From an uncultured Opitutales bacterium (GTDB lineage Bacteria > Verrucomicrobiota > Verrucomicrobiia > Opitutales > Intestinicryptomonadaceae): 64,000 nt of DNA. Under the pieces are notes generated by a model, which was given only the letters and a program-made list of their open reading frames with translations, was not told where the DNA came from and did no database searches. Positions 1 through 64,000 of the stretch are shown piece by piece. The stretch is from the NCBI GenBank assembly GCA_944389885.1, contig CALXNZ010000001.1:124001-188000 (forward strand), in the 5' to 3' direction. Made by a program: the position numbers and the translations under genes. Every line of letters begins with the position of its first letter. Position 1 is the stretch's first letter.

Positions 1-19
1 TTTAAAACAAGCTTTTTGT

Positions 20-47
20 TTGCCATATACGGTCTTGATTTTATGTA
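20..47 (+). promoter_or_regulatory. Possible promoter of the murJ-hemE-hemN operon
   Basis: TTGCCA at 20-25 and TATGTA at 42-47 are separated by 16 bases and lie about 70 bases before the murJ start. Only part of each hexamer matches the sigma-70 consensus, and the gene upstream lies outside the window, so this is a weak call. Confidence 0.25.
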
Positions 48-119
48 AAGCCGGGATATTTTTCGTGACAGAATACACAAAAAGAACTATTTTTAAGGGT
101 TTAAATCGAAAATAGCAAA

Positions 120-1661
120 GTGGCAAAAGCTTTCAAAGACATAGCCAAATTATCCATGGCTACTATGGGGTCTCGCATACTCGGATTGGTACGAGATTCC
201 GCAAGCATGGCATACATAGGATTGGGAGCCGTAAGCGCGGCATATACATTCGCTTTTACTCTGCCAAATTTGTTTCGCCGACTGCTCGGAGAAGGCGCTC
301 TGACGTCTGCCATGGTTCCCATCTTCACCCAAACTCTAAACGAAGAGGGAAAAGAAGGAGCCTTCGGATTCCTCAACAAAACCCTTTCGAGGGCGGGACT
401 CATTTTTACGGCCATAGTGGTTGCCGGTATGCTGCTGGCCCTTATAACACTCCATACGGAACTATCTCAAACTGAGAGATTCGAACTCGGAGCGGCATAC
501 TCGATAATTCTCATGCCGTATATGTTTCTAATTTGCATGGCCGCGGTGTTTACTGCGGCCCTGAATGTACTCGGCTCTTTCGGCATTCCGGCGATAGGTC
601 CGGCCGCCTTAAACATAATGATAATACTCGGAACTTTCACGGGGGTGTACGTATTCGGAAACAATTCAGAACTAATAGCTTATGCGATGTGCGGGGGGTG
701 GCTTGCAGGCGGATTCCTTCAAATGGCTATTCCCGCAATATATTTGAGAAAATTCGGATGGAGATTTAAATTCGACCTAAAAGGCTCCGCCGCGCTTTCG
801 GAACTTTGGAGACTTTTTTTGCCTGCATGCGCTGGAGCGGCTGTAATACAACTCAATATATTCGCCTCAAAAATTCTCGCCCTTTTTATAAGCAACGACG
901 CCCTTCCAAGCCTTTATATATCAAGCCGCATGCTCGAGCTTCCCCTCGGAGTCTTTGCGATTGCAGTAGCCACTGTCTATTTCCCGAAACTTTCCAGCCT
1001 TTCATCATCAAAAGATACCCAGGGGTACAGGCGCGAATACAAGTTCGGGCTCATAGTCACAATGGCAATAAGCGTTCCGGCAACTTTAGGGCTTGTGACT
1101 TTGAGCCAAGACATACTTTCAACGCTATTCCAATGGGGAATTTTCGGTTCTAAAGACGTCGAAATTTGCACGCCCGTTATGGTGGCCGCAGTAATGGGAC
1201 TGCCTTTCTTCGCCCTGGCAACTTTCGCAACCCGCGGATTTCATTCCACAAAAGACACGAAAATCCCAATGAGAGCCTGCTGCTGGTCGTTCGCGGTCAA
1301 TATAATATTATCGCTGATTCTGATGTTCAAATACGGAGCCGTAGGGCTCGCTTCCGCCAACGTCGGAGCAGCCATACTGCAATCCGCATATCTCACTTTC
1401 TATCTGCGCAAAAAGTTTGGCAACTTCGGAGCTTGGGGAAGTATAGTCAAAATAACAATAGCGTCCATTCTAATGGCAATATCAATAGAGGGCGGGAAAC
1501 AGCTCACAGCTTCATACTTCGACGGCAGAGAACTCGCGGTCCTCAACTGTGCAATCTTTATACCTATCGGATGCCTATTATACCTGCTCTTCCTAAAGCT
1601 CGTTGAGTTTGAGCAGCTCGATACTCTACTAAAACCCGTATTAAAAAAATTCAGAAAATGA
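120..1661 (+). CDS. murJ: Lipid II flippase MurJ
   Basis: This is a MviN/MurJ-family integral membrane protein of the MOP exporter superfamily. The family flips lipid II across the inner membrane for peptidoglycan synthesis. The N-terminus carries the family hallmark (SRILGLVRD around residue 18) followed by repeated hydrophobic segments; 513 residues is the usual length and fits about 14 membrane helices. The start is GTG at 120; an internal ATG at 156 would remove the amphipathic first turn that MurJ proteins normally have. The upstream purine signal is poor. The stop overlaps the hemE start as ATGA, so the two genes are probably translationally coupled. Confidence 0.95.
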   Translation: MAKAFKDIAKLSMATMGSRILGLVRDSASMAYIGLGAVSAAYTFAFTLPNLFRRLLGEGALTSAMVPIFTQTLNEEGKEGAFGFLNKTLSRAGLIFTAIVVAGMLLALITLHTELSQTERFELGAAYSIILMPYMFLICMAAVFTAALNVLGSFGIPAIGPAALNIMIILGTFTGVYVFGNNSELIAYAMCGGWLAGGFLQMAIPAIYLRKFGWRFKFDLKGSAALSELWRLFLPACAGAAVIQLNIFASKILALFISNDALPSLYISSRMLELPLGVFAIAVATVYFPKLSSLSSSKDTQGYRREYKFGLIVTMAISVPATLGLVTLSQDILSTLFQWGIFGSKDVEICTPVMVAAVMGLPFFALATFATRGFHSTKDTKIPMRACCWSFAVNIILSLILMFKYGAVGLASANVGAAILQSAYLTFYLRKKFGNFGAWGSIVKITIASILMAISIEGGKQLTASYFDGRELAVLNCAIFIPIGCLLYLLFLKLVEFEQLDTLLKPVLKKFRK

Positions 1662-2692
1662 CTTCGCGACAGATTTTTTTAAACGCCTGTTCAGGACAAA
1701 ATTCCGACCGTCCGCCTTTTTGGATAATGCGCCAAGCCGGCAGATACCTCCCGGAATACCGCAAGCTGAAATCAAAATACGGATTTTTAGAAATAGTAAA
1801 AAATCCCGATTTATCCGCCGAAGCCACGCTCCAACCCATGCGCCGGTTTGGATTCGACTGCGCAATAATATTTTCCGACATACTCGTCGTTGCCGAAGCC
1901 CTCGGATTCCCTTATGAATTTAAGGACGGCGGCGGCATAATAATGCGCAGAAAAATAGGCGGCATGCGCGATATCGAAGCCATTGACACAGACTGCAACA
2001 TTGTAAGAGAAAAACTTGCATATGTCGTAAAGAGCCTTTCGATTTTGCGGCGGGAACTTCCTGATAAAGCCCTTCTCGGATTCTGCGCATCGGCATTTAC
2101 CCTCGCGGCATACATGGTGGAAGGCTGCAGTTCCACAAACTTCCCATCTTACTCAAAATTTATAAACGAATATCCGGCTGAATTCAGGTTATTGACCCAA
2201 AAACTATCAAAAGTCCTTGGCGAATATGCAAAAATGCAGGCAGAATGCGGCATAGACGGATTTCAAATATTCGACTCGCACGCCACCTTGGCCTCCTTGG
2301 GACGATATGAAGAATTGTCCGCCGTTCACATCTCTGAAATTGTATCGCAAATCCCCTCAGACATTCCCTCCATATTGTTTGCCAAAGGAATGTCGGCCCG
2401 TTTTGGCGAGCTGTTAAAATCAAACGCCAAAGTTTACTCTCTCGATTCAGAATCAAAACTTTCTGAAATATTCAACAAGTTTAGAGGGAAATTCGCCCTT
2501 CAAGGAAATCTCGACCAAAATATGCTTGCCACAGGGAACCCAGCATCGGTGAGACAAAAAACTCTCGACGTAATTGCCGACATGAATGGGACCCGCAGCC
2601 ACATTCTAAATTTGGGACACGGAATTACTCCGGACGCAAAATTGGAAAATGTGGAAGCTTTTTGCCAAACCGCAAGGGAATTTCAACCATGA
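1658..2692 (+). CDS. hemE: Uroporphyrinogen decarboxylase
   Basis: HemE decarboxylates the four acetate side chains of uroporphyrinogen III to give coproporphyrinogen III in the cytoplasmic heme pathway. The N-terminal signature RPPFWIMRQAGRYLPEYR (about residues 18-35) contains the substrate-binding arginines, and 344 residues is the normal family length. The gene overlaps murJ by four bases upstream and hemN by four bases downstream (ATGA at 2689-2692). Its product is the substrate of the next gene product, so gene order follows pathway order. Confidence 0.96.
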   Translation: MTSRQIFLNACSGQNSDRPPFWIMRQAGRYLPEYRKLKSKYGFLEIVKNPDLSAEATLQPMRRFGFDCAIIFSDILVVAEALGFPYEFKDGGGIIMRRKIGGMRDIEAIDTDCNIVREKLAYVVKSLSILRRELPDKALLGFCASAFTLAAYMVEGCSSTNFPSYSKFINEYPAEFRLLTQKLSKVLGEYAKMQAECGIDGFQIFDSHATLASLGRYEELSAVHISEIVSQIPSDIPSILFAKGMSARFGELLKSNAKVYSLDSESKLSEIFNKFRGKFALQGNLDQNMLATGNPASVRQKTLDVIADMNGTRSHILNLGHGITPDAKLENVEAFCQTAREFQP

Positions 2693-4032
2693 AAGATCTT
2701 AAAAGCCTAATAGCAAAATACGAGCGGGGAGGCCCCCGATACACATCGTATCCCACCGCGCCTTATTTCTCGCCCGAAACCGATAAGAAACGCCTCATTG
2801 AAGCCGCATTGCTGCGTTCTGAACCGCTTTCGCTCTATATACACATTCCATTTTGCAAGACGCTTTGCCTCTTTTGCGGTTGCACTTCGAGCGTTTGCCG
2901 CGAAGCCTCGGAAGTTGACGACTACCTATCGTCACTAACTGCCGAACTTGAACTATGGCGCGATGCCGGACTCACTAAAAGGATTCTTAAGCAAATACAG
3001 ATAGGCGGCGGCACTCCCAACTTTTTAACGCCTGAACAAACGCTAAGACTCGGGAAAATCATTGATAAATATTTTGTGCGCGACGCCAGCGATTGCGAAT
3101 TTTCCGCCGAATTCGACCCGCGCACTCTAACATTGGAAAAAGTAAAAGCGTGGAGGAAAATAGGCGTAAACCGCGCCTCAATAGGCGTCCAAGACACAAA
3201 TCCTCAAACTCAGAAGGCTATAAATAGAATACAGCCGCAAGAAATGAACATAGCGGCGGTTTCTTGGTTTAGGGACTCCGGAATAAAACAAGTAAACGTC
3301 GATATAATCTACGGATTGCCGTTCCAAACCCAAGAGACTTTTGCCCAAACGCTTTCAGATATCAATGGACTTTCGCCGTCCAGAATAGCGCTCTTCGGAT
3401 ACGCCCATGTACCGTGGGTGAAATCCGCCCAAAAGGCCCTCGAAAAATTTCCCATTCCGTCGGGGGAAGAGAAAGTCGAATTGTTTCTGACCGCCAAATC
3501 CGAATTTGAAAAGCTCGGATTCGAGTTCATAGGCCTTGACCACTTTGCAAAATCCGGAGACGCCCTCCTCGAAGCCCGCAAAAACGGAACCCTGCATCGA
3601 AATTTTCAGGGCTATACCACCCATGCAGAACTCGACGCGTTTTCAATCGGATTGACTTCAATATCCTCAACCAAGCTTACATACAGGCAGAATTTTAAAT
3701 CTATGCAAGATTACAAGGCTTCGATAAAATCAGGATTGCTACCCGTGGAGCGCGGCATAATTCTCGACGGCGAAGACCTTCTCAGGCGCGGGATTATCAT
3801 GGACGTGATGTGTTCCCTCAATGTGGAATTCGACCGATACGGAGTAGATTTCAAAGCCAAGTTTTCCGACGCATTCCCCGCCCTGCGGGAAATGGAGGGC
3901 GACGGCCTACTTGAATTGAGAAGCGACGGATTTTCCGTCACGCCTCTCGGCAGGCTCTTTTTGCGCAATATAGCAATGCTTTTCGACGGGAGGCTCGGCA
4001 AAGGCGCCCCGCGCTATTCAAAAACGATATAG
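2689..4032 (+). CDS. hemN: Oxygen-independent coproporphyrinogen III oxidase (radical SAM)
   Basis: HemN converts coproporphyrinogen III to protoporphyrinogen IX without oxygen, using S-adenosylmethionine and a [4Fe-4S] cluster. The cluster motif CX3CX2C is at residues 56, 60 and 63 and is followed by a further Cys at 65. The N-terminal GPRYTSYPTAPYF segment is typical of true HemN rather than HemW. I chose ATG at 2689, which overlaps the hemE stop and has an AAGGGA ribosome site about 10 bases upstream; a TTG at 2662 is less likely. The product is 447 residues. Together with hemE it suggests heme synthesis under low oxygen. Confidence 0.95.
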   Translation: MKDLKSLIAKYERGGPRYTSYPTAPYFSPETDKKRLIEAALLRSEPLSLYIHIPFCKTLCLFCGCTSSVCREASEVDDYLSSLTAELELWRDAGLTKRILKQIQIGGGTPNFLTPEQTLRLGKIIDKYFVRDASDCEFSAEFDPRTLTLEKVKAWRKIGVNRASIGVQDTNPQTQKAINRIQPQEMNIAAVSWFRDSGIKQVNVDIIYGLPFQTQETFAQTLSDINGLSPSRIALFGYAHVPWVKSAQKALEKFPIPSGEEKVELFLTAKSEFEKLGFEFIGLDHFAKSGDALLEARKNGTLHRNFQGYTTHAELDAFSIGLTSISSTKLTYRQNFKSMQDYKASIKSGLLPVERGIILDGEDLLRRGIIMDVMCSLNVEFDRYGVDFKAKFSDAFPALREMEGDGLLELRSDGFSVTPLGRLFLRNIAMLFDGRLGKGAPRYSKTI

Positions 4033-4062
4033 CCAAAATCCTAAAAAGCGTTTGCTTTGGAT

Positions 4063-4091
4063 TTGACATTTTGCCTAAAATAACAATAACC
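4063..4091 (+). promoter_or_regulatory. Possible sixA promoter
   Basis: A perfect TTGACA is at 4063-4068, but the hexamer 17 bases downstream (ATAACC) matches the -10 consensus poorly. A small imperfect hairpin (AAATCC and GGATTT arms, about 4037-4064) precedes it and lacks a U-tract. Confidence 0.25.
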
Positions 4092-4101
4092 AAGTCTTTC
4101 G

Positions 4102-4602
4102 ATGAGACTTTTTCTACTTCGCCACGCCCAAGCTCACGAAACTTTTCCGGATTTTGAACGCAAACTGACACCCTTTGGGGAATATCAAATCCGGCTTCTC
4201 TGCGACCTTATAGATTCCGGATGTTTTTGCAATTTAGCCCAAGTGTGGCACAGCCCTTACGAACGCGCAAAGCGCACTGCGGAAATCTTCTGTTCAGAAA
4301 TGAACATAAGCGCTCCCTTGCAGCAAGTTTCAAACATAACTCCTGAAGATAACCCGAGAGATGTCGCGCGCACCATTGCCTCAATATCGTCTTTTGGAGG
4401 AGACCTTTTAATAGTATCCCACAATCCTTTTTTGGAAGCTTTGGCAAACACCCTTATAAACTCGCAAACCGGCGGGCTCGTATTCAAGAAGTGCACACTT
4501 GCCGCGCTCTCCAATTTGAGCTCCCCCGATTCTATCCGGCCCTACGGTTTGTGGAGCACGGATTTTTTGATTTCCCCGTCTTTTTTATCGCGCAGCCAGT
4601 AA
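4102..4602 (+). CDS. sixA: Phosphohistidine phosphatase SixA-like protein
   Basis: This is a short histidine-phosphatase-superfamily protein (166 residues) with the catalytic RHA motif at residues 8-10 and a second catalytic His in SHNPF late in the protein. The compact size and the RHAQA start match SixA, which removes phosphate from phosphohistidine on phosphotransfer proteins. The substrate here cannot be read from the sequence. It follows hemN by 69 bases on the same strand and may be in the same transcript or have its own weak promoter. It converges on the efflux operon. Confidence 0.8.
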   Translation: MRLFLLRHAQAHETFPDFERKLTPFGEYQIRLLCDLIDSGCFCNLAQVWHSPYERAKRTAEIFCSEMNISAPLQQVSNITPEDNPRDVARTIASISSFGGDLLIVSHNPFLEALANTLINSQTGGLVFKKCTLAALSNLSSPDSIRPYGLWSTDFLISPSFLSRSQ

Positions 4603-4661
4603 GATTGCGCGGCTCTATCGAAGATTTTTAGATGCGGAAAAATCTCCTGAAAGAAGATGTT

Positions 4662-6161
4662 TTATTCTTTCGACTCAAACATCTCGGAAGCTTGGCTCAT
4701 ATCTTTTGTTTTCTCATACCAGCCAGACTCGGGCTTAAATGTCGCGCTGTCCTGCAGGCTCCACCCGCCGCCGAGAACTTTTACGAGAGTCACACAAGCC
4801 CTAAACCTGTCGGCTTTAAGCTTTAGCTGTTCTCTTTCGTTCAACAGGGCTTGCCTCTGGGCGTCACTGACTGAAAAGTAGTCAACATAACCTAAATCGT
4901 ACTGTTTGTTGGTCAAAGCCTCAACTTTTTTGGAAGCCTCTGTCACTTCGCTTCTGCGGGCGTATTCGGCCTCCAGCAAATCTATGTCTGCAAGGGCGTT
5001 TTCGACCTCTCCGATTGCGTTGAGAACCGTGGATCTGTACTGTTCGAGAGTCTGTTTATGAGCCGCCAGGGCAACCTGCTTTTGGGCGTATATGCGGTTT
5101 GCCTGAAATATTGGAATATATATTTCCGGACTTACACCCCACGAAAAGCTGCTCGCGTCCAAAAGTTTTTCTATCTTGTTGGCGGACAATCCCGTATTGG
5201 CCGAAATCGAAACCGTCGGATAGAACCCGGCCTGGGCGGCTCCTATTCTGGCATTTGCGGCATATACGGCGCGCTCGGCCGCCGCTATGTCGGGACGGCG
5301 TTCAAGCAGCTGTGAGGGCACTGCCCGCGGCATTTTGGGAAGCTTGTCCCCCAAAGGCTTTATTTTCAATTTCAGTTGCGACGGCGTCTTGCCCACAAGT
5401 ATGGCAAGCTGGTTTTCAGCGAGGGCCTGTTGGCGTTTGACAGCCGCAAGCTGGGCGGCTGCGTCGTATTCTTCCTGCAATGCGCGTTGAAGGTCGAGAT
5501 CGCTTGAGAAGTCAAACTTAACCCTGCGCTCCACGAATTGGCTCTGATCCTTACGAACCGCCAGAGTGCGCTCAAGCAATTCTATTTCTGAAGAATACTG
5601 GCAAAGTGTAAAGTAGGTTTGCGCTACATTCGCCTGAAGAATCAGCATTACATTTTGGTATGCGTCCAACTGGGCTTGCGCATTTGCTATTTCCGCTTCG
5701 AGCAGGCTGCGAACCCTTCCGAAAAGGTCGAGATCCCATGTGAGGCCGAGCCCCACCATCCATTTGTCGTAGGTCCCCTGATAGCTCCTCAGATTCTTAG
5801 AATCTCCCGTGCGCGAATACGTCGCGTTGCCCGAAGCCCACGGATATAGCTCGCTCTCGCTCATTCTCGCATTCTGGCGGGCCTGTTCGACCGCATAGAA
5901 CGCGGCGGCCAAATCCGGATTATTTTTCTTGGCCTCCTCCATGAGCCAACGCAACTGGGGATCGTTAAATACGCTCCACCAATCCCCTTTTGGCATGCCG
6001 TCCAGAGGAGTTGACTCCTTCCACAATCCGGCATCGCGCGAAAAATTCTCCTTATTCAAATCGAGATTTGCGATTTCCGAGTCGGGGGCAACATAATCCG
6101 GCCCGACCATACAGCCTGCCAAAAATAAGGGCAGCATTGTCAATCCAATAAATTTTCTCAT
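4662..6161 (-). CDS. RND efflux outer-membrane channel lipoprotein (NodT/OprM family)
   Basis: This is a TolC-like outer-membrane efflux protein that forms the exit duct of a tripartite pump. It has a lipoprotein signal ending in LAGC with the modified Cys at residue 17, then MVGPDYVAP, which is typical of NodT-family channels. The body contains two outer-membrane-efflux repeats with long helices (for example around residues 85-250 and 290-480). A perfect ribosome site, AAGGAGGT on the minus strand at 6171-6178, lies inside the last codons of the pump gene, with only five bases between the two genes. It is the last gene of the operon and the only outer-membrane channel in the window. Confidence 0.93.
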   Translation of the reverse strand: MRKFIGLTMLPLFLAGCMVGPDYVAPDSEIANLDLNKENFSRDAGLWKESTPLDGMPKGDWWSVFNDPQLRWLMEEAKKNNPDLAAAFYAVEQARQNARMSESELYPWASGNATYSRTGDSKNLRSYQGTYDKWMVGLGLTWDLDLFGRVRSLLEAEIANAQAQLDAYQNVMLILQANVAQTYFTLCQYSSEIELLERTLAVRKDQSQFVERRVKFDFSSDLDLQRALQEEYDAAAQLAAVKRQQALAENQLAILVGKTPSQLKLKIKPLGDKLPKMPRAVPSQLLERRPDIAAAERAVYAANARIGAAQAGFYPTVSISANTGLSANKIEKLLDASSFSWGVSPEIYIPIFQANRIYAQKQVALAAHKQTLEQYRSTVLNAIGEVENALADIDLLEAEYARRSEVTEASKKVEALTNKQYDLGYVDYFSVSDAQRQALLNEREQLKLKADRFRACVTLVKVLGGGWSLQDSATFKPESGWYEKTKDMSQASEMFESKE

Positions 6162-6166
6162 TTCAA

Positions 6167-9100
6167 TTAAACCTCCTTAACCGCATTTGACGCTTTAAAA
6201 TGTCGCCGAATAATATAAAAGAAAATCGGGGTAAATACCAAGCCGAAAATTGTGACCCCCAACATTCCAAAGAATACGGAAGTTCCCAAAGCCTGGCGCA
6301 TTTCCGATCCGGAGCCTTCTCCAAAGGCCAAAGGCACAACGCCGAGTATGAACGCAAAGGACGTCATCAATATGGGTCTCAACCTGTTTCTGGAAGCCAT
6401 GCTCACCGAATGTATTACGTCTTCGCCCTTCTCCTGCCGCTGCTTTGCAAACTCAACTATGAGAATTGCGTTCTTGCATGCCAAACCTATCAACACTACG
6501 AACCCTATTTGAGTCATTATGTTGTTATCCATGCCCCTAAGGTACACGCCCCCGATTGAGAACAATAGAACAAGAGGCACTACAAGTATTACCGCCAAAG
6601 GCAGGGTCCAGCTCTCGTACAAAGCCGCTAAAAGCAAGAATACGAACACCACGCACAATGTAAATATTACTATGGCAGTGTTCCCCACGCGCTTTTCCTG
6701 GAAGGCGAGGTCGGTCCACTCTATGCCCATTCCGGCGGGAAGCACTTCCTTGGCGACTTGCTCTATGACTTTCATAGCCTGCCCAGTGCTATATCCCGGA
6801 GACAAATTGCCCATCACTTCTGCGGCCGGATACAGATTGTAGCGGCTTATGCTCTCAGGCCCCACCGTGCGCCTCACGTTGGCGACAGACCCAAACGGAA
6901 CATTTACTCCGCGCACATTGGGCACTTTAAGGTTGTAAATATCGTTTATATCCGTCCTTTGAGAACCCTCAGCCTGCGCCATAACGCGGTAAACTCGGTT
7001 CAAGATATTAAAGTCATTAACGTACACGGAACCAAGATTGTACTGCAGTGTATTAAATATTGAAGAAATCGGAACGTTCAGTTTTTGGGCCCTTTCCCTA
7101 TCTATGTCGAGATAGAGTTGCGGAGAGGAAACACGGAAAGTGGTAAAAGCCATCGCTATATCGGGGTGCTCCATAGCTTTCGCCGCTATGAGGTTCGTAT
7201 ATTTATTAACGGCCTCTATGCCATGCGTAGTTCTATCCTGAACCATTGCCTTGAAGTCCCCTCCCATACCTATGCCTTTTACGGCGGGAGGCGTAAGGAC
7301 GTGTGTTGCCGCCTCAGGAACCTCCTTGGCAAAACGATACGACAACTCGGCCAGCAGTTTGTCGAGAGTTTCGCCCCTCTTTAAGCGCTCGTCCTTAGGC
7401 TTCAACTTTATGAACATGGCTCCGCTGTTGGAAGTTTTGGTAAACGAAGCCCCGTTAAGCCCCACAACAATGGATACGTCTTGTATTCCCCCAACACTTT
7501 TAGTTATGTTAAACATTTTTTTCATCAGGACATCCGTATGGGCAATAGACATGCCTTCGGGCAGCTGCGCCGCCACAAATATATATCCCGAATCCTGCTT
7601 GGGAATGAATCCCTTCGGAGTTATTTTAAATAGATGCGACGAAAATGCCAAGAGCCCCGCATACACGATTATAGCCAATATCCAAAAGCGCACGGCGCGC
7701 GCCACAAAGCGCCCGTAAACATTGGCCACAGCTTCAAAACAGTAATTGAACCCCCTAAAGAACCAACCGAACAAGAATTCCCACACTCTCGTAAAAAAGT
7801 CCTTCTTATTCGACGCGCGCAGAAAAAGCGCGCAAAGCGCCGGTGACAAAGTTAGAGACACCACACCAGACAAAATTGTCGAAACCGCAATGGTTAAGGC
7901 AAACTGCCGGTAGAATTGTCCGGATATGCCTTCAACAAACGCCGTTGGAATAAACACGCTGCTGAGAACCAACACTATGGCTATCAACGCCCCCTGCACT
8001 TGCGTCATGGCCTTTTTGGTCGCGGCTGAGGCGTCAAGGCCTTCCTTCATATTTCGCTCAACATTCTCCACCACGACAATCGCGTCGTCAACAACTATGC
8101 CGATGGCAAGCACCAATCCGAAAAGAGACAAATTATTTATGGAAAACCCGAATAGCGACATGAACGCAAATGTTCCTATTAGCGATACCGGTATTGCAAA
8201 AAGCGGTATAATAGAAGCCTTCCAATTCTGAAGAAATACCATCATTACTATAACCACCAAAACGACGGCCTCGAGAATCGTATGGTAAACCGCCGAAATA
8301 GAGCTTCTGATATACTCGGTGTTGTCCACGGTCACCTTGTAGTCCACTCCGGCCGGGAAAGTTTCGCGCATTTCCTGCAAAACTTTCAAAACTTGGTCGG
8401 TACATTCAAGGGCATTTGTGCCCGGAATCTGGTATATCGCCATACCAAGGGATTCGGAGTCGTTCATATACGAGTCATCGCTGTATGTATACGCCCCAAG
8501 CTCAATCCGAGCCACATCTTTCAGGCTTACTGTCTTTCCGTCCGGAGTATATTTTATTATTATATTTTCAAACTCCTTAACGTTCTCAAGCCTGCCTTGC
8601 GTGTTAATGAGAAGCTCGTGGGCAATCTCCTTTGAGGCAAGCGGCGGCTGATTGAGCTTTCCTGCTGCAACCTGCTTGTTTTGTTCGCGCAATGCAGCCA
8701 CGACCTGGTCGGGATCCATATTGAAATGCGACAATCTGTCGGGGTTCAGCCATATTCGCATGCTGTATTCGCGCGAGCCGAACACTGTGACATCGCTCAC
8801 TCCGTAAACGCGGGAAAGCCTGTCTATCATCTGCGTTATCGCATAATTCGACAAATACAGCTTGTCCCTGCTCTTGTCCGGAGAATATAGATTTATGACT
8901 ACAAGCATGTCCGGAGATCTTTTCTTGACGGTCACCCCTATGTTGCGAACGTCTTCAGGAAGGCGCGTTTCGGCCTTTGAAACGCGGTTTTGCACCTGTA
9001 CTTGGGCGATGTCTCCGTTTGTGCCGAGCTCAAAAGTTACGGTAATCATAACAGACCCGTCGGCATTGCAAGTGCTCGACATGTACATCATGTTCTCCAC

Positions 9101-9319
9101 ACCGTTTATTTCCTGCTCCAACGGGGCGACCACCGTATCCATAAGTATTTCAGGCGATGCGCCAGGATAATTCGTGGTGACTACTACGGCAGGCGGCACG
9201 ATGTCCGGATATTCCGTCACCGGCAATCTCATATAGCCGACAACGCCTACCAGCGTAATCAGAATGGATATGACAGCCGCAAAAATCGGCCTGTCTATAA
9301 AGAAGTGTGAAAATTTCAT
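6167..9319 (-). CDS. RND multidrug efflux pump, HAE1 family (AcrB-like)
   Basis: This 1050-residue inner-membrane pump begins MKFSHFFIDRPIFAAV, typical of HAE1 transporters. Such pumps drive drugs and other amphiphiles outward with the proton gradient. The proton-relay pair is seen in GIVVDDAIVVVENVER near residue 405, and the relay lysine in GLACKNAILIVEF near residue 935. Twelve membrane segments and two large periplasmic loops are evident. The gene sits 24 bases after the adaptor gene and five bases before the channel gene. It is clearly paralogous to the pump at 49793-52948. Confidence 0.96.
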   Translation of the reverse strand: MKFSHFFIDRPIFAAVISILITLVGVVGYMRLPVTEYPDIVPPAVVVTTNYPGASPEILMDTVVAPLEQEINGVENMMYMSSTCNADGSVMITVTFELGTNGDIAQVQVQNRVSKAETRLPEDVRNIGVTVKKRSPDMLVVINLYSPDKSRDKLYLSNYAITQMIDRLSRVYGVSDVTVFGSREYSMRIWLNPDRLSHFNMDPDQVVAALREQNKQVAAGKLNQPPLASKEIAHELLINTQGRLENVKEFENIIIKYTPDGKTVSLKDVARIELGAYTYSDDSYMNDSESLGMAIYQIPGTNALECTDQVLKVLQEMRETFPAGVDYKVTVDNTEYIRSSISAVYHTILEAVVLVVIVMMVFLQNWKASIIPLFAIPVSLIGTFAFMSLFGFSINNLSLFGLVLAIGIVVDDAIVVVENVERNMKEGLDASAATKKAMTQVQGALIAIVLVLSSVFIPTAFVEGISGQFYRQFALTIAVSTILSGVVSLTLSPALCALFLRASNKKDFFTRVWEFLFGWFFRGFNYCFEAVANVYGRFVARAVRFWILAIIVYAGLLAFSSHLFKITPKGFIPKQDSGYIFVAAQLPEGMSIAHTDVLMKKMFNITKSVGGIQDVSIVVGLNGASFTKTSNSGAMFIKLKPKDERLKRGETLDKLLAELSYRFAKEVPEAATHVLTPPAVKGIGMGGDFKAMVQDRTTHGIEAVNKYTNLIAAKAMEHPDIAMAFTTFRVSSPQLYLDIDRERAQKLNVPISSIFNTLQYNLGSVYVNDFNILNRVYRVMAQAEGSQRTDINDIYNLKVPNVRGVNVPFGSVANVRRTVGPESISRYNLYPAAEVMGNLSPGYSTGQAMKVIEQVAKEVLPAGMGIEWTDLAFQEKRVGNTAIVIFTLCVVFVFLLLAALYESWTLPLAVILVVPLVLLFSIGGVYLRGMDNNIMTQIGFVVLIGLACKNAILIVEFAKQRQEKGEDVIHSVSMASRNRLRPILMTSFAFILGVVPLAFGEGSGSEMRQALGTSVFFGMLGVTIFGLVFTPIFFYIIRRHFKASNAVKEV

Positions 9320-9343
9320 GGCTAAAACACTTTCATGGGAGTT

Positions 9344-10498
9344 TTACTCGGAGCTTTTTTCCTTATGTTCATACGGAATAGGCGTCACTTTAGTCCCGGG
9401 AACCGCTCTTTGTAATCCTTCAAATACGACTTTGTCCTGCGGATTCAAGCCCCCCTCTATAATCCTGTATTCACCGACGAGGCGCCCTATTTGAACCGCC
9501 TTGTAGCGAACTACGTTGTCTTTATCCACCACAAGCACATACCTGTTCAAAAGGTCAGTACCTATAACCGATTCCGGCAAAATCATGCACATCTGGGGTT
9601 CGCCGCTGCGCATGCGCAGCTTTGCGAACATGCCCCCGGCGAGTTTCCCGTCGCTATTGTCCAAATCGGCCCTCATAGTCAGCGAGGCGGTCTCGTTCCC
9701 TATGCGGTTGTCGTAATATGTGACGTGCCCTTTATATACCGTCTTATCGTCTCCGAGAGTGAGGACTTCCACGTCGGGCCCTTTTTTGGCTTTTATATCA
9801 ATCAATTTAAATAGCCCGTTAGCTTGATACCTTTGAAAGTCGCGTTCGCTAATTTCGATATACGCTTGCACTACATCGCTTCTAACAATTGTAGTCAACA
9901 GCGTGGAATTGGCCGTGACGAGATTTCCGACGTCAACCATAGTCTCGCTTACGCGGCCGTCCATAGGAGCTTTTATTTCAGTAAATTCAAGGTTAAGCTC
10001 GGCATCTCTGAGATTTGCCTTAGCGCTCAGCAAATACGCCTGTTCCTGCATATAGCTACTTTCCCTCGTATCCAAAGTTTCTTTGGAAATGGCGTTTGCA
10101 GCATAAAGTTCCTTTGCTCTTTCGAGATTGTGCTTTGCCAACACAAGCCTGGCTTCAACTTCTTTTACGTTTGCCTTCGCCGAATCCAATGCGGCCTCAT
10201 AGGGGCGCGGATCTATCAAGAAGAGAACATCTCCCTTTTTGACCTCTTGGCCTTCCGTAAAATATATTTTTTCCAAATATCCGTTGACCCTCGCGCGAAG
10301 CTCCACATAGGCCACAGCCTCTATTTTTGCGGTGTATTCGTCCCACAAATCCATTTTCCTCATTATAGGAGAAGCCACTTTCACTTCCGAAAGCGCTTTT
10401 AAATAGGCCTGGTGCTCGGCCGACGGTCCTCCGTCTCCGCATCCGCAAAGGACAGCGCAAGTGATAGTGAACAATAATATGCCGTTCTGTATTTTCAT
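9344..10498 (-). CDS. RND efflux periplasmic adaptor lipoprotein (AcrA-like)
   Basis: This membrane-fusion protein joins the RND pump to the outer-membrane channel. It has a lipoprotein signal with the acylated Cys at residue 20 (LCGC), a barrel-sandwich hybrid (ELRARVNGYLEKI), an alpha-hairpin around residues 100-180 and a beta-barrel/membrane-proximal C-terminus. Its 384 residues are normal for the family. It lies between tetR (19-base gap) and the pump in one minus-strand operon. It resembles the second adaptor at 48669-49796, pointing to duplication of an adaptor-pump pair. Confidence 0.95.
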   Translation of the reverse strand: MKIQNGILLFTITCAVLCGCGDGGPSAEHQAYLKALSEVKVASPIMRKMDLWDEYTAKIEAVAYVELRARVNGYLEKIYFTEGQEVKKGDVLFLIDPRPYEAALDSAKANVKEVEARLVLAKHNLERAKELYAANAISKETLDTRESSYMQEQAYLLSAKANLRDAELNLEFTEIKAPMDGRVSETMVDVGNLVTANSTLLTTIVRSDVVQAYIEISERDFQRYQANGLFKLIDIKAKKGPDVEVLTLGDDKTVYKGHVTYYDNRIGNETASLTMRADLDNSDGKLAGGMFAKLRMRSGEPQMCMILPESVIGTDLLNRYVLVVDKDNVVRYKAVQIGRLVGEYRIIEGGLNPQDKVVFEGLQRAVPGTKVTPIPYEHKEKSSE

Positions 10499-10517
10499 AT
10501 TTCTTTAAGTTATTTAT

Positions 10518-11186
10518 TCAAAGGTTAAATGTTTTCTTAATTATTGCCTCAAGATTCTCTCTCAAAATTAGAATTTCGGACTCTTCAAACGACTTCCAAG
10601 CCATAGTGCGCTTAAAACTTATGCGCGAATAATTAAAAATTTGAATTTGCCCAAATAACATATGGGCCATTATTTTTGCGTTTTCGTCCGAAATCGCATT
10701 ACAAGACACCACCGATATCAACTTCTTTGTAAAATCCAATGAAGGTTCGAATATCTTTTTGTACAATATTTCATAAGCCCCCGTTCTATCCCCTATCTCC
10801 TCGTGTATTATTATTAGCAGCAAACATCTCCAAATATCCGTTATTTCGGATTCGGGGGCCACTTTGCTCATTATGAAATCCACAAGCAATTCTTTGGCCG
10901 CTGCCGGGTTATCGCCAACCTCCAAATACCTCTCCTCAAAGGGCTTGTTATATGACGATACGAGGTCGGTAATCTGGCTTATTATTTCCATGTAAAGGCT
11001 GTTTTTGCCTCCGAAGTAATAGCTTATGGCCGCATGATTAACTTTTGCCTTTGCGGCTATCGCCCGCGTCCTTGCCCCCATATACGACCTCTGGGCAAAT
11101 TCTTCTATGGCCGCCTTAAATATGCGCGTGCGGGGTTCTTTGCAAACTCCGTTTAATATATCTACAAGGCAGCCGTCTTTAATCAT
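10518..11186 (-). CDS. TetR-family repressor of the efflux operon (CecR/DUF1956-like)
   Basis: This is a TetR-type regulator of 222 residues. The N-terminal helix-turn-helix is at about residues 38-62 (TRAIAAKAKVNHAAISYYF). The longer C-terminal part resembles the DUF1956 ligand domain of CecR-type regulators, which is a family-level inference. I placed the start at ATG 11186; longer readings would run into the uracil-DNA glycosylase gene and lack the TetR pattern. An 8+2+8-base palindrome begins four bases upstream of this start, so the gene is probably autoregulated. It is first in a tetR-adaptor-pump-channel operon and likely represses it until a ligand binds. Confidence 0.9.
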   Translation of the reverse strand: MIKDGCLVDILNGVCKEPRTRIFKAAIEEFAQRSYMGARTRAIAAKAKVNHAAISYYFGGKNSLYMEIISQITDLVSSYNKPFEERYLEVGDNPAAAKELLVDFIMSKVAPESEITDIWRCLLLIIIHEEIGDRTGAYEILYKKIFEPSLDFTKKLISVVSCNAISDENAKIMAHMLFGQIQIFNYSRISFKRTMAWKSFEESEILILRENLEAIIKKTFNL

Positions 11187-11190
11187 AAGG

Positions 11191-11208
11191 TTTAACCAAA
11201 TGGTTAAA
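11191..11208. promoter_or_regulatory. Palindromic operator for the TetR regulator
   Basis: TTTAACCA-AA-TGGTTAAA is an inverted repeat with perfect 8-base half-sites, placed four bases upstream of the tetR start. Its position, symmetry and size fit a TetR-dimer operator that would block the efflux operon promoter or its early transcript. A TTGACC hexamer on the minus strand lies a short distance upstream, but no convincing -10 could be assigned. Confidence 0.75.
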
Positions 11209-11242
11209 TAAAAAAATTGGTCAAGCCTTTTTGCAAAAAAAC

Positions 11243-12199
11243 TTATAAAAAGAAAGAGCGCTGTTTTTCGGATACGGGAATGCCCGTCCGCTCCATTACG
11301 AGCATCATATCCTCCCAAACAAGGCGCTTTGTTGTTTTGCTGCCATATTGCAAGAGAAATGATGGATGGTATGTTATCATTAAATCTCTGCCCTCAAAGG
11401 AAGCCCATTTGCCGCGCACTTTACCCATTCGGCGCGAAGGATCCACACCCAGCAATCCGTTCACCGCGGTCATTCCAAGCGCGACCACCACTTGGGGATT
11501 CACAATTTCTATCTGAGCCTTCAAATACGGCAGGCAATACGCCATCTCTTCTTCCGTTGGGGGCCTGTTTCCACGCGATGTAGGAAGTTCCGGCCTCCAA
11601 TTCATAATATTTCCTATATAAACATCGCCACGAGCTATCCCCATGGCGGAAATTATCTTCGTAAGCAGCTGGCCCGCCCTACCCACGAACGGTTCCCCTT
11701 GAATTTCTTCGTCAGCTCCAGGGGCCTCTCCGCAAAAGAATATTTTCGCGTCGAGATTTCCAACTCCAAACACCACCTTCTTCCCGGGTTTTAAATGCTC
11801 TTTGCAGACGGGATCGCCCAATACTATATCCCTCAAAGCATTCCATCTGGAAATCTTGTCGCCATCTGGAAGCGTAAAAGGAGTGGGAGATGGAATTGGC
11901 GCTATTTTAAAATCGGAATTTCCATTTATTAAAACTTTTTTGCGGCGCATGGCATCAGAGGGAGAGTCAAGGCTTATATTTATTTCTGAGGCAAATTCTA
12001 TTTCTTTAACATCATCTTGAGGAGGAATTCGTTTATTTCCGGTTAAAGGCTCACCCGGCACCGAATCTTCCCCCTTCGGCATGGAGGAAAGCGCCGAATT
12101 TATCCGGGACATTGAATCGTCGCTAATGCTTATAAATTCCTCGCCTTCAACGGAGCGACGCAAAAGTTCTTCCCTTATGCTTTTCCAAGCCTCTCTCAT
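11243..12199 (-). CDS. Uracil-DNA glycosylase, family 4-like, lacking Fe-S ligands
   Basis: The catalytic part (about residues 115-300) has the family 4 motifs: GEAPG at 157-161, then EEIQGEPFVGRAGQLL, and TYHPS with the catalytic-loop His at 278. Such enzymes remove uracil from DNA. Family 4 enzymes normally bind a [4Fe-4S] cluster with four Cys. Here only Cys132, Cys156 and Cys222 exist; the usual KCRP position reads NWRP (Trp201) and the N-terminal CXXC pair is a single Cys. The roughly 110-residue N-terminal extension is low in complexity and unlike typical enzymes. The gene follows coaC by three bases on the minus strand. Confidence 0.85.
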   Translation of the reverse strand: MREAWKSIREELLRRSVEGEEFISISDDSMSRINSALSSMPKGEDSVPGEPLTGNKRIPPQDDVKEIEFASEINISLDSPSDAMRRKKVLINGNSDFKIAPIPSPTPFTLPDGDKISRWNALRDIVLGDPVCKEHLKPGKKVVFGVGNLDAKIFFCGEAPGADEEIQGEPFVGRAGQLLTKIISAMGIARGDVYIGNIMNWRPELPTSRGNRPPTEEEMAYCLPYLKAQIEIVNPQVVVALGMTAVNGLLGVDPSRRMGKVRGKWASFEGRDLMITYHPSFLLQYGSKTTKRLVWEDMMLVMERTGIPVSEKQRSFFL

Positions 12200-12202
12200 A
12201 AA

Positions 12203-12778
12203 TTAAAGATCGGAAAGTATTTTTATGGAATCCGCAATTATGCTGTCAATCGAAGCCAAACGCCCCCTGCCGGTAATTCCGCAGGCCAACTTTCCATCTT
12301 CGGGCTCAGTAAAGAAAACTCCGCGCGCCTTCAGCTCCGCTATGTTTTTTATCACTGCGGGATTGGCATACATATTGCAATTCATAGCAGGAGCAATCTG
12401 AACTTTCGCCAAGGTCGCCAAAAACACCGCCGACAACATGTCAGGAGCCAATCCGTTGGCGAAATTTCCTATGGTATTGGCGGTGGCGGGAGCAACCAGA
12501 AGCAAATCCGCGCTTTCGGCTAAAGCTATGTGTTCGGGTTTCCAATCGGCAATGTGGTCCCACATTGAACAATAAACGTCGTTGCGCGACAGCGTCTGAA
12601 AAATTCGCGGCGACATGAGTTTCGTGGCATTCTCGGTCATCACCACATGCACGTCGGAACCGAAAGAAAGGAGTCGCGATAACAACTCGGCCGCCTTATA
12701 TATGGAAATTGAACTACAAACTCCGAGCACTATTTTTTTGCCTCGAAGAACCAAACCCGGTGTCATGTCATTTTGCAT
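12203..12778 (-). CDS. coaC: Phosphopantothenoylcysteine decarboxylase (CoaC domain only)
   Basis: This flavoprotein decarboxylates 4'-phosphopantothenoylcysteine in coenzyme A synthesis. The catalytic His83 is in the HIALAESAD motif, the PAMNCNMY motif is at 130-137, and the substrate-clamp Cys166 is in LACGITGRG. In most bacteria this domain is fused to the CoaB synthetase; here the protein stops after 191 residues, so CoaB must be encoded elsewhere. A second ATG four codons later (12766) is a possible start; neither has a clear ribosome site. It diverges from rsmE across about 45 bases and is followed closely by the glycosylase gene. Confidence 0.9.
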   Translation of the reverse strand: MQNDMTPGLVLRGKKIVLGVCSSISIYKAAELLSRLLSFGSDVHVVMTENATKLMSPRIFQTLSRNDVYCSMWDHIADWKPEHIALAESADLLLVAPATANTIGNFANGLAPDMLSAVFLATLAKVQIAPAMNCNMYANPAVIKNIAELKARGVFFTEPEDGKLACGITGRGRLASIDSIIADSIKILSDL

Positions 12779-12823
12779 GAAAAAAATTTTTACAAATTAC
12801 TTAAAAAGTGCAAGCTGTTTCGC

Positions 12824-13591
12824 ATGTCAGGCTTTAGGGCTTATTTCGATTTTTCCCTAACGCGCCGGCCGGAAGATTTTTCGGAGGGCGATGTTATAGA
12901 ATTGTCCCAGGACGAAAGCCGCCACCTGTGCGGCTCCTTGCGCGCATGCCCGGGAGATGCCGCAGACGCCTTTGATCTTAATGGAAATGTCTGGCGTTGC
13001 AGGATACGAGAATCCTCTCCCAAACGGGCGGAGCTCGAACTACTGCAAAAGCTTAAAATAGAATCTCCGCGCTCAAAAATCTACGCAGCCCAATGCCTTC
13101 CAAAAGGAAAAGTTTTCGACGACATTCTGCGACAGTCTGTCGAAGTGGGGGCTTCCGGAATAATACCCATTATATCGGACTACTCGCAAGTCAGATTCGA
13201 CGCCCATGACGCGGAGAGAAAATCCGCCAAATGGCGCACCCATATTGTAGAGGCGATAAAGCAATCTGCAAATTTTTCAGCATACACTGTAAGCGAGCCC
13301 ATAACTTTTAGAAAATTCATATCCGAATCCGCCGAAAACTTTAATTTAAAGATAGTGTCGAGTCTCCAGTCGGACGCAAAGCCCATAATTGAAGTATTAA
13401 ACGGAATAAAAGAACGCCCCAAAAACATATGTATTCTCACAGGGCCGGAGGGCGACATGAGCCCTAATGAATATTCGCTCGCCGCCGAAGCCGGTTTTCT
13501 TCCCGTAAAAATCGGGCAGAATGTCATGAAATGCGACACTGCATCTCTAACGGCAATGGCTATATGCAATGCCTACTATAATCTGGATTAG
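12824..13591 (+). CDS. rsmE: 16S rRNA m3U1498 methyltransferase RsmE
   Basis: RsmE is a SPOUT methyltransferase that methylates U1498 of 16S rRNA. An N-terminal PUA-like barrel (FRAYFDF...LSQDESRHL) is followed by the knotted SAM-binding domain with AAQCLPKGKVFDDILRQSVEVG. The C-terminal motifs are divergent: ILTGPEGDMSPNE instead of GPEGG, and QNVMKCDTASL where the family usually has an ILR-ETA sequence. I chose ATG 12824; a TTG at 12773 would overlap coaC and add unrelated residues. The product is 255 residues. The gene stands alone, divergent from coaC. Confidence 0.88.
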   Translation: MSGFRAYFDFSLTRRPEDFSEGDVIELSQDESRHLCGSLRACPGDAADAFDLNGNVWRCRIRESSPKRAELELLQKLKIESPRSKIYAAQCLPKGKVFDDILRQSVEVGASGIIPIISDYSQVRFDAHDAERKSAKWRTHIVEAIKQSANFSAYTVSEPITFRKFISESAENFNLKIVSSLQSDAKPIIEVLNGIKERPKNICILTGPEGDMSPNEYSLAAEAGFLPVKIGQNVMKCDTASLTAMAICNAYYNLD

Positions 13592-13606
13592 AGTAAAAAT
13601 TTACGG

Positions 13607-13627
13607 CACTTTTAAATATAAAAAGTG
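13607..13627 (+). other. Hairpin covering the GTG start of the next gene
   Basis: CACTTTT (13607-13613) and AAAAGTG (13621-13627) form a 7-base stem with a 7-base loop. The right arm contains the GTG start at 13625. It could weakly terminate rsmE (the tail is TCTTATTTT) or hide the start codon. Confidence 0.35.
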
Positions 13628-15106
13628 TCTTATTTTCGAGTGGAAAAGTGGAGGCGATTTCTCGTATTTTTATTTGGCGCGTTGAGCCTATTCTTCGCGG
13701 CCATAGCGATATCGCAACACTTTGAAAAATCCGGATCCAAATCCCCCCCACAAGAGATTTTAAGAGGCCAATGGGGCAAAAACATCGAAGCGGAAGCGAG
13801 GCGCGCCGACAAACCAATACTCTTGGTTCGCGTTCCCGACAAGCTAAACCTTGTAAATTCCGGCAACCCAATTTTAAACGAATTTCTCAAAGTAGAGTTT
13901 AACGCGGCCGCATGGCCTGCGGATGCAAAAATTTTTGATTCAATAATATCAAACGCAGCCATAAGAAACGGCGGCAAAGCGTGCGAGTTTTCCATAGCCG
14001 TGTTGTCGCCGCGCCTTTCCCCTCTATTTCTTGGAACTAAAACCATAAAAGATTCCCCAAAAAAGCTCGGGGCGTTTTTGTCAACCATTGCCAGAGAATA
14101 CGCCGAAAATCGAAATAGAATTCTCGATTTAGGGCGGAAGTCTGTCCCGGAATTTCCTGTAAAATCGAAGCTTCCCGCGGCTCCGTACATCTCAAAGCTC
14201 CTATTTCTCAATTCGGAATCTATGGGGCTTTACGTCATGATGCGCAACCCCAAAAGTATTTCTTTGCCCGCCGCAGTACTTTCTGAAAACGCCCGCCTTG
14301 CAATGCGCATAGCCTCGACAGACATCCGCTATCAGCGGGCAAGAGCCGCAGCATTGGCCGCAACAGATATTATTTATCTGCGATTAAAGCAAAATCCCGA
14401 ATTCTCCGAAAAAGTGTTGTTAGCTCGCGCCCTTGCGGAATCCGGACTTTTTAACGCCAATAAAACCGTATCCGCTACTGTTAGAAAAATAGCCGATTCC
14501 CTACTACCCCTGCAAGGCTCTGAAGGCTTATTTTCGGAAAGCGGCAAAAGCGCGGAACTCCTGCCAAACATACTGGCCGCATCTTTCCTTCTTAGGGCCT
14601 ACAATCTACATTCTTCCGACAAGGAGCTTTTTGAATCCGCAAAACGCTGCGCCAACAAGCTTGAGGAAATCCTTCGCCGCAGGGGAGAAATGCCCGCCTT
14701 GCCGCTCGAAAAGGAAGATTCCCAGGCTTCCGCTCTGGAATACGCCGAGCTCGCAAACCTATTTGCCGACTTCCACAGAATTACCTCCGATGAAAAATAT
14801 CTAAACGCCGCCGCCGCTACTTTGGACGAGATGAACGCATACTATTCGTCCCCCAACGGACTATGGTACCTGAATTCCAAAAACTCAGCCCTTGCAAATT
14901 TCGCCAGGCCCATGCTGCTTACGGATTCAAATATGCCTTCGCATATAGGCGTTGCAGCTCAGGCTATTCTTTATGTCAGGGAATTTAATCCAGATTTTTG
15001 CAGGGAGCGCATGGATAATATACTCGGGGCCATAGCATTTGCCAGAGGGCTTTCGCCGTCTTCGGGCAGCACGTGCGCCTCCCTAAAAATAGGCGTAATG
15101 AGGTAA
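13625..15106 (+). CDS. Membrane-anchored YyaL/DUF255-like protein without a thioredoxin active site
   Basis: A single membrane helix (about residues 12-30) is followed by a segment, WGKNIEAEARRADKPILL, that resembles the start of the thioredoxin-like DUF255 domain of YyaL proteins. The C-terminal half is helical and resembles the six-hairpin part of that family. Typical members have a CHWCH-like motif; none is present here, so redox activity is unlikely. The start could be GTG 13625 or the in-frame GTG 13640. It follows rsmE and converges on the kinase gene with a 7-base gap. The function is unknown and the family link is inferred from pattern only. Confidence 0.6.
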   Translation: MSYFRVEKWRRFLVFLFGALSLFFAAIAISQHFEKSGSKSPPQEILRGQWGKNIEAEARRADKPILLVRVPDKLNLVNSGNPILNEFLKVEFNAAAWPADAKIFDSIISNAAIRNGGKACEFSIAVLSPRLSPLFLGTKTIKDSPKKLGAFLSTIAREYAENRNRILDLGRKSVPEFPVKSKLPAAPYISKLLFLNSESMGLYVMMRNPKSISLPAAVLSENARLAMRIASTDIRYQRARAAALAATDIIYLRLKQNPEFSEKVLLARALAESGLFNANKTVSATVRKIADSLLPLQGSEGLFSESGKSAELLPNILAASFLLRAYNLHSSDKELFESAKRCANKLEEILRRRGEMPALPLEKEDSQASALEYAELANLFADFHRITSDEKYLNAAAATLDEMNAYYSSPNGLWYLNSKNSALANFARPMLLTDSNMPSHIGVAAQAILYVREFNPDFCRERMDNILGAIAFARGLSPSSGSTCASLKIGVMR

Positions 15107-15113
15107 TATCCAA

Positions 15114-16244
15114 CTACGCCTCAAGCATCTTTACGTGGCGCTCTTTCCGCGGAATAAATACGGAAATGGTCGTGCCTTTTCCTGAGCGGCTTTCAACGTC
15201 TATCTTCCCCCCGTGGGCGCGCACTATGGAAGCTATTATCGTCATTCCCAATCCGTGGCCAGTGGGCTTTGTTGTAAAATAAGGAGTAAAGAGCTTAGCC
15301 ATATGGTCTTCGTCCATTCCGCACCCGGTGTCGGAAAACGATATTTTTACAAACTCGTCGTCGCCTTTGGCTACAATGTTTATGCGCCCACCGTCTTTCA
15401 TCGACTCCATCGCGTTTTTTAGTATGTTAAAGTAGAGCTGCTTCAAGAGATTCTCATCGGCGAAAACTTTCGGCATTGGAGTATCGGTATTGACGTAAAC
15501 TCCAACATTCATATCCAAAATCTCATGGTCCAAAATCTTTAATGTTTCGGCGAGAGGCTTTATGGGGTCGCATTCGCGCATATCCGGCTTCATTGGCCGC
15601 AAGGCTTTCAAAAAATTCTCTATTATGGCATTGAGCCTTGCGACTTCCGATGAACATATCTCTACGCTCTCGGAAATTTCCTCCATTTGCGAACGATTGG
15701 ACTCAAACAATCCTTCAAGCTTAGACAAGCGCCTTTTTACAAGCTGTAAATGTATTCCTATTGAATTCAACGGATTTCCCAGTTCATGGGCCACTCCGGA
15801 AGCGAGATTTAACACAGAGGCAATCTTTTCGTTTTCGATTTTCTCCTGCGTGGACAATTTCTCTTTTGTGATATCGCTTATCAGAACTGCAAAAGTCGAA
15901 CTATCGTCGCCGTAATCGAAAGGTATTACCTGAGCAGAAAGTAATTTGCGCTCCGGATAGTCTATTTCAAACTCCCTTCTTACGGCTACGTTCCCATCTT
16001 TTGAGACCGATTCTATTGCGCTTTCTATGCCGGGTATTATTTTGTATATAGAACTCGCCGCGCCTACGGGAAGCAGATTTTTTGCAAACGCATTTGCAAA
16101 CCTTATAGAGCCGTCACCGGATATTACTACAATCGCAGCTTGAATAGCGTCAAATAGTGTTTCTATGCGGGACAGTTTGCGGGCAAGCCTTTTATTTGCC
16201 CGTAAAAGTCTTCCTATTTTTTCAGTCTCGGCAAAACCGTCCAT
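15114..16244 (-). CDS. Soluble PAS-domain sensor histidine kinase (NtrB-like)
   Basis: Domains in order are an N-terminal coiled-coil, a PAS domain (about 28-128), a HisKA dimerisation domain with the phospho-accepting His153 (GVAHELGNPLNSI), and an ATPase domain with N-box Asn277, DTGCGM at 305-310 and GLGM at 331-334. There is no signal peptide or membrane helix, so it senses a cytoplasmic cue. The HELGNP form is typical of NtrB/AtoS-type kinases that pair with sigma-54 activators. No response regulator is adjacent, so the partner is elsewhere. It lies 22 bases after hisD on the same strand. Confidence 0.9.
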   Translation of the reverse strand: MDGFAETEKIGRLLRANKRLARKLSRIETLFDAIQAAIVVISGDGSIRFANAFAKNLLPVGAASSIYKIIPGIESAIESVSKDGNVAVRREFEIDYPERKLLSAQVIPFDYGDDSSTFAVLISDITKEKLSTQEKIENEKIASVLNLASGVAHELGNPLNSIGIHLQLVKRRLSKLEGLFESNRSQMEEISESVEICSSEVARLNAIIENFLKALRPMKPDMRECDPIKPLAETLKILDHEILDMNVGVYVNTDTPMPKVFADENLLKQLYFNILKNAMESMKDGGRINIVAKGDDEFVKISFSDTGCGMDEDHMAKLFTPYFTTKPTGHGLGMTIIASIVRAHGGKIDVESRSGKGTTISVFIPRKERHVKMLEA

Positions 16245-16266
16245 AAAAACACCCGTGTTTTTTCTG

Positions 16267-17556
16267 TCATTTAAGCCTTGTCAATAGGCTGTTCCCATGG
16301 GCGTCTAAATGCTCCATTTCAGAAAAAGCTGCGACTACCGGAGCGGCCTTTTTAATTGAGGGTTTATCGTATTTAACGAAAGAGCTGCGCCTCATAAAGT
16401 CCGCCACTTGGAGCCCCCCGGAAAATCTACCCGTACCTCCCGTTGGAAGCGTATGGCTCGGCCCAGCGGTAAAATCTCCCAAAACCGTAGGAGTAAGCCC
16501 CCCGCAAAGAATCGCCCCGGCCGTATGGACTTTTCCTGCGAATCCGTCGGGATTCTTCACATGAATTTCCATATGCTCAGGAGCTATAAAATTGGCCACA
16601 TTCGCCGCCGCATCGAGGTCCGGAACCAAAACGACAAAAGTTCCCTTGTCGATTATATTCATGAGCTTCTCGGCCCTCGACAATGTTTCGGACATGATTT
16701 TTAGGACTTTGCCTATGTTTTCCGAAAGGGTTTTCGAGGTTGTCACAAGATATATTTTTTCCCTGCCGCTGCCGTGTTCGGCTTGCGACAGCAGATCTGC
16801 CGCAACAAATTTTATATCGGCGGAATCGTCGGCGGCGATTAAGATTTCGCTCGGTCCCGGAAGAAGATCGCACCCGACACTTCCGAATAGTTGGCGTTTA
16901 GCCTCTATAACGAACGAATTTCCGGGGCCGTATATTTTATCTACGGCGGGAATAGTTTTTGTGCCTACGCCCATCGCGGCTATAGCCTGGGCCCCGCCGA
17001 CTTTATAGACCTCGCTTATTCCGAGAATGTTAAGGGCGCAAAGTATGTATGGGTTTATTTCTCCCGAAGAATTAGGCGGAGTGCATACGCATATTTCCTT
17101 GCAACCCGCTATTTTTGCGAGGGTTGCAGTCATGATGACCGTAGATACCAAAGGCGCGCTTCCGCCCGGAACGTATATTCCCACCCTCCTTATAGGATAA
17201 AAATTCTCTCCTACAAGCGCCCCATGGGGGTTTTTCTTCCTCCAATTTTTAGGTTTGGAATGCTCGTTAAAGAATTTTACGCACTTTACGGCCTCCCGCA
17301 TCATGGCCCGTTTAGAAGGAGCCACTCTAAGCATAGCCGACTTAAATTCATCTTTGGAAACGCGGAACTGCGAAGGTTTAAGATTTGCCCCGTCAAATTT
17401 TTTCGTATATTCCGCAACAGCCGCATCTCCGCGGTTGCGCACAGTATCTATTACTTTAGCGACTATGTCGGAGACATCGCCCGATGTTTCCTGGGGGCGG
17501 GCAAAGCGTCCGAGAATTTTCCAAAAATTTTTGTCTGCGTATGTTAAAATTTTCAT
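16267..17556 (-). CDS. hisD: Histidinol dehydrogenase
   Basis: HisD oxidises L-histidinol to L-histidine in two NAD-dependent steps, using zinc. The protein is 429 residues, as expected. Family features include RVGIYVPGG, the NAD-binding GGAQAIAA region, the SQAEHGS zinc-site segment, the catalytic APEHMEI pair, and C-terminal EMEHLDAHGNS. The other histidine genes are not nearby, so the pathway is dispersed in this genome. It is followed by the kinase gene and preceded by polB on the same strand (53-base gap). Confidence 0.96.
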   Translation of the reverse strand: MKILTYADKNFWKILGRFARPQETSGDVSDIVAKVIDTVRNRGDAAVAEYTKKFDGANLKPSQFRVSKDEFKSAMLRVAPSKRAMMREAVKCVKFFNEHSKPKNWRKKNPHGALVGENFYPIRRVGIYVPGGSAPLVSTVIMTATLAKIAGCKEICVCTPPNSSGEINPYILCALNILGISEVYKVGGAQAIAAMGVGTKTIPAVDKIYGPGNSFVIEAKRQLFGSVGCDLLPGPSEILIAADDSADIKFVAADLLSQAEHGSGREKIYLVTTSKTLSENIGKVLKIMSETLSRAEKLMNIIDKGTFVVLVPDLDAAANVANFIAPEHMEIHVKNPDGFAGKVHTAGAILCGGLTPTVLGDFTAGPSHTLPTGGTGRFSGGLQVADFMRRSSFVKYDKPSIKKAAPVVAAFSEMEHLDAHGNSLLTRLK

Positions 17557-17609
17557 CTTTGCGGAGTAAACTTAAAATCCCGCATTTTATCAAGCCATTT
17601 TAGGAGTTG

Positions 17610-19817
17610 TCAGAACTCTCCAGATCCAAAGAGTTCGCCCTGGACGGGAGTGTCAGCAGGAATTTTCACGCCCTGAAGCAGGTCCGAATACCGTTCACGC
17701 CAATCGTCTATCTTTTTCAAATAGTAGTCAACGTCATAGGGAGTCTTTTGGGGATCGTACTCCGATACCGGCATTGCCCGTTTCCAATCCGAAGTCTTTT
17801 TACCGTCCGCCGCGGATATATAGTACAATACTTTTTCTCCCGCTTGCGGGCGCGGAGACATCTTTAAAGCTACTTCCATAGCGGCGCGCCTCCCCTTGCC
17901 CGTCTCGGCAATCTCGCGCTCATACGCTTCCGGATTCTTGCCCAAGTATTCCCCTTTGGCTAAATCGTATATATCGGCTTTTCCGGCCTTTATTTTTGAA
18001 ACAATATCGGAGATAAGAGCTTCTATACGGTTAACATCCCCGCGCAACAGCGACGAAATAAGAGTTTCTGTCATAGTGCGCAGGAATTTTTCCGCCGAGC
18101 GATTGCGGAAGCTCGAACCGCGCAAAATGATGTCGCCGCCTTTCATGAGGGCGTAATTTTTTGTTTTATAGCAAAGCATCGCCTCAAAAGAGCCGTCGTG
18201 TTCCAACTCAATTCCGTCGGGCATGGCATGCATTACTTTTTTTAGGAGTTCTCCGGGACGGTCGAAATATTCCCCGGAAGTTAGGTATATACCGTCGGTA
18301 TCGGCCTCGAGAATCTCGCAATTCAGCGATTTAAAAGCTTCTATGAGGCCGCGCAAGAGTTCCCTGCCGCGAGCGGTGACCTCCCTTGCCAACTCTACAT
18401 CTCCAAAAACGGCCATATCTAATCCCAGATAGCCGTAGAAAGAATTTATCAATATCTTAAAACTTTTCTGGCGGGCGTCGAACTCCGCCCTCAATAATTC
18501 CGACTCCGCCTCCCTCGCTTTGGCTTTATACTTCAGCCTGTATTCTCTCAAAGCCTTAAGCTCCTGCAAAAATACTCCGAGATAGTCGTTCGAGGGACAT
18601 TTTCCCATCACCAACATTAAACTCGGATATAGAGACGCCACATCGTAATGTAGAACATTTTTAAACACCCCAAGCTTGTAGCTTTCCGACAGGGCCCCTT
18701 CAAAATATCCGCTCCCCTGCGGAAGAGGCAAAGCCGCCTTGGCCTCGAAATATTTTTCGAGGAATAGGGACTCCACCTTCATTCCCGAACCGCGCAGTAA
18801 ACATTCCTGAAATGTCATGGGGAAATTCTTTACCTGCGCAAAATAAGTGGGCAAAAGCAGCTCTGAAAGGCCCGCGGTTTCGCGTAAATCATCGGATAAA
18901 TACGCCCTAAACCGTTTTTTATCCGACAGAAATATATTTTGGATTTCCCTTCCCGGTATATAAGTTCTCTCATTTGGATCGCTCAAGCCAAAGTGTACCG
19001 CCGACTCTTTAAGGGAATATGACGGCATTTCCCTCGCACTGATGTCGAACATCTGAACAAGCAGCATTGTATCCACAATAGTGCGCCCGGGAATATCGCA
19101 GCGCATATAGGTGTATATTCTCTCCGCAATTTTCAAGCGGCTCGAACGGAATTTCACGGGGGCCCCGAAACGTCCCCAATCCGAATCCGCCCCGACCCGC
19201 TTGCAGCGTTCGGCCAAATACGGCAAATCGAAATTAAAAATGTTGTGTCCCTCTATAATATCGGGATCCCGCTTTTTTATTTCCTTATTTAGGGATTCGA
19301 GAAGCTTTCGTTCCGCGGCGTCGGAGAAATCCTCCAATTCTATTATCTTCCTGCCTCCGTAGCCCGATATCCCAACAGCTATAATTCTATCGCCCTGGCG
19401 CGACGCCTTGGGAAAACCCTTCTCGGAATAAGTTTCTATATCGAGCTGAATCCTGCGCAGCGAAGGAAACGTCATATTTGCAAACATTCTCAGACGTCCT
19501 GAAAGCAGATATTGATTTTCAATAGACGATATTTTTTGAACCGGAAGATTCTTGTCGCGCGATTTGAAAAACGCGTCAAGTCCACCGGGGGTCGGAAACC
19601 TTGCAAGTTTTCTAAGGCGGGCAAAATTTGGGCCGGAAAGTTGGATATTCTCCGAAGATTGCGATTCCGACAAATCGGCCTCTGAAAGAAGCCATATAAA
19701 CGGGCTAAAAGATTCCGATACGACATACCGCTGCGAATCAGCAGAATCTCCGTCTGCCAAAGCCAAATGAACCGAACCGTCCGGAGACGCCCATACCCCG
19801 CAAATAGAATTTACCAT
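17610..19817 (-). CDS. polB: Family B DNA polymerase (Pol II-like) with proofreading domain
   Basis: This is a B-family polymerase of 735 residues. The 3'-5' exonuclease motifs are intact: Exo I DIE at 126-128, Exo II NIFNFD at 192-197 and Exo III YLSDD at 306-310. Polymerase motifs are DVASLYPS at 392-399, KSFKILINSFYG at 451-462 and the catalytic DTD at 506-508. Both activities should therefore work. The likely role is repair or translesion synthesis. I chose ATG 19817, preceded by GAAAGGAG on the minus strand; a longer reading would overlap adk. It diverges from adk across 68 bases. Confidence 0.93.
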   Translation of the reverse strand: MVNSICGVWASPDGSVHLALADGDSADSQRYVVSESFSPFIWLLSEADLSESQSSENIQLSGPNFARLRKLARFPTPGGLDAFFKSRDKNLPVQKISSIENQYLLSGRLRMFANMTFPSLRRIQLDIETYSEKGFPKASRQGDRIIAVGISGYGGRKIIELEDFSDAAERKLLESLNKEIKKRDPDIIEGHNIFNFDLPYLAERCKRVGADSDWGRFGAPVKFRSSRLKIAERIYTYMRCDIPGRTIVDTMLLVQMFDISAREMPSYSLKESAVHFGLSDPNERTYIPGREIQNIFLSDKKRFRAYLSDDLRETAGLSELLLPTYFAQVKNFPMTFQECLLRGSGMKVESLFLEKYFEAKAALPLPQGSGYFEGALSESYKLGVFKNVLHYDVASLYPSLMLVMGKCPSNDYLGVFLQELKALREYRLKYKAKAREAESELLRAEFDARQKSFKILINSFYGYLGLDMAVFGDVELAREVTARGRELLRGLIEAFKSLNCEILEADTDGIYLTSGEYFDRPGELLKKVMHAMPDGIELEHDGSFEAMLCYKTKNYALMKGGDIILRGSSFRNRSAEKFLRTMTETLISSLLRGDVNRIEALISDIVSKIKAGKADIYDLAKGEYLGKNPEAYEREIAETGKGRRAAMEVALKMSPRPQAGEKVLYYISAADGKKTSDWKRAMPVSEYDPQKTPYDVDYYLKKIDDWRERYSDLLQGVKIPADTPVQGELFGSGEF

Positions 19818-19885
19818 ACAAGCTCCTTTCTTGCGAAAATGCTTGCCGAATCGCGGAGTATTTTCAAACTTATATTTTTGCGACA

Positions 19886-20551
19886 ATGAAAAAGGCAAAC
19901 ATCATAATGCTCGGAGCCCCAGGCAGCGGTAAAGGAACGCGCGCCGTAGCCCTCTGCGAAGTATTAAACATAGTTCAAGTTGCGACCGGCGATCTATTCC
20001 GGTTCAATCTGAAGAATAAGACCGAACTCGGCTTATTGGCAAAAACTTATATGGATAAAGGAGAGCTCGTCCCTGACGGAATAACCGCCGACATGGTGAA
20101 ACAGAGGCTATCTGAACCAGACGCAAAAAACGGTTTCGTGCTCGACGGATTTCCACGTTCCATCGGACAGGCGGAAATGCTCGATAAGATTCTCGAGGAT
20201 ATCGGCGAAAGCATTTCAGCGGTTTTTTATCTCGACGTTCCCGACGATGAGATAATAAGGCGCATATCCGGCAGAATGATTTGCAAGGACTGCCAGACCC
20301 CATACCACAAAGAGTTCAACCCGCCAAAGGTAGATGGCGTATGCGACAAGTGCGGCGGGCAGCTCTTTATCAGAGACGACGATAAACCCGAAACTGTAAA
20401 AAAGCGTCTCGACGTGTTTAAGAGTTCCACAAAGCCACTTGTGGATTTTTATTCCAAGCGCGGATTGATAGTAAAACTGCCCTCTGAATTGTCGGCATCT
20501 GGAGCAGTTGCCGACATGCGCGAATTGTCAAAGAAGCTGGGGTTTATTTAA
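19886..20551 (+). CDS. adk: Adenylate kinase (zinc-LID type)
   Basis: Adk interconverts ATP plus AMP and two ADP. The P-loop GAPGSGKGT is at residues 10-18, the AMP-binding ATGDLFR at about 33-39, and DGFPR at 87-91. The LID carries four cysteines (133, 136, 153 and 156), which is a structural zinc site. It is 221 residues, slightly long for the family but ordinary. The stop and the ymdB start overlap as TAATG, implying translational coupling. The 68-base gap to polB must hold both promoters, but no clear hexamers were found. Confidence 0.95.
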   Translation: MKKANIIMLGAPGSGKGTRAVALCEVLNIVQVATGDLFRFNLKNKTELGLLAKTYMDKGELVPDGITADMVKQRLSEPDAKNGFVLDGFPRSIGQAEMLDKILEDIGESISAVFYLDVPDDEIIRRISGRMICKDCQTPYHKEFNPPKVDGVCDKCGGQLFIRDDDKPETVKKRLDVFKSSTKPLVDFYSKRGLIVKLPSELSASGAVADMRELSKKLGFI

Positions 20552-21450
20552 TGAGGATACTATTCATAGGGGATATTGTCGGGAAACCGGGCAGAAAGAT
20601 TCTGTCCAACAATCTCCCCATGTTGAAGAAGCTCCACAACATAGACTTCGTGGTTGCCAACGGCGAAAATTCCGCAGGCGGCAACGGCATAACAAAAAAT
20701 ATGGCGGAAGAGCTTTCGAGATGCGGCATCGACGCCATAACCTTAGGCGACCATATATGGGACCAGCGATGCCTCATCTCCGAAATAGAGTCCATAGAAA
20801 ACATATGCCGGCCGGCAAATCTTCCGCCGGGAAACCCCGGGCGCGATTTTGTCATAGTGGAACGAGACGGGAAAAAACTCGGGGTGTTCTGCCTTCTCGG
20901 GCAAACTCTGATGAAAATAAAAGCCGATTGCCCTTTTAGGGCTGCAGCGGAAATGTCCGCAAAGCTTTCCGAGATGTGCGACGCCGTATTGTTGGATTTT
21001 CACGCTGAGACAAGCTCCGAAAAAGTATCTATGGGGTGGTATTTGGACGGCAAGGTATCTTGTGTGCTCGGAACGCATACCCATATCCCCACAAACGACG
21101 CCAGAATTATGCCGAACGGTACGGCATACCTCACCGACGCCGGCATGACAGGCCCATGGAATTCCTGTTTAGGCAGGGACAAAAACGCCATCATTGAAAA
21201 GTTTCTGGACGGCAGGCCGCGGCAATTTACAATGGCCGAGGGCGACGATAGGATATGCGGCTGCATAATAGATTTTGACGATTCGGCGCGCCGCGCAAAA
21301 TCCATTGTGCCTCTCATATACCCGCCATTCAAAAATGCGGATATATTATCCGACGGATTTCGGGCAGAAAGCCCGCAAAATATCGGCAATCCCGCAAGCT
21401 CTGAAGATTCCGATGCACCGTCGCAAGACTCACAAGGGGCCCTATTTTGA
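20551..21450 (+). CDS. YmdB-like metallophosphoesterase
   Basis: This is a TIGR00282/YmdB-type metallophosphoesterase; characterised members hydrolyse 2',3'-cyclic AMP and affect developmental decisions. Metal ligands are visible: Asp8 (GDIVG), Glu39-Asn40 (NGEN), His68 (GDH), the His of DFHAE near 150, and GTHTH near 175. The last 30 or so residues, rich in Ser and Asp, extend beyond the usual family end. It overlaps the adk stop by one base, so its expression is tied to adk. It converges on obgE. Confidence 0.88.
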   Translation: MRILFIGDIVGKPGRKILSNNLPMLKKLHNIDFVVANGENSAGGNGITKNMAEELSRCGIDAITLGDHIWDQRCLISEIESIENICRPANLPPGNPGRDFVIVERDGKKLGVFCLLGQTLMKIKADCPFRAAAEMSAKLSEMCDAVLLDFHAETSSEKVSMGWYLDGKVSCVLGTHTHIPTNDARIMPNGTAYLTDAGMTGPWNSCLGRDKNAIIEKFLDGRPRQFTMAEGDDRICGCIIDFDDSARRAKSIVPLIYPPFKNADILSDGFRAESPQNIGNPASSEDSDAPSQDSQGALF

Positions 21451-21486
21451 CGGGTTGTCTGCGGTGGTTTAATTTGATAAAGGGCG

Positions 21487-22497
21487 TTAAAATTCCGATT
21501 TCTCGCGCGCTTTACAAATTCTGTATATTTCCTCCTTTAATTCCGGGATTCCCTCTTCCGACACGCACGATATCGGTATCAAGTCGAGTCCGGGATATTT
21601 CTTTTTGAAAGATTTCAAATAACTTTCGGCCTCGGGCTCGTCCATTTTATTTGCCGCAACTATCATAGGTTTCTCAAGCAATTCCGGAGAATACAATTTA
21701 AGCTCGGAGAGAAGATTCTTATAATCGTCTTTCGGATTTCTTCCGTCGATTCCTGCCATGTCCAAAAGCAGAATCAAAACTTTGCAGCGCTCTATGTGCC
21801 TCAAAAATTTATGGCCCAAACCTTTATTTTGGCTGGCTCCGCTAATCAATCCGGGAATATCGGCCAATACGAGGCGCTCATATTTATCGGGATACTCCAG
21901 CACCCCAACATTTACATGAAGCGTCGTAAACGGATACGCTCCGACTCTCGGGCGCGCAGGAGTCAGAAGGCCGACCAACGTCGATTTGCCGGCATTTGGG
22001 AATCCGACCATTCCCGCGTCCGCAATAGTCTTAAGGACAAGTTTAAATTCGCCGGATTCCCCCTGCGTACCGTAGGTGAACTGACGTGGAGCCCTGTTAG
22101 TCGAGCTCTTAAAATGGGCGTTCCCCAATCCTCCCTTGCCTCCGCGCAGCAACAAAATGCGTTCTCCGTGCTTCAATACTTCAGCCACAAGAGCTCCGTT
22201 CTCGGCGTTGTAAACGATTGTCCCGGGAGGCACGCGCAAGTCCAAATCCTTTCCGGATTCTCCGGTTTTATTGCGACCTGCCCCTTTGGCTCCATTGGGC
22301 GCAAAAACATTCGGGGAAAAGGTGTATTTTTCGAGATCGCCCATATTTTCGTCGCCCAATAGATACACATTTCCTCCCCTGCCTCCGTCCCCGCCGTCAG
22401 GGCCTCCAAAAGGTATGAATTTCTCGCGTCTGAAACAAGCGCACCCATTTCCGCCGTCCCCGGCCTTAACGCTCACATTGGCTTCGTCAATAAACAT
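21487..22497 (-). CDS. obgE: GTPase ObgE/CgtA
   Basis: This is the conserved Obg GTPase involved in 50S ribosome assembly and the stress response. The glycine-rich Obg fold occupies residues 1-157 (KAGDGGNGC, GGPDGGDGGRGG), followed by the G domain with G1 GFPNAGKST at 165-173, DIPGLI (G3) and NKMD (G4). The start is set at ATG 22497 because the family begins with a MFIDEA-type sequence; an upstream ATG at 22524 would overlap argH. The length of 336 residues fits forms lacking the long C-terminal OCT domain. It is the last gene of the lipid-argH run, five bases after argH. Confidence 0.95.
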   Translation of the reverse strand: MFIDEANVSVKAGDGGNGCACFRREKFIPFGGPDGGDGGRGGNVYLLGDENMGDLEKYTFSPNVFAPNGAKGAGRNKTGESGKDLDLRVPPGTIVYNAENGALVAEVLKHGERILLLRGGKGGLGNAHFKSSTNRAPRQFTYGTQGESGEFKLVLKTIADAGMVGFPNAGKSTLVGLLTPARPRVGAYPFTTLHVNVGVLEYPDKYERLVLADIPGLISGASQNKGLGHKFLRHIERCKVLILLLDMAGIDGRNPKDDYKNLLSELKLYSPELLEKPMIVAANKMDEPEAESYLKSFKKKYPGLDLIPISCVSEEGIPELKEEIYRICKAREKSEF

Positions 22498-22502
22498 TGG
22501 CT

Positions 22503-23972
22503 TTACTTCTTTTTCCCGCGGCATTCCGCGCCGCGCTTTTTACTATTGGAATCATGCGACTTCATTCCCAACAATTCCCTCCAAGCCGCTATCTGGGAAT
22601 TCGTCTGCTCCAAACCCGGCATGCCAAACTTTTCGCGCATCGCAAAGGCTCTTTTTATGTCGAACACTTTGCGCCAATCGCAATCGGCCTCCGGACACAC
22701 CCCGAATACATCTTCGTCGGGCAATTCGTTTATCGGAACTTTTTTATTTTCGGAAAGGGCGACCAGCTTTCCCACCATATGGTGGGCCGTTCTGAAAGGA
22801 ACTCCGCGCATGACAAAATAATCAGCCAAATCTGTGGCAAGCAACAAAGGATCGGATACCGCCGCCGCGCACCGCCCCTGGTTGAATTTGATTTCCGCCG
22901 CGCACGCAGCCAATACGTCAACGCAAATAGACGCTTGCGCGTACGAATCGAATACCGCCGGTTTATCTTCCTGCAAATCTCTATTGTAAGTAAGCGGAAG
23001 CCCCTTCACCAAAACCAGCAGCGCGTTTAAATTGCCTATCATTCTGGCGGATTTTCCCCTCATGAGCTCCATTGAATCCGGATTTTTTTTCTGAGGCATC
23101 AATGAGGAACCCGTGGTAAATGAATCTGGCAATTTTACAAATCCGAATTCGGAAGAATTCCAAAGAATGACGTCTTCGGCTATACGCGAGAGATGAACTC
23201 CCAAAACGGCGCATGAAAACGCAAATTCAAAGAAGCAATCCCTATCTGATACGGCGTCCATACTATTGCCGGTGAGAATCGGCTCCCCGCTATCCGAATC
23301 CACGAAGCCCAAATATTCCGCAGAGCGGAAACGGTCAATCGGGAGGGTAGTTCCGGCTATGGCTCCGCTTCCAAGCGGCGAGACGTTTGCCCCGTCCGCG
23401 GCGAACGCAAATCTTTCACAATCGCGGGCCAGCATCTCCACCCACGCGAGGATATGGTGGGCTGCACTGACGGGCTGAGCCCTCTGTAAATGGGTATATC
23501 CGGGTATGAATATATTTCTTGCAGTGTCTGCGAGTTCCACGAGAGAGGCCATAAGAGCCCTGATTCTACCCGACATATCCGCGCATGCGGACTTGAAGAA
23601 CAGGCGCATATCTGTGGCCACTTGGTCGTTGCGGCTGCGAGCCGTATGAAGTTTCGCCGCCGCTGGAACCTCTGCGGTAAGGGCCTGTTCTATATTCATA
23701 TGGACGTCTTCCAATGATTCGTCCCACACAAAATCCCCGGATTTTATCTTTTTGAGAAGGCTCTCTAAGCCCTTTACTATTTGCGAACATTCGGAAGCGC
23801 TCAAGATTCCGACATCTCTCAACATTTTCGCATGGGCGCACGACCCACGCACATCAAACTCCGCCAGAGCCTTATCAAACGATACAGACTCTCCGAAACG
23901 CAACATAAGTTTGCTTGGCGGCTCGGAAAAACGCCCGCCCCAACTTGCCTGAGCATCTTTATTCTTTTTCAT
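22503..23972 (-). CDS. argH: Argininosuccinate lyase
   Basis: ArgH splits argininosuccinate into arginine and fumarate. The superfamily signature [12 protein letters not shown] is present (around residue 285), along with [13 protein letters not shown], which binds substrate, and [10 protein letters not shown]. The C-terminus extends about 20 residues past the usual end in a basic Lys/Arg-rich tail ([13 protein letters not shown]). It lies five bases after waaA and before obgE in a minus-strand run. Other arginine genes are not adjacent. Confidence 0.95.
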
Positions 23973-23977
23973 AAAAA

Positions 23978-25252
23978 CTAATTGCCCGTTAACATTTGCA
24001 CAACTTTATCCGTAGCCCCTATATTCGAGTCGTGCCATTTCTTTGCCCGATAAGCGGTCTCCGAACGTATATCGGGGAGCCCCGCAAGCCTCACGAGTTC
24101 CTCTACGGCCTGCTTGGCGTTTTCCACGCGAAAACACGCCTGTTCACGCTCCAAGGTTTTACAGACCCTTCTAAAATTGCTCATATTTGGCCCATATACC
24201 ATAGCCACTCCGAGCGCCGCGCATTCTATCGGAGTCTGGCCGCCGTTATTAGGAGGCAGACTTTTACCGATAAAAGCCATATCCGCTATTTGAGTCAGCA
24301 CGCCAAGTTCCCCGGTCGTATCGGCCAGATATATGAGCGTGCCGTCGGAAGCCTGTTTTGATTGGCTGCGCACATGATGCGGAAAGCATTCCAAAAGTTT
24401 TTTTATTTTTTCCCTTCGCTCGGCATGCCGCGGCACCAGCAGGAGACGGCAATCTATGCCCCTCGCCCGAATTTTAGACATAGCCTCTATCAGCATTTCC
24501 TCTTCGCCGGGCCATGTGGAGGAACCCAATAGCACCAGCGATTTTTCCGCAAAGCCCATTTCCCTTCTCAATGCCGCCTTACCTTCCAAAGACAGATTTA
24601 AACCGGGCTTCACATCGAACTTTAAATTGCCCGAACAAAATATTCTCCCGGAGGGGACACCCAACTTTATCATGCGGTCCATATCGAATTCCGACGACGC
24701 CGCAACCCGCTTAAATTTCTTTAGTATGCGCTCTGAAAGCCAAAGTACTTTTGAGTAGCGCGCAAAAGACTTATCCGACATTCTCGCATTTATGAGGTAC
24801 AACTCCGCCCTCCTGACGCTCGCCTGATGCATATGTTCCGGCCACATTTCCCCTTCCATTAAAACGGCTATATCGGGATTAAAATTATCCCACGTCCTCT
24901 TGCTGAAAGGATAAAAATCTATGGGAAATACCCCAACATAAAGGCATAGTCCGGCATATTTCTCCGTCAATATCCTGTATCCGGTGCTCGTCGTAGTCGT
25001 CACTATAATTTCGAGAGAGGGATTGGCAGCCAACTTCGACAAAAGGGGCCCTATCGCCTCGACTTCTCCCACGCTTACCGCCTGAATCCATATTCTGCGC
25101 TTGCCGGCCGATTTTTGGGGCAACGGTTTATGTCCGCCAAATCTATGGATAAAATCTCTCGAATATCCTCCGCGGCGCAACATGCGCCAGCCGTAGTACG
25201 GGAGAGCCGCAAGCAATGCGAACGGAAAAAGAAAGCGATAGAGAAATATCAT
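23978..25252 (-). CDS. waaA: 3-deoxy-D-manno-octulosonic acid (Kdo) transferase
   Basis: This GT30-family enzyme attaches Kdo to lipid A precursors on the cytoplasmic face of the inner membrane. An N-terminal membrane anchor (residues 3-22) precedes two Rossmann-like domains. Glu63 in VSVGEVEA is the expected catalytic base, and later [15 protein letters not shown] and [14 protein letters not shown] are family features. The ATG overlaps the ketosynthase stop by four bases (25249-25252). This gene is direct evidence that the cell makes lipopolysaccharide. Its coupling to acyl-chain genes hints that those also serve envelope lipid. Confidence 0.94.
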
Positions 25253-26511
25253 GGCTTCTCGAATAGAATCGCGGTATTGGCCCCTCCAAAACCGCTGCTT
25301 ATGGAAAGCGATATCTTTGGCGAACCAATCTTCGATTCCCTTATTACATTCAATCCTTCCGCTGCGGAATCCAATTCCGTTATATGCGCCGATCCCGGAA
25401 CAAAATCCCTATGCATTGAAAGAGCGCAGAATGCCGCCTCCATCACGCCGGAAAGTGATAGTCCGTGTCCCGTCAAAGCTTTCGTACTGCTTATCATCGC
25501 AGTACTGCCCTCTCCGAACACAGATTTTATGGCTTTCAATTCCGCCGCATCTCCCATCGGGGTGGACGTTGCATGGGCGTTGATGTATCCAACGTCGGAA
25601 GCTTTTATGCCGGCGTCGTCCAATGCCCGCTTCACGGCCATAACCACACCGTCGCCGTTGGGGTGCGGTATCGCGACGTTGTATCCGTCGCTCGCCTGCC
25701 CCCAACCGATTACGCGCGCGTATATGTCCGCGCCCCTGCTGCGCGCAAGCTCCTCGTCCTCAAGGACCAAAACGACGCCTCCGCCAGTGCCTACAAAACC
25801 GTCGCGATTTTTATCGAAAGGCCTTGAAGCGTTAGCAGGATCGGAATTCATACTCAACGCCCGCATTCCGGCAAAAGGCAGCAAAGTGTAATAGTCGCCG
25901 TCCTCGCCGCCAACCACGAACATTCTTGACTGCTTGCCCGAGGCAATTTCGTCGTATGCGAAACCCGCGGCGTGAGAGCTGCTCGCGCAGGCCGAAGCAA
26001 ATCCGCAGCTTGCGCCTTTTATTTTAAAAGCAGATACAAGATTGAATGAAAGCGTGCCAACGATTGAACAGATTATCGCGAAGGGGAAACTGCGCGTCAC
26101 CCCAACTTTGTCCATTCGTTTAAGATGATGGTACATCATGCCCGTAGAGCCTGCGGAAGCCGTGTACATGCCCGTCATAGGATTTGATATATCCTCAGGC
26201 GTAAGCTTGGCGCTTTCTATGGCCTGTTGCATCGCGCAATAAGCGTACAGGCAATGCGGGGCAAAAGAGCGCAAGACGTCGCGGCGCAAAGAATAGCGCG
26301 GCGGATATGTCCAGTCTTCCGGATCCGCGCTCGAACAGTCAAAATCTTTTATCGTACCAACGCACTTTACTGGAATTGCCGGATCGGCGAAAGGCGGATA
26401 GAGTTCTATGCCGTTTTTTAAATTGATTAAGCTATCTGCGACAGCGTCGGCGTCATTGCCTATGCTTGTCACAAATCCCATTCCCGTTATTACCACACTG
26501 CGCTTTTTCAT
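25249..26511 (-). CDS. Beta-ketoacyl-ACP synthase (FabF/FabB type)
   Basis: This condensing enzyme elongates an acyl chain bound to acyl carrier protein. The catalytic Cys175 (ASACASSS), His313 (NAHATST) and His349 with Lys344 (STKALTGHG) are all present, so it should be active. The 420-residue length is normal. Sequence details (STGMMYHH, ITGMGFVTSIG) differ from housekeeping FabF of model species. It sits between a FabZ-like dehydratase and a Kdo transferase, downstream of an exporter pair, and without acyl carrier protein, FabD or FabG. It may make a special acyl chain; ordinary fatty-acid synthesis is the alternative. Confidence 0.9.
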   Translation of the reverse strand: MKKRSVVITGMGFVTSIGNDADAVADSLINLKNGIELYPPFADPAIPVKCVGTIKDFDCSSADPEDWTYPPRYSLRRDVLRSFAPHCLYAYCAMQQAIESAKLTPEDISNPMTGMYTASAGSTGMMYHHLKRMDKVGVTRSFPFAIICSIVGTLSFNLVSAFKIKGASCGFASACASSSHAAGFAYDEIASGKQSRMFVVGGEDGDYYTLLPFAGMRALSMNSDPANASRPFDKNRDGFVGTGGGVVLVLEDEELARSRGADIYARVIGWGQASDGYNVAIPHPNGDGVVMAVKRALDDAGIKASDVGYINAHATSTPMGDAAELKAIKSVFGEGSTAMISSTKALTGHGLSLSGVMEAAFCALSMHRDFVPGSAHITELDSAAEGLNVIRESKIGSPKISLSISSGFGGANTAILFEKP

Positions 26512-26523
26512 TGTATTAAAGAA

Positions 26524-26988
26524 TTAGATTTTCAAATAATCGAATGTAAGGCATGTCTTTTCCACAAAGGCCGCGCGCTCCCCCGCGACCTCCATATGCC
26601 CCCTAAACGCCGCTATCGGATGCCTTAGGCGCACAGCCTCCGCCTTTACCTCCATTACATCTCCGGGCCTGCATATGCGCATAACCCGCGCCATCTCCAA
26701 CGATGTGACAAAAATTTTAGACGAATCAACCGGGCCGGCTATCTCCGGAACCGACGCCTTCAAGAGATACAACACCCCAAGTTGTCCGAATGCCTCCAGC
26801 ATTATCGTCCCGGGAAACACGGGATTATTTTTAAAATGCCCCCGCAAAAAATCTTCGTCACCTTTTATTTTATAGGTTCCGTAGGCTGTATATCCGTCTA
26901 TGACGGCGCTATCCAAAAAAAGGAAGGGGTCTTGCTGGGGCATTACCGCTTCTATTTCGGCTCTTGTGTATTTTTTAGGCTCGCTCAT
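26524..26988 (-). CDS. FabZ-like 3-hydroxyacyl-ACP dehydratase
   Basis: This is a single hotdog-fold protein of 154 residues. MPQQDPFLFLD and GHFKNNPVFPG are the FabZ signatures, with the catalytic His at 51 and Glu at 65. It would dehydrate 3-hydroxyacyl-ACP. I set the start at ATG 26988, ten bases after the permease stop; the longer reading overlaps the permease gene. The gene lies directly before the ketosynthase (12-base gap), so the two probably act on the same acyl-ACP. Confidence 0.9.
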   Translation of the reverse strand: MSEPKKYTRAEIEAVMPQQDPFLFLDSAVIDGYTAYGTYKIKGDEDFLRGHFKNNPVFPGTIMLEAFGQLGVLYLLKASVPEIAGPVDSSKIFVTSLEMARVMRICRPGDVMEVKAEAVRLRHPIAAFRGHMEVAGERAAFVEKTCLTFDYLKI

Positions 26989-26998
26989 GTTTTGTTTA

Positions 26999-28195
26999 TC
27001 AAAATATATCCGCAGGATTTGCCCTGCGCAATTTGCGGGTTGCAAGGAGTCCTGCGGCCATGCACATGGCAAGAGACAATCCGAATACTATAAGCATATC
27101 CGCACCGCTCATGTACGTCGGCATATTCGCGATGTCCCGCGTCATTTTATAAAGTATCGCCGAAAGTCCGACTCCCGGTATAAAACCCAGAAACGACAAT
27201 ATCAGCGACTCCTGCAATATTATTGAAATGAAAAAAGTGTCGTCGAAACCTATTGCCTTAAGCGTAGCATATTCCGGAATGTGCTCGGATACGTCCGTAT
27301 AAAGTATCTGATAGACTATAACCGCCCCCACAAATATCGCCACAGCCATAGACGCCCCTATAACAAAGCCTATCGGAGTCCTGACTGCCCAGTAATCTTT
27401 TTCGGCCTCGATAAAATCTGTCTTGCTCATAACGCGCACATCGTCCGGAAACATCTCATTCAAACGCCCCACTGCGGATTCCACGTCGGAGCCCTCCTTT
27501 AATTTTATTACACCCACATCGTAAACGCCCATTGGCATATTTGGCCAAATCAGGGAATAAGTGTCGAGGCTCATCAACACGTTTCCGTCGGCGGCAAAAG
27601 TCGCCCCTATTTCGACGAGTCCCACTATGTCGCATTTTACCCCCGACAACTCCGTGCGCAGAAATTTCCCGCCGCGCTCGTTGAAAATCTCCTCTACGCG
27701 TCCATATTGGTCGCGGGACTGCGCGTCAAAAAGAATATCTCCCCTGCGCTTGAGCAGTCCTTGATTCCGTTTTATTTCCGGAGCCAGAAATACGTCTTTT
27801 GACGGATCAAACGCGATTGCGAATATATCGCGCTCGCGCCCGTCTTCTACATTTTTAAATGACATGCAGCCAAGTTTTATTCCGTTCGCCGACACAACTT
27901 CATTCAGAGAATACGCCTGCGAAAGCCTTACCGCGGGAAATCCCCGCCCCACCCCGAAATACTCGTAATTCGGGCTTACCAGGACAACATCGGCGTCGAG
28001 CATAACCAGCGGCCCAACAACTTGTCTGTAAAGAGCCCTTTGCAGCCCCATTTGGAAAAGCATCATTGTCACCGCAAAAGTGATGCCCGCCAATGCCACG
28101 GCAAAACGTTTGCGTTCGCTTGTAAGCTGCATCCACGCTATGGGAATTCCCAAGGGGATAACGCGCTCGTAAAGACTCTTTTTTCCTTTTGCCAC
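26999..28195 (-). CDS. ABC transporter permease, DevC/MacB-like
   Basis: This 398-residue permease has an N-terminal membrane helix (about 32-52), a large periplasmic domain and three C-terminal helices (about 275-300, 320-350 and 365-385), the topology of FtsX/MacB-type exporters. The overall pattern matches DevC, the permease of the DevBCA glycolipid exporter in cyanobacteria. It directly follows the HlyD/DevB-like adaptor gene. The expected ATPase (DevA) is not next to it or recognisable elsewhere in the window. The following ketosynthase and dehydratase genes suggest a lipid cargo. Confidence 0.88.
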   Translation of the reverse strand: MAKGKKSLYERVIPLGIPIAWMQLTSERKRFAVALAGITFAVTMMLFQMGLQRALYRQVVGPLVMLDADVVLVSPNYEYFGVGRGFPAVRLSQAYSLNEVVSANGIKLGCMSFKNVEDGRERDIFAIAFDPSKDVFLAPEIKRNQGLLKRRGDILFDAQSRDQYGRVEEIFNERGGKFLRTELSGVKCDIVGLVEIGATFAADGNVLMSLDTYSLIWPNMPMGVYDVGVIKLKEGSDVESAVGRLNEMFPDDVRVMSKTDFIEAEKDYWAVRTPIGFVIGASMAVAIFVGAVIVYQILYTDVSEHIPEYATLKAIGFDDTFFISIILQESLILSFLGFIPGVGLSAILYKMTRDIANMPTYMSGADMLIVFGLSLAMCMAAGLLATRKLRRANPADIF

Positions 28196-28205
28196 AAAGC
28201 TTCTA

Positions 28206-29156
28206 TTACGCTTTATCAGTAAGTATGCGCACGTTTACCTGCGAACCGATAAGTCCTTTAAATTTCTGCGGATTATCAAGCCTTATCTTTACCACTACGA
28301 CCCGCAGGTTGGAATACGCCCCAGGATCCGTGCTGAATATTCTGTTGCTGCGAACAAAATTCGATATTTCCGTTACGGTTCCAGAAAAACGCTCCTGGCC
28401 CAACGCATCTGAAAAAATCTCGGCCTTATCCCCCACTTTTATTTTAGAAACGTCCGACACATACACTTCGGCATCGACATACATGCTATTTGTATCGGCT
28501 ATTTCGCATATACCCTCCATGCCCACCGCTTCTCCGACCCTTATGTGGGTTTCCACCACAACGCCGGAAATCGGCGCCTTTACAAAATGACCTTCATACG
28601 CGAGTTCAGATTCTTTTAAGGCCGTTTTCGCCTCGTTGACAATGGCGGTTTCATTCTTTTCTACAAGCGGCAGCATGGCTTTTGCCTGCGATATTCTACG
28701 CGACAGGGATTCTTGTTCATACTCCAGTTGCTCGCGCTCGCGGCGCGGAGGGTCTTTTTCGTCTATGACTTTTTGATTCTGGGCGAAAGTGCCCTCCAAG
28801 TCCGCAATCAAATTTTTCTGCTGGAGGATTTTAATGTCGCGGGCCGATTCTGCGACAGCAAGCGCGGCTTTAGCCCTTTCAACAGCCGACTTTGCCCGTT
28901 CATGTCCTTTTATTGACGCCACAACGGAATTTTTTTCCACCTTGTCTCCGCGCGCCACATTCAAGCTGTCCACGATGCACTGCGTTCCCGAAAGAGATTC
29001 CGCCGCCAACTTCGAGACTCTCGCCCCGGGCACCACCTTGCCAAGACACGCCACCGCATTAGTTGAATCCGCATCTTGCGCATATACCTGCATTACCGTC
29101 AACACGCAAAAAGCCGCGCACGCAAAAAGGGTATTAGATTTTTTCATAAGCCACAT
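28206..29156 (-). CDS. HlyD/DevB-like periplasmic adaptor
   Basis: This is a membrane-fusion protein with an N-terminal signal peptide or anchor (about residues 4-26), a lipoyl/barrel-sandwich half (PGARVSKLAAE, DSLNVARGDKV), a long coiled coil (about 95-210) and a second half (FVKAPISGVVVETHIRVGEAV). It should link an inner-membrane exporter to an outer-membrane channel such as TolC. The start is ATG 29156; an ATG three codons later (29147, MKKSN) gives a more usual signal peptide. It is first in the run adaptor-permease-dehydratase-ketosynthase-waaA-argH-obgE. Confidence 0.88.
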   Translation of the reverse strand: MWLMKKSNTLFACAAFCVLTVMQVYAQDADSTNAVACLGKVVPGARVSKLAAESLSGTQCIVDSLNVARGDKVEKNSVVASIKGHERAKSAVERAKAALAVAESARDIKILQQKNLIADLEGTFAQNQKVIDEKDPPRREREQLEYEQESLSRRISQAKAMLPLVEKNETAIVNEAKTALKESELAYEGHFVKAPISGVVVETHIRVGEAVGMEGICEIADTNSMYVDAEVYVSDVSKIKVGDKAEIFSDALGQERFSGTVTEISNFVRSNRIFSTDPGAYSNLRVVVVKIRLDNPQKFKGLIGSQVNVRILTDKA

Positions 29157-29189
29157 TTTTATAAAACAGCGACCTTAAAATACAACCAT

Positions 29190-29217
29190 AATTTATCTCG
29201 CGCAAAAAAAACGGCAA
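29190..29217 (-). promoter_or_regulatory. Candidate promoter of the DevB-to-obgE run
   Basis: Read on the minus strand, TTGCCG (29212-29217) and TAAATT (29190-29195) are 16 bases apart, about 35 bases before the adaptor start. The surrounding 29157-29317 stretch is AT-rich and otherwise holds no gene. Confidence 0.35.
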
Positions 29218-29317
29218 TTCTTCGACTTCTCCAAAAAAATAAAAAATTTTATCCCTAAAAAAATCGACATTCCAGAACAGCGTGAAGCATTGGAAAACAT
29301 ATTAAACAAAAACGGAT

Positions 29318-29351
29318 TAAAAAAGACGGCGCCGAAACTATGCCGGCGCCG
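29318..29351 (-). terminator. Rho-independent terminator after the GGGtGRT gene
   Basis: CGGCGCCG arms at 29327-29334 and 29344-29351 enclose a 9-base loop, followed on the minus strand by a run of T (29318-29324). It separates the NifU-like/GGGtGRT pair from the DevB operon. Confidence 0.85.
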
Positions 29352-29393
29352 CCTTTAAACTCGTAAGAAAGGTAAAATCTTACAAGGTGTTTT

Positions 29394-30398
29394 CTATTTT
29401 CCCATAGCCTCTTCGACAGCCACGGCAACAGCGACAGTCGCACCAACCATAGGATTATTGCCCATTCCAATAAGCCCCATCATTTCAACGTGGGCCGGAA
29501 CTGACGATGATCCAGCGAATTGAGCGTCGCCATGCATTCTGCCCATGGTGTCCGTCATACCGTACGAGGCCGGGCCTGCGGCCATATTATCCGGATGCAG
29601 GGTTCTGCCCGTACCGCCGCCGGAAGCCACTGAAAAATATTTTTTCCCGTGCTCAATGGCCCACTTCTTATATGTTCCCGCAACAGGATGCTGGAATCTT
29701 GTGGGATTGGTCGAATTTCCGGTGATGGATACGTCCACGCCTTCTTTTATCATAATGGCAACACCCTCAGAGACGTCGTCGGCGCCGTACACGCGAACTT
29801 TTGCCTTTTCGCCCTTTGAGAACGGAGTTTCCTTGGTTATTTTAAGTTCTCCGGTGGCGTAGTCATATTCGGTCTCGACGCTTGTAAACCCGTTTATGCG
29901 GGATATTATGTATGCGGCGTCTTTGCCCAATCCGTTAAGGATTACGCGAAGGGGGGTTTTGCGGACCTTATTGGCTGTGCGGGCTATGCCTATTGCCCCT
30001 TCGGCAGCCGCGAAGCTCTCGTGGCCGGCCAGGAAGCAGAAGCACTGGGTTTCCTCGCGCAGGAGCATTGCTCCAAGATTGCCGTGGCCCAATCCAACCT
30101 CGCGCGAATCTGCCACTGAACCGGGAATGCAGAAGGCCTGCAGACCTTTGCCGATATTTTCGGCGGCTTCGGCGGCGCTTTTGCTGCCGAGCTTGATGGC
30201 GATAGCCGCGCCGAGCGTATATGCCCATACAGCATTTTCAAATGCTATCGGCTGTATACCTTTCACTATGGCGTCAACATCAATGCCTTTGGAATCGCAA
30301 AGGGACTTGGCGTCTTCCAAGGATTTCAATCCGTACTGGGCGCAAACCTTATTGATTTTGTCTATGCGCCTGTCATAACTTTCAAATGTGATAGACAT
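29394..30398 (-). CDS. GGGtGRT family protein
   Basis: This 334-residue soluble protein carries the name-giving motif GGGTGRT at residues 260-266, followed by LHPDNMAAGPASYGMTDTMGRMHGD. The protein is rich in Gly and Ala, with conserved-looking segments such as GLGHGNLGAMLLREETQ (103-119) and GIQPIAFENAVWAYTLG. Family members are known from many bacteria without a defined function and are often found next to a NifU-like scaffold, as here (9-base gap). A GGAG ribosome site precedes the ATG. The glycine loop could bind a nucleotide or phosphate, which is speculation. A terminator follows. Confidence 0.9.
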   Translation of the reverse strand: MSITFESYDRRIDKINKVCAQYGLKSLEDAKSLCDSKGIDVDAIVKGIQPIAFENAVWAYTLGAAIAIKLGSKSAAEAAENIGKGLQAFCIPGSVADSREVGLGHGNLGAMLLREETQCFCFLAGHESFAAAEGAIGIARTANKVRKTPLRVILNGLGKDAAYIISRINGFTSVETEYDYATGELKITKETPFSKGEKAKVRVYGADDVSEGVAIMIKEGVDVSITGNSTNPTRFQHPVAGTYKKWAIEHGKKYFSVASGGGTGRTLHPDNMAAGPASYGMTDTMGRMHGDAQFAGSSSVPAHVEMMGLIGMGNNPMVGATVAVAVAVEEAMGK

Positions 30399-30407
30399 TT
30401 TCCACTC

Positions 30408-31115
30408 CTATTCTTTGCGGGGATCAATAACCTTTACGGCGTCTTCAAAACGACCTTTTACAGACGTAAACTTTTTGAGGGCTTCGTTGGCGTCCATTCC
30501 ATTCTTTATGGCCTCGAGCATTTTGCCCAAGTGGACGGTCTTGTAGCCTATTACTTCGTTGTTTTCGTCGAGACCTTCTTCCAAGACGTATCCTTCAGCC
30601 ATTTCGAGATAGCGGGGACCCTTCTCTTTTGTGGAGAACATTGTTCCGACCTGGGAGCGCAGGCCTTTTCCCAAGTCCTCCAAACCGGCTCCTATTGGAA
30701 GTCCATTTTCAGAAAACGCGGTTTGGGTTCTGCCGTAAACTATTTGGAGAAAGAGTTCGCGCATTGCCACGTTTATGGCGTCGCAGACGAGGTCGCTGTT
30801 CAGGGCTTCGAGGATTGTCTTTCCAGGAAGAATTTCCGCGGCCATTGCGGCGGAATGGGTCATTCCGGAACAACCCAAAGTTTCCACCAGCGCTTCTTCT
30901 ATTACACCTTCTTTGACATTTAAGGTCAACTTGCAAGCTCCCTGCTGGGGAGCGCACCAGCCGACGCCGTGCGTAAGCCCGCTGACGTCGCGGATTTCTT
31001 TGGACTTTACCCATTTCCCTTCTTCGGGTATGGGGGCCGGCCCGTGTTTTGCGCCTTTCGCAACGCAGCACATCTGCTGTACTTCATGCGAGCAATTATG
31101 ATTGGGACAACTCAT
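30408..31115 (-). CDS. NifU/IscU-like iron-sulfur scaffold protein
   Basis: This 235-residue protein has an IscU/NifU-N-like core (about residues 60-125) with GCSGMTHSA, where Cys82 aligns with an IscU cluster ligand, and Cys111; Cys54 or Cys61 could be the third ligand. A Cys/His-rich N-terminus (Cys3, His6, Cys8, His10, Cys16, Cys17) is an extension not seen in IscU and may bind metal. A C-terminal region of about 100 residues has no recognised fold. It is the first gene of a two-gene operon with the GGGtGRT protein. No cysteine desulfurase lies near, so its sulfur source is unknown. Confidence 0.85.
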   Translation of the reverse strand: MSCPNHNCSHEVQQMCCVAKGAKHGPAPIPEEGKWVKSKEIRDVSGLTHGVGWCAPQQGACKLTLNVKEGVIEEALVETLGCSGMTHSAAMAAEILPGKTILEALNSDLVCDAINVAMRELFLQIVYGRTQTAFSENGLPIGAGLEDLGKGLRSQVGTMFSTKEKGPRYLEMAEGYVLEEGLDENNEVIGYKTVHLGKMLEAIKNGMDANEALKKFTSVKGRFEDAVKVIDPRKE

Positions 31116-31228
31116 ATTTTTGTGTATATGGTGTGGTTATTGTTGTTTGAAAAAACCTAATATAAATCTCCCTTTTCGGGAATTTTCGCAAGCATTTTTT
31201 ATATGCGTCAAAATCGGAGCCAAAATAC

Positions 31229-31256
31229 TAAAAAGGCGCGGTGTATTTCCGCGCCG
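31229..31256 (-). terminator. Terminator after the PepSY-like gene
   Basis: GGCGCGG (31235-31241) and CCGCGCC (31249-31255) form a 7-base stem with a 7-base loop, followed on the minus strand by five Ts (31230-31234). It closes the gene at 31279-31728. The promoter of the NifU-like gene should lie between 31116 and 31228, but no good hexamers were seen. Confidence 0.8.
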
Positions 31257-31278
31257 AATGGCAGAGATAATATTTATA

Positions 31279-31728
31279 TTAGTCGTCTATTCCCAGGAAT
31301 TTACCGTCTTTAGTGAAAACGAGTTCAAGCCTGGTGTCCAGCTCTACTTCAAATCCTTTTTCTCTTTTCTTTAAGGAAACCACTTTTCTATCGGGATAAT
31401 TTTGTTTTAAATATGCCGATATAGGGGCTTCCAAGAGCTTCATAGGCACAAACGCTATTTTATTTTCCACCTGCTTCCACTCTCCGCTTGGATTAAATTC
31501 GATTTCAGTTCCATCGGTCAACAAAACTTCATACTCCTTAATGCCAAGCAGCTCCTTCTCTATCTTTATAGACATTATCTTAGCGGAGGCAAAATTCTCC
31601 TTTATATACGCAGATGCCTCCGCAGGAATAGCCCCCACATCTTGCGTCACTATATCTAATGCAAAAGAACTTTGCAAAAACATGGCAAGCATCGCAATAG
31701 CGCAAATAATTTTTTGTCTTATTTTCAT
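31279..31728 (-). CDS. Secreted PepSY-like (DUF2874) protein
   Basis: This is a small exported protein of 149 residues with a signal peptide (about 1-23). The mature part contains two similar units, each with an alpha-helix and a beta-sheet (AEASAYIKENFASAKIMSIKI and APISAYLKQNYPDRKVVSLKK), the repeat pattern of the PepSY-like/beta-lactamase-inhibitor-like family. Members are periplasmic and mostly uncharacterised. It is monocistronic between two terminators. Confidence 0.75.
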   Translation of the reverse strand: MKIRQKIICAIAMLAMFLQSSFALDIVTQDVGAIPAEASAYIKENFASAKIMSIKIEKELLGIKEYEVLLTDGTEIEFNPSGEWKQVENKIAFVPMKLLEAPISAYLKQNYPDRKVVSLKKREKGFEVELDTRLELVFTKDGKFLGIDD

Positions 31729-31791
31729 ATCTTTATAGAATTATCGGTTTACGTTTAAATTTATTAGACAAAAGTTTTTGAGATTTAAACA

Positions 31792-31827
31792 AAAAAAATC
31801 GCGCGGAAAAAATTTTTCCGCGCGATG
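31792..31827 (-). terminator. Terminator after the RHH gene
   Basis: A near-perfect 29-base palindrome at 31799-31827 (ATCGCGCGGAAAA arms) is followed on the minus strand by seven Ts (31792-31798). No T-run is present on the plus side, so it acts for the minus strand. Confidence 0.88.
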
Positions 31828-31845
31828 CCGTTCTATGTTTGGGTT

Positions 31846-32058
31846 TTAACTCTTTATAACAAATTTGGAAAGCGCAAAAGAATCTACCTGATGTTCGTCT
31901 TGCCCGAAAAATCCAGAAACTTTCTCCTCAAGCGCGTTTTCAATAAATTTATCTAAAGACATCGAACATTTAAGCGCTTCCGATTTTAACTCGTCCCTCA
32001 ATGATTGGGATATTTGAAATGCAATACGTTTTTTTGATACTTTTAGTTTACTGTCCAT
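31846..32058 (-). CDS. Small ribbon-helix-helix-like protein
   Basis: This 70-residue protein has a strand-helix-helix pattern: KKRIAFQIS (10-18) as a possible DNA-contacting strand, then helices SLRDELKSEALKCS and SLDKFIENALEEKV. This suggests an Arc/CopG-type DNA-binding dimer or an antitoxin-like protein. No toxin gene is adjacent. The ribosome site AAAAGGAA precedes the ATG. It is transcribed away from the ECF sigma gene and ends at a strong terminator. A role as an autoregulator is inference. Confidence 0.7.
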   Translation of the reverse strand: MDSKLKVSKKRIAFQISQSLRDELKSEALKCSMSLDKFIENALEEKVSGFFGQDEHQVDSFALSKFVIKS

Positions 32059-32310
32059 GTTCTATTCCTTTTCTTATTTGCAATTGTCGGCCATCTCCAA
32101 CCTCACTCCTAAAATCGAATACATTTCTGTATAAAATGCAATATTTATTTTTATGAATTTAATATTTTTTAAACATTAATTTATTTTTTAATAAAAATAA
32201 TATTATTATATATAATATATTATAATAATGAAAATATCCTTTACTTGGAGGGATATAAAAGCTTGAAAGATATAAGCGGAGTAAAGATAATCATTTTGTA
32301 AAGTCGCCAA
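32059..32310. other. AT-rich divergent intergenic region
   Basis: About 250 bases separate the RHH gene and the ECF sigma gene. Bases 32120-32240 are almost entirely A and T with several TATAAT-like hexamers on both strands, so no single promoter can be assigned. It must contain the promoters of both genes. Two 12-codon reading frames near 32229 and 32262 are not supported as genes. Confidence 0.6.
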
Positions 32311-32964
32311 ATGTCCATAGCAAAAACAGATAACCAAGCCCGGGAAAGCGACATCGCTGCAAATGGTCTCTTAAAAGACTCGGAAAAAGCTGCGGATGCC
32401 GACGCTCTGCTTGTCGAACGCGTAAAAGCCGGAGACATGGCGGCTTTCGACACACTCACCCGCAAATATAGGGGAAGGATTTTCAGCGTCGTGTACAACA
32501 TGCTGGCAAACAGGGAAGACGCCATGGACATAGTTCAAGACGCCTTTATTAAGGCCTTTTCCTCAATCGGGAGTTTTAGGGGCTCGAGCAGTTTCTACAC
32601 CTGGCTTTATCGCATAGCGGTAAACATGTCTATAAGCTTTCTCAAGCGCGCCAGATTGAAGAGATTTTTCAGCTTTGAAAATATCGACGAAGAGCTCGCC
32701 AATTTTGAGATATCCGAAAAACTCACGGAACATTCCGACGGGGCAAAATCTACAAATTTAAAAGAACTTAGAGAAAAATTGAACGAAGCTCTGCAAACTT
32801 TGTCTATAAAACATAGAACGGTAGTAGTGCTTTTTGAGATAGAGGGGCTTAGCCATCAGGAGATCGCCGAGATCACCGGAACCAGCGAAGCCACTGTTAG
32901 GACCAGACTACACTACGCAAAACAACAACTGCAGGGAATATTAAAAGACTATATATCACAGTAA
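32311..32964 (+). CDS. ECF RNA polymerase sigma factor (RpoE-like)
   Basis: This extracytoplasmic-function sigma factor has 217 residues. Region 2 (about 35-105) contains DIVQDAFIKAF and the promoter-melting TWLYRIAVN; region 4 (about 155-210) has the helix-turn-helix GLSHQEIAEITGTSEATVRTRL. An N-terminal extension of about 30 residues precedes region 2. The gene 70 bases downstream encodes a small single-TM protein that is a likely anti-sigma partner. No strong ribosome site is visible. Confidence 0.93.
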   Translation: MSIAKTDNQARESDIAANGLLKDSEKAADADALLVERVKAGDMAAFDTLTRKYRGRIFSVVYNMLANREDAMDIVQDAFIKAFSSIGSFRGSSSFYTWLYRIAVNMSISFLKRARLKRFFSFENIDEELANFEISEKLTEHSDGAKSTNLKELREKLNEALQTLSIKHRTVVVLFEIEGLSHQEIAEITGTSEATVRTRLHYAKQQLQGILKDYISQ

Positions 32965-33034
32965 ACCATAATGTCATCTTTTGAGTCATGCGCTCAAAAG
33001 GAGTCGATTTTTATTTAGGTTTCTATAAAAACAC

Positions 33035-33469
33035 ATGCCAGACAAACCTACATTGGAAGATCTCTTGCGATTAAAGCGCGCCGAACAGCCTTCGCCTAAG
33101 GATTGGGACGAATTTGATTGCGCCCTAAAGCGCAAAATGGTCAGTAATTTCGTAAAGAGGGAATCTATTTTAAAGAAGGCACTTCGTCCGCTCCTTCCGC
33201 GAAGCGCCTCAATAGGATTTGCCGCCATAGCTTTAATAGCCGTGTTTGTAATACCGTTTATTTCGATTTCACAGATTTCCGAAAGCTCCGAATCCGAAAG
33301 CGAATTTCACAGCAAGGCCTCCCTACCTGCTATATCGCATTCTTATGCGCTTGGAGAGATCTCCGCGGAAGCTCTCCTTGAATCCCCTGTCAACGCTATG
33401 ATGAACGGCAGCGGAGACGAATCTGTGAGATATGTATCGGGCATTTCACCATCTGTTTCTTTGTTTTAA
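33035..33469 (+). CDS. Single-TM protein, probable anti-sigma partner
   Basis: This 144-residue protein has a cytoplasmic N-terminus of about 55 residues (LEDLLRLKRAEQPSPKDWDEFDCALKRKM), one membrane helix (about 58-78) and a short Ser-rich periplasmic part. It follows an ECF sigma gene directly on the same strand. Size, topology and position fit an anti-sigma factor or associated envelope sensor. It lacks the HxxxCxxC motif of zinc anti-sigma factors, so the assignment rests on context. Confidence 0.6.
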   Translation: MPDKPTLEDLLRLKRAEQPSPKDWDEFDCALKRKMVSNFVKRESILKKALRPLLPRSASIGFAAIALIAVFVIPFISISQISESSESESEFHSKASLPAISHSYALGEISAEALLESPVNAMMNGSGDESVRYVSGISPSVSLF

Positions 33470-33685
33470 AATTCTTCCGCTCCATGAAACGCGAGACAAC
33501 GCAAGCGGAAGCTTTGCGGTCCGCATAGCCCGCTAAATTTTGGATTTCGCATTACTGCTTTGGCTCCCTTAAAATAAAAACAGTATTATCCCTACAATAC
33601 AAGTAGCCCGAATTAAAAAATTATAGGCATATATAAAATATTGCGCAGATATTTGAGCGTATCTAAATCCACAGGACCGGATAAG
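33470..33685. other. Intergenic region with two palindromes
   Basis: No gene is seen between the anti-sigma-like gene and the M48 gene. CTTCCGCT (33474-33481) pairs with AGCGGAAG (33504-33511) as an 8-base stem with a 22-base loop. Immediately next, GCTtTGCGG and CCGCAtAGC (33511-33529) form an interrupted palindrome. There is no U-tract, so this is not a standard terminator. Confidence 0.5.
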
Positions 33686-34936
33686 CTACATTTTTATTTG
33701 TTCCGTGGCGCGCTCTCTTTCGAGAAGCGTAGGATGGGAATAATAAAATGCGCTGTATAACGGATGCGGTGTAAGATTGCCGAGGTTTTTCTTGTTCAAT
33801 TTACGCAATGCAGAATTTAAGTCGTCGGCGCCGCCGCACAAGCGCACGGCAAAAGCGTCTGCCTCGTATTCGTTTTTACGAGAGAAGAAGTTCAATATTG
33901 GAGACAGCCAAAAAGTAAACAACCCCGAAAACATCGCGTACATCAGGAGTACGGGACCGAATCCGCCAGCCTCGCAAAATCCGAATCCCTCGTAAAACCA
34001 TTCGCTGCTTGCCAGATAGCCCATGAATGCGAAGGTCGCAAATGTAAACGAGAAGGACAACAACATCATCTTAAGTATATGCCCTTTCTTATAGTGTCCT
34101 ATTTCATGGGCCAATACGGCGCAGAGTTCGGGCTGGGTCAAATGCTCTATAAGAGTATCGAAAAGCACTATGCGCCTAAACTTTCCGAATCCCGTAAAAT
34201 ACGCGTTTGAATGCGAACTCCTCTTGCTTCCGTCTATCACTTGTATAGTGCGAGCCGCAAATCCCCCCCTATCGGCAGTATCGAACAGCGCCGAACGCAA
34301 ATCGCCTTCGGGAAGATCCTCTAATTTGTTAAAGAGGGGCACGATAAAACGCGGGTACACAATTATCATGAGGATTTGGAATATAGCTACCGCCACAAAG
34401 CCCCACAGCCACCATGTCTTGTTAAAAGTTTCCGAAAACCACATCAGAAGCGCAAGAATAGGGGCGCCGAGAATCAAGCCCACAAAGAATCCCTTTATTT
34501 TATCGACTATCCAAAGTTTTATCGTGGAATTATTGAACCCGTACTCCTGCTCTATTATAAACTGCGAATAAAGCTCAAAGGGAATTTCCGGCAAAGACAG
34601 CACCACTGCCATAAATATCAATGTGAGAGACTGCCCGAATACGCCGACTCCAAAAATATCCAGGCCAAAGTCATACATTGCCGGCAGTATCCACAATGCC
34701 AATACAACACCCAAGAACACGGAGGTACAAGCGCTCTCAAATATGGCAAACTTTGTTTTATCAATAGTGTACGCCATGCTCTTTTTATAGGTGCCCAAAT
34801 CCATGAAGGAACTAAAAGCTTCCGGCACAGCGAGAGAATTGCGCCTTATGTTGGATATGTTCAACAAATCCAATACCAACGACGCCGCAAACTTCAGGAC
34901 GAGCATCACCAATAAAACTATGACAGGAATTGTCAT
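33686..34936 (-). CDS. M48-family membrane zinc peptidase (Ste24-like)
   Basis: This integral membrane metallopeptidase has 416 residues and several membrane helices. The zinc-binding HEIGH motif is at 277-281 and the third ligand Glu is in NEYEADAFA near 356-358; SHPTLLER near the end is typical of the Ste24/CAAX-protease branch. In bacteria such proteins process or quality-control membrane proteins; the substrate here is unknown. It starts four bases after gatB stops, so it belongs to the gatCAB transcript. Confidence 0.92.
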   Translation of the reverse strand: MTIPVIVLLVMLVLKFAASLVLDLLNISNIRRNSLAVPEAFSSFMDLGTYKKSMAYTIDKTKFAIFESACTSVFLGVVLALWILPAMYDFGLDIFGVGVFGQSLTLIFMAVVLSLPEIPFELYSQFIIEQEYGFNNSTIKLWIVDKIKGFFVGLILGAPILALLMWFSETFNKTWWLWGFVAVAIFQILMIIVYPRFIVPLFNKLEDLPEGDLRSALFDTADRGGFAARTIQVIDGSKRSSHSNAYFTGFGKFRRIVLFDTLIEHLTQPELCAVLAHEIGHYKKGHILKMMLLSFSFTFATFAFMGYLASSEWFYEGFGFCEAGGFGPVLLMYAMFSGLFTFWLSPILNFFSRKNEYEADAFAVRLCGGADDLNSALRKLNKKNLGNLTPHPLYSAFYYSHPTLLERERATEQIKM

Positions 34937-34940
34937 TATT

Positions 34941-36455
34941 CTATCCGATAAGTCTTTTCATTATTTCAAGAACCATGGCCGGATTAGCCTTGCCCCCGGA
35001 GGCCTTCATCACAGGCCCTATGAGAGCGTTTATGGCCTTGGCGTTGCCCGCCTTGTACTGGTCTATGGCCTTTTGGTTTTTCGACATAGCTTCGATGCAG
35101 AACTTTTCGAGTTCCCCGCCGTCGCTATTTTGCCGCAACCCCTTCTCCTCGACTATGGATTCGGGATTTTTTCCGCTTGAGAACATCTCGGCAAAAACCT
35201 CTTTCGCCATTTGTTTCGAGATTACCCCGTCGTCTCCAAGCTTTACAAGCAGCGCAAGGTTTTCCGGAGTCACTTTACATTCCGCAAGCTTGCTTTGATG
35301 CGAAGGTTTTACGGCTTCTTCGGAAACACTTTCAAAATCATCGGAACTATCCTCTTCGGATTCAGATTTTGAATAGATTTCCCGCAATAAATCATTTGTA
35401 ATAAGGTTGGCTGTACCCTTAGGGTTTTTTGAATACGTTTTTAAAGATTCCTCGAAAAACGAACATAGCTCAATGTCGTGGCAAAGAACCGAGGTCGCCG
35501 AATAAGGAAGCCCGTAATCCGACATATATCGCCTCTGGCGTTCAAACGGAACTTCAGGAAGCTCCGCCTTAATTTGGGCTTTCAACTCCTCCGAAATCAT
35601 TACAGGCATCAAATCAGGATCCGGGAAATAACGGTAATCGTGCGCTTCCTCTTTAGTGCGCATTGTTTGAGTGACTCCCAACTGAACGTCCCATCTACGG
35701 GTTTCCTGTACAAGAGGAACTCCATTTTTAATGCAGTCTATCTGGCGCCTTATCTCATAATCTATACAGCTCCTGACATGCGAGGGGGAATTCATATTCT
35801 TCATCTCGATTTTCACCCCAAGTTTATCGGAACCTTTAGGACGAACGGATATATTTACGTCAGCCCTCATTTGGCCCTTCTCCATATCGCAGTCGGATAC
35901 GCCCGCGAACGATATTACGCTCTTTAGCGCATTCAAATACGCGAACGCCTCGTCTCCAGAATGCATATCTGGTTCGGATACTATTTCCATCAGGGGAATG
36001 CCAGCCCTGTTGTAGTCCACGAGCGAATCCGAAGAAAAATGCGTGAGCTTTCCAACGTCCTCTTCGAGATGTATGCGGGTCAATTTAACCACCCTGTGCT
36101 CGCCCATATCCGATCCGTTAGCCGACGGCAGCTCTATCTCCACGCCGCCCCCAAGGCACAATGGCTGGTCGTATTGCGACAGTTGATAATTTTTGGGACT
36201 ATCCGGATAGAAATAATTTTTCCTATCCCATTTTGTTATCTCTGGTATCTTGCACCCGAAAAGCATTCCGACTTTTATCGTTTTGCGTATCGCCTCGTAA
36301 TTTATAACCGGAAGGACGCCGGGAAAAGCCCATATCACCGAGTTTGTAAGGGTATTTGGCTCGGCTCCAAAACGATGTTCCACAGCGGTGAACAGCTTGC
36401 TTTGAGTTTTGAGCTGGACGTGAACTTCAAGTCCTATTACAGCTTCGTATTCCAT
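34941..36455 (-). CDS. gatB: Asp-tRNA(Asn)/Glu-tRNA(Gln) amidotransferase subunit B
   Basis: GatB phosphorylates and activates the mischarged aminoacyl-tRNA for amidation. The start YEAVIGLEVHVQL and the signatures DRKNYFYPDSPKNYQLSQYD and RTKEEAHDYRYFPDPDL are all present, as is the C-terminal YqeY-like tail. At 504 residues it is slightly long: an acidic insertion (ESEEDSSDDFESVSEE, about residues 364-380) is unusual. A GGAGT site precedes the ATG. The order is gatC-gatA-gatB. Confidence 0.97.
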   Translation of the reverse strand: MEYEAVIGLEVHVQLKTQSKLFTAVEHRFGAEPNTLTNSVIWAFPGVLPVINYEAIRKTIKVGMLFGCKIPEITKWDRKNYFYPDSPKNYQLSQYDQPLCLGGGVEIELPSANGSDMGEHRVVKLTRIHLEEDVGKLTHFSSDSLVDYNRAGIPLMEIVSEPDMHSGDEAFAYLNALKSVISFAGVSDCDMEKGQMRADVNISVRPKGSDKLGVKIEMKNMNSPSHVRSCIDYEIRRQIDCIKNGVPLVQETRRWDVQLGVTQTMRTKEEAHDYRYFPDPDLMPVMISEELKAQIKAELPEVPFERQRRYMSDYGLPYSATSVLCHDIELCSFFEESLKTYSKNPKGTANLITNDLLREIYSKSESEEDSSDDFESVSEEAVKPSHQSKLAECKVTPENLALLVKLGDDGVISKQMAKEVFAEMFSSGKNPESIVEEKGLRQNSDGGELEKFCIEAMSKNQKAIDQYKAGNAKAINALIGPVMKASGGKANPAMVLEIMKRLIG

Positions 36456-36469
36456 AAAAACTCCAATGG

Positions 36470-37939
36470 TTAAATGTTGGGATGGCGCCCTTCCAGGCCA
36501 GACGCGCGTTCAAACGCATAGGCATAGGAGAGCAAAGCGGCTTCGTCAAAGGCTTTGCCTATCATTTGAAGCCCTATGGGGAGGCCTTCTTTCGAGAATC
36601 CGCATGGAATCGATATCCCCGGCAAGCCGGCGAGATTTACGTTTATAGTGAAAATATCGTTCAGATACATCGCCAGGGGATCAGATATTTTCTCGCCGAC
36701 TTTGAACGCGCATGTCGGGGAAGTCGGAGCGCAGATTAGATCGACGCTTTCAAACGCCCTTTCAAAATCTCCGCGTATAAGAGTGCGGACCTTTTGGGCT
36801 CTGAGATAGTAGGCGTCATAATATCCGGAGCTGAGCACATAGGTGCCCAAAATTATACGGCGCTTAACCTCCTCACCGAAACCTTCGGCTCTGCTTTTAA
36901 AATATAAATCTACAACGTCTTTTGCGCACTTTGAGCGATGGGTATAGCGTATTCCGTCGTAGCGGGCGAGGTTTGAGGAGGCCTCTGCGGTTGCCACAAT
37001 GTAGTAAACCGGGATAGCCAAATCCGTATGCGGCAGCGATATTTCCACAATTTCAGCCCCTATGCTTTTGCATTTTTCGATGGCCGATTCCACGCTTGCG
37101 CGCACTTCTGCGTCCATTCCGGAAGCTTCAAAATACTCTCGCGGAACCCCTATTTTTTTCCCTTTTAGGGAGTCTTCGCGCAACAGCGACGGATAATCCG
37201 GAATATCGACTTTTACGCTTGTAGAATCCAATGGATCGTGTCCCGCGACCGCCTTTAGAAGTATGGCGGCGTCTTTGACGCATCTGGCAAATGGGCCTAT
37301 TTGATCCAGCGACGATGCGAAAGCGGCAAGTCCGAATCTACTCACCAGCCCATATGTTGGCTTCATTCCAACGACTCCGCATAAAGATGCAGGCTGGCGT
37401 ATCGACCCACCCGTATCGCTGCCGAGCGCCACCGCGCACTCTCCTGCGGCAACCGCCGCAGCCGAGCCCCCGCTACTTCCGCCGGGTATGCGGGTAGTAT
37501 CCCATGGATTTTTTGTCTTTTTAAATGCGCTATTTTCGCACGACGACCCCATTGCGAACTCGTCCATATTGAGGCGTCCCCAGAATACGGCTCCGGCGTC
37601 TTCAAGCATTTTTAGAGATGTGCCGGTATATGGGCTTACAAAATTCTCAAGCATGCGGCTCGCGCAAGTGAGGGGTTGCCCCTTGACGGCCAAAACGTCT
37701 TTCAAGCCCACGGGTATGCCGTCTAATTCCGACAATTTTTCTCCGCGAGCCCGCCTTGTGTCGGAGGCTTCCGCCGCTTTCATAGCAGAGTCCTCGTCGT
37801 AAGATATAAATGCCGATATCTTATCTTCCACGCTCTTTGTCCTCTCTATGAAAGCCTTTGTAATTTCCGCAGAGGACAACTCTTTGGAATCCATCAAATC
37901 CGAAAGTTCCGATACGGTCTTGTAGAATATTTGACTCAT
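36470..37939 (-). CDS. gatA: Asp-tRNA(Asn)/Glu-tRNA(Gln) amidotransferase subunit A
   Basis: GatA is the amidase-signature subunit that releases ammonia from glutamine. The Ser-cisSer-Lys machinery is visible: Lys in VGLKDVLAVKG, and the serine cluster in PGGSSGGSAAAVAAGE followed by GSDTGGSIRQPAS. It has 489 residues, as usual. It lies between gatC (23-base gap) and gatB (14-base gap). Presence of the complex implies indirect synthesis of Gln-tRNA and/or Asn-tRNA. Confidence 0.97.
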   Translation of the reverse strand: MSQIFYKTVSELSDLMDSKELSSAEITKAFIERTKSVEDKISAFISYDEDSAMKAAEASDTRRARGEKLSELDGIPVGLKDVLAVKGQPLTCASRMLENFVSPYTGTSLKMLEDAGAVFWGRLNMDEFAMGSSCENSAFKKTKNPWDTTRIPGGSSGGSAAAVAAGECAVALGSDTGGSIRQPASLCGVVGMKPTYGLVSRFGLAAFASSLDQIGPFARCVKDAAILLKAVAGHDPLDSTSVKVDIPDYPSLLREDSLKGKKIGVPREYFEASGMDAEVRASVESAIEKCKSIGAEIVEISLPHTDLAIPVYYIVATAEASSNLARYDGIRYTHRSKCAKDVVDLYFKSRAEGFGEEVKRRIILGTYVLSSGYYDAYYLRAQKVRTLIRGDFERAFESVDLICAPTSPTCAFKVGEKISDPLAMYLNDIFTINVNLAGLPGISIPCGFSKEGLPIGLQMIGKAFDEAALLSYAYAFERASGLEGRHPNI

Positions 37940-37962
37940 AATACTGCCATAAAAGTTTTGAG

Positions 37963-38259
37963 TTAGGCGTCGTCGACAACTTTTGGAACGACTATCTGAT
38001 TATCCCTTTTCTGCGGGGCATTCATCAATGCGAGTTCCGGAGGAATTGGCGATTCCGCTTTATCTTCGCGCCATACGTTGAACACCGCCCGCGCATGGGC
38101 GCTCGGTTCAACTCCAGAAACGTCCACTTGGGAAAGTTTCTTAAAATGGTCCAATATCTGCCCTAACTGAGCCGAAAATCTTTCGCGTTCTTCGGGAGAG
38201 AGTTCGATTCTGGCAAGTTTTGCTACGTAATCGATATCAATGCGGGATTTTTCTGACAT
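37963..38259 (-). CDS. gatC: Asp-tRNA(Asn)/Glu-tRNA(Gln) amidotransferase subunit C
   Basis: This 98-residue protein stabilises the GatAB complex. IDIDYVAKLARIELSPEERERFSAQLGQILDHFKKLSQVDVSGVEPSAH is the standard GatC fold. It is the first gene of the gatCAB-M48 operon. Confidence 0.95.
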   Translation of the reverse strand: MSEKSRIDIDYVAKLARIELSPEERERFSAQLGQILDHFKKLSQVDVSGVEPSAHARAVFNVWREDKAESPIPPELALMNAPQKRDNQIVVPKVVDDA

Positions 38260-38296
38260 TCGACAAGCGTCGCAAAATCCTACCTTCCTTTCAAGT

Positions 38297-38325
38297 TTTT
38301 TATCATAAATTTCGCTCTATATCAA
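38297..38325 (-). promoter_or_regulatory. Candidate promoter of gatCAB
   Basis: On the minus strand TTGATA (38320-38325) and TAAAAA (38297-38302) are 17 bases apart, about 40 bases before gatC. The -35 hexamer overlaps the T-run of the preceding terminator. Confidence 0.4.
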
Positions 38326-38350
38326 AAAAAAGGGCGGCCAAAGCCGCCCC
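38323..38350 (-). terminator. Terminator after the GH106-like gene
   Basis: GGGCGGC (38332-38338) and GCCGCCC (38343-38349) form a 7-base stem with a CAAA loop, followed on the minus strand by eight Ts. Confidence 0.88.
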
Positions 38351-38367
38351 ATGAAACATAGAGGTTT

Positions 38368-41300
38368 TTACTTTGAAAACTTTTTGGTGATTAAACTGAC
38401 CTTGCCTATATCTCCGAAGGATACCTGACAATAATCCATAAGCCATTTTTTTGATTTCCAAGAGCCGTCCGCAAACTTTTGGAGGGGTTCAAGTGAAGCT
38501 TTTATGGCATCTTTATTCTTCCCGTCCTGGTAGTCGCACTTGCGCGAAGGCAAGTCCATTATATAGAACATATTGGGCCATATGGAATATATGTCTCCAA
38601 TGACATTGTGCGGGGCGTCCATAATATTGCGCAAACTGGCATACAGGACTATTTCCACTTCGCACTCATTGCCGTGGACGTAATCGGTCACGTCAATTTC
38701 ATAGGGAGCATTCTTTATGACACCCACGCTATTGCCGTTTATTAAAACCTCCGCCACCGGGCAATCGAGTTGCTGAAGCTTCAGGAATAGGCGTTCTCCG
38801 TCTTTTATCTCAGGGAACTTCACATTCTTGATATAAGCGAGCTTGCCAGAGTAGAAAGGCAATCCCGATTTCGTCACATTGCCGTATGGGACGGGTTGGG
38901 GATTTGTAATTGCCAAATCCTTTTTGCTTATAACAACAGTTTGGGTTTCTTTGGCCTTGAATCGTTCCGCCATGGTATTCTTTATTTTCAAGCCGGTGTC
39001 CACGGACGTGACAGAAAAGTCTCCGACCAGATAGACGGCTTCTATTTCCGTGCCATAGCGCCTCCATTGCGGTTTGTAAACGGCGGGATCCCCGTGCTTG
39101 AAATCCTTGTAGTGCATTTCGATTTTATTTTCGCCGTTTTTGACCAGGCCTGTAATGTCTATTGGCATCCAGCGGAAATCTCTCCATGCGGGCAATCCTG
39201 CATATTTTACTTCTTTTCCGTTTACCTTTATGATGGCCCTTTCGGGATATTCCACAACCAAATGCAATTTACGCGAAGAATCAAAATCCTTCGCCTTAAA
39301 GGAATATGTCACTGTAAGATCGCCGTCGTATTTTATGGAATCGAGATAGCGCATTATTTCTATGGCGGGCACTTCCCCGTTCACTTTGAATTCCCCGCCT
39401 CCAAAGGAGAACGACGCATAGTCGAGTAGCATTGAGTTGTCGTCAAGCCTCAGTGCCCCCCAGCCTGAAAGTTCGCTATCCGCCACAACTTCGACTTTTT
39501 CGGGAGCTTTTGCCACTGCAGGTTCGTTCGACACCCTCAAGAAAATCGCTCCGGCAGTCTCCAATGATAACGGCAATTCGAGATTTCCATTTTTAGACTG
39601 CGCATACACGTCTCGAATGTCTCCGGATTCTATATCGAAAATCTGGGCGCGAGAATAATTGCCGCGAATACTTACCTTGCCGTCAAACTTATCTTTGCGG
39701 CTCAAGTTTGTAAGCATTACAAGCCTCGAACCGTCATTGAAGTTGCGAATATGAGTCCAGAGCAATGAAGAGTCGCCCTTGCCCGCCACCGATACCATTG
39801 CGGGGCAATATTTTTCAATTTCCGCCCCTAAATCGGACGGATTCACGCGTTTGACAGATGCGAAAAATTTATCGAGCTCCGCGCTTTTTTCCCCGTCGAG
39901 ATATTTCGGGGCGTCGCCGGTGCGCAAGATTAAGCCGCCGGATTCCGCAAATTTCTGGAGTTTTTCCAAAGTCGAAGGCCGCATATTTTCCATATCCGAA
40001 AGCACCACGACTTTATATGCCATCTGGCCTATTCCTATCTTTTTGTCTTCCACGAAACCGTCTTCCTCCAATAGCTGTTCATCGCCGAGATCGAAGGTAA
40101 GTTGAGAGCCTAAAAGCGCAAATAGGGTTGCATTTAGAGAGTTCTCCAACTGGGCGGCGCGTTCGCGAGTTGATTTTGAAGCGCCCATCGGGTTCCCTTC
40201 CTCCGGATCGGCTTTCCACACGCATTGCATGCTTTCTTGTGGGCTTATAAACAATATATCGGCGGCATATTTACCTTGCGCCAACGCATAGCATGCCCTG
40301 GCCAACGGTACGTCTATCTCCGAATTTACGTCCCACCAGCTCTGTTGATAATTGATATTTTGAGGGAAATCGCGCTTGCGGCAACCTGTCATGCTGAATA
40401 GGCTCAAATGTGGAACTATCTGGTTAACACCCAATACCATTTGTTGATATGTTATCCATTCCCTGTCTTCAAAAGACAAGGAACCGCCGGACACTCCGTA
40501 CATTTCCGACAACATACGGGTTTTTCCGTACTGGTTACATACACTCTGGCATTGCTTCCCGGTGTACACTTCTATTATTGACCGGCTTAGGTGGTCTATT
40601 CCGGGTATTCCCATATGGCGGAAATAGGGCATTATTCTTCCGCTCCACATTTGTTGTGTGAAAGGATTTGTCTCAGCCATGCAATGCCCGGTCAAGGAGA
40701 TGTTGCGTTCAGCGCAGAAATCGCCTATTTGCTTCATAAAGTTTTTCTCAAACAGGTCGTTGGCTGTTCGGTAGTATTGCAGACGGAATTTCATAGCCCC
40801 GTCGCAATCTGTAAACAATTTGTACAGATGCGGCACAGGGTCAAATCCGTGCATTTGTTTGAACGCCTCCAACATATCCGACGAATAGACAACGCTGTTC
40901 GTCCAACAATCGCTTTTACCGCGGCTCATTTGAGCGGGTTCGTCCGTAAATTCGGCTACTATGACATCGCCGTAAAAATCTTTGTATCGATTGTAATAGG
41001 ACTCGTACGCATCGCGTTTGAACTGCTCCATGGCTTTATAAGAGAGGGTATCTACATAGGAAGTTCCGTTGTAGCGTGGATTTCCCTGTTTTGCCCTATA
41101 CGCATATACTTGTATCCCGTTTACCGGCTTGCCAAGCGGAGAGGCTTCCGGCGGAACTTCGGCTCCGACCGGACGGGCAAAAAGCGACTTGCACGCATAA
41201 TCTTCATTAGCCTTGAGAACGCTTCCGCCGCTATAACCGCTGGGCCATTTATCTTCGTCATAGAGCCAGACCAACATTCCAAGCTTCATGCTTTCATCAA

Positions 41301-41676
41301 TACAAGCATCAACCGCCTTAAACCAATCCTCTCCGAGATAGTCTGTCAGCAATCCCGTACGGCTATGCACCATAGAACCTCCCCAGCCCGCTTTTTTCAT
41401 CAAGCGCAGCTGGCGCCTAACTTCAGCCGGCTCCATATCCTCATTCCAGCTCCAGAACGGCACAATTCTATATGCCGCGGGCGGATTTTTAAATTCTTTG
41501 GACGAGAACTGCGAGTTCTTATCGTAATTCACGCTCACCGCGCATTTTTTTTCTGCGGGATTGGAATCAGAACTTCCGAACTGGTTTCCCGCACATGCCG
41601 CCAAAAGCAAAACCGCGCCAACGGTTCCAGTTATGCCCCCGATTATTTTAAATATATTCCACCTTTCAACTCTCAT
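38368..41676 (-). CDS. Large glycoside hydrolase-like lipoprotein (GH106-like)
   Basis: This 1102-residue exported lipoprotein has a lipobox LLAAC (modified Cys near residue 28). The N-terminal half resembles alpha-L-rhamnosidase (GH106)-type barrels: PFWSWNEDMEPAEVRRQL, MKKAGWGGSMVHSR, LVWLYDEDKWPSGYSGG, and acidic motifs in VIVAEFTDEPAQ that could be catalytic. The C-terminal half holds beta-sandwich, galactose-binding-like domains. I chose ATG 41676, preceded by AGGAGG on the minus strand; an in-frame TTG at 41700 has no such site. It diverges from the beta-helix hydrolase gene. The family link is by pattern and the sugar substrate is unknown. Confidence 0.75.
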   Translation of the reverse strand: MRVERWNIFKIIGGITGTVGAVLLLAACAGNQFGSSDSNPAEKKCAVSVNYDKNSQFSSKEFKNPPAAYRIVPFWSWNEDMEPAEVRRQLRLMKKAGWGGSMVHSRTGLLTDYLGEDWFKAVDACIDESMKLGMLVWLYDEDKWPSGYSGGSVLKANEDYACKSLFARPVGAEVPPEASPLGKPVNGIQVYAYRAKQGNPRYNGTSYVDTLSYKAMEQFKRDAYESYYNRYKDFYGDVIVAEFTDEPAQMSRGKSDCWTNSVVYSSDMLEAFKQMHGFDPVPHLYKLFTDCDGAMKFRLQYYRTANDLFEKNFMKQIGDFCAERNISLTGHCMAETNPFTQQMWSGRIMPYFRHMGIPGIDHLSRSIIEVYTGKQCQSVCNQYGKTRMLSEMYGVSGGSLSFEDREWITYQQMVLGVNQIVPHLSLFSMTGCRKRDFPQNINYQQSWWDVNSEIDVPLARACYALAQGKYAADILFISPQESMQCVWKADPEEGNPMGASKSTRERAAQLENSLNATLFALLGSQLTFDLGDEQLLEEDGFVEDKKIGIGQMAYKVVVLSDMENMRPSTLEKLQKFAESGGLILRTGDAPKYLDGEKSAELDKFFASVKRVNPSDLGAEIEKYCPAMVSVAGKGDSSLLWTHIRNFNDGSRLVMLTNLSRKDKFDGKVSIRGNYSRAQIFDIESGDIRDVYAQSKNGNLELPLSLETAGAIFLRVSNEPAVAKAPEKVEVVADSELSGWGALRLDDNSMLLDYASFSFGGGEFKVNGEVPAIEIMRYLDSIKYDGDLTVTYSFKAKDFDSSRKLHLVVEYPERAIIKVNGKEVKYAGLPAWRDFRWMPIDITGLVKNGENKIEMHYKDFKHGDPAVYKPQWRRYGTEIEAVYLVGDFSVTSVDTGLKIKNTMAERFKAKETQTVVISKKDLAITNPQPVPYGNVTKSGLPFYSGKLAYIKNVKFPEIKDGERLFLKLQQLDCPVAEVLINGNSVGVIKNAPYEIDVTDYVHGNECEVEIVLYASLRNIMDAPHNVIGDIYSIWPNMFYIMDLPSRKCDYQDGKNKDAIKASLEPLQKFADGSWKSKKWLMDYCQVSFGDIGKVSLITKKFSK

Positions 41677-41732
41677 ATATACACTTCCTCCTATTTTCAA
41701 AATTGAATAAAAGAATCGAATACTTGACTTAA

Positions 41733-41761
41733 ACTTTACAAAAACTTTCCAAGAAATTCAA
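41733..41761 (-). promoter_or_regulatory. Candidate promoter of the GH106-like gene
   Basis: On the minus strand TTGAAT (41756-41761) and TAAAGT (41733-41738) are 17 bases apart, about 60 bases before the start. The 41677-42042 gap (366 bases) holds no gene and carries the promoters of both divergent genes. Confidence 0.4.
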
Positions 41762-41864
41762 CAAAAATATTACGGTAATTACATGCCTTAAAAGATAAAC
41801 TCCATAAGAACATTGATAATTCAATATCTTAAATATATCCATAAGTAAAGCTTAAGACAATTTT

Positions 41865-41886
41865 ATCCCATTGCATGGCATGGGAT
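41865..41886. promoter_or_regulatory. Inverted repeat, possible operator of the divergent glycan genes
   Basis: ATCCCAT (41865-41871) and ATGGGAT (41880-41886) flank 8 bases (TGCATGGC). It lies near the middle of the shared divergent region and stands out as the most GC-rich element there, which suits a regulator site. Confidence 0.4.
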
Positions 41887-41939
41887 TAAGAGGGAATACG
41901 TATTTATTATTTTATTTATAGACAATAATATATTGACTA

Positions 41940-41969
41940 TTGTTTCCGATTTTTTTAAGATTGTATAAA
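41940..41969 (+). promoter_or_regulatory. Candidate promoter of the beta-helix hydrolase gene
   Basis: TTGTTT (41940-41945) and TATAAA (41964-41969) are separated by 18 bases, with the -10 element about 75 bases before the ATG at 42043. Confidence 0.4.
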
Positions 41970-42042
41970 TACTATTTTGCCCAGACAATTTATTTGGAAA
42001 TAATCTAATTGACGCTTAACAAATATCTTTTATTTTTTTGAT

Positions 42043-44472
42043 ATGAGAAGTTTATTATTTGTATTATTTTTGCAATTTTCATTTTTAAGTTTATTTGGAC
42101 AAATTTCCGGAAATAACGCACAATCTCCGGAACTTTCCGAAAGGAAACCAATTTGTGACATATCTTCCGAAAAGATAAAGACCCATGTGAATTCAAAAAG
42201 ATTGGAGGACGGCTCTATTGAAACAAATGTGAACGGAGCTCCATATTCGCGCATACTGTGGACCGACGCAGGCGTATTTGAACCCAATACCGAATATACC
42301 ATAGAATTTGACGCCGAAGTTGGAGGGGAAACCCCAATAAGCGAACTTGCCCGCAAACAAAGCGCGATTCCGTCGCTGAAAAAATCCGACGAACATTTGC
42401 ACATAGTAATGCGCCCTCTTTCAAATCCGGGGCACCAGCAGGATTTATTTAGAAAAAACATACCTTTTGAGGAATCGCCCATCCACTACTACAAGAGATT
42501 TGTCACCCCTGCCGACATATCGGATTACTCTCTGCAAATAATGGGTCACGGAAAGATAAAATCCAAAATCTCAAACTTAAAAATATTCAAGGGCCGCTTT
42601 ACCGATTTTTATCCTGTTTCAAACGGCTCCCCTAAATCCGAATTGAAGCTTGAAAATTTACCCACCGGCGCCCCCGAATTTGAAATAGACCTACCCTCGC
42701 CAGCCCCGAATGCAGAAGTTGTAAATGCCGCAGATTTTGGGTTGAACGAAACCCGCGAGGACTGTCTTGAAATCTTGCAAAAAGCCTTGGACCATTGCCG
42801 TAAAATCGGCGCTGCAAAACTCGTCATTCCAAAGGGCAAATACAAGCTCTATACCGACGGAAATCTTAAAATATACAAGATGCGCGACTTCACATTAGAC
42901 GGCGGCGGCTCCACATTTGTCTATCTGCGCAAAAAAGGCTGCAATCTTTACGTGGGCTCATCAGAACGCATTGAAGTGCGCAATTTAAACATGGATTGGG
43001 ATTGGGATAAATTTCCCCTGGCGGCAATAGTCAGAATAGAATCCATACACCGCGACCCCGCCGAATGGGAGTCTTACATAGATTTGAGATTCACCGACTA
43101 CGACACCCACCCGCTCTACGGCCAAAAAGACGTCCCTGCAATAGTGATGCACCCGTGGAACGAACGCAAGCGCACAGCTTCAGACGGAAACCGCCCGTCG
43201 CTGTATTTGTCTGGATTATACGAAGGCGCAAAACCGCCTAAATCTGAATGGCTGGCTCCAAACCTTCTCCGCGTTTACATATCCGTGAAAGAGAGAATCA
43301 CAGAAATGAAAGAGGGACTTTCCTTCAGACTTCAGCACAATTATTATGCCCAGAGCGGAATAGTATTGGACTCATCGCGCCATATCACGCTTAGGGATTT
43401 CAATGTGTATTCGTGCGCAGGGCACGGTTTGCTTATCGGGGGGATAACCCAATTTACCCAACTTGTAAATTTCAACATAACTCCCCCTGACAAATCTCGC
43501 TGCATGAGCTGCTCCGCAGACCATCTCCATGTGGCGTCTTCCATGGGGTACATAAAGATGATAGGCTGCCATTTTGGGCTCGGCGGAGACGATTGCGTAA
43601 ATATTCACGACACCACTTGCTTCGCCGTTGCAAACGGCAGCCACGATATCCTTGTAAATAATTTCCACCCCAACAGATTCAAAATCGGAGATGTAATCGA
43701 ATTTCGGCAGGGAGACTTTTCACCGGCAAATTACGATGGGAAAGTAAAATCCGTAGAAATGCTAAATGTCGACGAAAAGACTGGCAAAGGATTGGCAAAA
43801 GTCACTTTCACAGATCCAATTCCACCGCAAAAATTCGACGGATTTGTCTTATTTTCAAAAGAGAGGGCCACCGCAAACGTATTGATAAAGGACTGTAAAT
43901 TTGAATTCAAACGGGGAGTTCTCATTCTGTGCAACAATGTCACCATAGAGGACTGCTCATTTTCAAACAATGTTTCAGGAGCTTTAAAATTTGAAACCGG
44001 CTATACTTTTAATATATGGTGCGAAGGTACGGGTGTGAACAACGCCGTTGTGCGCAACTGCAAGTTCCGCTCCGCAAACGACTCATACCGCCCGGAAATG
44101 GGACTGGTCAGAGATATTTGGCTGGGTTCATACACCGGATTCGACAACGATACGGAACGCCAGACGCTATACCCAATAATATCTAACGTCCTGTTTGAAA
44201 ACAACGTATTCCAAGATTCGTACGGAATGGTTGCCATTGCCGCATCATGCGGAAATGTGACATTCTTGAACAATGTCATAAAAAATACCCGCAAGCACGA
44301 CGATCCTCTGCCGTACAGAGCCTGCTTTTACCTAACACACGCCCAAGACGTACGCTTTATAAACAATGTATGGATAGAGAGCCATCTCGTCCCCAAAGCG
44401 GGATTTTATATAGACTGGAGAAATTGCAAAAACATAGTTCTCGACGGAAATAGAATAGAATTAAAAGAATAG
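42043..44472 (+). CDS. Secreted right-handed beta-helix hydrolase (GH110-like)
   Basis: This 809-residue protein has a signal peptide (about 1-20). After an N-terminal beta-sandwich region (to about 210) comes a long parallel beta-helix, seen as repeats of the type ITLRDFNVYS, VLIKDCKFEF, VTIEDCSFSN and VTFLNNVIKN. The segment CSADHLHVASSMGYIKMIGCHFGLGGDDCVNIHD strongly recalls GH110 alpha-1,3-galactosidases, where these Asp residues are catalytic. It probably acts on galactose-containing glycans, but the substrate is inferred from fold similarity. It is transcribed away from the GH106-like gene and ends at a two-way terminator. Confidence 0.75.
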   Translation: MRSLLFVLFLQFSFLSLFGQISGNNAQSPELSERKPICDISSEKIKTHVNSKRLEDGSIETNVNGAPYSRILWTDAGVFEPNTEYTIEFDAEVGGETPISELARKQSAIPSLKKSDEHLHIVMRPLSNPGHQQDLFRKNIPFEESPIHYYKRFVTPADISDYSLQIMGHGKIKSKISNLKIFKGRFTDFYPVSNGSPKSELKLENLPTGAPEFEIDLPSPAPNAEVVNAADFGLNETREDCLEILQKALDHCRKIGAAKLVIPKGKYKLYTDGNLKIYKMRDFTLDGGGSTFVYLRKKGCNLYVGSSERIEVRNLNMDWDWDKFPLAAIVRIESIHRDPAEWESYIDLRFTDYDTHPLYGQKDVPAIVMHPWNERKRTASDGNRPSLYLSGLYEGAKPPKSEWLAPNLLRVYISVKERITEMKEGLSFRLQHNYYAQSGIVLDSSRHITLRDFNVYSCAGHGLLIGGITQFTQLVNFNITPPDKSRCMSCSADHLHVASSMGYIKMIGCHFGLGGDDCVNIHDTTCFAVANGSHDILVNNFHPNRFKIGDVIEFRQGDFSPANYDGKVKSVEMLNVDEKTGKGLAKVTFTDPIPPQKFDGFVLFSKERATANVLIKDCKFEFKRGVLILCNNVTIEDCSFSNNVSGALKFETGYTFNIWCEGTGVNNAVVRNCKFRSANDSYRPEMGLVRDIWLGSYTGFDNDTERQTLYPIISNVLFENNVFQDSYGMVAIAASCGNVTFLNNVIKNTRKHDDPLPYRACFYLTHAQDVRFINNVWIESHLVPKAGFYIDWRNCKNIVLDGNRIELKE

Positions 44473-44512
44473 CCATACCGCAAAAATAAAAAGCGAATAG
44501 AAAATAGCGCAA

Positions 44513-44542
44513 AAAAAGCCGGAGAAAAATCTCCGGCTTTTT
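44513..44542. terminator. Bidirectional terminator
   Basis: AAAAAGCCGGAGA and TCTCCGGCTTTTT arms around a short A loop give a strong hairpin with a T-run on both strands. It lies between the convergent beta-helix gene and the Gfo/Idh gene. Confidence 0.92.
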
Positions 44543-44564
44543 CAGCGTTAAAATATTATGCGCC

Positions 44565-45947
44565 TTACGCCTTAATCTTCGACGGGAGGAATTCCTCCTT
44601 ATAGTCGTAGAGCGAACGCACATACTTATTGGCTTCGGGGCAATTCTTGAACTCCATTTTTTCAGGATCGTATTCAAGCTCCTTGCCCTGCTCAAAGAGA
44701 GCCACGGTTCCGAGGAGCGCCATTTCGGTAAACGGAGCGGCGTAATCGAAATTGCCCATCGGCTGATGTCCGGCAAGACAAGCTTTTACCCATTCATAAT
44801 GGGCGTTGTTCGGAGTCTCGGAACGCGCGATAGTGGGCTTGGGAAGTTTCCCCGCCTTCTTTAATTCCACCATTTTCTCGCGGGGATAAATCATTGAACC
44901 CACGCCGTATTCGTTCGTGTAAACAGTCTGCTTTGTGCCGACTATGAACGTGCAGTTGGCTCTCTCCCACGGATTCTTTGGATTCGGTATCAAGTATTCC
45001 GGCTCTACACCCTTTATAGCCTTCGGACGGCGGCCGCCGTCGTACCAATGCAGGCGTATCCGGTTGTCAACCCCGCATTTGTTCGCGAAAGTCATCAAAG
45101 CTTCGGAATCCTTTGGCCAGCTGTAGTTGTTAAACTTAGAGGAGCTTGCCACAACCTTTTCAGGGTAGCCGAGGTCGAAAGCCGAATAGGGAACGTCGAA
45201 GAAGTGACATGCCATATCGCCTATTGCGCTTGTGCCGTAATTCTGCAATCCGCGCCAATTAAACGGAACATAACATTTGTTATAGGCCTGGTAGGGAGCC
45301 ACTCCGAGCCACAAATTATGGTCGTAATACGACGGCACAGGCTGCGCAGGAGGAATCGGCAGATCACCCTGGGGCCAAATGGGACGATTCGTCCAAATAT
45401 ATATGTCCTCAATTTGCCCCAACAATCCCGCCTGATACCATTCTTTAATCACGCGCCAACCTTCATTGGTGTGGCCTTGATTGCCCATCTGGGTTATTAC
45501 GCCTGCTTCGTCCGCAAGCCTTCTCATTTCGCGGCATTCCCACATTGTGCGGGCGAGAGGCTTTTGGCAGAATACATGTTTGCCCTTAGCGATAGCCCAT
45601 GCGGCTATGGGATAGTGCATATGGTCGGGCGTCGAAATAATGACGCCGTCGATTTGTTTATCCATTTTGTCGAGCATCACGCGATAATCGCGGAAGCGCG
45701 GGATATATGGAAATTCCTTATAAAATTTTGAGGCTCTTTCGTCGTCAACATCGCAGAAAGCCACTATATTCACTTCGGGCTTGCCCCGAAGATTATTTAT
45801 AGCTTGTTCGCCAATGCCGCCAACCCCTATTAGGGCGACATTGAGTTTCGAGTTAGGCCCCGTCTGCTTGCCTATGCTCCATGATGGAAGAATCATCATT
45901 CCGCCGACAGCCGCCGCACCCTTGATGAAGTTTCTACGTGATACCAT
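44565..45947 (-). CDS. Tat-exported Gfo/Idh/MocA-family oxidoreductase
   Basis: This NAD(P)-dependent sugar oxidoreductase-like protein has 460 residues. The N-terminus carries a twin-arginine signal, SRRNFIKGAAAVGG (3-16), so it is exported folded. The Rossmann motif GVGGIGE is at 41-47, and QKP (128-130) replaces the usual EKP of the family. The C-terminal domain has GDMACHFFD, typical of the verrucomicrobial and planctomycetal secreted branch. A good ribosome site (AAGGAAAG) precedes ATG 45947. It neighbours two glycan hydrolases and may modify sugars released by them. A tatA gene is at 53979-54233. Confidence 0.9.
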   Translation of the reverse strand: MVSRRNFIKGAAAVGGMMILPSWSIGKQTGPNSKLNVALIGVGGIGEQAINNLRGKPEVNIVAFCDVDDERASKFYKEFPYIPRFRDYRVMLDKMDKQIDGVIISTPDHMHYPIAAWAIAKGKHVFCQKPLARTMWECREMRRLADEAGVITQMGNQGHTNEGWRVIKEWYQAGLLGQIEDIYIWTNRPIWPQGDLPIPPAQPVPSYYDHNLWLGVAPYQAYNKCYVPFNWRGLQNYGTSAIGDMACHFFDVPYSAFDLGYPEKVVASSSKFNNYSWPKDSEALMTFANKCGVDNRIRLHWYDGGRRPKAIKGVEPEYLIPNPKNPWERANCTFIVGTKQTVYTNEYGVGSMIYPREKMVELKKAGKLPKPTIARSETPNNAHYEWVKACLAGHQPMGNFDYAAPFTEMALLGTVALFEQGKELEYDPEKMEFKNCPEANKYVRSLYDYKEEFLPSKIKA

Positions 45948-45978
45948 AATCTTTCCTTATTTTAATATTTTATGAAAT

Positions 45979-46009
45979 ATTATATCCTTCCCCCGCCTGC
46001 GAAATGTAA
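45979..46009 (-). promoter_or_regulatory. Candidate promoter of the Gfo/Idh gene
   Basis: On the minus strand a perfect TATAAT (45979-45984) is preceded, 19 bases upstream, by TTACAT (46004-46009). The -10 is about 32 bases before the start codon. The spacing is slightly long. Confidence 0.4.
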
Positions 46010-46031
46010 TGCATCGCGCAGAACTCTTATC

Positions 46032-46149
46032 GGGAACTTTTCAAGTTTCCTCTCGGAGTCGAAAAAGTCAACGCTTTTTTGACACCCTCAAAGGATAAAA
46101 CAATTTAACGCAATTTCAAAAAAGACGCCTTTTCCGATAAAAAGTTCCC
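46032..46149. repeat. Widely spaced inverted repeat
   Basis: GGGAACTTTT (46032-46041) recurs inverted as AAAAGTTCCC (46140-46149), 98 bases apart, in the gene-free 45948-46239 interval. It could be paired regulator sites; chance is possible. Confidence 0.3.
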
Positions 46150-46239
46150 AATATATTAGCGGGCAAGCAATATCCCAAAAATCCAATAAGACATTGGACA
46201 AAATTACATTTTGGAACTTGTATTGAAATAATGCGCGCC

Positions 46240-46557
46240 TTATATCATGGCCGCTACCATTGGAGGAATGGGAAAGTCCACATCAACCACGTATTCGTTT
46301 AGGGCGATTTCCACCCACTCTCTATTGGACTTTACCTCTTTTACACGCAAATGGGCAGAATCTCCGTCGCCCTGTATTACCTCATACCTGGAGACTTCAA
46401 TTCTTATGGGGGAATCTTCGCCTACGAGGAGCGCGCTGACTGAACATTTGCGGGAGTCGGTGTCAAATTCTTCGACTTCCAAGCGCCCATCTCTTATATA
46501 TTTGTCAAAATGGCTCTTCAGGAAATTTTCAAGGAGTGTTTTTTTAAATCCGAACAT
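46240..46557 (-). CDS. Conserved-looking hypothetical protein
   Basis: This 105-residue soluble protein has no recognised domain. It is acidic and strand-rich (GRLEVEEFDTDSRKCSVSALL, RIEVSRYEVI, AHLRVKEVKSNREWVEIALNEYV) and begins with a basic amphipathic helix (MFGFKKTLLENFLKSHFDKYI), so a small beta-sandwich is likely. It follows the tsf terminator and precedes the Gfo/Idh gene; neither neighbour suggests a function. Confidence 0.65.
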   Translation of the reverse strand: MFGFKKTLLENFLKSHFDKYIRDGRLEVEEFDTDSRKCSVSALLVGEDSPIRIEVSRYEVIQGDGDSAHLRVKEVKSNREWVEIALNEYVVDVDFPIPPMVAAMI

Positions 46558-46658
46558 TTTTTATAATTTTATGCGGCCTCATTCACAACGGGCATTTTTA
46601 TAAAAACTGCTGTAAAGAACTCGGCGGTTATATTTTTTAGTACAATTTTTATGGAACA

Positions 46659-46688
46659 TTAAAAAGGAGGCGAGGAAACCCCGCCTCC
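46659..46688 (-). terminator. Terminator after tsf
   Basis: GGAGGCG (46666-46672) and CGCCTCC (46682-46688) form a 7-base stem with a 9-base loop, followed on the minus strand by five Ts (46661-46665). Confidence 0.85.
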
Positions 46689-46709
46689 GCGATAAAATCT
46701 TATGAAAAC

Positions 46710-47297
46710 TTAGATTTGGTAGCGCGTAAAACGCTTTATTTCAAGTTTTTCTCCAATAGTGGCAATTTTCTGCGTCAGGAGTTCGCCAACTGTAATTTTA
46801 TCGTCTTTAACAAAAGGCTGATCCAGCAGAGAAACTTCGGATATTATTTTATCAACTTTGCCTTTAACTATTTTATCCTTTATTTCCTGGGGCTTCTTGT
46901 CGTTGGCGAGCTGAGCCATGGCGATTTCCGTCTCTTTTGCCACGAGATCCGCCGGCACCTGGTCGCGGGAGATGCACACCGGATTTGCAGCCGCTATGTG
47001 CATGCAAAGATCTCTTACAAACGATTTGAAATCCTCATTTTTTGCCACAAAGTCAGACTCGCAAGCAACCTCTATAAGCACTCCGACCTTATTGTTGGAA
47101 TGTATATAAGATGCAACTATGCCCTGCGACGCAGTGCGACCGGCTTTTTTTGCCGCTGTAGCCGCCCCTGTCTTGCGAAGAATCTCAATAGCTTTTTCTT
47201 CGTCGCCCTGAGCTTCTTCGAGAGCCTTTTTGCAATTTACTATACCTGCTCCGGTGCGCGCCCGAAGATCGGAAACCATTTTTCCGGTAATTTCCAT
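46710..47297 (-). CDS. tsf: Elongation factor Ts
   Basis: EF-Ts exchanges GDP for GTP on EF-Tu. The N-terminal UBA-like module with VSDLRARTGAGIVNCKKAL and the core CESDFVAKNEDF motif are present. At 195 residues it is the short form seen in several phyla, lacking the longer dimerisation region of the E. coli protein. It follows rpsB by 21 bases in the classic rpsB-tsf order and ends at a terminator. Confidence 0.97.
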   Translation of the reverse strand: MEITGKMVSDLRARTGAGIVNCKKALEEAQGDEEKAIEILRKTGAATAAKKAGRTASQGIVASYIHSNNKVGVLIEVACESDFVAKNEDFKSFVRDLCMHIAAANPVCISRDQVPADLVAKETEIAMAQLANDKKPQEIKDKIVKGKVDKIISEVSLLDQPFVKDDKITVGELLTQKIATIGEKLEIKRFTRYQI

Positions 47298-47318
47298 ATT
47301 AAATAAAACCTTTCTTCT

Positions 47319-48137
47319 TTACTTTGATTCTTCGACGCTGTTTACGTCAATATCCGCCGCAAATTTCACGTCGGCATCCGCCTCGGAATTTTCGGCTTCC
47401 TGGGCGGCTGAATTGCGCTTTTTAGAAATAATTTGCGGGTTTTTCACTTGCACAACCCTGCGGCTGAGTCCGTTTTGAATCGCCTCGACCATGATTTCCA
47501 CTATGAGGCGTATGCTCTTGACGGCGTCGTCATTTGCGGGAATTGGATAATCTATGAGAGTCGGGTCAGAATTTGTATCGACTATTGCGACGGTCGGGAT
47601 TCCGAGCTTACGGCATTCCGACACCGCTATTTCCTCATTTTTTATATCCACTATAAAAGCCGCTCCGGGAAGTTTGGATATATCTTTAATCCCCTCGAAA
47701 TTGCGGTTCATTCTGTCCATTTCGCGGCGGATTGCGGCGGCCTCTTTTGCGTAAAGTTTATCGAGCTCGCCGTTGGCTTCCATAGAGAGGAATTTTTTAT
47801 ATTTTTTGAGGCTTGTCAAAATTGTCTCAAAATTTGTGAGAGTGCCGCCGAGCCAACGGTTTACGCAGAACGGCATATTGCACATTGTGGCGGCTTCGCG
47901 CAGAATTTCTTGCGCCTGGCGCTTGGTGCCTATAAGGATAACGTCCTGTCCGCCGGCGACCACTTCTTCAATAAAAGCCGCGGCTTTTTGAAGCTGTTCA
48001 TAGGTCTTCTCAAGGTCTATAATCGACACGCCTGAGCGATGGTCGTAGACATAAGGTTTTGAGCGAGGATTCCATCTGCGGGTCTGATGCCCGAAATGCA
48101 CGCCTGCGTCGAGGAGATCTTTTACTGTAATATTCAT
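47319..48137 (-). CDS. rpsB: 30S ribosomal protein S2
   Basis: S2 is a structural protein of the small ribosomal subunit. VKDLLDAGVHFGHQTRRWNP, GTKRQAQEIL and RWLGGTLTNFETI are standard S2 sequence. The C-terminus after residue 235 is an acidic, low-complexity tail. It heads the rpsB-tsf operon and has a promoter with an embedded palindrome upstream. Confidence 0.97.
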   Translation of the reverse strand: MNITVKDLLDAGVHFGHQTRRWNPRSKPYVYDHRSGVSIIDLEKTYEQLQKAAAFIEEVVAGGQDVILIGTKRQAQEILREAATMCNMPFCVNRWLGGTLTNFETILTSLKKYKKFLSMEANGELDKLYAKEAAAIRREMDRMNRNFEGIKDISKLPGAAFIVDIKNEEIAVSECRKLGIPTVAIVDTNSDPTLIDYPIPANDDAVKSIRLIVEIMVEAIQNGLSRRVVQVKNPQIISKKRNSAAQEAENSEADADVKFAADIDVNSVEESK

Positions 48138-48199
48138 AACAAGGCTCCGTATTCGATTTCTCGAACCTGGGATAATCTTTCTATTTTGGTTGATGTTGT

Positions 48200-48228
48200 T
48201 TTAGAATCCGACACCGTGTCGAATTCAA
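48200..48228 (-). promoter_or_regulatory. rpsB-tsf promoter with palindrome in the spacer
   Basis: On the minus strand TTGAAT (48223-48228) and TCTAAA (48200-48205) are exactly 17 bases apart. The spacer contains a perfect 6+1+6 palindrome (CGACAC, one base, GTGTCG; 48209-48221). A site here would be covered by RNA polymerase, so a bound regulator would affect initiation directly. Confidence 0.5.
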
Positions 48229-48343
48229 TTAAAGCCGTTTAGGAAATACTATGTAAAATCTTCGGGCAAGAAAATTTTTAAAAAAAAGCAATTATATTAA
48301 AAAAAACTTGCGCCGTTTCCCAAAAGAACAAAATGCAATTTTT

Positions 48344-48481
48344 ATGAAAAAGATTTTTCTAATTGCATTGGCCCTTGCCGCCTTAATGGTTGCGGCATGC
48401 TCGTCGAACGACAACGGCGTGACAATAAGCAGAGGCTGGCTCGGGCAAAACTGCGCGGCGCACACATGCCATTGCTCTTAG
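48344..48481 (+). CDS. Small lipoprotein with a Cys/His tail
   Basis: This 45-residue reading frame encodes a clear lipoprotein signal (MKKIFLIALALAALMVAAC; modified Cys19) and a 26-residue mature part ending NCAAHTCHCS. The tail holds three Cys and two His in a CX4CXC pattern that could bind a metal or form disulfides. The signal peptide and a terminator hairpin just downstream support a real gene. The ribosome site is weak. It precedes the second RND pair by about 190 bases, but the terminator makes it a separate unit. Confidence 0.65.
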   Translation: MKKIFLIALALAALMVAACSSNDNGVTISRGWLGQNCAAHTCHCS

Positions 48482-48508
48482 CGGCATTGCTTGGCGATAC
48501 CCGCATGG

Positions 48509-48538
48509 GCCGCGGATTTTTCCGGGGCTCTTTTTTTC
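48509..48538 (+). terminator. Terminator after the small lipoprotein gene
   Basis: GCCGCGGA (48509-48516) pairs with TCCGGGGC (48521-48528) with one mismatch, followed by TCTTTTTTT. The 48540-48668 stretch after it is AT-rich and should hold the promoter of the second RND operon. Confidence 0.65.
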
Positions 48539-48668
48539 ATATTTTTTATATGCATAAAAAAATAAAAAATTTTTCTTGAGGATATCAAAAAATTTCGGAA
48601 GTATCTTTTCGGCGTTGAGTATATCTATAACTTCGGCGCCTTTTATAAAGAACACGGGGATTTTTAAC

Positions 48669-49796
48669 ATGGGGAAATACGCATTATATGCTGTTTTTGC
48701 CGCGCTGTCGTTGCTTATGACAGGCTGTTGGAATAATTCGTCAAAGAGCTCCTCCAAAAAGGAAACAAACGACGTCTATATACAAAAGCCGCTAAAACAA
48801 AGCGTCGAAATATGGGACGATTACACCGCCAGATTGGAGGGCGAAAAATCGGTCGAGATACGGGCCAGAGTCAGCGGTTATCTCGAAAAAATATGCTTTA
48901 GAGACGGCGACTTCGTAAAAGAGGGCGACGTCCTCTTTGAAATAGACTCCGCCCCCTTTGAAGCGATTGTTGAAGCCTGCAAAGCGGACGTTGCCGAAAT
49001 TACCGCAAAAATCGAGCTTGCCAAAAATAACCTCGAACGCGCCCAGCAGCTCTACGAAGGCAACGCCATCTCAAAAGAGGCCCTTGAAACCCGGCGCAGT
49101 GAGCTTTTGTCCGCTAAGGCGATTCTCATGAGCGCCCAAGCCAAGCTCAAAGAAGCCGTGCTAAACCTAAAATTCACAAAGATATCCTCTCCGATATCCG
49201 GCTACATAGGCAAGCGCAGGGTCGATGTTGGAAATCTAATAGCCGACACCAACACCCTTATGGCGACCGTCGTCTCGCGCGACACCATCTACGCATATTT
49301 TGAAATTAGCGAACGCGACGTAATACGCTACGAAAAAATAGGCCTGTTTAGAAATATAGACACAGAAAAGCGGAAGGGACCCCCCGTAAAACTTAAACTT
49401 ATGGACGAACCCGAATATTCCCATGCGGGCATATTGACGTATGTGGACAACATGTTGCAATCTGCAAGCATTGAACTCAGGGCGGAAATAGACAATATAA
49501 ACGGGGCGCTCCTTCCGGGCATGTTTGCTAAGGTCAGCCTTCGCGCCGGAGAGCCGGTAGAAAAGTTGATGGTGCCAGAGCTTGCGGTCGGAACGGACCT
49601 AATAGGCAGATATGTACTGCTGGTTAACAAGGATAACATTGTGGAGTACCGCAGCATTAAAGTCGGAGAAAAGATAGGCAGAATGCAGATAGTTGAAGAG
49701 GGGCTTGACGGCTCCGAAAACGTAATAGTAAAGGGAATGCAAAGGGCCCGCCCCGACATGAAAGTCAATCCCATTCAGGTTTCTGAAAAGAAATGA
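48669..49796 (+). CDS. RND efflux periplasmic adaptor lipoprotein, second copy
   Basis: This 375-residue adaptor has a lipobox LMTGC with the modified Cys at residue 20. Sequence order matches the first adaptor: EIWDDYTARLEGEKSVEIRARVSGYLEKI, the alpha-hairpin (about 85-165), and KISSPISGYIGKRRVDVGNLI. I chose ATG 48669, which gives the proper signal; an upstream in-frame start at 48576 adds 31 unrelated residues. The stop overlaps the pump start as ATGA (49793-49796). No regulator gene is attached. Confidence 0.94.
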   Translation: MGKYALYAVFAALSLLMTGCWNNSSKSSSKKETNDVYIQKPLKQSVEIWDDYTARLEGEKSVEIRARVSGYLEKICFRDGDFVKEGDVLFEIDSAPFEAIVEACKADVAEITAKIELAKNNLERAQQLYEGNAISKEALETRRSELLSAKAILMSAQAKLKEAVLNLKFTKISSPISGYIGKRRVDVGNLIADTNTLMATVVSRDTIYAYFEISERDVIRYEKIGLFRNIDTEKRKGPPVKLKLMDEPEYSHAGILTYVDNMLQSASIELRAEIDNINGALLPGMFAKVSLRAGEPVEKLMVPELAVGTDLIGRYVLLVNKDNIVEYRSIKVGEKIGRMQIVEEGLDGSENVIVKGMQRARPDMKVNPIQVSEKK

Positions 49797-52700
49797 AATT
49801 CTCCCACTTTTTCATCAATAGGCCGATTCTCGCGGCGGTTATATCAATAGTGATATTCCTATTGGGCGTGGGGGCGTATATAGGCCTCCCAGTGGCGCAG
49901 TATCCGAATATCGCCCCGCCTATGATTTACGTTTCCGCAACATATACGGGGGCTTCCCCGGAAGTGGTGATGAATTCGGTTATAGCGCCAATAGAGCAAT
50001 CGCTCAACGGCGTAGAAGGCATGATATATATGCAGAGCCAAGCGGGATCCGACGGCAGCGCGCAGGTCGTGGTGACTTTCGACACGGGAATAGACGTCGA
50101 TATGGCTCAAGTGCGCGTCCAAAACCGCGTATCTGAAACGATGACGCGCCTTCCGCAAGAAGTTAGAGATTCGGGAGTCACCGTACGCAAACGTTCTCCA
50201 GACCTGCTAATAACAATAAATCTATTCTCCCCAAAAGGTACGCGCGATAAGCTCTACCTTACCAATTACGCCATCACCCAGATGCAGGACAGGTTGTCTC
50301 GAATACCGGGAGTCAGCGAATTCAATGTTTGGGGAGCAATGGAATACTCCATGAGAATATGGATAGATCCCGACAAATTGTCGTCGTTGGATCTTACCGC
50401 CCAAGAGGTCATAAACGCCTTGCAGGAACAAAACAAGCAGATAGCCGCCGGCAAACTCAATGCCCCGCCACTTGAATCCGACGCCGCATTTGAATTGATT
50501 ATAAACACGCAGGGACGCCTTGAAACTGAAGACGAGTTCGGCAATATAATAGTCAAAGACATGCCGGACGGCCGAATTATCAGGGTTAAGGACGTAGCGC
50601 GCGTTGAATTAGGGTCAAAAACATACGGAAACGAATCCTATATAAACGGTCGCAGCACGGTTTCAATGGGCGCCTACCAGCTTCCGGGTTCAAACGCCAT
50701 AGAACTGGCAAAAAGAATCAAGGACGAACTGGCGGAAATGAAAAAAAGCTTCCCGAACGACGTTGATTACGTAATAGGACTCGACGTCACCGAATACATA
50801 TCCGAATCCATAAACGCCGTATATAAGACAATATTCGACGCAATATTTCTGGTTGTAATAGTCATTCTCGTTTTTCTTCAAAACTGGAGGGCCGCGATAA
50901 TTCCCCTTTTTGCGATACCTGTATCGCTCGTTGGAACATTCGCGGTAATGTATCTTTTTGGATTTTCTATAAACAACCTTACGCTTTTCGGGCTGGTTCT
51001 GGCCATAGGGATAGTCGTTGACGACGCCATAGTGGTAGTGGAAAACGTGGAGCGCAACATGCGCGACGGCCTTCCGGTAAAAGAAGCCACACACAAGGCA
51101 ATGACGCAGGTACAGGGGGCCGTTATAGCCATCGCCCTCGTTTTGAGCTGCGTATTCATACCCACGGCATTCGTAGGCGGAATCACAGGGGAATTCTACA
51201 AGCAGTTCGCCCTCACCATAGCAGTTTCCACAATATTGTCAGCACTTGTTTCCCTCACTCTGACTCCGGCGCTATGCGCGTTGTTGTTAAAAGACAAGGA
51301 CGCGTCCAAACGCACATTTATCTCGAAAATATGGGATTACTCTTTCGGATTTTTCTTTTCGGGATTTAACAAGAGTTTCGACTGGGTATCCAGACAATAC
51401 GGCTGGCTCGTAAAAAAACTGACCAGAATATCGATTCTCATTCTTCTTGTTTACGCCGGACTCCTCTGGGCCACAAAACATACTTTCGAGCAAACTCCGC
51501 AGGGATTTATTCCCAAGCAGGACCAAGGCTATATAAACGCGACTATCATATTGCCCGACGGAGCCTCTTTTGCGAGAGCCGAACATGTAGTCAAGCGCGC
51601 CGGCGAACTAATAATGAACGTGGACGGCGTGCGCTACTCAAACGCAACCGCCGGGCGCAACGGCATATCCGGAATGTCGTCATCAAACGCCGGCAATATT
51701 TCAATCAATTTTACAGATAGGGGCGAGCGCGATAAAAAGGGGCGTTCTGCAAACGCAATACTTGAAGATATACGCGAAATATTGGAACGCGAATGTCCGG
51801 AAGCCGATATTTATATGCTCACGCCTCCCCCGGTACGCGGCATAGGCAGCGGCTCCGACTTCAAAATGCAACTCCAAGACAGGGTCGGATACGGCGTTGA
51901 AGAACTGCAAAAGCAACTGGTTTTATTTATCGACGAAGTAAATAAGCTCGATTGCGTATCGCAGGCCTTTTCCGCCTTTAGAATATCGAATCCCCAGCTG
52001 TATGTGGACATAGACAGAGTCAGGGCCCAAAAATTAAATGTTTCGCTGGAGTCTATATTCACCACGCTCCAATACAACCTGGGTTCGGTATATGTAAACG
52101 ACTTCAACATACTCGGCCGCGTATATAGGGTTATGGCACAGGCCGAAAGCGTCAACCGCACGGACCTGCGCGACATCTACAATCTAAAAGTCCCCAACAA
52201 AAACGGCGAGAACGTTCCGCTGGGATCATTGATATCAATAAAGCGAATAATAGGCCCCGACAGAACAGTTAGATACAACATGTACCAAAGCGCAGAGGTA
52301 CAGGGCAATCTCGCCCCCGGATACAGTTCGGGGGAAGCCATAAACGCCATCGACGAACTCGCCTTAAAGGTGCTTCCGCAAGGCATGGGCATAGAATGGA
52401 CCGATATTGCCTACCAACAAAAGCGCACTGGAAATACGTCGCTAATCGTGTTCTTCGTGTGCGTAATATTCGTATTTTTAGTGCTATCTGGCTTGTATGA
52501 GAGTTGGACGATACCGCTGGCGGTGATTTTAATTGTGCCACTGGTGCTTTTCTTCGCCGTGAGCGGAGTGCACATGCGGGGAATGGACAACAATATAATG
52601 ACGCAAATAGGATTCATAGTGCTAATTGGTCTGGCATGCAAGAACGCCATTCTCATAGTCGAGTTTGCGCGACAAAGAGAGGAACACGGCGAAGAGCTCG

Positions 52701-52948
52701 TGAGCGCGGTTAGCCATGCCTCGCAAAACAGATTGCGCCCGATAGCGATGACATCTCTGGCCTTCATATTCGGCGTAGTGCCGTTGGCTTTCGGCTTGGG
52801 ATCGGGGTTTGAATTGCGGCAAAGCCTCGGAACGTCGGTATTTTTCGGAATGATAGGGGTGACAATCGCCGGCTGCATATTCACCCCCGTTTTCTACTAT
52901 GTAATCAGAAAACTATTCGGCAAAGGCAAAAAGCTCGAAGCCAGATAG
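49793..52948 (+). CDS. RND multidrug efflux pump, HAE1 family, second copy
   Basis: This 1051-residue AcrB-like transporter has the proton-relay pair in GIVVDDAIVVVENVERNM near residue 410 and the relay Lys in GLACKNAILIVEFARQ near 940. It is clearly paralogous to the pump at 6167-9319. No outer-membrane channel gene follows; a terminator comes 19 bases after the stop. It presumably borrows the NodT-type channel from the first operon or another TolC. Confidence 0.96.
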   Translation: MKFSHFFINRPILAAVISIVIFLLGVGAYIGLPVAQYPNIAPPMIYVSATYTGASPEVVMNSVIAPIEQSLNGVEGMIYMQSQAGSDGSAQVVVTFDTGIDVDMAQVRVQNRVSETMTRLPQEVRDSGVTVRKRSPDLLITINLFSPKGTRDKLYLTNYAITQMQDRLSRIPGVSEFNVWGAMEYSMRIWIDPDKLSSLDLTAQEVINALQEQNKQIAAGKLNAPPLESDAAFELIINTQGRLETEDEFGNIIVKDMPDGRIIRVKDVARVELGSKTYGNESYINGRSTVSMGAYQLPGSNAIELAKRIKDELAEMKKSFPNDVDYVIGLDVTEYISESINAVYKTIFDAIFLVVIVILVFLQNWRAAIIPLFAIPVSLVGTFAVMYLFGFSINNLTLFGLVLAIGIVVDDAIVVVENVERNMRDGLPVKEATHKAMTQVQGAVIAIALVLSCVFIPTAFVGGITGEFYKQFALTIAVSTILSALVSLTLTPALCALLLKDKDASKRTFISKIWDYSFGFFFSGFNKSFDWVSRQYGWLVKKLTRISILILLVYAGLLWATKHTFEQTPQGFIPKQDQGYINATIILPDGASFARAEHVVKRAGELIMNVDGVRYSNATAGRNGISGMSSSNAGNISINFTDRGERDKKGRSANAILEDIREILERECPEADIYMLTPPPVRGIGSGSDFKMQLQDRVGYGVEELQKQLVLFIDEVNKLDCVSQAFSAFRISNPQLYVDIDRVRAQKLNVSLESIFTTLQYNLGSVYVNDFNILGRVYRVMAQAESVNRTDLRDIYNLKVPNKNGENVPLGSLISIKRIIGPDRTVRYNMYQSAEVQGNLAPGYSSGEAINAIDELALKVLPQGMGIEWTDIAYQQKRTGNTSLIVFFVCVIFVFLVLSGLYESWTIPLAVILIVPLVLFFAVSGVHMRGMDNNIMTQIGFIVLIGLACKNAILIVEFARQREEHGEELVSAVSHASQNRLRPIAMTSLAFIFGVVPLAFGLGSGFELRQSLGTSVFFGMIGVTIAGCIFTPVFYYVIRKLFGKGKKLEAR

Positions 52949-52966
52949 AAAAAAAGATTATTTTTT

Positions 52967-52998
52967 AAAAAAGCCGTATTCAAAAGAATACGGCTTTT
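52967..52998 (+). terminator. Terminator after the second RND operon
   Basis: AAGCCGTATTC (52971-52981) and GAATACGGCTT (52986-52996) form an 11-base stem with an AAAA loop, followed by TTTT; the A-run on the other side allows function on both strands. Confidence 0.9.
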
Positions 52999-53046
52999 CC
53001 GATTATATAATTTAAACGCATCTTCAATATTCGTGAAATATTATTT

Positions 53047-53745
53047 ATGAAAAGACATCTCTTGCGAATATCGGTCTTCGCGATAGCTTTCTTCTGTTCG
53101 CTATCAGCTGTTGGAAACCCCCAAGAAAGTTCCCAAGACTTCCGCAGAATATACATAGCCAGGCACGGGCAAAGGCCGTCGAAGGGAGATCCCTCCTTGA
53201 CCGACTTAGGCAAAGAGCAGGCTCGCATGCTCGGCGAACGTCTAAAAGCGGAGGGATTCAAGGGGAATATATACGCGTCGCCTTATTTGAGAACGGTGGA
53301 AACCGCGGTAGAAATAGCAAAAGTGACGGGCGGCAAGGTCGCATTAAATCCCCTAATTCAGGAGCGGACTCACAAGCTTGGCAGTCCGGACATAAAAGGG
53401 AGAACTCAATCCGAACTTTCCAAAATATTTCCGGGAATGATATTGGAGTCTCCAAAGCTGGAATATCCTTGGGTATATACCGACAACTCTGGGGAAAAAC
53501 TGAAAGAAAATGTAGAGAAAGCTATCCAGGAAGCCTTAAAGGCCGACGGGAGGGACTTCATACTCGTCGGGCATAAGGCCACTGTCAAAGCCGCGCTGGA
53601 AATACTCGGGAAGCAGGCGGGAGTGCAGATTGAAGCCGAGATTTGGAATTGTACGCTCCTTTATTTTGTCATAAGCGACGGCGGCAGCGTAAAATTCGTG
53701 GAATGTGGTACAGGATTTATCCCCCCCTCAAAAAATTACAAATAA
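53047..53745 (+). CDS. Exported histidine-phosphatase-superfamily protein
   Basis: This 232-residue protein has a signal peptide (about 1-23). The catalytic motif ARHGQR (His40) and the second His in LVGHKATVKAA are present, along with TDLGKEQARMLGERL. It resembles phosphoglycerate-mutase-type phosphatases, but export points to a periplasmic phosphomonoester as substrate. The last codons contain a C7 run. It stands alone between the RND terminator and the orphan promoter. Confidence 0.85.
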   Translation: MKRHLLRISVFAIAFFCSLSAVGNPQESSQDFRRIYIARHGQRPSKGDPSLTDLGKEQARMLGERLKAEGFKGNIYASPYLRTVETAVEIAKVTGGKVALNPLIQERTHKLGSPDIKGRTQSELSKIFPGMILESPKLEYPWVYTDNSGEKLKENVEKAIQEALKADGRDFILVGHKATVKAALEILGKQAGVQIEAEIWNCTLLYFVISDGGSVKFVECGTGFIPPSKNYK

Positions 53746-53761
53746 CCAAAAGCCGCCTCTT

Positions 53762-53789
53762 TTGACAGAATGACGCCATTCAATATAAT
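53762..53789 (+). promoter_or_regulatory. Consensus sigma-70 promoter without a downstream gene
   Basis: TTGACA (53762-53767) and TATAAT (53784-53789) are both perfect, 16 bases apart. Transcription would start near 53796 on the plus strand, where no reading frame follows and the next gene (tatA) is on the opposite strand. Confidence 0.65.
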
Positions 53790-53795
53790 TAAGAT

Positions 53796-53912
53796 TGCCG
53801 CCTAAAATTGGGCGCTCATGGCGCGATGCCATAGGCATTGCCAATATTCCCCCGCCCTGCGGATATTTTATAAGGATTTTGGTCGATTCACAAAACGCCA
53901 CCAGATTTGCGC
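53796..53912 (+). ncRNA. Possible small RNA
   Basis: Downstream of the consensus promoter the sequence can fold: ATTGG/CCAAT (53807-53811 with 53841-53845) encloses ATGGC/GCCAT (53818-53822 with 53828-53832), and a second hairpin joins AATAT..CCGC with GCGGATATT (about 53843-53867). There is no plausible protein frame. The 3' end is uncertain because the next hairpin (53920-53944) lacks a U-tract on this strand. No known RNA family was recognised. Confidence 0.35.
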
Positions 53913-53913
53913 A

Positions 53914-53944
53914 ATAAAAAACGGCGGGCATAACGCGCGCCGTT
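53914..53944 (-). terminator. Terminator after tatA
   Basis: AACGGCG (53920-53926) and CGCCGTT (53938-53944) form a 7-base stem with an 11-base loop, followed on the minus strand by six Ts. Confidence 0.75.
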
Positions 53945-53978
53945 AAAAATTTGAATAAAGGATTTTATAGTAGGAAAA

Positions 53979-54233
53979 TTATTTTACATCGTCCGATTTG
54001 TCATCGGAAGCCGGCTTTGGGGAATCTTGAGTTGTCTTTTTCTCCTCTTCCTTCATCGCCTCGCGTATATTTTCCTCAACCTCGCTCGTGGCCTTTTTAA
54101 ATTCCCTTATAGATTTACCCAGGCCTCTTGCGAGTTCGGGAAGTCTCTTGGCCCCGAAAAGAAGCAAAATGACTATCAATATGAGAATCATTTCCTGCGT
54201 TCCGGGCATCACAAATGCAAAAGTCGTATTCAT
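53979..54233 (-). CDS. tatA: Sec-independent protein translocase TatA
   Basis: TatA forms the pore-like component of the twin-arginine export system. A single membrane helix (about 14-27), the FG hinge, and the amphipathic helix [20 protein letters not shown] are diagnostic; the tail is charged and disordered. I chose ATG 54233 (84 residues); ATG 54209 is also possible. TatB and TatC are not adjacent. It lies 43 bases after the 582-residue protein gene on the same strand. The Gfo/Idh protein at 44565-45947 is a likely Tat substrate. Confidence 0.92.
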
Positions 54234-54276
54234 ACGCAAAAAACTTAAAGTTATGCTTGCATGAGTCAAGCAATTA

Positions 54277-56025
54277 TCACGCTTCCGATTCAAGTTTGAC
54301 CGGCTGGGCGGGGACAGTTTTTTTATCGGAAGATTTTACTTCCGGTAAAGGTTCTTTCATAAGGGATTTCACACGGCCGGAAATTGCGCGGGCCCGCGAA
54401 AGTTCAGCCTCAAACTCTTTCAACGAAGACTCAAATCCCTCCCTATCGCCGTCAATGGCAAATTCGTACAAATTTCCGAGCAGAACAAGCGAATTGTAAT
54501 AGAGCGGGTTTATTTTTATCAATGCGACTTTTATTTCTAATACGCGCGTTTTTGCGTCTCTTGTAAAATGCGCCTCCGATGCAAACTTTAACGCGTCGGA
54601 GGCCACTACACCTATGCGCTCTCCGACCGAATTTGACGTCGGGAGAACGGCAAGCCGCGCGATTTCGGAGTCGGAATCGTCAATATCCTGCACGCCGCCG
54701 AGGCGCGCGTAAATTTCTCCGTTGAATATGCACGCCCAGTGTTCACGGGGGAATTTGCCTAATTTTTCAAGTTCGGCCAATACTGCTTTTTCAGGAAATT
54801 CCGACGCAGTTATAAAGCGCATGAAGCTGTGAAAGTCTCTCCTGTTGACGACACTCTCCAAGGATTTAATCAGAAAATACATTCTGGCCAACGAGATTTC
54901 GGAAATGTCTGAGGATTGTCCATAAGCAAACAAATCCTCCAATTTGTCCGGCGGAGGATTTTCCTTGCATATTCGGGCGTAATCACGCGCTACACCCGCG
55001 CACAAGTATTGTTTTAAAGCGGCCGTCATAGCCGTATTAAGCCACTTCTTCGGTTTTTTAAAAGATTCTATTCCCCCCTCATTAAGGGAGATTTTTCTAA
55101 TCACGGATTCCATTAGGATTGAACCCAACGCGTCCAAACTTAGATTCCCGCTCCACTTGATTAGAATTACTACATTCCCATTGTCGGAATACTGGACATC
55201 ATAAGTATCCGCTATTTCAGCGTTAGGGCTGACTTGAAGTGTTATCTTCCGGCCAATATCCACATCTCCAAAATAAGAGCCCACTACGTTTTGCACGCCT
55301 TTCACCACCTCAAGCGTTTTTAAAAACACCTGATAATCGTCTGAAGTCATATAAAAAATAGAGCTATCATAATGGTAGTAGCGAACATTCTCTTCAGGAG
55401 TTTTTTGGGAGGGAAGATTTTTCTCCGATTCCGATGTATTGTCTTTTGAGTCGATTTTCCCCGTAAAATAACCGCGCACAAAATCCTTTGAAGTGTCAAC
55501 CGGAACAAATTTCTCAGATGGTTTACTTTCGAGTCTTTCGCCGCCCAAAGTTTTGGCACTTTCGGAAGGCGATGGAGTTGAATCTTCAATAATCTTATCG
55601 TCCTTGACAGTTAGAATTTTTTTATTCTCCGACAACTCTTTCCGAATATCCTTCGGTCTGGCAGGGGAACTGCCAATAAGGCTTTCTTGGGCATCTTTTT
55701 GTCCGCGCACAGGCTCAAGTTTTACATTTTCAGCCTCGAGAAGTTCTTCCTCCATAGTGGCGGCCGCAGAAATCGCGGCGTCGCCGGCATCTTCAAAATC
55801 ATCGGAATCCTCTTTCTGCGCGCGCAATACGGAGGCGTATTTCTTCATTGCAGCTTCAAAGTCGAACTGCCCGTTTAATATCTGCCCCTTTTCAGCTTTA
55901 CCTTCTACCGCGTCATCTGCCGCACACTTGGCAAGGGCCAGTTTTTCCTGAAGAGTCAAAGCCGACGAGCTTGAAGGCGCGACTATCGCTATAAATACCG
56001 ACAATATAAAAAGTTTTTGGAGCAT
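54277..56025 (-). CDS. Secreted protein with a degenerate gluzincin-like domain
   Basis: This 582-residue exported protein has a signal peptide (about 1-22). An acidic, low-complexity linker (about 70-212) leads to a central domain. There [15 protein letters not shown]...VVGSYFG and later [10 protein letters not shown] (303-311) and [16 protein letters not shown] (326-341) follow the layout of MA-clan (gluzincin) peptidases, in which a helix with HEXXH is followed by P-W-[IL]-x-EG. Here HEXXH reads MESVI and the later Glu is absent, so it is probably not a peptidase. The similarity is inferred from pattern. It follows the 640-residue protein gene by three bases. Confidence 0.65.
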
Positions 56026-56028
56026 TTG

Positions 56029-57951
56029 TCAGTATATATACATTGGGGCGGTGCGCTCTATGCCGAGCCTACATGCCCTCGACGCCGGAAATATCATCTG
56101 GGCGGCGAGGTAATAATTTAGGGCTTCTGCATACTTTTTCTCGTTTTCAGCCTTTTTTGCATCGCTCAAAACCTTGACGTAATCCGAAACTTCAGGGGCG
56201 AGTTTTGCAATAGCGCGGGCCAAAACCGGATCCGACGGCTCTATTTGGCGGGCATTTTCCAACAAATCCCACGCAAAATACGGATTGTTCTGTTTTTCCA
56301 ACTCGGCAACTTGAGCCAAAACCATATCTATTTGGCCGATTTTGACTACGATATCGCGCAATTTTTTTGAGCGTTCGGCGTCATTTCTGAGAGTCGCGGC
56401 GTATTCTGGAGCTTCGTTCGCGATTTCCCTATAATTGCCGCTTTCATAGAGCTGGTCGAACTTTTGGGCGTACTGAATCATGCCTGTGGACAGGCCTATT
56501 AAATCGTTATTGAATTTTGTTATTTCAGGATTTAGCGGCCAAAGTTCCGCGGCTTTCTCAAGATTCTTTGCGACATCGTCGGTTTTTCCGAGAGCGGCGG
56601 ACTGTTTTGCAGCCGTCACATACATGTTGCTTGCCTGCTGGGCGGAGCGCACTTTCGCCAGGATTTCCCTGGACGGAAAATCAGAAGCCATCGAATTTAT
56701 ATCTTTTATCATTTCCTCGATGCCCCCCCAATCTTTGGAGTCCGCAAGTTCTTTTATTGTGGCGGCATTCCTATATATCTTCAATAGAACCTTGCGCTTT
56801 TCGGGATCAAACTGATAAACCTCCGGATCATATTCGCCGAGAATAAAGGTTTCCATTAACCGCTGCAAGGCGCTATATCTATCGCCGGCATTATAGAGGG
56901 ATTCAACCGATTTCATTCCGTCGCGCACGTCGCGGCGGGCGTCAACCGCAAACGACTCGAGAAATTCCATTGTCGGTGTAAGATTCGACACTTTAAAGAA
57001 ATCCTGAAATTGATCCTTTCCCACAATTATTTCCTGGGCGTTTCCCCTGTACAGATGCCTGTAAAACATGCACGCCACCTGTGCCTGTTGGAATTTTCTC
57101 GATAGGGCGAAAGCGTAAGCCTGAGATTGGAATTGAGTAATCGCCTTCATCGCCACTGCTTCTTTAGTCGCGGTTGCGGTGGCAAACTCAGCCAATTCCT
57201 TCTGGTAATCTGCGAGCGCGTAGGCGGACTCGGTTGTGCCCTGAGTCCTGGCATTTGCGGCCTTTCTCTGCACAGATCCGCTAAATCTTTGTTTTTCCTT
57301 GTCGCTGGCATACTCCATGAACTTTGCCTGATTCTTAGCAATTTCCTTGGCATTATTTGCCTCCAACAACTTGCGGTTCTCCTCCATTCTATAAAATTTA
57401 TACTCGTTCTTCATTCGCATGGAGAGATACACCACATTTGCGATGAGCAGCGAGCCTCCGCCGTCACATTCAAATTCGGCGGCGTCAAACAACTTAGTCC
57501 ACATATACCTTATTTTTTCCGGTGGCAACCTATCGTTAACCGCAGAAAGTTGGGCGAATATTTCGTTTAATATACTCTGGTATTTTGCGTATTCCGATAA
57601 GTCCGCATCGATTGATAGATAGCGCTCAAACCGCGACTTAACAAGGCGGGAGTTTCCTATGTCAAAGGTCTTGCCCTTCCAATGCAACTGTCCGTTTTCG
57701 AGATTGAAAGAGTCTTTATTAACATCGAAAACTTTGTCTGACATTCTTTCCAAAGTGCCGCTTTCAAAAATTCCGCCACCAGATCCCGGAAACTGCTGGG
57801 ACTGCGTCACATTTATGGGGGCGCTTTTTTGAGACAAAGCCGGCGACGGAACTCCGGGAGCAGTCGAAGAATTTGATTTTAACAGGCTGGACGATTGCGC
57901 CCACGCGCAAACCGGAAACAGCAAAATCATGGATATAAAAAATTTTTCCAT
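56029..57951 (-). CDS. Large secreted helical-repeat protein, function unknown
   Basis: This 640-residue protein has a signal peptide (about 1-19, ending VCAWAQ). An N-terminal Ser/Pro/Gln-rich linker precedes a domain (NGQLHWKGKTFDIGNSRLVKSRFERYL) and then a long helical region; the last 300 residues look like TPR-type repeats (KKYAEALNYYLAAQMIFP near the end). I chose ATG 57951, 10 bases after the upstream gene's stop, with AGGAT as a ribosome site. No known family was recognised. It is tightly linked with genes on both sides. Confidence 0.7.
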   Translation of the reverse strand: MEKFFISMILLFPVCAWAQSSSLLKSNSSTAPGVPSPALSQKSAPINVTQSQQFPGSGGGIFESGTLERMSDKVFDVNKDSFNLENGQLHWKGKTFDIGNSRLVKSRFERYLSIDADLSEYAKYQSILNEIFAQLSAVNDRLPPEKIRYMWTKLFDAAEFECDGGGSLLIANVVYLSMRMKNEYKFYRMEENRKLLEANNAKEIAKNQAKFMEYASDKEKQRFSGSVQRKAANARTQGTTESAYALADYQKELAEFATATATKEAVAMKAITQFQSQAYAFALSRKFQQAQVACMFYRHLYRGNAQEIIVGKDQFQDFFKVSNLTPTMEFLESFAVDARRDVRDGMKSVESLYNAGDRYSALQRLMETFILGEYDPEVYQFDPEKRKVLLKIYRNAATIKELADSKDWGGIEEMIKDINSMASDFPSREILAKVRSAQQASNMYVTAAKQSAALGKTDDVAKNLEKAAELWPLNPEITKFNNDLIGLSTGMIQYAQKFDQLYESGNYREIANEAPEYAATLRNDAERSKKLRDIVVKIGQIDMVLAQVAELEKQNNPYFAWDLLENARQIEPSDPVLARAIAKLAPEVSDYVKVLSDAKKAENEKKYAEALNYYLAAQMIFPASRACRLGIERTAPMYIY

Positions 57952-57961
57952 GATAAAAATC

Positions 57962-58339
57962 CTAATATTTTTCCATAGAATCCACATATATTTGGCCTCC
58001 TTCGCCTATGCGAACCACCATCTTATACCTCTGGCGCGTAATCAGATTCTCCGAAATGCGCGACGGAATCGCCACCGCAAATTTCGACATTTCGTCGGGC
58101 GTCTTGACAGATACTATCTTATAATTTCCCAAATCTGCAAGTTGCATATCGAGTTGGGCTTTCAAGAGATATTTGTTGCCGTTTAATCCCGAAGGATTCT
58201 GCATATAAAGCGGATACGAAAAATCTTCGAGTCCGGAAACGTTTTGTTTTTTAAGGTAAACCATGCCGAGCGCGACAGCGACAGCCGCAATCGGTATGAG
58301 CACGGCAATTATTATCGGCGTAGTTTTTGCGTCCCTCAT
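57962..58339 (-). CDS. Single-TM periplasmic-facing protein, function unknown
   Basis: This 125-residue protein has one N-terminal membrane helix (about 8-28) and a periplasmic domain of about 95 residues with the pattern PLYMQNPSGLNGNKYLLKAQLDMQLADLG and TRQRYKMVVRIGEGGQIYVD. It is not recognised. Position between the ABC transporter and the secreted protein genes suggests an inner-membrane accessory. Confidence 0.7.
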   Translation of the reverse strand: MRDAKTTPIIIAVLIPIAAVAVALGMVYLKKQNVSGLEDFSYPLYMQNPSGLNGNKYLLKAQLDMQLADLGNYKIVSVKTPDEMSKFAVAIPSRISENLITRQRYKMVVRIGEGGQIYVDSMEKY

Positions 58340-58415
58340 ACTAAATTGATTATATTCAAGAGAAAATTGTTCCCTTTATTTTTCTCCATTTCAGACATTT
58401 TTCAAGCTAATAGTC

Positions 58416-60101
58416 CTATTCCCATTTTTTGCGATAGCAACCCCAGAATACAAATGCCAAAGCAAAAATAGTCTGCAAGGCAAGCACAAATATAGCCGTC
58501 TCCGGAGAAGGCATAAAATCCTCCCATTCTGCGCGAGTTTGCACATATGCATCGTAAATAGCGGTATCCCGCATAGAAGTCATATAGCCGGCCCACCCCC
58601 AATATGTTGAGATGAAAGGTCTGCAAACCCATTTTAGGGCCTCCGGGAGGGCGAGCACAACCCCCGATAGCGGAAGCTGGAACCCGACGAGATAAATCGA
58701 CAATAAATTCGACTTTTCGGGAGACGAAAAGAGCGCGCTAAACGCCAGGCAAATTGCGGTCATCGCCACGCATATCATAGCCAGATCCGCTGCTTGAATC
58801 CAAAAGTCCCCGGGAAACTTGCAGATAAACTTTACAAATCCGCACATCCACACCCCCTGAAAGAGGGCAAGAGAAAAAGTAAACAATATCTTTGAAACCG
58901 CGTAAGCTGCCGGATTCAAACCTATAAGGCGCTCTTTTTCATAGAGAGCCCGCTCTGCGGCGATTTCGCGGGCGGAATTATTCGACCCCATTAAAGCCAG
59001 CAAAACCGTCTGAAATAGTATCAAGCCGGTCACTATTGTCGCAGTATTTACCGCGCTTATCTGCATGCGCAAGTTTTCCCTCAATTCGTCCAAAACCCCG
59101 AGATTTCTGTCGAGGGCCAGAGACTCTATCTGGGGCAGCCCCCCCAAAGCAAAAATAACCACGACCACCGGAAATCCGAAACTTATGGCCATAGTCAGCA
59201 AGAGGTATGTACTGTCCCTAAAAAACAGCTTGTAGCGGCGCGACAATAAAGTCAGCAACTGCGCTAATACCGACGGTCTGCCGCAAGATGCGATTTCCGC
59301 TCCGTCTTTAACGGCTCCCGTGAAAATGTTTTTTTTCTCCGCCTTTGCCCCGGCATATTCGGAAAATTTTTCGCGCCACTGAACAAGACTTTTTTCATTC
59401 AGCCTATCGTAGAGTTTCAGCGCGGAATCTATTTCAAAATATTTCAACAATTCTGCGAGCGAACCCTGGAATACAGACTCTCCCTGATAAACTACGGTAA
59501 TATTGTCGAAATAGTCGAGCTTAGCCAGATTGTGTATTATGCAGACGAAAGTTTTACCCCTGTCCTTGCATAGGGATTTCATCAAATCGAGAATCGCGTT
59601 CTCCGATAGCGGATCGAGTCCGGAAGTCACTTCGTCGCACACGAGAGTTTGTGGATCGCATGCAAGTTCCACTCCGAGCCCTATGCGGCGCAGTTGTCCT
59701 CCGGAAAGCGAACCGACCAGGGTGTCGGCTTTATCCCCGAGGCCTATCAGGCAGAGTATTCGCTCCAAACGCTCTTTTTTTACAGACTGGTCGCTGACGC
59801 TTATATCGAGAGCCGATTGCAAAGCTTCCTTTACCGTAAGCATTGGATGCACGCAAGTAAACTGCGGAGCAAATCCCACTCTGCCGACTAAATCTTCGCT
59901 CTTAGTTATTTTTGAATTGCCGTAGAAAGAATCGCCCTCTGAGGGAATTATTTTTAACATTGCCTTCACGAGAGTCGTTTTTCCGCACCCAGATGGCCCT
60001 ATTACGGCATTCATAGCATTGGGAACAAACGATAGGCACGCGTCTTTTAATATAATTCCTCCGTCGGGAACCCTAACGGTAAGATTTTTGCAACTTAACA
60101 T
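58416..60101 (-). CDS. ABCG-type transporter (fused ATPase-permease)
   Basis: This 561-residue half-transporter has the ATPase first: Walker A GPSGCGKT at 35-42, signature LSGGQ at 132-136, Walker B TLVCDE at 152-157, and the H-loop in CIIHNLAKL. From about residue 285 a membrane domain of six helices follows, the order typical of ABCG/White-type exporters. It would work as a dimer. The cargo is unknown. It heads the minus-strand unit of three envelope proteins and tatA, with 76 bases before the next gene. Confidence 0.9.
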   Translation of the reverse strand: MLSCKNLTVRVPDGGIILKDACLSFVPNAMNAVIGPSGCGKTTLVKAMLKIIPSEGDSFYGNSKITKSEDLVGRVGFAPQFTCVHPMLTVKEALQSALDISVSDQSVKKERLERILCLIGLGDKADTLVGSLSGGQLRRIGLGVELACDPQTLVCDEVTSGLDPLSENAILDLMKSLCKDRGKTFVCIIHNLAKLDYFDNITVVYQGESVFQGSLAELLKYFEIDSALKLYDRLNEKSLVQWREKFSEYAGAKAEKKNIFTGAVKDGAEIASCGRPSVLAQLLTLLSRRYKLFFRDSTYLLLTMAISFGFPVVVVIFALGGLPQIESLALDRNLGVLDELRENLRMQISAVNTATIVTGLILFQTVLLALMGSNNSAREIAAERALYEKERLIGLNPAAYAVSKILFTFSLALFQGVWMCGFVKFICKFPGDFWIQAADLAMICVAMTAICLAFSALFSSPEKSNLLSIYLVGFQLPLSGVVLALPEALKWVCRPFISTYWGWAGYMTSMRDTAIYDAYVQTRAEWEDFMPSPETAIFVLALQTIFALAFVFWGCYRKKWE

Positions 60102-60121
60102 ATTGCGAAGTATTTTTTAGG

Positions 60122-60151
60122 TTGCGATTTCTGATAAAAAACCGATAAATC
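60122..60151 (+). promoter_or_regulatory. Candidate promoter of the 223/270-residue protein genes
   Basis: TTGCGA (60122-60127) and TAAATC (60146-60151) are 18 bases apart, immediately before the ATG at 60157. The leader would be very short or absent. Confidence 0.3.
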
Positions 60152-60156
60152 AAAGT

Positions 60157-60828
60157 ATGAGAATTACAAGACTTTTCGCAGCAGCCGCAGTTTTGTTTTT
60201 ATCCGCACAATTTGCCTTGGCGCTTACCACGGACGACGGCACCATTAAAAGCAAAAATATATTCGGCATAGAATTCCCTGACGGAAATTCGTTTTTTGGC
60301 GTTGCGGACCACATTAGCAATATATCTAAGCAGACTTATATCGCCGGGCCGCTATCGGTGACGGAAGTTTCCATAAATCTTTTGGCCGGCACCGTTCAGT
60401 TGCGCATATATAACGCCCGTCCAATCGACTCTAAAGGAATTGGAGAACAACTCGCCGAAAAGCTGCCCGACAACCTAAAACCCTATGCGACGATGCCCAA
60501 TACGATACAACAAAACAGCCCAATCGCATCGCAGGCAGAAGAAAAAATTGCGAACGCCCTGAACCAGCCCCTTGTGGTAAAAGATTATCCCGCCACTACC
60601 CACGCCAAAACGTTGGAATATGTAATCCCGGATTTGGAAGAATTGGAGAACTTCTACAACAAATTGGTGTCTGATTATATAGGGACCGCTTACGGCGGCA
60701 ACGGCGATAATTCCGCCCTGCCCTCCACCGGAATGAAAATTCACGGCCGCATATATAAATTCGACAAACAACAGAATACCTCCTCCGGCGCCGGCGGACC
60801 TTTAATGCAAACCCCCCCCCAACTGTAA
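60157..60828 (+). CDS. Secreted protein of unknown function (223 residues)
   Basis: A signal peptide (about 1-22, ending ALA) is followed by a mixed alpha/beta protein with segments PLSVTEVSINLLAGTVQLRIYNARP and PDLEELENFYNKLVSDY. No family was recognised. The last codons run through nine Cs (60812-60820) and end PPQL; the stop TAA is one base before the next ATG. It is divergent from the ABCG unit across 55 bases, suggesting shared regulation. Confidence 0.75.
   Translation: MRITRLFAAAAVLFLSAQFALALTTDDGTIKSKNIFGIEFPDGNSFFGVADHISNISKQTYIAGPLSVTEVSINLLAGTVQLRIYNARPIDSKGIGEQLAEKLPDNLKPYATMPNTIQQNSPIASQAEEKIANALNQPLVVKDYPATTHAKTLEYVIPDLEELENFYNKLVSDYIGTAYGGNGDNSALPSTGMKIHGRIYKFDKQQNTSSGAGGPLMQTPPQL
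60812..60820 (+). repeat. C9 homopolymer tract at the gene junction
   Basis: Nine consecutive Cs lie in the last codons of the 223-residue gene. Loss of one C (or a +1 ribosomal slip) would read past the TAA and continue in frame into the next gene as one protein; gain of one C would move the stop to a TGA that overlaps the next ATG. It is the longest C run seen in the window. Confidence 0.8.
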
Positions 60829-60829
60829 A

Positions 60830-61642
60830 ATGAAAAAATATATATTATTGACCGTATCGTTGGCGATATCGTCAAACATTCTATTCGCATACGACGAGGG
60901 GCCAGAGCTTGGCACGATGTTTTCAACAGGAAACGCCCATTACTATGTTGTGCGCGATTTCGACACTCCGGAAAAAAATACGGCCTTTACGCGAAACGTC
61001 GAAATAATGAGGCGCTACGCGAATGCGATTGAAGCTATCAAGACAAAAATTGCCACTCTTCCGGACGGTGAAGAAAAGACTTCGCTCTCCAACAGACTGA
61101 AACAAGCCGAAGACGAATTTGCCAATAACGACAAAGTGATGCAAAAGCTATACGCCTTCAGCGTGGCCCGCAAATATAGGCAGGAAACTTTTGAATCCAA
61201 TATCTGCGTTCCGATTACAAAAGAAGAGCTTTCAAATCTGCGCGACGCCGACGGCAAGGAACTCGATCCTCTTTTAATAACGGAGAGGAGCGGCAACTCA
61301 TTTTATAGGATAAAAAATCTCAAGGGGATAGAGGAAAATTCCAAGCTGCAAAAACTACTCTCCTACACTGCGTCAAAAAAGGCCGAAGTTGAAAAAATGC
61401 GGGGAGAATTGGCTGGGACCACAGATCCCGAAAAACAACTCGAAATAAGCTCAAAACTCGCGGCCCTCGAAAAGGCAATACAGGAAAACGACAATCAGTT
61501 GAGAGAAACATTCTCTATAAAGAAGGGTTCCGACTATCTGGTGGAAATAGTCCGTTCAAAACTTTACCTGCTATTAAATCCCGATGAAGTCTCGAAAGTT
61601 GCGGCGGAAATAGAGATGAGGAAATCGTCCGGGAAAAAGTGA
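60830..61642 (+). CDS. Secreted coiled-coil protein of unknown function
   Basis: This 270-residue protein has a signal peptide (about 1-20, ending LFAYD). The mature part is helical and charged, with two likely coiled coils (about 65-105 and 180-225; KAEVEKMRGELAGTTDPEKQLEISSKLAALEKAI). No family was recognised. It starts one base after the previous stop, so translation is coupled. The last two genes and the divergent ABCG unit look like one envelope locus. Confidence 0.75.
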   Translation: MKKYILLTVSLAISSNILFAYDEGPELGTMFSTGNAHYYVVRDFDTPEKNTAFTRNVEIMRRYANAIEAIKTKIATLPDGEEKTSLSNRLKQAEDEFANNDKVMQKLYAFSVARKYRQETFESNICVPITKEELSNLRDADGKELDPLLITERSGNSFYRIKNLKGIEENSKLQKLLSYTASKKAEVEKMRGELAGTTDPEKQLEISSKLAALEKAIQENDNQLRETFSIKKGSDYLVEIVRSKLYLLLNPDEVSKVAAEIEMRKSSGKK

Positions 61643-61699
61643 CGAATTTTTAGCTATACTTCTCACAGGTTGGGGATAATTTCTCCCTTTACGGATTTG

Positions 61700-61716
61700 A
61701 GCGATAGCGCTTTTTG
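61700..61716 (+). terminator. Weak terminator between convergent genes
   Basis: AGCG (61700-61703) and CGCT (61708-61711) form a short stem followed by TTTT. The stem is only four bases, so the call is weak; the position between two convergent genes is suitable. Confidence 0.25.
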
Positions 61717-61718
61717 CC

Positions 61719-63074
61719 TTACAGCTCTAATGTTTGGGAGGGCTCGGGAATTATGACTTGGGTTTTGGGAGCCCTGTCGATTATTTCGTCCATGAACCAT
61801 TCCCTCGATTCCATGCTGCCGTGTGTGAGAATCACGCAGCGGGGATTTCTCGCCAACGTAAAGTCGAGTATTTGTTCCCTATCGGCATGGGAAGTGAGAT
61901 CGAACTTGTCGACCTTGCAATTTAGAGAGCCTACATAAGCCAAATCCCTAAAAGCGAAGTGATCTCCGTTCGACAGTGAACACATACGCGCAGCCGGAGT
62001 GTCTTTGTCGGCGTATCCTACAAAGAAAATGGCGTTTGAGCGCTCTTCCATTATCGCGGCGGCGGCAAGATAGCTTGGCGTTTTTTCAACCATCATGCCG
62101 CTTCCCAAAACATATATTCCCTTCTCTTCAAAATCCTTGCCTGGCACTATCTCGCCGCGCATCGGCTTCACTCCCTCCATATACTGTTTTCCAAAGGAAA
62201 ACGTGGAAGCGTGCTTCGACATTTTTTCAAAATATTCGGCAATATCCAGTCCCAATCCTCCGGCGAAAACGGGGGTTGACATGGGTATCCGCCCCTTCTG
62301 CTTCGCCTTATAAATTATATATATTATATCCTGCATTCTACCCAATGCAAAGCTCGGCACAAGCACGCTGCCTCCGTCGGATATGACGCGCGCTACGGAC
62401 GAAACGAAGCGTTCAACTTCACTCTCATAAGTCACACCTTCAGGACGCGAATGTTCGCCTCTTGTCGTCTCAATCACCATTGTGTCTATATCGCAATCGG
62501 GAGGTTCGGCCCCTCTCAATACGCCTGTGGAATGGAACGATATGTCTCCGCTAAAAAACACCTTTTGATGCTTGTGCTCAAAAAGAATTGAAGCGGCCCC
62601 GGGTATGTGCCCCGCGGGAAAATAAGTTATGCCTATTGAATCTCCGTCGGCCGCGAATTGGCGTTGATGGAAGAACGGCATTGGAAGGAGCCTTCCCCTT
62701 ATGTCGTCTATAGAGGCGTTGTCGAAAAGCGGATATTCCCTTACGCCGAATTCCTCGCGCTGCTTTTCCATGACTTTTCTCGAATTGCGCAACATTCTAA
62801 AAAGCAATTCGCTTCCGTCCTGAGCGACCATAACATGGGCGGAATGTTGCGTGCGAAGAGCCACGGGCAAGCCTCCGCAATGATCGAGATGCGAATGTGT
62901 GACGGTTATAAAATCGAGGGTCTCGGGAAGAATTTTATCGAGGCGCGGGAGAGCGGAAAGCCCCATATACTTTGGGTGGAGCCCACAGTCTATCAATATC
63001 TTGAATGAGCCTATTTCGAGAAGATGTCCACTCGACCCTATATCGATTTCGGTATTTAAATCAGTATAAACCAT
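61719..63074 (-). CDS. Metallo-beta-lactamase-fold hydrolase with beta-CASP domain (RNase-like)
   Basis: This 451-residue protein has the metal motif HSHLDH at 60-65, then PAGHIPGA, SGDIS and later DLTSHAD and THGS, the order of beta-CASP nucleases. A beta-CASP insertion (about 205-370) and an RNA-specificity-type C-terminus are present. Members of this branch are usually annotated as RNA exonucleases/endonucleases related to CPSF-73 and RNase J. The start is one base from the ThiS-like stop, so the two genes are coupled. Confidence 0.88.
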   Translation of the reverse strand: MVYTDLNTEIDIGSSGHLLEIGSFKILIDCGLHPKYMGLSALPRLDKILPETLDFITVTHSHLDHCGGLPVALRTQHSAHVMVAQDGSELLFRMLRNSRKVMEKQREEFGVREYPLFDNASIDDIRGRLLPMPFFHQRQFAADGDSIGITYFPAGHIPGAASILFEHKHQKVFFSGDISFHSTGVLRGAEPPDCDIDTMVIETTRGEHSRPEGVTYESEVERFVSSVARVISDGGSVLVPSFALGRMQDIIYIIYKAKQKGRIPMSTPVFAGGLGLDIAEYFEKMSKHASTFSFGKQYMEGVKPMRGEIVPGKDFEEKGIYVLGSGMMVEKTPSYLAAAAIMEERSNAIFFVGYADKDTPAARMCSLSNGDHFAFRDLAYVGSLNCKVDKFDLTSHADREQILDFTLARNPRCVILTHGSMESREWFMDEIIDRAPKTQVIIPEPSQTLEL

Positions 63075-63075
63075 C

Positions 63076-63282
63076 TCAACCGCCTGCCACTATCTGCATT
63101 ATTTCAAGCACATCTCCGGATTTTAACGCAGTGCCAGAAAATTTCTCCCGCTTCAAGACGTCACCGTTTAACTCTACGACACAACGCTTGATATCTACGC
63201 CAATCTTGCGGATAAAGTCCTCAACGCTCGTCCCGTCTTCAATTTCAAAAGTTTCCGCATTGGCGCGAATTTCGATTTTCAT
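63076..63282 (-). CDS. thiS: ThiS/MoaD-like sulfur-carrier protein
   Basis: This 68-residue ubiquitin-like protein ends in Gly-Gly (QIVAGG), the residue pair adenylated and thiocarboxylated in sulfur carriers. VELNGDVLKREKF and LKSGDVLEIMQIV are typical of ThiS, which supplies sulfur for the thiazole of thiamine. No thiamine genes are adjacent; the gene is coupled to the beta-CASP nuclease gene. A different sulfur-carrier role is possible. Confidence 0.85.
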   Translation of the reverse strand: MKIEIRANAETFEIEDGTSVEDFIRKIGVDIKRCVVELNGDVLKREKFSGTALKSGDVLEIMQIVAGG

Positions 63283-63418
63283 GTCTTTATCATTTCACTA
63301 AAGCCTCCAAACTTCAAGACAATAAGAGACCGCCTCCATGCGCCGTATTTCCATTCAAAATTTCCGATTTCTTAACTCGCATTACCGCCATAAAAACCGT
63401 TTCCGCCTCAAATGCATA

Positions 63419-64000
63419 TCAGTTTTCTTTCCATTCATCTTCGCCCAAGCGTTTTTTCAGTTCAGTAATATCGAGTGACATGCCCAGCAACAAAGTTTCT
63501 CCGTTAGCGGCGTTAAATTTTGTTTTGGTGGTATGCAATTTGTGCCGTTTGCCCTCATGATCCCTGCGTTCTTCGGAAAATTCCAAGGGCTTATCGGAGT
63601 TCAATACAATCGCATCTATCCTCCTTGTTTTCTCGGCGCGACTATCGTCAAACAAATCAAAATCTGTTTTGCCAACAATATCATATCCGGGACATCCCAC
63701 AAATTCCTCAAAATGCCTGTTTATAAAATCAAAACTGAAATTCACATGCGGTTTCTTCGTAAAAACTATAATAGGAATTTTATCCATCACCGCATTTAAC
63801 AATCCGGCATAATCCTTAAGTTCCAACTCATTCTCCTTGTCATGTGTAATATCCTGAATAATCCCCGCAATCTTGCTCTCATACGACGGCGAAATATTTG
63901 AGCGCAAACTCAAGTTATAATAGCGATTTTCTCCTTCAATACCAGAGCGAAACACAAATTCCTCCATGTCCGAAACGCCGTCTATAAGCTTCTGAAATTT
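63419..64000 (-). CDS. PAS-domain signalling protein, cut by the window edge
   Basis: The frame is open to the right edge, so the start lies outside the window; the visible part begins KFQKLIDGVSDMEEF. It has the end of one PAS domain (to about SKIAGIIQDITHDKE) and a full second PAS domain (FEEFVGCPGYDIVGKTDFDLF ... LLLGMSLDITELKKR). No kinase, cyclase or other output domain follows, as the protein ends shortly after the PAS (EWKEN). Any output domain would have to lie at the N-terminus outside the window. Confidence 0.75.
   Translation of the reverse strand, partial: KFQKLIDGVSDMEEFVFRSGIEGENRYYNLSLRSNISPSYESKIAGIIQDITHDKENELELKDYAGLLNAVMDKIPIIVFTKKPHVNFSFDFINRHFEEFVGCPGYDIVGKTDFDLFDDSRAEKTRRIDAIVLNSDKPLEFSEERRDHEGKRHKLHTTKTKFNAANGETLLLGMSLDITELKKRLGEDEWKEN

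Follow-up and report, generated by a model that had tools for sequence, protein, structure and literature searches.

The window, a stretch of 64,000 nucleotides from an uncultured Opitutales bacterium, contains on its minus strand five genes that follow one another in the order DevB, DevC, dehydratase (DH), ketosynthase (KS) and WaaA, and then argH and obg (Table 1). The source genome comprises 2.21 Mb in 27 contigs and is 95.9% complete. Intergenic distances are 10 bp between DevB and DevC, 10 bp between DevC and DH, 12 bp between DH and KS, and 5 bp between WaaA and ArgH, and KS and WaaA overlap by 4 bp. For DH, the listed start at 27072 corresponds to an upstream TTG codon inside devC, and the ATG is found at 26988. 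Because the spacing is so tight, co-transcription of the whole run in the source genome is plausible; promoter-like and terminator-like sites in the region were no commoner than in shuffled sequences. A preliminary description of this DNA had presented the five genes as one close-packed run in which a DevA ATPase and an acyl carrier protein (ACP) were missing locally, and the positions and the families were all confirmed, with neither a DevA nor an ACP gene present in the run.

Table 1. Genes of the run and the family matches supporting their assignment (positions in the window)
Feature	Position	Strand	Family match or remark
DevB-like membrane-fusion (adaptor) protein	28206-29156	-	TIGR02971, 154.3 bits (cut-off 129)
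DevC-like FtsX-type permease	26999-28195	-	TIGR01185, 329 bits (cut-off 290)
FabZ-like hotdog dehydratase (DH), 154 aa	26524-26988	-	PF07977, 52.7 (cut-off 23)
Ketosynthase (KS), FabB/FabF-like beta-ketoacyl-ACP synthase	25249-26511	-	PF00109/PF02801, 102.6/117.3 (cut-off 20.8)
WaaA/KdtA-like Kdo transferase	23978-25252	-	PF04413 (Glycos_transf_N), 171 bits (cut-off 23.9)
argH	22503-23972	-	directly 3' of devC in four relatives; marks the junction of the DH-KS-WaaA trio here

The preliminary description had relied on KS and DH being distinct from the general fatty-acid genes of this organism, and this view was sustained. Because contig C8 encodes a separate FabF with its own ACP (acpP-fabF) and contig C4 an LpxC-FabZ fusion, a housekeeping role for KS and DH was ruled out. 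In the fusion, the dehydratase domain was identified by comparison, and the LpxC part is presumed by us from the 480-aa frame. Contig C2 carries a cluster of multiple ketosynthases in which two ACPs and another DH, the third, are also encoded; the whole genome contains three FabA/FabZ-type domains, among which no FabA was recognised. The trio formed by DH, KS and WaaA includes no ketoreductase and has no linked acyltransferase, the only LpxL-type domains being those joined to a GT9 domain on contig C9 and to an MMPL domain on contig C2.

We then considered to which families the KS and the DH belong. The NCBIfam equivalog models for FabF/FabB match KS below their cut-off (327 versus 630 bits). 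Residues Cys175, His313, Lys344 and His349, whose active-site roles we assume by analogy with FabB/FabF, are invariant in an alignment of 15 gut-family sequences. The KS of the source genome is nearest to FabB, sharing 38-41% identity with FabB and 31-36% with FabF, and among PDB matches FabB ranked above FabF; a PDB profile search with the KS alignment gave 0 matches at E<=1e-100, an overly strict threshold. In a tree of 19 sequences, the Opitutae KS formed one group (100/100), separate from three FabB sequences (92/85) and from six FabF sequences that included Enterococcus faecalis FabO and the organism's own C8 FabF (100/100). A plain FabB or FabF identity was thereby ruled out, the FabB side of the tree consisting of three references only. 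Likewise, the NCBIfam FabZ equivalog model matches DH below its cut-off (72 versus 113 bits), and among PDB matches of DH FabZ ranks highest. The DH carries the FabZ-type His/Glu pair, not the FabA-type His/Asp, invariant in 16 aligned gut-family sequences; its catalytic roles are those we presume from FabZ. A tree of 18 sequences placed the Opitutae DH, both fused and free, in one group (99/99) apart from FabA, and DH did not group with E. faecalis FabN. This tree and the catalytic residues rule out FabA and FabN as identities of DH, with the caution that long branches call for. By sequence, the DH is the orthologue of the dehydratase half of an ACP-DH fusion found in other Opitutae (see below).

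WaaA is the sole match to its own protein in the source genome at E<=1e-15, and the NCBIfam Kdo transferase equivalog model matches it below its cut-off (270 versus 438 bits). To learn about the distribution of these genes, 19 genomes of the gut family of the source genome were searched for DevC, KS and WaaA, which were found in 17, 18 and 18 genomes, respectively. One genome, G009, gave zero candidates for all three and also for the SPT-like and GT28 proteins described below, and was taken as uninformative and not as a true absence. In all 18 gut-family genomes with a KS, WaaA lies directly 3' of it on the same strand; in G015 the adjacency rests on the end of a KS gene, present as a fragment on the contig that bears WaaA. 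DH lies directly 5' of KS in 17 of 17 testable genomes, G012 being excluded because its contig begins inside KS. The upstream flanks of the trio vary: one gene type, presumably DNA-glycosylase-like, is found in five genomes, another, which we take to be NAD-kinase-like, in five more, and others elsewhere. Since the order is kept while the upstream flanks change, DH-KS-WaaA is a conserved unit in the gut family. It is very unlikely that the trio is a chance operon with KS and DH as redundant fatty-acid synthesis (FAS) enzymes; the catalytic residues of both are ordinary, as such a reading would have it, but the order persists against shuffled flanks, both enzymes fall into clades of their own, and they appear to have an ACP of their own (see below).

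The conserved linkage that the preliminary description expected in relatives thus holds for the trio and fails for DevBC, which is apart from it in all 15 relatives compared. DevB stays beside DevC there, and the 15 DevB-DevC loci contain no KS or WaaA match; the only DH matches in them, two at 28-29%, were taken as LpxC-FabZ. Conversely, no DevB or DevC was found in 18 trio loci from 17 relatives, some of these loci being short. DevB, DevC and ArgH are directly contiguous in four relatives (G008, G010, G012 and G018), in G018 together with Obg, and in the source genome the trio intervenes between devC and argH of such a run. As to the direction of change, we infer that the trio was inserted into the devBC-argH run. 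In a wider scan, neither DevB nor DevC occurs within 8 kb downstream of KS in any of 73 named loci among the best 80 of 256 relatives. In a scan of 288 genomes of the phylum, the KS profile matched 39 at E<=1e-100, 33 of which are the source genome or members of its order. DevC matched 12 at E<=1e-50, nine of them shared with KS, and 30 of the 39 genomes with KS have no DevC match, a rough comparison because the thresholds and query types differ.

The preliminary description had coupled the acyl-chain genes to export by DevBC, as a single system in which DevBC would export the lipid made by KS and DH. The 10-bp gaps, which make co-transcription of DevBC and the trio plausible in the source genome, would fit such a system. 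The DevA ATPase that it recommended seeking has a candidate near the cut-off (282 bits versus 295.8), which lies unlinked on contig C12 beside rplI; DevBC-like pairs lacking a local ATPase are known from Anabaena, where the available part of one source describes HgdBC (PMC6161253). Against this stand the separation in 15 of 15 relatives, the lack of DevB and DevC within 8 kb downstream in all 73 wider loci, and the many KS-bearing genomes without a DevC match. We therefore regard a single export-synthesis system as extremely improbable, and as a conserved system DevBC plus trio is largely refuted. The neighbourhoods in relatives and in the wider loci rule out DevBC as part of the lipid-chain system, and the pair is best read as a predicted independent ABC exporter that neighbours the trio only in the source genome.

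A wider scan was made with the gut-family KS alignment against one genome per species, and the best 80 of 256 relatives were kept. These 80 named loci, among them one of 'Puniceicoccaceae bacterium Marseille-Q1082', are nearly all from Opitutae or unclassified Verrucomicrobia. The gut family contributes 13 of them (L130-L142), which lie at least partly on the same contigs as the family genomes and are not independent of these. DH adjoins KS in 66 of the 71 loci of this set with at least 1.5 kb of upstream sequence, the five without an adjacent DH being L169, L173, L184, L188 and L199. Eleven of the 66 are gut-family loci without an ACP, and in the remaining 55 of 55 an ACP precedes the DH in a single fused protein, with PF00550 and PF07977 domains on an example protein. 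Among the 73 loci of the best 80 with at least 1.5 kb downstream, a short-chain dehydrogenase (SDR) lies within 1 kb of KS on the same strand in 45 and a GT28 glycosyltransferase in 44, and a second glycosyltransferase lies within 8 kb in 42. WaaA was found in 11 of these 73 downstream neighbourhoods, all belonging to the gut family, and beside KS in 0 of the 62 non-gut loci. The GT28 protein scored highest in NCBIfam against diglucosyl diacylglycerol synthase, at 81 bits versus a cut-off of 500, so that the name is only a hint. The special envelope-lipid chain proposed in the preliminary description therefore gains from the same KS and DH standing beside lipid-type glycosyltransferases in related Opitutae, and loses its export by DevBC.

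A pyridoxal-phosphate (PLP) enzyme resembling serine palmitoyltransferase (SPT) is also encoded within 8 kb of KS in 23 of the 73 loci (best 80 of 256 relatives), its best NCBIfam match being NF047600 (389 bits versus a cut-off of 640), again a name to be taken as a hint. Its presence could indicate that this enzyme and the module act together, the module supplying the acyl moiety of a sphingolipid-like glycolipid. In the gut family, however, no SPT orthologue was found, the best matches, present in 14 of 19 genomes, sharing 26-33% identity and reaching 28% at best in the source genome, and GT28 had matches in 0 of 19 genomes. These results rule out the sphingolipid reading for the gut family; for the source window it is unlikely, and as an account of the module we give it little credence.

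Because DH is fused to an ACP in other Opitutae, five ACP genes of the source genome were compared with the ACP half of one such fusion (L179), z values being calculated over 200 shuffles; a sixth ACP-like domain, on contig C13 inside an 856-aa protein, was left out. A stand-alone gene of 120 aa on contig C3 (G000:C3:130335-130697; L027:4336-4698) matched over the full length including the N-terminal extension, with a score of 343 and z of 51.7. The other four gave z values of 1.0, 5.8, 6.5 and 10.9, the lowest of which rules out the ACP on contig C25 as a partner of DH and KS. The C3 gene is flanked on one side by an oppositely oriented gene and on the other by an ABC-transporter operon, and an ACP gene of this type was found in none of the gut-family loci examined. 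The search for an ACP elsewhere in the genome, which the preliminary description had advised, thus yielded a candidate, and the C3 ACP is likely the dedicated partner of DH and KS.

The main rival explanation holds that DH and KS form an anaerobic unsaturated-fatty-acid pair, a predicted dehydratase/isomerase with a FabB-like ketosynthase, as in FabA-FabB or the enterococcal FabN-FabO. We take the E. faecalis reference pair to be FabO-FabN, its database records bearing the names fabF and fabZ. The proximity of KS to FabB, the same DH-then-KS order in alphaproteobacterial fabA-fabB-fabI operons, the small number of FabA/FabZ-type domains in the genome with no FabA among them, and the retention of KS in all 18 gut-family genomes with data are consistent with this possibility. 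DH, however, has the FabZ His/Glu pair, lies outside the FabA clade and apart from E. faecalis FabN, and a dedicated ACP is unexpected for bulk unsaturated acids. An omega-7 unsaturated acid is the mark of the FabA/FabB route, and an omega-9 acid is not its product. Cerasicoccus, which has an ACP-DH/KS pair (L207), belongs to a family in which the accessible part of one report gives C18:1 omega-9c as the main unsaturated acid (PMC10288369). Assigning isomerases in anaerobes is a known difficulty, according to the part of another source that was available (PMC2700279), and this leaves the pair some weight, but on balance we consider it unlikely.

We favor, as the somewhat more probable reading, a dedicated ACP/DH/KS module that would make a special envelope-lipid chain and that in the gut family would be coupled to Kdo-lipid A. 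It draws on features read from the sequence, namely the gene identities, the conserved trio, the Opitutae fusion, the ACP orthologue and the separate housekeeping FAS genes. Enzymatic activity, chain type and acceptor lipid we infer as follows. KS would extend an acyl-ACP on the dedicated C3 ACP with malonyl units, DH would dehydrate the 3-hydroxyacyl-ACP, and general enzymes would supply the keto and enoyl reductions. The resulting special chain would go to an envelope glycolipid. In the gut family, the likeliest acceptor would be the Kdo-lipid A branch, for example as a secondary chain attached once Kdo is in place, a placement suggested because waaA is the only constant partner there. Several observations speak against this reading: the trio has neither a linked acyltransferase nor a ketoreductase, the C3 ACP gene is not linked to it, and waaA could be just an operon passenger, KS not lying beside it outside the gut family. 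In the other Opitutae, the ACP-DH fusion, KS and a short-chain dehydrogenase are tied to lipid-type glycosyltransferases, and because these are the partners, a glycolipid chain may be the common denominator.

A broader evolutionary scenario can be offered tentatively, with less than even confidence. Opitutae may possess an undescribed envelope-lipid pathway of their own, composed of the ACP-DH fusion, the own-clade KS, a reductase and lipid glycosyltransferases. The gut family may have split it, freeing the ACP and losing the glycosyltransferases together with the SPT-like enzyme, and linked it anew to Kdo-lipid A synthesis through a DH-KS-WaaA unit that changes its place in the genome as one piece. 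In the open-access literature, we found nothing on this arrangement in Opitutae, and the outer-membrane acyl chemistry of the group is little described there. The ACP/DH/KS set, present in nearly every gut-family genome and mainly confined to the order Opitutales, offers a handle on this chemistry. Our findings also correct the tempting story of a cyanobacterial-type glycolipid exporter, since the exporter is a mere neighbour.

Judged by gene content, the closest described analogue of the ACP/DH/KS module is the rhizobial acpXL-fabZXL-fabF2XL-fabF1XL-adhXL-lpxXL cluster, which, in the part of the source available, is reported to produce the very-long-chain fatty acid of lipid A (PMC11901934). 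Both have a dedicated ACP, a FabZ-like DH and a FabF/B-like KS apart from the housekeeping FAS, and just as that cluster is tied to lipid A biosynthesis, DH-KS here is tied to waaA. Compared with the cluster as described in that part, there is one KS here instead of two, the ACP gene lies apart from the trio and in relatives forms a fusion with DH, and the trio has no linked dehydrogenase or LpxXL-type acyltransferase. The fabA-fabB(-fabI) operon resembles the trio in its DH-then-KS order and in having FabB as the nearest relative of KS, but here DH is FabZ-type, KS falls outside the FabB clade and the third gene is waaA, not fabI. With the cyanobacterial DevBCA-TolC exporter of heterocyst glycolipids, the locus shares a DevB and a DevC that pass the family cut-offs, whereas DevA is not linked and the tie to lipid genes is not conserved here.

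Among the Opitutae loci, the FabZ-like dehydratase (DH) gene does not adjoin the ketosynthase (KS) copy at L169, L173, L184, L188 or L199, and in the case of L173 (Geminisphaera colitermitum TAV2), a gene for an ACP-DH fusion lies about 5 kb downstream of the KS gene on the opposite strand. No adjacent DH gene was seen at the KS copy of L154 either, but the upstream sequence is too short for judgement.

Of the two genes upstream of devB, the first presumably encodes a GGGtGRT-type protein and the second a NifU-like scaffold; the first had no match in the DevBC or DH-KS-WaaA loci examined in relatives. In the source genome, a run of ABC-transporter ATPase and permease genes directly follows the dedicated ACP gene, and a single 636-aa protein combines an LpxL-type acyltransferase with a heptosyltransferase-like GT9 domain.

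Coordinates of the features described
Feature	Location	Strand	Remark
LpxL-type lipid A acyltransferase/GT9 fusion	L266:436-2346, source genome, contig C9	-	PF03279
Two genes upstream of devB	window 29394-31115	-	identities presumed
Dedicated ACP gene and ABC-transporter run	L027:4336-5795, source genome
Multi-KS cluster	L025:7377-18675 and L026:2351-2794, source genome, contig C2, about 150-166 kb

The cluster on contig C2, which we take to be aryl-polyene-like, encodes a 1238-aa multi-KS protein that has a B12-binding match and a sub-cut-off radical-SAM match ahead of its KS domains, and a smaller one of 709 aa. It also encodes a 1090-aa MMPL-acyltransferase fusion, a FabH-like protein, two ACPs and a FabZ-like DH.
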